Source of the DNA: a virus
Reading direction: 5' to 3' (one strand)
Virus record (IMG/VR): IMGVR_UViG_3300020205_000868
Coordinates: 1-20,008 of that record
Length of the DNA: 20,008 nt
Positions 1-20,008 of this stretch are shown here, in pieces. The position numbers and the translations under genes were made by a program. Every line of letters begins with the position of its first letter. The first letter of the stretch is position 1. The notes beneath the pieces were generated by a model. The model saw only the letters and a list, made by a program, of their open reading frames with translations, was not told the origin of the DNA and did not search any database.

Positions 1-300
1 CATGTACTTTAAGTTTATGATACCAGGATGCCAAGCATCAGTAAAGATAAAGTGATCGCCGGGATGAACGGATCCGTTACAAAATAACCGACCCATCTGC
101 TCAACTTGACTAGCTTTGTAAATATTAGTCCCGCCAAAGTTAAGAAACGCTCCTGGAGTGGTAGCACTAGGTATGTCCATAGGACCAGAGATAATTTGAA
201 CATTGTGACCTGCCTTTGTAAGTAACTCCGGTACATGAGTCTTCCATTGACCTGTGTACCGGGTGTCTACTGCTTCTAAATCAACCAGAAAAACAGTCAT
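1..300 (-). CDS. Glycosyltransferase-like protein, N-terminal part (cut by window edge)
   Basis: The first 100 codons of a gene that runs off the left edge. It opens MTVFLVDLEAVDTRYTG, followed by a Rossmann-like strand (GHNVQIISGP, about residues 36-45) and a second strand near residue 86 (GDHFIFTDAWHPG). This looks like the N-terminal half of a GT-B glycosyltransferase. I recall marine T4-like phage proteins with this opening annotated as glycosyltransferases, but no donor-binding motif is visible because the C-terminal half is missing. The ATG overlaps the previous gene's TAA by one base (TAATG), so it is probably translationally coupled. As the last visible gene of the clamp/DpdA-like operon it could modify DNA bases or a virion component; that is inference. 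Confidence is good that it is a gene and moderate for the family. Confidence 0.6.
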   Translation of the reverse strand, partial: MTVFLVDLEAVDTRYTGQWKTHVPELLTKAGHNVQIISGPMDIPSATTPGAFLNFGGTNIYKASQVEQMGRLFCNGSVHPGDHFIFTDAWHPGIINLKYM

Positions 301-557
301 TAGCTTTCTTGTCTGTTATATTGCGGGCGTGGATTTTTACCCAAGTAAGGCTTACGTTCACCAGTCCACGGCTTGCGTGGGCGTGTGCTACGTTCATACG
401 ATTGCCAAACCTTTGAGCCTCTATTATATAGATCTGCCTCGTTAAACGGCAACATCTCAATGCGACAAAAATCTAACAATTTTTCAAGATCGTCAAAGAT
501 CCGAACAACGTCAGGACGGTTTTCAAAGTATGCGTAGTCTTTGTAATTCTTAGCCAT
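300..557 (-). CDS. Small basic hypothetical phage protein (85 aa)
   Basis: Begins MAKNYKDYAYFENRPDVVRIF. The N-terminal half (about residues 1-48) is mixed and acidic, with an amphipathic helix around FDDLEKLLDFCRIEML. The C-terminal half is Arg/Lys/Pro-rich and probably disordered, which would suit nucleic acid or protein binding. The ATG is preceded by AAAGAGG about 6 nt upstream, a good ribosome binding site. It lies 11 nt after the 129-aa gene and overlaps the glycosyltransferase-like gene by one base. I recall similar small proteins in marine T4-like phages but know no function. No domain is recognised. Confidence 0.75.
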   Translation of the reverse strand: MAKNYKDYAYFENRPDVVRIFDDLEKLLDFCRIEMLPFNEADLYNRGSKVWQSYERSTRPRKPWTGERKPYLGKNPRPQYNRQES

Positions 558-568
558 AATAGCCTCTT

Positions 569-958
569 TTAATATTTAATGAATGAACCATTCTCAGAGT
601 CTTCTGAGACCTCAATCCAAACCTCACGGCCTGGATACTTATTGGAGATAGTGTCATATAAATCACCTGACATCATCTCACAACTCTTGTAGTCTAGTTG
701 GAGTGTACCTTCTGCGTACAGTTTTTCCAACCAGCGTTTAAACTGAATAAACTCAATATCGCGATCGTCGTGTGTAACGCTAATCCATACTTTAAAATGG
801 AACGTATGACGATGCGGATACCCTAGGAAACTTACATCATATTCATCTCCTGTAGCTAATGCTGGATCTGTCAGCGCCGCCGGATATTTATGAATACCTT
901 CTTTTTGGAATGTAACCCAGATCATTTTATTAGGTCGAATGTCTTGTTTAATATTCAT
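569..958 (-). CDS. Conserved 129-aa protein, possible QueD/6-pyruvoyl-tetrahydropterin-synthase-like T-fold
   Basis: The pattern resembles a T-fold enzyme. An early strand ends with a His (WVTFQKEGIHKYP, His23). A Pro-His-Arg-His motif follows (His49, His51), where QueD/PTPS proteins carry the HxH zinc ligands, then a beta strand (FHFKVWISV). Next come a helix (EFIQFKRWLEKLY), an LDYKSCE segment (about 88-94) and an acidic end (VSEDSENG). The usual LDH catalytic pair is LDY here, so QueD activity is not assured. In QueD the product, carboxytetrahydropterin, is a precursor of preQ0, the substrate of DpdA-type DNA base exchange, and a DpdA/TGT-like gene lies two genes upstream. The ATG overlaps the stop of the preceding gene (ATGA). 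The gene is certain; the fold is inferred by eye. Confidence 0.6.
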   Translation of the reverse strand: MNIKQDIRPNKMIWVTFQKEGIHKYPAALTDPALATGDEYDVSFLGYPHRHTFHFKVWISVTHDDRDIEFIQFKRWLEKLYAEGTLQLDYKSCEMMSGDLYDTISNKYPGREVWIEVSEDSENGSFIKY

Positions 959-1479
959 TTTATAATTTCATCGTTGTTATATTGTGACCAGTCAGTAAAC
1001 TTACTGCGATCTTTAAGATCGTGTAGACTGTGTGTCCACACTCCGGGATTAGTTGCTTTAAAATCTTTGTCATCTATTTTAAGCATTGTATTATAATTCC
1101 ACAATTTAATATATGGAATTGGTACACGTATTTGCGGAATAAACTTGTCGTGATCATTTAATCCGCCATCGTTGAATTCTTCAACAGCACTAAGCGGAAT
1201 ATCTAAACTACACCAAAAATCTCTTTTTAGAAAATATGTAATCATATCTTCCCAAGATTTCCATTCATCGGCATTATTGTATGCCGGATTAAAACTATGA
1301 TTAGCACCAAAAAAGATATGTTCAATGTGCTGATTAGTTAATGTACTCCAAATTTCTTCTACTGGCTGTACTCCAGTAACAAACAGAGTTTTTTTACCGT
1401 AGGCAGGGGTATGTTCAATCTCGTTACCAATAAAATATGTAATATTGTTAGCAGGACCAGTTGCGTAATCACGTTTCAT
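955..1479 (-). CDS. Conserved hypothetical phage protein (174 aa)
   Basis: No domain recognised. The chosen ATG (residue 1 of MKRDYATGPANN) has GAAGAAGG upstream and overlaps the previous gene by 11 nt; an in-frame start at 1551 would overlap far more. The sequence alternates strands and helices: a TLFVTGVQPVEEIW segment, HIFFGANHSF, a WEDMITYFLKRDFW helix, a SLDIPL strand, FIPQIRVPIPYIKLWNYN, then ATNPGVWTHSLHDL. This rhythm recalls part of an alpha/beta barrel, but no catalytic signature (such as a CxxxCxxC radical-SAM cluster) is present. I recall similar unannotated proteins in cyanophages. It overlaps the next gene by 4 nt (ATGA), inside the clamp/DpdA-like operon, so it may serve the same nucleotide or DNA-modification task; that is inference. 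Confidence 0.75.
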   Translation of the reverse strand: MKRDYATGPANNITYFIGNEIEHTPAYGKKTLFVTGVQPVEEIWSTLTNQHIEHIFFGANHSFNPAYNNADEWKSWEDMITYFLKRDFWCSLDIPLSAVEEFNDGGLNDHDKFIPQIRVPIPYIKLWNYNTMLKIDDKDFKATNPGVWTHSLHDLKDRSKFTDWSQYNNDEIIK

Positions 1480-1777
1480 TCTTCTTGCCTTCTTCGTATT
1501 GTTTAAAGAGTCTAGACACATCTTCCATTCGTTCGGCAAATATATCAGCACTTGTCTGTGACACTTTTTTCATATCGTATTCGCTAGGATAATGACGTAA
1601 ACAATGTCGAGCGCCGTCTTTAATTGTTTTAGGAACTCGGGGAGTAGAAAGTATCAATTTTAAAAATCTTTCTGTTTGTAATACTGCTCGGTAGCGTTCG
1701 TCTGGTAATGTCATTTCTTTTAACACTTTTTCGTGATCTAATTTTACGTAAGTCCAGTCTTGATTATCAAGATTCAT
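1469..1777 (-). CDS. BPSL0761-like small protein (102 aa)
   Basis: Residues of about 25-70 show the pattern of the BPSL0761 family: DERYRAVLQTERFLKLIL, then a TPRVPKTIKDGARHCLRHYP block. This is a small all-helical family of unknown function found in bacteria and phages. The protein is longer than the usual family member of roughly 60 aa because it has extra residues at both ends, the C-terminal one charged and helical (RMEDVSRLFKQYEEGKK). The ATG overlaps the stop of the DpdA-like gene by 4 nt (ATGA), so the two are probably translationally coupled. Its 3' end overlaps the next gene by 11 nt. The family assignment is from memory of the motif. Confidence 0.7.
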   Translation of the reverse strand: MNLDNQDWTYVKLDHEKVLKEMTLPDERYRAVLQTERFLKLILSTPRVPKTIKDGARHCLRHYPSEYDMKKVSQTSADIFAERMEDVSRLFKQYEEGKKNET

Positions 1778-3402
1778 TTTATTTCTATTTCAAGATCGGT
1801 AAGTGCGGATTCGTCGAATTCGATTTCGTTAACTGATTGTACTACATCAGGGGTTACTTCGTCAAAGAGATTGGCAAAGTGTGTACTGGCATTAACAGTT
1901 TTCTTACCGCTAGCACCACGAGTACCAATAATATCCATCCAATACTTGTTGTATTCTTCAACTAACTGATCTGCCTTTCCGCGATCGCTTGTTTCAAAAA
2001 TAGCATTAACAATATCTTTAAAGAACATGTGTTCGTATTGTTTGGAAGATTTTGTATTGGCATCAAGCACACTCATCATAGCTGGCATCTTGCCAGCATC
2101 GTATTGCCGATTGGCTTCTTGAACCGCATTAACGTGCATCCAAACATTATGCCCCATCATAACAGCATAGCTGAATGAGTCCCAACTTGTTTTGTTACTA
2201 ACTTTCCCTAACTTATTAAGGTCCGGAGTTTTAATCCAATCGGCTGGATTCATCGGATCTGGAGTTGTAACACCCGGTTTAGGAATGCCTGCTGCATAGA
2301 TACAAATTTCTTTCATAGTAACTTGATCTATAATTGGACTTGATTCAAACAGTTTAAAAATGTTGTCTTGTATTACAGCGTCTTTGAACAATCTTGTGTC
2401 TTGGGCGTATTTTTTGTCGTCTGCAGAAGACTGCATACGGTAGACCCATTTCTTCCTGTCTTCGGTTTCTGTGTTAATATAGATTTGTCCGTTTGCGGTT
2501 GCGAGGAACGGACTTGCGCAGTCAAAAGAGATGGTAAATTGCTCATTATGATATTTCCTTACAGCACGTTGAATGTCAGTGAGCAAAACAGCCCACTCCA
2601 ATTTTGAGGTACCTAAGAAGTGCATCCAATCTTGTTCGCCCTTCTCAAGCAGTCCATCAAATCTTAATGCCACAAGGCGCTTTAGCACCAAGTGTACGTC
2701 ACACATATTCTGTCCACCCATACCCCAACCGTTAAAGTGACGGTCACCGTATTGTTTGGGGTCGCAGTATTTTTTCATCCTCTGATACCAATCTTCGGCA
2801 TCAGCATGGTTTTCACCTTGTAGAACGTTTAAGAACTTGCAGTTGCCGTTACGATTATTAACAAAGTAGTCATTATTGATATAAGTGCCTTGTACAGCTT
2901 CCATATATGTACTAATGCCAGTTGCTGCCACACCTGCTGGACTACGAGCAACCCAAGCTGGTATATCAAGACCCATACCGTAGTCCATAAGCGTGTCCAT
3001 CCAAGTAAGAACTTGGCTACGCTTCTTCATAGCTTTTGGACAATTAGGATCTTTCCAATCAGCAGGCCAGACACCTTTACCAATCTGGAAACCACCTGAA
3101 TCGCCTAACACCCAACTTGTGCCTCTATTACGATTACGAAACATATCTTCGCTTTCGTCTTGTTTATTTAAATCAAGATTAGCATGGCCCGCGGAGTATA
3201 GACAATGGTCGTAGTAAAATGCGCCTTTGTCCGGATCAAGATAGTTTAGGCTTTCAACACCATTTGCAAAACTAGCTGGAATACGAGCAGGATCTACGTA
3301 GTTACTATAGCGTTGTTTGCCTATGAACGTTGAGTAGAATCCTGACGTAGCCGGCAAGAAGTACGCATAGTCATTCTGTGTTGCTGTCAGGTTTTTATTC
3401 AT
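1774..3402 (-). CDS. dpdA-like: DpdA/TGT-like base-exchange enzyme (candidate 7-deazaguanine DNA modification)
   Basis: This 542-aa protein carries the catalytic landmarks of the tRNA-guanine transglycosylase superfamily, in order. DSGGFQ (101-106) has the Asp equivalent to the substrate-binding Asp of TGT. GMGLDIP (142-148) follows, then a QGE (195-197, like the QGG loop) and GWGMGG (225-230, like GGLAVG). FDCASP...NGQ (293-306) matches the TGT nucleophile block FDCVLPTR...NGQ, with Asp294 as nucleophile. The CxCxxC...H zinc site of classic TGTs is not apparent. In this superfamily DpdA exchanges guanine in DNA for preQ0 or derivatives, while TGT acts on tRNA. The position immediately after the sliding clamp favours DNA as substrate. 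Clamp TAA and this ATG share one base, and the start has only a weak SD (AAAGTAAGTAATG), so it probably depends on clamp translation. The substrate is inferred. Confidence 0.8.
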   Translation of the reverse strand: MNKNLTATQNDYAYFLPATSGFYSTFIGKQRYSNYVDPARIPASFANGVESLNYLDPDKGAFYYDHCLYSAGHANLDLNKQDESEDMFRNRNRGTSWVLGDSGGFQIGKGVWPADWKDPNCPKAMKKRSQVLTWMDTLMDYGMGLDIPAWVARSPAGVAATGISTYMEAVQGTYINNDYFVNNRNGNCKFLNVLQGENHADAEDWYQRMKKYCDPKQYGDRHFNGWGMGGQNMCDVHLVLKRLVALRFDGLLEKGEQDWMHFLGTSKLEWAVLLTDIQRAVRKYHNEQFTISFDCASPFLATANGQIYINTETEDRKKWVYRMQSSADDKKYAQDTRLFKDAVIQDNIFKLFESSPIIDQVTMKEICIYAAGIPKPGVTTPDPMNPADWIKTPDLNKLGKVSNKTSWDSFSYAVMMGHNVWMHVNAVQEANRQYDAGKMPAMMSVLDANTKSSKQYEHMFFKDIVNAIFETSDRGKADQLVEEYNKYWMDIIGTRGASGKKTVNASTHFANLFDEVTPDVVQSVNEIEFDESALTDLEIEIK

Positions 3403-4133
3403 TACTTACTTTGTGCTGGTAGAATGTAGTTGTACTCGGCAAGCCCGCTGTCAACTGTAATCTGTAATGCGCCTTGATCAGTAATCTTCATAGTAATGTC
3501 ACCACTTAAATTCAAGATGCTCATCATTTGATTAACGGGCCATGACCATGATTGTTTTAATTTACCAGTAATACCTGCTTGGAAAATAAATGATCCAGCG
3601 TGTGTGCTAGCATCACCGAAACTAAACACAAGGTTATCATCTTTAGTTGTTATTTGAAATACCGTTTCCTCAGTATGTGCTTGTGCTTGAAATTTCAAAC
3701 GTTGAATACTTGATACGCTTGGTTGAAATTCGATATCCCACGAAGACCCTTTATATTTTACAGACTTAAGACGTTCGTTAATAATGTCTTGGTTCATAAA
3801 ACGGTAGTCGTTTTCAAAGTCGTTAGCTGCATTAACAAAATGTAAACCTGTTGGAATAGTTTCACCGTTGCGTTCTTGTTTAACTACGCTAATCTTTGCG
3901 TTCTCTTTATACTCCGGACACTTTAAGTGAATGTCTAACTTGTTTAAGTTAGGCATACCAAATGTGCCTTCAAGATCGCCAACTGGTTTATGTGTCTTAG
4001 CATTAACAATAACTGAACGATCTTCAGCCATTGATTCAATTTTTGTTTCTGTGTCAGTAGCACTAATTTTCACTAACGGCAAAAAGCCAAGTGAGTGTGT
4101 ATGCGCTACTAGGTCTTGTAAAAAGTCTTTCAT
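3402..4133 (-). CDS. 45: DNA polymerase sliding clamp, T4 gp45-like
   Basis: A 243-aa protein of clamp size (T4 gp45 is about 228 aa). It is mostly alternating beta strands and ends in a clamp-like block: a PVNQMMSILNLSG helix, strands around DITMKITDQGALQITVDSG, then EYNYILPA. The centre (GTFGMPNLNKLDIHLK) resembles the gp45 segment that passes through the first domain. As a trimeric ring it would tether the polymerase, and in T4-like phages it also acts as a mobile activator of late transcription. The start ATG has a strong SD (GGAG 8 nt upstream) and is preceded by an excellent promoter at 4154-4182. It is the first gene of the operon that continues through the DpdA-like gene to the left edge. 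The assignment rests on pattern and context rather than a single invariant motif. Confidence 0.8.
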   Translation of the reverse strand: MKDFLQDLVAHTHSLGFLPLVKISATDTETKIESMAEDRSVIVNAKTHKPVGDLEGTFGMPNLNKLDIHLKCPEYKENAKISVVKQERNGETIPTGLHFVNAANDFENDYRFMNQDIINERLKSVKYKGSSWDIEFQPSVSSIQRLKFQAQAHTEETVFQITTKDDNLVFSFGDASTHAGSFIFQAGITGKLKQSWSWPVNQMMSILNLSGDITMKITDQGALQITVDSGLAEYNYILPAQSK

Positions 4134-4153
4134 ATTGATTCTCCGTATTATCT

Positions 4154-4182
4154 ATTATATTTAGGTTTGTGACAAAAGTCAA
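4154..4182 (-). promoter_or_regulatory. Consensus sigma70-type promoter for the clamp/DpdA-like operon
   Basis: On the minus strand TTGACT (4182-4177) and TATAAT (4159-4154) are separated by exactly 17 bp, 11 of 12 bases matching the bacterial consensus. The -35 box overlaps the stop codon of the UDP-glucose dehydrogenase gene, and the -10 lies 20 bp upstream of the clamp ATG. It would be read by unmodified host RNA polymerase, so the operon is probably expressed early. Confidence 0.75.
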
Positions 4183-4952
4183 GCATTTTTTCGTATTTGA
4201 TGATTGTATTTCACCGTTTCTTCAACTAAACTAATTGGCGACCCAATTGTATTAGCCCATTGTATAAATGCTGTCGTGTCCTTGGGGAAACAATGACCTC
4301 CCCAACCACGTTCTCCATCTGGTCCCGGAACTATAGTGTGTCCAGAACCGATTCGTTGATCGTTAGCCAATATATGTCTAACAATATCATAGTCCATTCC
4401 TGTCTTTTCACAAATATCGTTTACTTGATTAAAGAAGCTTGTTTTAAGAGCAAGGAATGAATTAGTTGAGTACTTGACTAAACATGCTTCTTTAGCAGTA
4501 CAGTTTAACACTAGTTTACAATTGGGCAAAGTTGTTTGAAACAGTTCTTGCCAAAAACATTCAGGATCTTCTCCGCCTAACACAACATACTTTTGATTTA
4601 AGAAATCTTCATTAGCACTTCTTGCCCTTAAAAATTCTGGACTGTAGGTTATAGCAAGATGATGATATACTGCTTCAAAGGCGTCAGTGATATTAGGAGT
4701 TACTGTGCTCTTAATCAATACTGGCATAAAAATTGGCACTTGATCAAGAACGTTGGCAACAATACTAGCATCATTGACGCCATCTTCAGTAGTTGGTGTA
4801 GGTACACAGATGATTAATCCGTCAGCATCGTGATGATCACTTATTTTATTTTCATTGTATTGTGGATCAACAACAATGATTTCGTGTTGATTTTTAAAAG
4901 CATTAGACACTGCTTTACCAACAAATCCAAATCCAGCAATAATTATTTTCAT
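4179..4952 (-). CDS. Short UDP-glucose/GDP-mannose dehydrogenase family protein
   Basis: 257 aa from the ATG at 4952. A TTG 12 bases upstream is in frame but would overlap the polymerase gene, so the ATG was preferred. The NAD-binding Rossmann motif GFGFVG sits at residues 7-12. CVPTPT, a KSTVTP segment and SPEFLR (Glu106) follow. K-x3-N in KYSTN (Lys160, Asn164) and GGHCFPKD with catalytic Cys221 complete the active site used to oxidise a nucleotide-sugar C6 hydroxyl to carboxylate. Typical enzymes are about 390-440 aa. This one stops soon after the catalytic Cys and lacks the C-terminal UDP-binding domain, so substrate use is uncertain. It starts one base after the polymerase stop. It could supply an activated sugar acid for a phage glycosylation step, or remodel host sugars. 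Confidence 0.85.
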   Translation of the reverse strand: MKIIIAGFGFVGKAVSNAFKNQHEIIVVDPQYNENKISDHHDADGLIICVPTPTTEDGVNDASIVANVLDQVPIFMPVLIKSTVTPNITDAFEAVYHHLAITYSPEFLRARSANEDFLNQKYVVLGGEDPECFWQELFQTTLPNCKLVLNCTAKEACLVKYSTNSFLALKTSFFNQVNDICEKTGMDYDIVRHILANDQRIGSGHTIVPGPDGERGWGGHCFPKDTTAFIQWANTIGSPISLVEETVKYNHQIRKNA

Positions 4953-4953
4953 A

Positions 4954-7623
4954 TTAGAACTCAAATAAACTGTTAAATGTATTTTTTTCTTCGGTGCTAG
5001 TAACGTCCCACTTCAGAACACCGATCAAGTTATCTAACTTGTTATCAATAATTGTTTGTTCCATTTCAGCATGATCAAATGGCAAATCTTTAAACCATTG
5101 TGGTAGTCTAAGTTCGTCAACCGGGTACGCAACACTAGTATATCCAAGTGGATTTTGTTTAAGTTTACAAACAATAACTTTAGCACCGTCCGTGATAGAC
5201 ATCGAGTACTTGTCGTTAAACATACGTTTCAACGTGTTCCAGTTGATACTAGCACGAACGTGCCCCGGCATGTTAGCTTTACCTGCTTTGGCTTCTTTAG
5301 CTTGATATTCGGTAATCTTATTAGCACGTTTAGGGCTACCTTTTTCCCATCCTGGTCTACTTTTGAAGCGTAATCTAAATTCACTAATATGTGCTAGTAC
5401 ATCTGCTTCGGTGGCACCTGTTAAAACCTTTTCAAGTACATCACTTAAAAAGTCTTGAATAAATTCTGGCGTATCACTACGCTTCAAGTCTAAGCCCATG
5501 GCCTTGATCTTACCAGGTTTACCATCTACGTCTGCCCGTTTGCCTTCCTTATCATAGTAAAGCACCGCATAACGCTTTTTAGTAATAAACAAACTTTTAC
5601 TGCCAACAATTTCACGACCTGCTTTAATAACTTCACCACGGGTCTTTGGACAGTGAAACGCATCTAACATAAATTGCGGAAAGGTAGTGTTGACTTCTTC
5701 ACCGATCTGGTCGTATAACTGAATAACAGTTTCTTTAGTCCAGGGTATAAGACCTTTGTCGATATCTTTTTGTAATGTTTTATAAGCACTAAAGTAACAC
5801 GAGTCAGTATCACCGTAAATAATAGCTTTACCTGTATGATTGTATTCGCCTGCGATAATCTCATTTACCTTACTTGCCATGTGGTGTGCGATAGCACGGC
5901 CAGTAAGAGTGGTAGATTGACCGATGCGTTTATCAAAAAAGCGACAGCCAGGATTAAGAATGGCGCCGTACAGCGAATTAAGGTTAATCTTCTTAACCAA
6001 TTGTCGCTTGTCCCAGTATTCCTCTTCAATTTTATTGCCAGCATTGATTGCCTCCTTCAGTTTAGCTTGCATTTCTTTTCGCTCGCTATACCACCGTTTT
6101 AACAATCCGGGAATAATACCTTCATTTTCATAAGTGAAAATAGTACCGTTAGCACTAAGCATCCAAGGTTGGTTGCTTTCAAAGATTAAACGATATACTT
6201 CTGCGGCACTTAACACATCGCTATCACCATTCTCCCAGTCAATAGTAATTTCAGTACCAATCTCTTGCCCCATTACAGAAGTGTATTCTACACTACCAAA
6301 CATACCTTCCCATGCTGCCGCAAAGGACTTACCTTTAGCAGTTTGATTATCAATGTATTCTTGTGTTTTAGTTTGTCGTAATTGTCCGATAATAGTTTCC
6401 GGACCCATATTAAGTGCTCTAATTGCGCTTGGATACAGACTGTTAATATCTAATGATCCGACCCAGTCTTGAATACCTTCTTTAGGATAAGCAACATACG
6501 CACCAGCGGCACCTTCGTTATCTTCACGCTCTTCCATTTTAGTACGATTAGGAACTTGGAAGCCTCTACGATGACATTCGTTGATAATTGCCTGCTCAGT
6601 TACAGCAACAGCACCCATTGTAGTCTGTAGCAATACAGTACATTCATGTGCTAGTGTGTTGGCAAGATCCATAAACTTGAGTTTTTTATCAAGATCATCT
6701 AGTAGTTGACAGTCATTAATGTTATATTCTACAAATGTACGGAAGTCGTTGTTGTACAATTGATCTAATGTGCCTTCGTATTGTGTTTTACGCTGACCTA
6801 ATTCGTATTCAGCAATCGCATCTAGTCGATATGTATGGCGCTCTTCATATGTGTATTTGCGATACAGTTCAAGACTATCTAAGTGTACACGACCGATAAA
6901 GTCATACGTTACTGCTTGACGCCCATATTTTTCGTATTCTCTACGTTTAGGGAATTGATTAAACATACAAAAGCGTCTAGTATCTTCTTTACTAAGAACC
7001 TTAGTTACTCTATTCACGGTATACGGAATATCAAATCCTTCGCTGTTCCAACCACTTAGTACGTCGGCATCTTTAATTAAGTCTAAAAATACGTCTAGCA
7101 TTTCTGCTTCAGACGAATACAACATAACATTATCAAAGTCTTTAACTGCTTCTTTTGCTTCTTCCATAGTCATAGTCTTTGGAGGAATAGCTAGGCAAAT
7201 CATAGTATCCATCCTCTGAAGTTTAACAGCTATAGCAGTGATTGGCATAAACGCATCATCTGGACTTGCGTAGCCGCGTTCGGGGTCGAAGTCGACCTCA
7301 ATATCGAAAAAGGCTACATTTAATTTTGGTGCGTCTTGATTTAGATAGTGTTCGCTTAGACAAACAAAGATTGGATTAATATCACTTTCAAATAATTGCT
7401 TACCTGAATTGATTGCTTGTTCTTTGCGTAGTTCTTTTGTGTTTTTACAAACAATGCGTGATACTGGATCACCGTAAATTGATTGGAACTTGCCTCGAGG
7501 GTCTTTAACGTAAAACGTATGTTTTACGGGTATGTCGCGAAATTCTCTTTCGCCTTTCTTATTACGTTCGACCACTTTAATAACGTCGTTCTCGCGGTCA
7601 AACCATGCGTCTACATAGCTCAT
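4954..7623 (-). CDS. 43: Family B replicative DNA polymerase, T4 gp43-like
   Basis: 889 aa, close to T4 gp43 (898). The 3'-5' exonuclease motifs are intact: FFDIEVDF (Asp107, Glu109), GWNSEGFDIPY (Asn193, Asp198) and YNINDC (Tyr300, Asp304). Polymerase motifs are also intact: A, DINSLYPS (392-399); B, a Lys-rich segment ending NSLYG (near 544-553); C, YGDTDS (603-608). FITKKRYAVLYY is the KKRY element. The C-terminus NSLFEF resembles the clamp-binding tail of T4/RB69 polymerases. The start at 7623 was chosen over an ATG at 7641 because GGAG lies 5-8 nt before it and the same GGAGAATCAAT context precedes the clamp gene, whereas the upstream ATG falls inside a hairpin. The two hairpins at 7636-7681 suggest translational autoregulation. 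Confidence 0.97.
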   Translation of the reverse strand: MSYVDAWFDRENDVIKVVERNKKGEREFRDIPVKHTFYVKDPRGKFQSIYGDPVSRIVCKNTKELRKEQAINSGKQLFESDINPIFVCLSEHYLNQDAPKLNVAFFDIEVDFDPERGYASPDDAFMPITAIAVKLQRMDTMICLAIPPKTMTMEEAKEAVKDFDNVMLYSSEAEMLDVFLDLIKDADVLSGWNSEGFDIPYTVNRVTKVLSKEDTRRFCMFNQFPKRREYEKYGRQAVTYDFIGRVHLDSLELYRKYTYEERHTYRLDAIAEYELGQRKTQYEGTLDQLYNNDFRTFVEYNINDCQLLDDLDKKLKFMDLANTLAHECTVLLQTTMGAVAVTEQAIINECHRRGFQVPNRTKMEEREDNEGAAGAYVAYPKEGIQDWVGSLDINSLYPSAIRALNMGPETIIGQLRQTKTQEYIDNQTAKGKSFAAAWEGMFGSVEYTSVMGQEIGTEITIDWENGDSDVLSAAEVYRLIFESNQPWMLSANGTIFTYENEGIIPGLLKRWYSERKEMQAKLKEAINAGNKIEEEYWDKRQLVKKINLNSLYGAILNPGCRFFDKRIGQSTTLTGRAIAHHMASKVNEIIAGEYNHTGKAIIYGDTDSCYFSAYKTLQKDIDKGLIPWTKETVIQLYDQIGEEVNTTFPQFMLDAFHCPKTRGEVIKAGREIVGSKSLFITKKRYAVLYYDKEGKRADVDGKPGKIKAMGLDLKRSDTPEFIQDFLSDVLEKVLTGATEADVLAHISEFRLRFKSRPGWEKGSPKRANKITEYQAKEAKAGKANMPGHVRASINWNTLKRMFNDKYSMSITDGAKVIVCKLKQNPLGYTSVAYPVDELRLPQWFKDLPFDHAEMEQTIIDNKLDNLIGVLKWDVTSTEEKNTFNSLFEF

Positions 7624-7635
7624 TGATTCTCCATA

Positions 7636-7653
7636 TGTCATTTAGGGCTGACA
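7636..7653 (-). promoter_or_regulatory. Hairpin abutting the gp43 ribosome binding site (candidate translational operator)
   Basis: In the mRNA sense, TGTCA-GCCCTAAA-TGACA forms a perfect 5-bp stem with an 8-nt loop. It ends 3 nt before the GGAG of gp43. T4 gp43 represses its own translation by binding a hairpin of the same geometry (5-bp stem, 8-nt loop) next to its ribosome binding site. The loop sequence differs from T4's, as expected for a divergent polymerase. Confidence 0.6.
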
Positions 7654-7665
7654 AACACCAACGTT

Positions 7666-7681
7666 GCGGTTTATGGCCCGC
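7666..7681 (-). promoter_or_regulatory. Second upstream hairpin with near-identical loop
   Basis: In the mRNA sense, GCGG-GCCATAAA-CCGC is a 4-bp GC stem with an 8-nt loop. Seven of eight loop bases match the hairpin 12 nt downstream (GCCCTAAA), while the stem sequences are unrelated. Keeping loop and geometry while the stem changes is what a protein-recognised RNA element looks like. Confidence 0.5.
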
Positions 7682-7692
7682 TTACCATCTAT

Positions 7693-7721
7693 AGTATACT
7701 ACTTTTAGATACGTTTTGTAA
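7693..7721 (-). promoter_or_regulatory. Possible weak promoter for gp43
   Basis: A TATACT hexamer (minus strand, 7698-7693) has a poor -35 candidate: TTACAA at 17 bp, or ATTACA at 18 bp. It lies between the DsbA-like gene and gp43, partly inside the end of the former. It would start a transcript that includes both hairpins. The -35 match is weak, so gp43 may instead be read through from the promoter at 7986-8014. Confidence 0.35.
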
Positions 7722-7962
7722 TATCTAGAATTGCCTCAATCTCAGCCCAATCTTCGTTATGTGAACTCCAATCGCCTTTGTGAGCAATCTTAATAGCACG
7801 ATTAATAACGCTTGGTTTAATTTGCAATTCTTCTGCCACTGCCTTAACAGTTTCCTTTAATCCTTCTGTTAGATCTTCAACTTCGCGTAGTACTGTGCTA
7901 CCTTCTGAAATCAAACGTTCCAATTTTGCCTTTTCTTCTGCGCCATAATTACGTCCTGACAT
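7705..7962 (-). CDS. dsbA-like: DsbA-like double-stranded DNA binding protein (T4 late transcription accessory)
   Basis: An 85-aa, mostly helical, charged protein. Residues of about 34-85 align by eye with T4 DsbA: a helix (LKETVKAVAEELQIKP), then an INRAIKIAHKGDW block corresponding to DsbA's FNRLLALYHK, and an acidic C-terminal helix (EDWAEIEAILDITK). In T4 the protein binds double-stranded DNA and modulates late promoter use. The gene has a very strong SD (AAGGAGATATACA) and a consensus-like promoter at 7986-8014, and sits immediately before gp43. The alignment is remembered, not computed. A generic small helical DNA-binding protein is the alternative. Confidence 0.7.
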   Translation of the reverse strand: MSGRNYGAEEKAKLERLISEGSTVLREVEDLTEGLKETVKAVAEELQIKPSVINRAIKIAHKGDWSSHNEDWAEIEAILDITKRI

Positions 7963-7985
7963 TGTATATCTCCTTATATAAGCCT

Positions 7986-8014
7986 ATTATACTTTACTTA
8001 TCTGGTAATAGCAA
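7986..8014 (-). promoter_or_regulatory. Sigma70-type promoter for the DsbA-like/gp43 transcript
   Basis: TTGCTA (8014-8009) and TATAAT (7991-7986) on the minus strand are separated by 17 bp; the -10 is perfect and the -35 matches 4 of 6. The -10 ends 23 nt before the ATG and is followed by an AAGGAG ribosome binding site. It lies just after the hairpin at 8038-8062, as expected where one transcription unit ends and another begins. Confidence 0.65.
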
Positions 8015-8037
8015 CCACTTAGAAATTTTAGAGGTGA

Positions 8038-8062
8038 AAATGGCAGAACAAGTCTGCCATTT
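8038..8062 (-). terminator. Candidate terminator hairpin ending the virion-protein block
   Basis: AAATGGCAGA and TCTGCCATTT form a perfect 10-bp stem around a 5-nt loop (CTTGT in the mRNA sense), starting 9 nt after the stop of the 714-aa gene. The U run after the stem is short (TTTT, part of it in the stem), so rho-independent termination may be incomplete. It could also protect mRNA 3' ends. Confidence 0.55.
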
Positions 8063-8071
8063 AGTTACTGA

Positions 8072-10216
8072 TTATTTCATCTTTTCTCTTGCGGCCGCTA
8101 ACCCTGCTTGAATTTCTTGGTTTTTAGATGTACTCAATTTAGTTATAATTGCTTCAATTTGCTTTTTAAGGGCTTCCATTTCAGCATCATCTGCGGCCGA
8201 TGTATCTGGCGCAGTAGGAGTTGGAGTAGCAGTCGTTCCGCCGCCACCGCCTGCTGGAGCAGTTGGAGCAGTTGGAGCAGTTGGAGGATTTGGATTACCA
8301 CTACTGCCACCGTCCATTGATCCAGTGGCATATCCACCAGCCCCCATCACCCCAGATAGCCCTAATGCTGTTTTACCTGGGTTTTGTCGAACCATACGAC
8401 GGCCATTTACTGCAGTTGATCTGCCTAGTTTTGCTATACCGGAAAATATTTTACCCCAGCCACTTTCATCTAAGTTTTCAGATAACCCAAGTTTTACAGG
8501 ATCAAACTTTTCACCAGTTCCTTCAAGGGTATTTGGGTCACAAATTTCCAAGGATGGCAGTTCGACAACTATTCCTTGTTTAGGAAATTCCATAAACGTT
8601 CTGCCAGTGTTGGCATCCATTTTTGCTACTCCGCCCTTTGTTTGTAAATCAACAGCTAACTGCATTTGCTCAGGAGTAGCTGGAATAGCTCCCGGCGGCG
8701 CATCGTCCATTGATGGTTGATTACCTTCGGATTCGTTAGTAGCAATATTGTCTAATTTATGTTGCAAGTCTCTCATTGTTTCTGCTAGTGATTTTTGTGG
8801 CATAATATTCTCTTGAATTTTTAAACGTTCCATTGCGCCTCGTGTTTCTGGGCCCATATGTCCGTCGGCACCGTGCTTAGGTAGTGCGTTTGGATCCTTA
8901 GCAAGTATACGTTTTTGTAATGCTTGAACTTTAGGATCAAATGGCCCAATGCCACCGCCTGCTGGAGCATTTGGATTACTGCCCTGAGCATTAGGTTTAT
9001 CATTTTTAACTGGTGGAGTAGTGTTACCGCTTTGAGGCTTAACGGGTGGTGTATCCGCACTGCCTTCTGGCTTGTCGTACTTGTCAGTAGCACCACTTAA
9101 CTCGCGCCCAGCTTGCCAAGCCCCGAGCCCGACAGCTGGAATCCAACCTAGCCCCGGTACTAATGAAAACGCACCTGATAATCCGTTTAATGCGGCGCCA
9201 AGATAGTCACCTTTCTTATAACTGTCAATAGCATTACTAACTCCCATGTATGCTCCGACTCCAGGCATAGCACGACCTAATAGTTTACTGCCAGCACCTA
9301 ACATTTTAGAACCAGCACCGGCTGTTGCCTTAGCACCAGTAGTCACCGCAGGAGTTGTATGCGATGCTGTATTGGCTACACTTGCGGTACTAGCTACGCC
9401 GGCTGTAGTCGGAGCTCCGGTTGAATATGATGGCATGTTAGGAACGTTGCTAGTTGGTACATTGTACGAACCACCTTTTATACTTCCTGTTTGAGAAAAG
9501 TTTTTTGGTGCGTTCGCTTGTGCTGTACGTTGTTGTTGTAACATTTTTTGCTCAGCATCGCTGTATGCTTTAGCGTTACTTGCAGTATCTTGACGAGCAT
9601 ACGCATCTCTATATCTTTGATTTGGATCAAATGTTGGTGTATTTGGCGCAGCTACATTCAATCTAGTTTGTAAAAATCCCGGAGCAGGTGGATCAAGATC
9701 TACACGTTCATACAGATTATAACCAAATGACTCAACTAGACTTTGAGCAATACTGCCTTTGAAGTTAATGTGTTCTGCCACAGGAGTACCACCTTGTTTA
9801 CGTTTAGCTCTTAACGCATTATATTTTTCAATCAGTTCCATTAATTTTTTTAATTCTGCCATTAAGGCAGCATCTGAATCAGCAGTTTCTTTGTACTGCT
9901 TCCAGTTAACCCCTTCTGGGAAATCAATATATTTGCCGTCCGGTGTAATAACACCGTCAATACTTGCTGGATTCCAACCTGATCGATTTAGTGTATTACC
10001 CTGCCAAGGAACAATAGTGTAACCAACGTCGCCTTCGCCGCCTTGCGAAGCTTCATGCCAAAATGCGCCGTCTGGAGTTTGCATTACTGGGTTTTTGTTA
10101 CCAAGATTTCCTTTGTGGAAATGTGTTGGTTTAAATTGTGTAGGAGCAGTTGCTTCGCTAATATATGTACCAGCTTGAATTGCTTCTAATTTATTAACTA
10201 ATGATCGGTAATCCAT
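8072..10216 (-). CDS. Large virion-type protein with peptidoglycan-binding-like segment and hydrophobic region (714 aa)
   Basis: The N-terminus MDYRSLVNKLEAIQAG runs to an I-S-E (19-21) that fits a prohead-protease site. Residues of about 200-300 are low-complexity Ala/Thr/Ser/Gln. A Gly/Ala-rich hydrophobic stretch covers about 301-370 (including a SLVPGLGWIPAVGLGAW core), with two GxxxG-like helices that could enter membranes. Residues 425-466 resemble a peptidoglycan-binding domain: VQALQKRIL, then DGHMGPETRGAME, matching the family's LQ...DG.fGpeT pattern. A second small hydrophobic Gly/Ala segment lies near 614-630. A Pro/Thr/Gly linker and a charged helical tail follow. It has a good SD (AAGGG) and AATAAATA upstream. 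An ejected or baseplate-associated protein acting at the cell envelope is plausible. No lytic catalytic domain is visible. Confidence 0.8.
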   Translation of the reverse strand: MDYRSLVNKLEAIQAGTYISEATAPTQFKPTHFHKGNLGNKNPVMQTPDGAFWHEASQGGEGDVGYTIVPWQGNTLNRSGWNPASIDGVITPDGKYIDFPEGVNWKQYKETADSDAALMAELKKLMELIEKYNALRAKRKQGGTPVAEHINFKGSIAQSLVESFGYNLYERVDLDPPAPGFLQTRLNVAAPNTPTFDPNQRYRDAYARQDTASNAKAYSDAEQKMLQQQRTAQANAPKNFSQTGSIKGGSYNVPTSNVPNMPSYSTGAPTTAGVASTASVANTASHTTPAVTTGAKATAGAGSKMLGAGSKLLGRAMPGVGAYMGVSNAIDSYKKGDYLGAALNGLSGAFSLVPGLGWIPAVGLGAWQAGRELSGATDKYDKPEGSADTPPVKPQSGNTTPPVKNDKPNAQGSNPNAPAGGGIGPFDPKVQALQKRILAKDPNALPKHGADGHMGPETRGAMERLKIQENIMPQKSLAETMRDLQHKLDNIATNESEGNQPSMDDAPPGAIPATPEQMQLAVDLQTKGGVAKMDANTGRTFMEFPKQGIVVELPSLEICDPNTLEGTGEKFDPVKLGLSENLDESGWGKIFSGIAKLGRSTAVNGRRMVRQNPGKTALGLSGVMGAGGYATGSMDGGSSGNPNPPTAPTAPTAPAGGGGGTTATPTPTAPDTSAADDAEMEALKKQIEAIITKLSTSKNQEIQAGLAAAREKMK
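8256..8286 (-). repeat. 9-bp tandem repeat (about 3.4 copies)
   Basis: On the plus strand GGAGCAGTT is repeated three times followed by GGAG. On the coding strand it gives the Thr-Ala-Pro triplet repeat in the linker of the 714-aa protein. Such in-frame repeats can change copy number by slippage without breaking the frame. Confidence 0.9.
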
Positions 10217-10236
10217 CTTAATTTCCCTTGATATTC

Positions 10237-10244
10237 TATTTATT
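10237..10244 (-). promoter_or_regulatory. T4-type late promoter motif (AATAAATA) before the 714-aa gene
   Basis: AATAAATA on the minus strand matches the NATAAATA late promoter motif of T4-like cyanophages (T4: TATAAATA). It ends 20 nt before the ATG of the 714-aa gene and overlaps the stop codon of the 579-aa gene. Overlap with a TAA codon raises the chance of coincidence. Confidence 0.45.
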
Positions 10245-11979
10245 TCTTAGGTACACAGTTAGGCACAGTTTTGCCGCCTTTTTTCTTAGTACCGATTTGT
10301 TTATAATCTTTCCGGCATGGATCGTTATCTTCACCAATGTGTCGGTCAATCCCTCTAGATCCAACTCCGCCTTTTTTACGTTTTTCGGCCAGTTCTGAAA
10401 TGCCATGACGAATCTGTTCTAAATTTTGTTCAAGGCCCATAAACATTCCACCTTGTGCTTTTTTACAAATTTCTTCCCATGCTACTAGACTGTCACTATC
10501 TGCTAGTTGCGCTAGTTCTTTTAATTGAGCACGAGCTGACATGATACGGCCTTTAAGACTCATTGGGTTAGCTTTTTCGTGTCCGTAGATTGTTGGATCG
10601 TTTGGATCTCCGGACATATCAATTGGAGCTTCGTTTACTTTCTTCTTTTTCATTGCCTGACTTAACTGTTTAGTACCAGTGTCAGCTTTGTTAAATTCTT
10701 TTGCTACGTTAGATTTAATACCTACCTTTTTAGCAAACTTTGGATCATGAGCTGCCGCAGCCATAGTACGTGCTTGTTTTTGACTCACACTTTTTTCGTC
10801 AAGTCTACTTTCACGAACCATAACACGATTGGCAATAGTTTGTGCGTATTGATTAATTAATTGACGTTTATGTGCTTGTTCTTCTACGGCTTCTTCGTCT
10901 AGCTCTTGAAGATAACCTTTTAACAACGATTGCGTGTTAATTAAGGGGATTACTTTTTTAGGGGTAGTATAGTGTTGCATTGCCATTTGTATAGGTAACG
11001 CAACTTTATGTGGATTAGAACCTTCGTTGATAATAGATAAAAATCTACTCATGCCAACTTCTTCAGTGGCATACTTTTGATTAAGATCAACCGGCGCTGC
11101 AGCAGGTACAGCAGGATCAGGAGCATCGTACTCAGCTGCAGCATCAATGCCTTTAGCTTTTAATGCTGCCGCCATTTGTGCTAGTTTAGTACGCATTGCG
11201 TTAGTGGACGCAGTAACGGCTGGGCTGACATCTGTATAAGTATTAGCGCCTCCTCGTAAGGAATCTGCGCTATCTAACTGTGCTCTAAGTTGATTATAAG
11301 CAATTTGATCTGGTGGTAATGTTGATGCTGGAGCAGGTGCCGCTGGAGCAGGTGCCGCTGGAACAGGTGCCGCTGGAGCAGGTGCCGCTGTATTTAAATC
11401 GGCTTCTTTAACAACTCGAAGTAATCGAGCCATATCGTTTGGAGTTTCTGTTAATACTCCTGCTAATTTTAGCAGGTCCGCCGAGTCGTCATATTTTGAT
11501 TCTTTGGCAATAGGAGTTGTGCCCGGAGTAACTGTAACTTTAATCCCAGTGCTTGGGTCATAACTTGATTTAGATAAATCTAAGTTTTTAAGATATTCTG
11601 CGCTCGCCAAGTTGCCTTTTGCAGCATATTGTTGAGCATATTCTCTTTCACCTGGCAAGTATGAATTACCGTCATTTTTTTGTTGCGGGTTAAATGTTTG
11701 ACCCGGTGCTAGTGGTTTATCAAACTGCGGAAGGATTTGTAGTGTAGCTTGTTCCGCAGTGCCTGCCGGATTTTTTTTCAGCCATGCAGCAATTATATCA
11801 GTTGCTTCTTGAGCAGTTTTACCAGTTGCTTGGATATCGTGTACAAGATCATTCCATTCAGTCTGCTGATTTAAGTCTGCTTCTTTAACAACTTGAAGAA
11901 ATTTCTTCATGTCGTTAGCACCTACTACAGGTTTTGTAGCAACGCCATCCATCGCCTGTAGTATGCGCTTCATGTCCAT
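10240..11979 (-). CDS. Ala/Pro-rich virion-type protein with repeated short motifs (579 aa)
   Basis: A short motif of the form DM(K/A)(R/K)xL(Q/R)xVKEADLN occurs twice in full (about 21-36 and 180-196). Degenerate copies are at the N-terminus (MDMKRILQAMDG) and at 308-319 (VGMSRFLSIINEG). Each resembles the leader-like N-termini of neighbouring proteins. Residues of about 198-218 are an Ala-Pro linker from a DNA tandem repeat. The region around 402-443 carries a MAAAAHDPKFAKKVGI element that I recall in other phage structural proteins. The Cys-containing end (KTVPNCVPKK) is also familiar from marine phages. The ATG at 11979 follows the previous stop by 4 nt with a weak SD (GGGT), so translation is probably coupled. 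A role in the head or tail is inferred from context; no enzymatic domain was found. Confidence 0.75.
   Translation of the reverse strand: MDMKRILQAMDGVATKPVVGANDMKKFLQVVKEADLNQQTEWNDLVHDIQATGKTAQEATDIIAAWLKKNPAGTAEQATLQILPQFDKPLAPGQTFNPQQKNDGNSYLPGEREYAQQYAAKGNLASAEYLKNLDLSKSSYDPSTGIKVTVTPGTTPIAKESKYDDSADLLKLAGVLTETPNDMARLLRVVKEADLNTAAPAPAAPVPAAPAPAAPAPASTLPPDQIAYNQLRAQLDSADSLRGGANTYTDVSPAVTASTNAMRTKLAQMAAALKAKGIDAAAEYDAPDPAVPAAAPVDLNQKYATEEVGMSRFLSIINEGSNPHKVALPIQMAMQHYTTPKKVIPLINTQSLLKGYLQELDEEAVEEQAHKRQLINQYAQTIANRVMVRESRLDEKSVSQKQARTMAAAAHDPKFAKKVGIKSNVAKEFNKADTGTKQLSQAMKKKKVNEAPIDMSGDPNDPTIYGHEKANPMSLKGRIMSARAQLKELAQLADSDSLVAWEEICKKAQGGMFMGLEQNLEQIRHGISELAEKRKKGGVGSRGIDRHIGEDNDPCRKDYKQIGTKKKGGKTVPNCVPKK
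11327..11386 (-). repeat. 15-bp tandem repeat, four copies
   Basis: Four head-to-tail copies of GCTGGAGCAGGTGCC on the plus strand (the third has A in place of G at one position) encode the Pro-Ala linker of the 579-aa protein. The array is in frame, so gain or loss of units would only change linker length. Confidence 0.95.
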
Positions 11980-11983
11980 AGTA

Positions 11984-13441
11984 TTAACCCAATAGACGCT
12001 TAGTCAATGCACGTAATTGATCAACTTCGTTTGATTGTTTAACAATGACGTTCTCGTTAAGATTTAAACGACCAGTTAGTTCACGCATACGATCTAGTTC
12101 AGAACTTTCCTTAACAGTTTCTTTCTTGTCAGCAACAGCTTGTTTTGTTGGCTCGTCTTTCTCATCATTATTGACAGCATCTAGAAAGGCTGGCTTCTTG
12201 CCTTTCTTTGCTTCAGCAACAGCTTGAGCAACATATGACTCATTCTTTTTTGTTTTTTTAGAACGTAAGTTGGCTAAGTCGGCAGCATCGATGTCGTCAT
12301 CATTGTCAGTATCTAATTTCTTTTGCTTACCTTTAAGGGCTTCAACTACTTTTGCATCTTTCTTAGCAAATGGATTTACACCTTTCTTAGGACCTGCTTT
12401 TTTATCAGCAAGGGCTTTTTCCATTGGCTCTTTCTTGTTACCGTTTTTGTTAACATCTAAAAAGTCTGGCTTTTTACCTTTACCTTCGTAAACACCTTGA
12501 CCGTAGCTATGACTGCCTTGTGCTTCGTCAACTTCTTCTTCTTTTTCTTTCTTAGCATTAGGATCTACTTTCTTACCATCTTTAACACGAGTTACTGTGC
12601 CTGGATTTTTCTTTTCGTAGTCTTTAGAATCCTTAGCGGCAGCTTTGTCAGCGGCCTTTTCGCCAGCTTTGTCAGCGGCACTGCGCGACTTAGCTTGGCT
12701 CTTTGGTTCTGTATGTGGCTCATCAGTGAAACGTTTTGGATTGTGTGTATGACGTGTTACACCTTTTGATGGACGAGTAATTTCTCCACCAGTTGATGAC
12801 ATTTCTTCACCAATGCCTTTACCTGCTTCTTCTTCTTCTTTGCTAACAATTCCGTCACCGTTCTTATCTAAACGCTTGTGTGCAGCATGAGTAGCTTTAG
12901 TCAAACGTTTGTATTTTTCAATTTTCTTTTCAACGCGATCAGGAACAGGCTTGCCTAAAGTTAATTTCACCCCAGTGCCACCACATTCTGTACAAGATTC
13001 TTCTTTGCCGCCGCCGATCATTCTACCAGCACCTTCAGCTACTTCTGCTTTCTTAGCTTGTTTAACCTTTAGCTCTTTGATCTTAGCCTTAGCTTCCATC
13101 AGCTTATTCTTAAGAGCACGTTTTTGCCCTTCAGAAAGAACATCGCTGTTATCTAGCTTATGGCCGTACTCACTAAATTCCATCTCATATTCAAGATAGT
13201 GATATACTGAAGCAATGTAATCAGCGGCTTTAGTAATCTTAGCTTGTACCCAACCTTCTAGTTGAGCGTTGTCTTCTAGTTTTTTAAATAGCTTGAAGCT
13301 GTAGTTGGCTAGTTTATACAAATCAGCTTTGGCCATTGCGCCTTCTTCGTCTGTTTGTCCTGGCTCTAAGCCCATTACTTGTCCGTCCATTTCTGGTTGT
13401 GTTGGTTCCATTTCTGGGCTCATTTGATCTAATTCTGGCAT
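11984..13441 (-). CDS. Virion-type protein with EF-hand-like loops and internal repeats (485 aa)
   Basis: ATG at 13441 has GGAG 9-12 nt upstream; a TTG at 13492 would overlap the 86-aa gene and was rejected. Residues of about 42-89 form a helical block (GWVQAKITKAADYIASVYHYL) that I recall as conserved in marine T4-like phages. At about 150 is CTECGGTG, a single CxxC knuckle. Calcium-loop-like sequences LDKNGDGIVSKEE (about 191-203) and LDTDNDDDIDAADL (about 376-389) have the D-x-N/D-x-D/N-G pattern, the second imperfect. Two KGKKPxFLD repeats (near 321 and 413) precede charged NxNxxEP segments. Two C-terminal repeats, ELDRMRELTGRL and EVDQLRALTKRL, end the protein. The middle is highly charged and probably disordered. 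It is likely a head or tail component; function unknown. Confidence 0.8.
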   Translation of the reverse strand: MPELDQMSPEMEPTQPEMDGQVMGLEPGQTDEEGAMAKADLYKLANYSFKLFKKLEDNAQLEGWVQAKITKAADYIASVYHYLEYEMEFSEYGHKLDNSDVLSEGQKRALKNKLMEAKAKIKELKVKQAKKAEVAEGAGRMIGGGKEESCTECGGTGVKLTLGKPVPDRVEKKIEKYKRLTKATHAAHKRLDKNGDGIVSKEEEEAGKGIGEEMSSTGGEITRPSKGVTRHTHNPKRFTDEPHTEPKSQAKSRSAADKAGEKAADKAAAKDSKDYEKKNPGTVTRVKDGKKVDPNAKKEKEEEVDEAQGSHSYGQGVYEGKGKKPDFLDVNKNGNKKEPMEKALADKKAGPKKGVNPFAKKDAKVVEALKGKQKKLDTDNDDDIDAADLANLRSKKTKKNESYVAQAVAEAKKGKKPAFLDAVNNDEKDEPTKQAVADKKETVKESSELDRMRELTGRLNLNENVIVKQSNEVDQLRALTKRLLG

Positions 13442-13466
13442 GGTATGTAACTCCGTTATCTTTATG

Positions 13467-13474
13467 TATTTATC
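13467..13474 (-). promoter_or_regulatory. T4-type late promoter motif (GATAAATA) before the 485-aa gene
   Basis: GATAAATA on the minus strand matches NATAAATA and ends 25 nt before the ATG at 13441, just upstream of the GGAG ribosome binding site. It overlaps the TAA of the 86-aa gene. Its place in the only gap between two virion-type genes in this stretch supports a late start site. Confidence 0.5.
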
Positions 13475-13730
13475 GTTTGATGGGTGCGCCAAACAAGTTT
13501 GCGCCCTTTATATCTAAGCCGTTTACAGCAGTACCGTCACTCTTTTTAGGCTGTACAACCTTAGGTTGTGGCGGCGACTTAGTACCTGAACCTGTGCTAG
13601 GACTGCCTGTATAGCTCTTTTTACCACGTGCTTTACCTGGGCTATGATGCGGATTAACTACTGTGCCTACATTTGCTGCACTTGTTACTCCAGCAGTAGC
13701 AGTTTCACCTATTAGTTCTCTAAGTTTCAT
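13470..13730 (-). CDS. Small basic protein with capsid-targeting-like N-terminus (86 aa)
   Basis: Begins MKLRELIGE then TATAGVTSAAN. The I-G-E at residues 7-9 fits the (L/I)-x-E cleavage rule of T4-type prohead proteases, and the first nine residues resemble the leader of T4 internal head proteins. The remainder is Gly/Ser/Pro/Lys-rich and probably disordered (KARGKKSYTG, KSPPQPKVVQPKK), which would suit a DNA-associated protein packaged in the head. Its ATG overlaps the previous stop by 4 nt (ATGA), with GGAAA upstream. I recall short marine phage proteins beginning MKLRELxE-x-TAG without known function. Confidence 0.75.
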   Translation of the reverse strand: MKLRELIGETATAGVTSAANVGTVVNPHHSPGKARGKKSYTGSPSTGSGTKSPPQPKVVQPKKSDGTAVNGLDIKGANLFGAPIKR

Positions 13731-14026
13731 ATTATTTTTCCAATACCGTTATCGCCAGTCAAATGCGGCAAACTAAACCATAATCTAAACCACTCTGGGG
13801 TTCCTGGTTTAATATTATGATCTTTCATATACTGTCCACGTTCGTTTCCAGCTATACTAATATTACTTCCTTGACTAGCACGATATTCATGTAATCTTGC
13901 TTCCCCGCCGAGCCCGCCTAATCCTGCTAAGGCTTTTAATTCATGGATAGGATCTTCTGGCGCAAGGTAACAATCGTCGTCCGATGTTTGATTTAAATCT
14001 GCGCTAGTAATTCTATATTGTTTCAT
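13727..14026 (-). CDS. Hypothetical phage protein (99 aa)
   Basis: No domain recognised. It has an acidic N-terminal half (SDDDCYLAPEDPIHELKAL), a Gly-rich stretch (AGLGGLGGEARLHEY) and a C-terminal block MKDHNIKPGTPEWFRLWFS, then LPHLTG. That block is aromatic-rich and I recall it in cyanophage proteins. It overlaps the Dps-like gene's stop by 4 nt and the 86-aa gene's start by 4 nt, so the three are probably translated together. Confidence 0.7.
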   Translation of the reverse strand: MKQYRITSADLNQTSDDDCYLAPEDPIHELKALAGLGGLGGEARLHEYRASQGSNISIAGNERGQYMKDHNIKPGTPEWFRLWFSLPHLTGDNGIGKII

Positions 14027-14460
14027 TTTAAACTTGCCCGTAACATCCAGCTATGTTTTTTGTGTGCGTCTTGTCTATCGGCTAGAAAGTTACTTAGCCC
14101 GTGATCACCAGCAGATTCTGCCATCGAAAATGTAATTTTAAATATATCAGCCATTTTTTCGCTATCTAACAATAATTCACGTAACATTTGTTCAAATGGT
14201 AACACTTCGTTTTCATCGTCTACTTTAGATAACATACTAAAACGTTCTAAACTTGCAGGAGTATAAATTTGTAAAGCACGTAGTTGTTCAGCAAAGGTAT
14301 CAATACTGCCATATGTTTCATTATAAATGCGTTCAAATAAATCATGAAGCTGGCCAAACAACGGACCTTCTACATTCCAATGAAAATTTTGTGCTTTTAT
14401 AGTAAAGGCGTACTGACTAGCAAATGCTGTTTTTAATGCTAAATGATATTTTTCGTCCAC
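14023..14460 (-). CDS. Dps-like ferritin (DNA-protection/iron-storage family)
   Basis: 145 aa, slightly shorter than E. coli Dps (167). The Dps ferroxidase signature is complete and correctly spaced: His27 (NFHWNVEG), His39 (QLHDLFE), Asp54 and Glu58 (SIDTFAEQ). The 12/15/4 residue spacing is the same as His51, His63, Asp78 and Glu82 of E. coli Dps. The long N-terminal Lys-rich DNA-binding tail of E. coli Dps is absent. Dps forms 12-subunit shells that oxidise iron with peroxide and protect DNA. The start is GTG, one base after the preceding stop, with a good SD (GGAG 8 nt upstream, overlapping the end of the 1123-aa gene). It lies among virion-type genes, so packaging or late protection of phage DNA is possible but unproven. 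Confidence 0.9.
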   Translation of the reverse strand: MDEKYHLALKTAFASQYAFTIKAQNFHWNVEGPLFGQLHDLFERIYNETYGSIDTFAEQLRALQIYTPASLERFSMLSKVDDENEVLPFEQMLRELLLDSEKMADIFKITFSMAESAGDHGLSNFLADRQDAHKKHSWMLRASLK

Positions 14461-14461
14461 T

Positions 14462-17400
14462 TTAAACTCCGAATCGATTCTTTTTAATCTTTGCTACTGG
14501 GCTAGTTTTATATGTATCGTCTAGCTCTTTACTTTTCATGTCACCGTGATTTACATCATCGTAACTAGCACCCACTGCCTTTGCGGCTTTCTTGAACATT
14601 TCATTTTCAATTTCTGTATATGGGTGTACTGTTTTCTTTTTACCGTACCAACTTTTAGCATCAATTTCTGGCACAAATTTGCCATCTGTTGAAGCCATAG
14701 CTTGTCCTAATTTAAATGCTACATAATCACTATTAGCTTTTTCTGCATCGCTGTATGTGCTTATACCACGACTTGACTGACTGTGTCGTTTAGTAATTTT
14801 TGCAGCAGTAGATTCTTCTAAAGATCTAGTCATCTCTTTTATTTGTTCAGATAGCTGACGTTCTTTTAACTTGGCAGCTATCGGAGCAGGTATATCTTTG
14901 TCTATTTTATCAATGGATGGCATAGTCGGTTTTATCTCTTGTGGTTTATTTACCGGTTCTGTAGATACTGGTTCGTTACTAACGTCATCAACAGACGGGC
15001 GAGGTTTAATGTTCATAACCTGTCTAGCAGTACTCATGAGTTTTTTAATCCATGGTATGCCTAATTTTTTAACATCAAACGCACGAGTCCAGACCGGTAA
15101 TGCTTTTTCGTCAGGAAGTGATAATGCTTTCCTACACTGTGTAAAGGTAATTCCAGTTCCGCCTTGATCTTCTTCGCGTTTTGTTTCTATAGTTTCAAAG
15201 GTAACGTCGTTATGACTACCTGGATAACGCGGATCTTTCATACGTTTTGCTAACACATCCATCCATTTCTTCATGCCGGCATATCGGTCAGATCCTACCA
15301 TAAGAATAATATGTTTATAAGGACTATCTGGCGGTAAAACTAATTCTTTTTCTATTTTCTTTACAGGACTGCCGCCTTCCTGCCACACATGAAACATATC
15401 AGCACGATTAGGATATAATTTTTGCCAAGTTTCTAATTTCATTTCTGGAGGAATTGGATCGTCAGGTCCGACAGTGGGACTAATATAAACAAATGCATCT
15501 CCGTCTACTTCATCGGATTTTTCTAAAACTAAGTTAACTAACTGTTCGTGCCCTTTGTGCCCTACAAAACTACCTGCTGTTATAACTGCAGTTTTTGTAC
15601 GAGTAGCCCCACCGGCGGCTTTTCGAGCTTCCCTAGCAGCCGCAATAGCATCTTGTTTATTAGCAACTACTTGCCGCTGTTCTGCGCTAGTAACTTTAAT
15701 CGGACCAAGGCGAGTATTCAGTACAATGCCTTCGTAGTCTTTTCCTAACATGTCTTTACCAATAATGTTAGGATCGGCAATAATTGCCTTTTCTAAAGCT
15801 ATTGCTACAGGATGTAACGCGGCAGCTACCTGACGTTTACGATCGTTAATACCTTTTTCTTTGCTGGTTAACATAGATTTAAGTTCTTCTATGTTTTCTA
15901 ACGGGGGAACAATACCAGTAACATCTAACGCACCGTTTTGTGTTAATGCGTTGTTAATAAACATTACGCTACCTTGTTGCCCTAATCCAGTTAATGCCTT
16001 AACTAGTTGGCTGGCATTTTTAACATCCTCACCACTAGATGCATCAGATATATGGAATGGCACTAGTGCTAGTTCTACACCTTTTGGAAGTTTGTCGTAG
16101 TTTATTCCGACAAACTTTAATTTACCTTCTTCTGTTTCTGTAGCAAACGGCAAAAATAATACTTCACAAGTAACTTGTTTGTTAACTAGGAACTCTGGTC
16201 CTAATCGGTCATCTACAAGTTCAACGGCTTTCATCATTTCTTCAAACAACTGATCAAACAACTGCGCACGGCCAAGAATCTCTGGATCAGTAGTACCTTT
16301 TTCTTGATGGTATTTGGCAAAGTTTGCTTCGTACCTTGGCGGGGTACGACTAGTACCCATAAAAGGTTTGCCTTCAGCATTTTTACCAAAGCGGCCACCG
16401 AAGCCGTCTACTTTAACATTCAAGGGAATGTTTTGTATTTTAAAGTTGCCGTTGCCGTCGTGTATTTCATCAAGTAAGTCTAATAAGTCTGCTGGAGGTA
16501 AGTTACGTAAATGCGGCATGCCTTTTCTAAGTTTAGCCACAACTTCGGCTTCTTGTAATTGTTGCAATGCCTTGGCTTTTTTCAATGCTGCTCTTGGTTG
16601 ACGTTCATCTGGATTGTCTTTTTTATACGCCTCAACTTCATTAAAATCATCTTCGTATGCTTTGGCCATCTCAATGGCTTTTGGTCGCATAATAGCTAGG
16701 TCAAGTTTTTTTAGCATGACATCTATAGCAACAAATTTTGTTTGAGCATCACGTGCCGGATCGTCTTTAGTGATCATCTGGCTACCAACTTCAAAACATA
16801 TGTCGAGAAACTTTTCAACTATGTCTGCTTTCTTTGACTGGTCAACGTATTTGTTAATTAAATCTAATGTGCCAACAAAACTTTGTTGTAGTTTACTATC
16901 CTCTTCTGTGGGAGTAACACCAAACAATAATTGAAATTGCTGACTTAAATTTTGTATATATGGACGATCCTTAGCATCAATTGGTTCCATCACCGGTAAC
17001 CCATCTTTTGTCATAGGCTGATCTGTTTCTGGATCTATGTAAGGCTGATATTTTTGACTTACACCCCCGCCTTGACTACTTGAAACTGCAAAGGATGTTA
17101 TGCTGTGTGTTTCGGGTGTATCACTAATCTGTACAGCTCTAGCTTTGCCCCTGCCTGCTAACTTTGCAACATAAAATTGACGTGTGCTTAGACCCGATAA
17201 CGATCTATAAAGGTATTTGTGAAACACCCCTTTGATTCCGGCTTGAATATCTGCCCAATCACTACTATGGCTAAATCTAAACCATTCGTCAGGAGTTCCG
17301 GTAGCATCGTCGTATTTTCCAAATTCAAAATCAATTTGTAATTTTACAGGAGGATCGACCAATTGAAATAATGCGTTGTATTGTTCATTGCCTTTACTAA

Positions 17401-17833
17401 AACCTAATAATGTGCTGTTACCAATTTGCTTATTAATATTAGATTGTAGAAACGTCTGAACTTGTGGTTCTAGTCGTTTGTCAACTTGCGTGTCAATGTC
17501 GCCAACTTTAGGTTTTAGAGCTGCAAATTGCTCATCACTAATATCACGAGTATTAAGAAAATGTAAACTACTGCCACCTAAAAACTGTTTGCTAGATAAC
17601 AATTCAGGACTCCACATCCCTTGTTTATGATCTTGTTTAAATGCCTCATCGATACTGTGCAACAACTGATCAATAACGCCGACCATGTGACTACGATTGT
17701 TTACTTTGAGATTTATTTCATCCGCCTGGTGTCCAGCATCACCCTGCCATCCAGGGGAATCGCTACTAAGATTACCACCTTCTGACAATATCAGATGTTT
17801 TTTAGGATTAACAAATAATTCACGTAATAACAT
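14462..17833 (-). CDS. 1123-aa multidomain nucleotidyltransferase-like virion-type protein
   Basis: The leader MLLRELFVNPKKHLILSEGG has a prohead-protease-like L-S-E at 16-18. Region 1 (about 45-230) has LGGSS (85-89), GDIDTQVD (111-118) and LQIDFEF (165-171), the hG[GS]...DxD...D pattern of Pol-beta-type nucleotidyltransferases with a longer first spacing. Region 2 (about 465-716) has KVDGFGGRFG (Lys474), CEVLFLPF, EGIVLN (701-706) and GPIKV (710-714), resembling motifs I, IIIa, IV and V of ATP-dependent ligases. Region 3 (about 745-935) has TAGSFVGHKGHEQ (HxGH at 759-762), GSDR (847-850) and ITFTQCRKAL, matching the HIGH/ISSTxxR pattern of NMN-adenylyl or cytidylyltransferases. A basic tail ends KIKKNRFGV. 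SD AAGG precedes the ATG, which overlaps the previous TAA by one base. Each assignment is by motif; fusion of all three is unusual. Confidence 0.8.
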   Translation of the reverse strand: MLLRELFVNPKKHLILSEGGNLSSDSPGWQGDAGHQADEINLKVNNRSHMVGVIDQLLHSIDEAFKQDHKQGMWSPELLSSKQFLGGSSLHFLNTRDISDEQFAALKPKVGDIDTQVDKRLEPQVQTFLQSNINKQIGNSTLLGFSKGNEQYNALFQLVDPPVKLQIDFEFGKYDDATGTPDEWFRFSHSSDWADIQAGIKGVFHKYLYRSLSGLSTRQFYVAKLAGRGKARAVQISDTPETHSITSFAVSSSQGGGVSQKYQPYIDPETDQPMTKDGLPVMEPIDAKDRPYIQNLSQQFQLLFGVTPTEEDSKLQQSFVGTLDLINKYVDQSKKADIVEKFLDICFEVGSQMITKDDPARDAQTKFVAIDVMLKKLDLAIMRPKAIEMAKAYEDDFNEVEAYKKDNPDERQPRAALKKAKALQQLQEAEVVAKLRKGMPHLRNLPPADLLDLLDEIHDGNGNFKIQNIPLNVKVDGFGGRFGKNAEGKPFMGTSRTPPRYEANFAKYHQEKGTTDPEILGRAQLFDQLFEEMMKAVELVDDRLGPEFLVNKQVTCEVLFLPFATETEEGKLKFVGINYDKLPKGVELALVPFHISDASSGEDVKNASQLVKALTGLGQQGSVMFINNALTQNGALDVTGIVPPLENIEELKSMLTSKEKGINDRKRQVAAALHPVAIALEKAIIADPNIIGKDMLGKDYEGIVLNTRLGPIKVTSAEQRQVVANKQDAIAAAREARKAAGGATRTKTAVITAGSFVGHKGHEQLVNLVLEKSDEVDGDAFVYISPTVGPDDPIPPEMKLETWQKLYPNRADMFHVWQEGGSPVKKIEKELVLPPDSPYKHIILMVGSDRYAGMKKWMDVLAKRMKDPRYPGSHNDVTFETIETKREEDQGGTGITFTQCRKALSLPDEKALPVWTRAFDVKKLGIPWIKKLMSTARQVMNIKPRPSVDDVSNEPVSTEPVNKPQEIKPTMPSIDKIDKDIPAPIAAKLKERQLSEQIKEMTRSLEESTAAKITKRHSQSSRGISTYSDAEKANSDYVAFKLGQAMASTDGKFVPEIDAKSWYGKKKTVHPYTEIENEMFKKAAKAVGASYDDVNHGDMKSKELDDTYKTSPVAKIKKNRFGV

Positions 17834-18207
17834 TAATAATCCTTATATTTTCCGTCGCTATAATGTTTTTTAAAATCTTCTAGCATTTTTTTACAAACTG
17901 CTTTACAAGTTTTATCTTCTAATGTTTCTGGTAATTCTTTAATAGGATATTCTTCTACGTACTGTTTATAGCATTCTTTAACGGCAGGCTTAAAAATCAT
18001 TGGATCAATTTTTTCTTTTACTTTAATGTGCTTAACGCATTTAGTAATTAGTGGATAGACATGACGACGATATATGTCATCATCGTGATTCATAAAAAAT
18101 GTTAGGTCTTCAACAAGATCGAAGTCAATTTTAGTGCCGTCAAGGTCCTTTTTGACAAACTCTAATTCTTTAACATCTTTGCCTTCTAATAGTTCTCTAA
18201 TACGCAT
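17833..18207 (-). CDS. Hypothetical phage protein with capsid-targeting-like N-terminus (124 aa)
   Basis: ATG at 18207 (MRIRELLEGKDVKELE) chosen over a TTG 30 bases upstream because the former matches the RELL/RELF/RELI starts of neighbours; its SD is weak (CGGG). L-L-E at 6-8 fits a prohead-protease site. The rest is helical and Lys-rich: a FFMNHDDDIYRRHVYPLITK block (about 38-57), then a CVKHIK segment, and Cys at three further places. I recall this fold pattern in unannotated cyanophage proteins. It is followed without gap by the 1123-aa gene (TAATG overlap). Confidence 0.75.
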   Translation of the reverse strand: MRIRELLEGKDVKELEFVKKDLDGTKIDFDLVEDLTFFMNHDDDIYRRHVYPLITKCVKHIKVKEKIDPMIFKPAVKECYKQYVEEYPIKELPETLEDKTCKAVCKKMLEDFKKHYSDGKYKDY

Positions 18208-18253
18208 TTTTAAGCCCGTTATTTTTAGTCGCAACAATACTTTGCGGATATAC

Positions 18254-18261
18254 TATTTATC
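18254..18261 (-). promoter_or_regulatory. T4-type late promoter motif (GATAAATA) before the 124-aa gene
   Basis: GATAAATA on the minus strand sits in the 91-bp gap between the 210-aa and 124-aa genes, 46 nt before the ATG. Unlike the other two copies it does not overlap a stop codon, so it is the cleanest. It lies inside an interrupted inverted repeat (TTTGCG...CGCAAA, 18241-18266). Confidence 0.55.
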
Positions 18262-18298
18262 GCAAACGTCTTTATACAATATAGCTTTGAATTCGCAG

Positions 18299-18931
18299 TT
18301 AAGCCTTAACAACCCGTTCTATTTTGTTAATAGAACCGCCTAAATGCATTCTTGTCATGAGTAGTATGTTATTACCGGTTAGATAAAAGTGCGTACCACC
18401 CCAACTGCGATCTTTTAGTAGATCTCGCCTACAACTCTTAGTTAATTTTAACTTTGTAGTGTTTTCAGCCCACTTAACAAATGCGCTGTGATTTTGTGTA
18501 GTTTTGCCCAGAGTAATCCTAAATTCAAAAGAAATTTTAGGCATAATTACTGTATCTTTAACTAAACTACTACCGTCGACTGGAACACTTATATACTTTA
18601 CTTTATCGGGATCAAGTTTAATCAAGCGGTTGACATCTACTTTTGAATTTGTGTATATAGAAATATACGGAGATTCTACACGCAATTCAAAATCTTTTAA
18701 TTTTTTAATTTGATTCTGTAACTTAAAAGCATAATTTAACTGTTCTTGGGTCGTCGGAGGTCTTTGATACGTAGCCCAAACTGGAGATTTGTTTGCAATA
18801 GTTGTCTTTTTCAACTGTTCTAATGTGGAGTCCATGTCTCCACTTCTAAATGCTGACGCTATAGAACATACCAGTACAATTTTATACTGGTATGTTCCTT
18901 TAAACAAACTTTTTGTTGTTTTAGTTAGCAT
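18299..18931 (-). CDS. Conserved hypothetical phage protein (210 aa)
   Basis: No domain recognised. Begins MLTKTTKSLFKGTYQYKIVL with a hydrophobic strand (IVLVCSIASAF) near residues 18-28. A Gln/Lys helical part (LNYAFKLQNQIKKLKDFELRV) follows, then strands around PYISIYTNS. The C-terminal third has KTTQNHSAFVKWAE, KLTKSCRRDLLKDRSWGGTH and a MTRMHLGGSINKIERV end. I recall similar unannotated proteins in marine T4-like phages. The ATG overlaps the ClpA-like gene by 11 nt, with GGAAA almost touching the start, so re-initiation after the Clp stop is likely. A 13-bp perfect inverted repeat lies inside codons 12-23. Confidence 0.75.
   Translation of the reverse strand: MLTKTTKSLFKGTYQYKIVLVCSIASAFRSGDMDSTLEQLKKTTIANKSPVWATYQRPPTTQEQLNYAFKLQNQIKKLKDFELRVESPYISIYTNSKVDVNRLIKLDPDKVKYISVPVDGSSLVKDTVIMPKISFEFRITLGKTTQNHSAFVKWAENTTKLKLTKSCRRDLLKDRSWGGTHFYLTGNNILLMTRMHLGGSINKIERVVKA
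18864..18897 (-). repeat. Perfect 13-bp inverted repeat inside the 210-aa gene
   Basis: GAACATACCAGTA and TACTGGTATGTTC flank an 8-nt loop (TAAAATTG in the mRNA sense), starting 34 nt downstream of the ATG. No U tract follows, so it is not a standard terminator. It would form a strong mRNA hairpin early in the coding region, or a dyad binding site in DNA. Confidence 0.9.
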
Positions 18932-20008
18932 TTTCCAACATGTTGTCGGTGGTCAACAACGGTATCTTAACTGCTTTAGGTTTGGCAACTAACAAGATCT
19001 TATCGTTTTCAACGGTAATAGTTAGCCAGCCACCACCTTTCAAATCACCAAACAACATCATACGGGCAAGGTCACGTTTAATTTCCTTGTCAATAACACG
19101 TTGTAGTGGACGGGCACCCATCTTAGCATCAAAGCCTTTATCGATAAGCCAGTTAATAGCTTCCTTATCAATTTTAATACGGATTGCTTTCTCTTTAACT
19201 TGTTCTTTCAAAGCATCGATAAACTTCATAACTACCTTAGTCATTGTTTCTTTGCCAAGTTTGTTAAAAGTAATAACACCGTCTAAACGATTACGGAATT
19301 CCGGTGTAAAGAACTTCTTCAAATCCTTATCGCTGTAGTCTTTTTCTTGTGTACCAAATCCAATGACGTTCTTCTCGGCATCTTGAGCACCGGCATTAGT
19401 AGTAAGAATAAGGATCAAGTTACGGCAGTCTGCTTGTTTTCCATTCGACCCGGTAATAAAACCGTTATCCATCATTTGTAGCAATACTGTGCTTACATCA
19501 GGATGCGACTTTTCAACTTCGTCAAACAATAGAACAGCATTCGGGTTCTCTTGAACTTGTGTAATCAACAAGCCAGCATTTTCTTCAAAACCGACATAAC
19601 CTGGAGGACTACCAATTAACTTACTGATGCTGTGTTTCTCTTGGTACTCTGACATATCAAAGCGTAGTAGCTTAACACCTAAATGTTTAGCAAGTGACTT
19701 AGCAGTTTCAGTCTTACCGCACCCAGTTGGTCCCATAAATACAAACGATCCAACTGGTTTGTTATCTGATTTTAAACCAGCTTGTGCTACAACAATCTTG
19801 TCAACTACTTCAGTTAACGCAAGATCTTGTCCGTACACTTCCTCTCCAAGTTTATCTTGTAGCGTAGCAAGTGTTTGGCTTTCAGTTTCCATAACTTGTT
19901 CTTCGGGCAAGTTAACGATCTTGCTTAATTCATGTTGAATTTCACGTTCAGTAACATTGCGATCGTCTGCTAGTTTTAAATTAAACCGCGAACAGGCCAA
20001 ATCAATCA
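18921..20008 (-). CDS. ClpA-type AAA+ unfoldase, C-terminal half (cut by window edge)
   Basis: The frame is open to the right edge, where it reads IDLACSRF, like the D1-D2 junction of ClpA (KAIDVIDEA). The D2 AAA+ module is complete: Walker A GPTGCGKT (about 90-97 of the visible part), pore-type GYVGF, Walker B VLLFDEVEK (about 156-164), sensor-1 TTNAG, FRNRLD arginine residues and sensor-2 GARPLQR. NVIGFGTQ occupies the position of the ClpP-binding loop; the tripeptide is IGF, as in ClpX, rather than IGL as in ClpA, so docking to a host ClpP is feasible. The protein would unfold substrates with ATP, alone or with host ClpP. No clpP gene is visible. The last codons overlap the 210-aa gene. 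Confidence 0.93.
   Translation of the reverse strand, partial: IDLACSRFNLKLADDRNVTEREIQHELSKIVNLPEEQVMETESQTLATLQDKLGEEVYGQDLALTEVVDKIVVAQAGLKSDNKPVGSFVFMGPTGCGKTETAKSLAKHLGVKLLRFDMSEYQEKHSISKLIGSPPGYVGFEENAGLLITQVQENPNAVLLFDEVEKSHPDVSTVLLQMMDNGFITGSNGKQADCRNLILILTTNAGAQDAEKNVIGFGTQEKDYSDKDLKKFFTPEFRNRLDGVITFNKLGKETMTKVVMKFIDALKEQVKEKAIRIKIDKEAINWLIDKGFDAKMGARPLQRVIDKEIKRDLARMMLFGDLKGGGWLTITVENDKILLVAKPKAVKIPLLTTDNMLENAN

Follow-up and report, generated by a model that had tools for sequence, protein, structure and literature searches.

A candidate capsid-targeted polyprotein of T4-like phages, combining three nucleotidyltransferase domains with prohead-protease-type sites at its joints

Why a virus should encode three different nucleotidyltransferases (NTases) in a single reading frame, and whether they work as a single chain, is the question raised by a long gene in the window (the whole 20,008-base stretch of viral DNA analysed here). 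The gene encodes 1123 aa on the minus strand at 14462-17833, the plus-strand frame being riddled with stops. A preliminary description had picked out three motif sets, assigned them to three distinct NTase types joined by linkers in one polypeptide behind a leader, and guessed at packaging like that of T4 Alt. Translation of the minus-strand frame confirmed every motif residue at its position. Same-strand neighbours in the window include a family B DNA polymerase, a ClpB-like AAA protein and a Dps/ferritin-like protein, and the reading frames that matter here are as follows.

14462..17833, minus strand: whole reading frame, 1123 aa, ATG start, stop at 14462-14464; homologous to at least 81 distinct three-domain reading frames
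17833..18237, minus strand: upstream reading frame, overlapping the start of the 1123-aa frame by one base; its internal start, MRIRELLE↓GKD (arrows mark predicted cuts), is leader-like
13470..13730, minus strand: 86-aa neighbour with the leader MKLRELIGE↓TATAGVTSAANVGTV, which resembles the capsid-protein cut site of related phages

No Pfam family matched the whole protein. Scanning viral contigs with the whole protein as query gave 26 loci, while scans with alignments of domain 1 and domain 2 gave 202 confirmed matches (80 kept) and 97 (80 kept), respectively; 81 distinct three-domain reading frames were left after duplicate removal. The order Pol-beta, ligase, HIGH is common to at least these 81 relatives in viral contigs, and zero relatives were found in the bacterial and archaeal genome contigs scanned. 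The first domain and its motifs lie as follows.

16550..17779, minus strand: domain 1, residues 19-428, Pol-beta-superfamily NTase by motifs and, weakly, by Foldseek (AF2 model, pLDDT 94, pTM 0.89)
17567..17578, minus strand: GGSS (86-89), the Pol-beta helix-N motif, G87 and S88 invariant, at the beginning of model helix 71-76
17492..17500, minus strand: D112-I-D114, the catalytic pair, invariant, at the beginning of model strand 96-102
17324..17332, minus strand: D168-F-E170, the third acidic residue, invariant, within model strand 148-156

Across 46 diverse relatives, G87, S88, D112, D114, D168 and E170 are invariant, and in the AF2 model the hG[GS], DxD and third acidic positions sit on the helix and strands expected of Pol-beta NTases, the motif check on the models being one of placement on secondary structure. 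Foldseek matched the domain to Pol beta (2van) with a probability of 0.99 and a weak E-value of 0.009, and to Pol mu (E up to 0.01) and poly(A) polymerases, with none of the matches below E 0.001. The modelled domain thus appears to group, weakly, with Pol-beta-type NTases. Its top match by E-value, SpoT, was rejected (probability 0.33), as was an RlaP identity, for lack of a match to PF10127, a family also missing from 12 large contigs. A search of viral structures returned a 633-aa viral protein (TM 0.80) and PHROGs an unnamed family (E 1e-25); profiles of domains 1 and 2 run against PDB sequences gave no meaningful match. Among cultured phages, domain 1 occurs alone in Campylobacter and Vibrio phages. 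The second domain has the following parts.

15599..16549, minus strand: domain 2, residues 429-745, RNA-ligase-type adenylyltransferase by Foldseek (AF2 model, pLDDT 90, pTM 0.83)
16403..16414, minus strand: ligase motif I, K474-V-D-G477, Lys474 being the predicted AMP-accepting lysine; invariant
16160..16168, minus strand: ligase motif III, C-E557-V, E557 invariant
15722..15733, minus strand: ligase motif IV, E701-G-I-V, E701 and G702 invariant
15692..15700, minus strand: ligase motif V, I-K713-V, K713 invariant

Eight residues (K474, D476, G477, R481, E557, E701, G702 and K713) are invariant in 35 diverse relatives; in the model, the KxDG lysine comes immediately after a strand, and a pair of neighbouring strands has motifs IV and V next to it, as is typical of ligases. 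The best 16 Foldseek matches are RNA ligases throughout (probability 1.0, best E 8e-5, with low TM-scores of 0.33-0.40), including those of Palaeococcus and Naegleria, a eukaryal nick-sealing ligase, T4 Rnl2 and an archaeal ligase. At full Foldseek probability, the model thus indicates a ligase fold placed with ATP-dependent RNA ligases. Because the Pfam RNA- and DNA-ligase models do not match domain 2, we file it as RNA-ligase-like, outside any named ligase family. The third domain is recognized by profiles and motifs.

14978..15598, minus strand: domain 3, residues 746-952, HIGH-superfamily adenylyl/cytidylyltransferase by PHROG and RibF profile matches
15548..15562, minus strand: GHKGH (758-762), the HIGH-type nucleotide-binding motif, H759 and H762 invariant
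15131..15151, minus strand: ITFTQCR (895-901), the second HIGH-superfamily motif, of ISxTxxR type, R901 invariant and T898 at least 90% conserved

In 34 diverse relatives G758, H759, G761, H762 and R901 never vary, with T898 conserved in at least 90%; PHROGs gave 'cytidyltransferase' (E 4e-14), profile comparison a weak match to the RibF adenylyltransferase (E 8e-4), and Pfam on this domain alone no usable HIGH-superfamily assignment. On its motifs and profiles, domain 3 is a HIGH-superfamily adenylyl/cytidylyltransferase. The proposal of three distinct NTase types therefore stands, with distinct folds and active-site residues conserved across relatives, and, since those residues are invariant or nearly so in all three domains, catalytically dead enzymes seem unlikely.

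The idea of a single linked chain fared less well. The leader end and some of the joints of the protein are marked by short sites of the kind cut by the T4 prohead protease gp21, which cleaves after L/I-X-E, and T4 internal proteins are directed into the head by short N-terminal propeptides (PMC9026906).

17780..17833, minus strand: N-terminal leader, residues 1-18 (MLLRELFVNPKKHLILSE), a capsid-targeting-like propeptide ending in the gp21-type site LSE↓GG
16550..16558, minus strand: LQE↓A, predicted prohead-protease site at the domain 1/2 joint, residues 426-428; [LIV]xE in 81/81 junctions

The leader seen in the preliminary description is borne out, as it ends in [LIV]xE↓G in 75/75 relatives even though its sequence and length vary, with L or I two places before the leader Glu in 67 of the 75 against a background of 8.6%. 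The Campylobacter CP220 homologue carries a leader (MKLSELMFILE↓GGN), whereas the leaderless relatives from X1, Moby and Vibrio phiKT1024 begin with MGGN, exactly at the predicted leader cut, and these starts serve as a clear natural control, at the level of sequence, for its position. At the junction between the Pol-beta and ligase domains [LIV]xE is present in 81/81 relatives (mean 33 and maximum 48 in shuffles), mostly followed by Ala, whereas the ligase/HIGH junction, of the same mean length, has it in 0/81 with 21 expected. This difference suggests that the first joint stays open to cutting and the second is held intact. Processing would then be expected to yield a free Pol-beta NTase and a fused ligase-HIGH protein, and 'joined by linkers' in 'one polypeptide' probably misdescribes the mature state. 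In two relatives (L012 and L018) an additional module is inserted between [LIV]xE-type sites.

The contigs that carry the gene also encode head components. Of the 17 large gene-bearing contigs searched for an S77 prohead protease, 9 gave a match and 8, which may be incomplete, gave none; the protease is absent from the 20-kb window, itself a fragment. The gp23 capsid protein is present in 9 of 11 large contigs with the gene, and all 8 gp23 proteins read have an LxE↓S/T-A site near residue 41-61 of the open frame. A segment of the form E↓(S/T)-A-T-A-G-A-T-S, with variants, recurs in 28 reading frames near the gene, including the window frame at 13470-13730, and nothing like it appeared in three shuffles of all 4,859 distinct reading frames. 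Virion evidence comes from P-SSM2 gp194, annotated as T4-GC 190, which matches domain 3 (E 1.5e-14; hhalign 96.8%) and begins MKSFSQFLTE↓T; T4-GC190 has been detected by mass spectrometry in purified S-SM1 virions (PMC3037559). The early guess at T4 Alt-like packaging thus gains support from the prohead-protease sites, the S77 protease of related phages and this virion detection of a domain-3 homologue.

From these sites, domains and head genes we infer cleavage, head targeting and injection, and consider it likely that the 1123-aa frame is a capsid-targeted, processed and injected polyprotein giving a Pol-beta NTase, a ligase-HIGH enzyme and a variable C-terminal cargo. The 18-residue leader would bring the polyprotein into the prohead core, where a gp21-type (S77) prohead protease would cut after LSE18 and LQE428, and probably LEE1007 too. 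The first product would be a Pol-beta-type NTase beginning GGN, the second an enzyme of two domains, RNA-ligase-like and HIGH adenylyltransferase, and the third a small cargo module; these products would stay in the capsid, enter the cell with the DNA and act ahead of phage gene expression. A rival reading is that the protein is never processed, its [LIV]xE stretches being plain linkers in a single chain working in the cytoplasm. The 81/81 sites at one junction against 0/81 at the next, the coincidence of the leader end with the leaderless starts and the virion location of a domain-3 homologue speak against this reading, which we regard as very improbable.

The polyprotein reading extends to the C-terminus, which is the most changeable part of the protein.

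14813..14854, minus strand: tail linker, residues 994-1007, with predicted sites LSE↓Q and LEE↓S
14465..14812, minus strand: C-terminal cargo module, residues 1008-1123, about 77% identical to free-standing 129-aa proteins

In its free-standing 129-aa version, the module of residues 1008-1123 has a leader ending IISE↓A; free-standing relatives of the C-terminal module have their own leader ending in [LI]xE at the corresponding place, for example MELRMKVTEIISE↓A. Most relatives have this module swapped for others, their tails after domain 3 running to up to 942 aa and including an HD_4 domain, a lysozyme with LysM, a weak GNAT match and many unnamed modules. Of 597 starts of shared modules, 318 have an [LIVMA]xE no more than 6 residues away (172 expected), as do 397 of 750 ends (223 expected); overall, tail-module boundaries lie near such sites at 1.8 times expectation, and these boundaries are not independent events. 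There is perhaps an even chance that these T4-like phages practise modular delivery of this kind, with prohead-protease sites parting interchangeable modules and one leader loading a pre-cut enzyme mix for injection. The proposed mix would hold the three NTases together with changing cargo, for instance HD, lysozyme or GNAT modules.

The domains themselves suggest what such a mix might do. The role we favour, tentatively and at somewhat less than even probability, is the immediate repair of nucleic-acid ends, probably of RNA or tRNA cut by host defences, in which the HIGH domain would make or restore a nucleotide cofactor such as NAD. Three considerations put RNA-end repair first: domain 2 folds like an RNA ligase, no OB-fold comes after it, and phages are known to pair Pol-beta NTases with RNA ligases (PMC7824862). 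No ordinary Rnl1 or Rnl2 ligase was found in twelve large contigs with the gene. The three kinds of protein are also found close together in Xanthomonas phage X1 and Stenotrophomonas phage Moby, where four consecutive genes encode Pol-beta, an extra gene product, ligase and HIGH proteins; the X1 genes match domain 1 at 99.9% and domain 2 at 98.8% (hhalign), and the ligases of both phages keep motif I despite about 20% identity. Homology of the X1 HIGH gene to domain 3 was unsupported by hhalign, leaving it a parallel only. That separate genes occur in the same order supports a functional link of the three enzymes. Both phages have an Rnl1 ligase beside the separate trio, and X1 also an Rnl2, so the trio should not simply be taken for their tRNA ligase, and its substrate may be special.

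DNA ends are another conceivable substrate, the Pol-beta domain filling gaps and the ligase sealing them so that the injected genome is repaired or circularised, as by Pol X and ligase in NHEJ. Pol beta and Pol mu lead the confident Foldseek matches of domain 1, the extra gene of the X1/Moby operon resembles a PD-(D/E)xK nuclease by eye, phrog_12709 spans this nuclease-like gene and the ligase together, and delivery alongside DNA would fit. However, domain 2 matches RNA ligases ahead of DNA ligases, and the likeness of domain 1 to Pol beta is too weak to separate polymerases from other NTases. DNA ligases use an OB-fold, and the HIGH domain directly after the ligase leaves no space for one. 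On balance, we judge DNA-end repair unlikely.

Alternatively, signalling molecules or host proteins could be the targets, with the NTases making, removing or transferring nucleotides on them, a reading modelled on T4 Alt, which modifies RNA polymerase. The possibly host-directed modules in relatives' tails (HD_4, lysozyme, the weak GNAT match) are compatible with this, and Pol-beta NTases are among the protein-modifying domains of polyvalent proteins (PMC5512222), but a ligase-like/HIGH fusion is unusual for such a role and no target is indicated, making this a possible but doubtful reading. The HIGH domain could also be an NMN adenylyltransferase that replenishes the NAD consumed by host NADase defences, with accessory roles for the other two domains. 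Its HIGH-superfamily motifs, the occurrence of NadV plus NMN adenylyltransferases in phages (PMC9503650) and a weak match of domain-3 relatives to phrog_3462, a nicotinamide-nucleotide adenylyltransferase, are consistent with this, whereas, among named families, cytidyltransferase PHROGs and RibF match best rather than NadM or NadR, and NadV is found in just 2 of the 12 large gene-bearing contigs; we think NAD maintenance improbable as the main function.

Packaged internal proteins act before the host response, and their functions are known for few. The prediction here is that a single precursor brings in an entire enzyme set, which the capsid-maturation protease then divides into its working parts. 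If this holds, it would account for the long and variable proteins labelled 'hypothetical' in many contigs of T4-like phages, make [LIV]xE at module joints a rule for finding further cargo, and suggest that nucleic-acid repair or nucleotide chemistry is a phage need in the first minute of infection.

Among known systems, T4 Alt and IPI-III are like the candidate polyprotein in their short N-terminal propeptide with an L/I-X-E end, in the S77 protease and gp23-type capsid shared with the related phages, and in ejection with DNA, which is predicted for the 1123-aa protein. They differ in that the latter gathers three NTase domains in one precursor, with a predicted cut site inside it and exchangeable modules at its C-terminus, and, unlike Alt, it is without an ADP-ribosyltransferase core. 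The cyanophage T4-GC190 'cytidylyltransferase' (P-SSM2 gp194, S-SM1) has a homologous HIGH domain, a leader and a virion location by mass spectrometry, and a ligase-like gene (phrog_455) adjoins it in many cyanophages; however, these are separate genes or a two-domain family, with no Pol-beta domain found. Homology of domain 2 to the cyanophage ligase-like gene of Melnitz was unsupported by hhalign, which makes it a parallel only. The X1/Moby operon has the same order, and its Pol-beta and ligase proteins are homologues of domains 1 and 2, but the genes are separate and leaderless, with one extra nuclease-like gene. Polyvalent proteins of phages and conjugative elements (PMC5512222) are likewise multi-enzyme chains with mosaic modules, thought to be injected, and the 1123-aa frame, with several disparate enzymatic domains in one chain, may be comparable; their release is attributed to peptidase domains within the chain, whereas prohead-protease-type sites stand at the joints here. 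In RlaP-RNA ligase repair pairs, too, a Pol-beta NTase acts together with an RNA ligase that is ATP-dependent, but domain 1 does not match RlaP (PF10127). A literature search, largely outside subscription papers, found no description of a prohead-protease-cut multi-enzyme precursor of this kind. What appears new here is the predicted multi-NTase precursor with sites at its joints, as a variation on the T4 Alt/IP-type internal proteins.

Low-complexity proteins encoded near the polyprotein gene begin in a leader-like way, with sequences such as YISE|ATAP (the bar marks the predicted cut point of a T4 gp21-type prohead protease), and modules of these proteins are also found in the tails of relatives, the variable parts after the HIGH domain (L017). 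The following features were recorded in the window:

10240-11979 and 8072-10216, minus strand: low-complexity proteins with leader-like starts
13470-13730, minus strand: small protein with an E|(S/T)ATAGATS segment, similar segments occurring in other loci
14023-14460, minus strand: gene immediately following that of the polyprotein, encoding a Dps/ferritin-like product (PF00210, 8e-18)
1774-3402, minus strand: no Pfam match; the 542-aa product contains DSGGFQ, a motif known from tRNA-guanine transglycosylases

The E|(S/T)ATAGATS segment is common to these small proteins and the predicted mature start of major capsid proteins. The Dps/ferritin-like protein might be a packaged DNA-binding protein.

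Both ends of the polyprotein vary among relatives, and individual modules are reused:

L014, 7557-8010: longer N-terminal region substituting for the leader, with a zinc-peptidase-like HELVHAKQH motif and still ending in ISE|GGN
L059, 4739-7564; L153, 8525-10624; L054, 9397-9618: tail cargo, namely an HD_4 domain, lysozyme plus LysM, and the stretch YHATGGLKKILSTGRI
L020, 7074-8393: 440-aa protein made up of a separate leader, a HIGH domain and the C-terminal module that the window protein also has

Long N-terminal regions likewise occur in L035, L038, L052 and L084, and YHATGGLKKILSTGRI resembles, by eye, the starts of ADP-ribosyltransferases.

In Xanthomonas phage X1 and Stenotrophomonas phage Moby, where the trio is encoded by separate genes, another gene lies between Pol-beta and ligase:

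L027, 8951-9955; L199, 5007-5951: PD-(D/E)xK nuclease-like by eye

This gene and the ligase are united as one family in phrog_12709. Queuine transglycosylase and QueE genes lie near the X1 trio.
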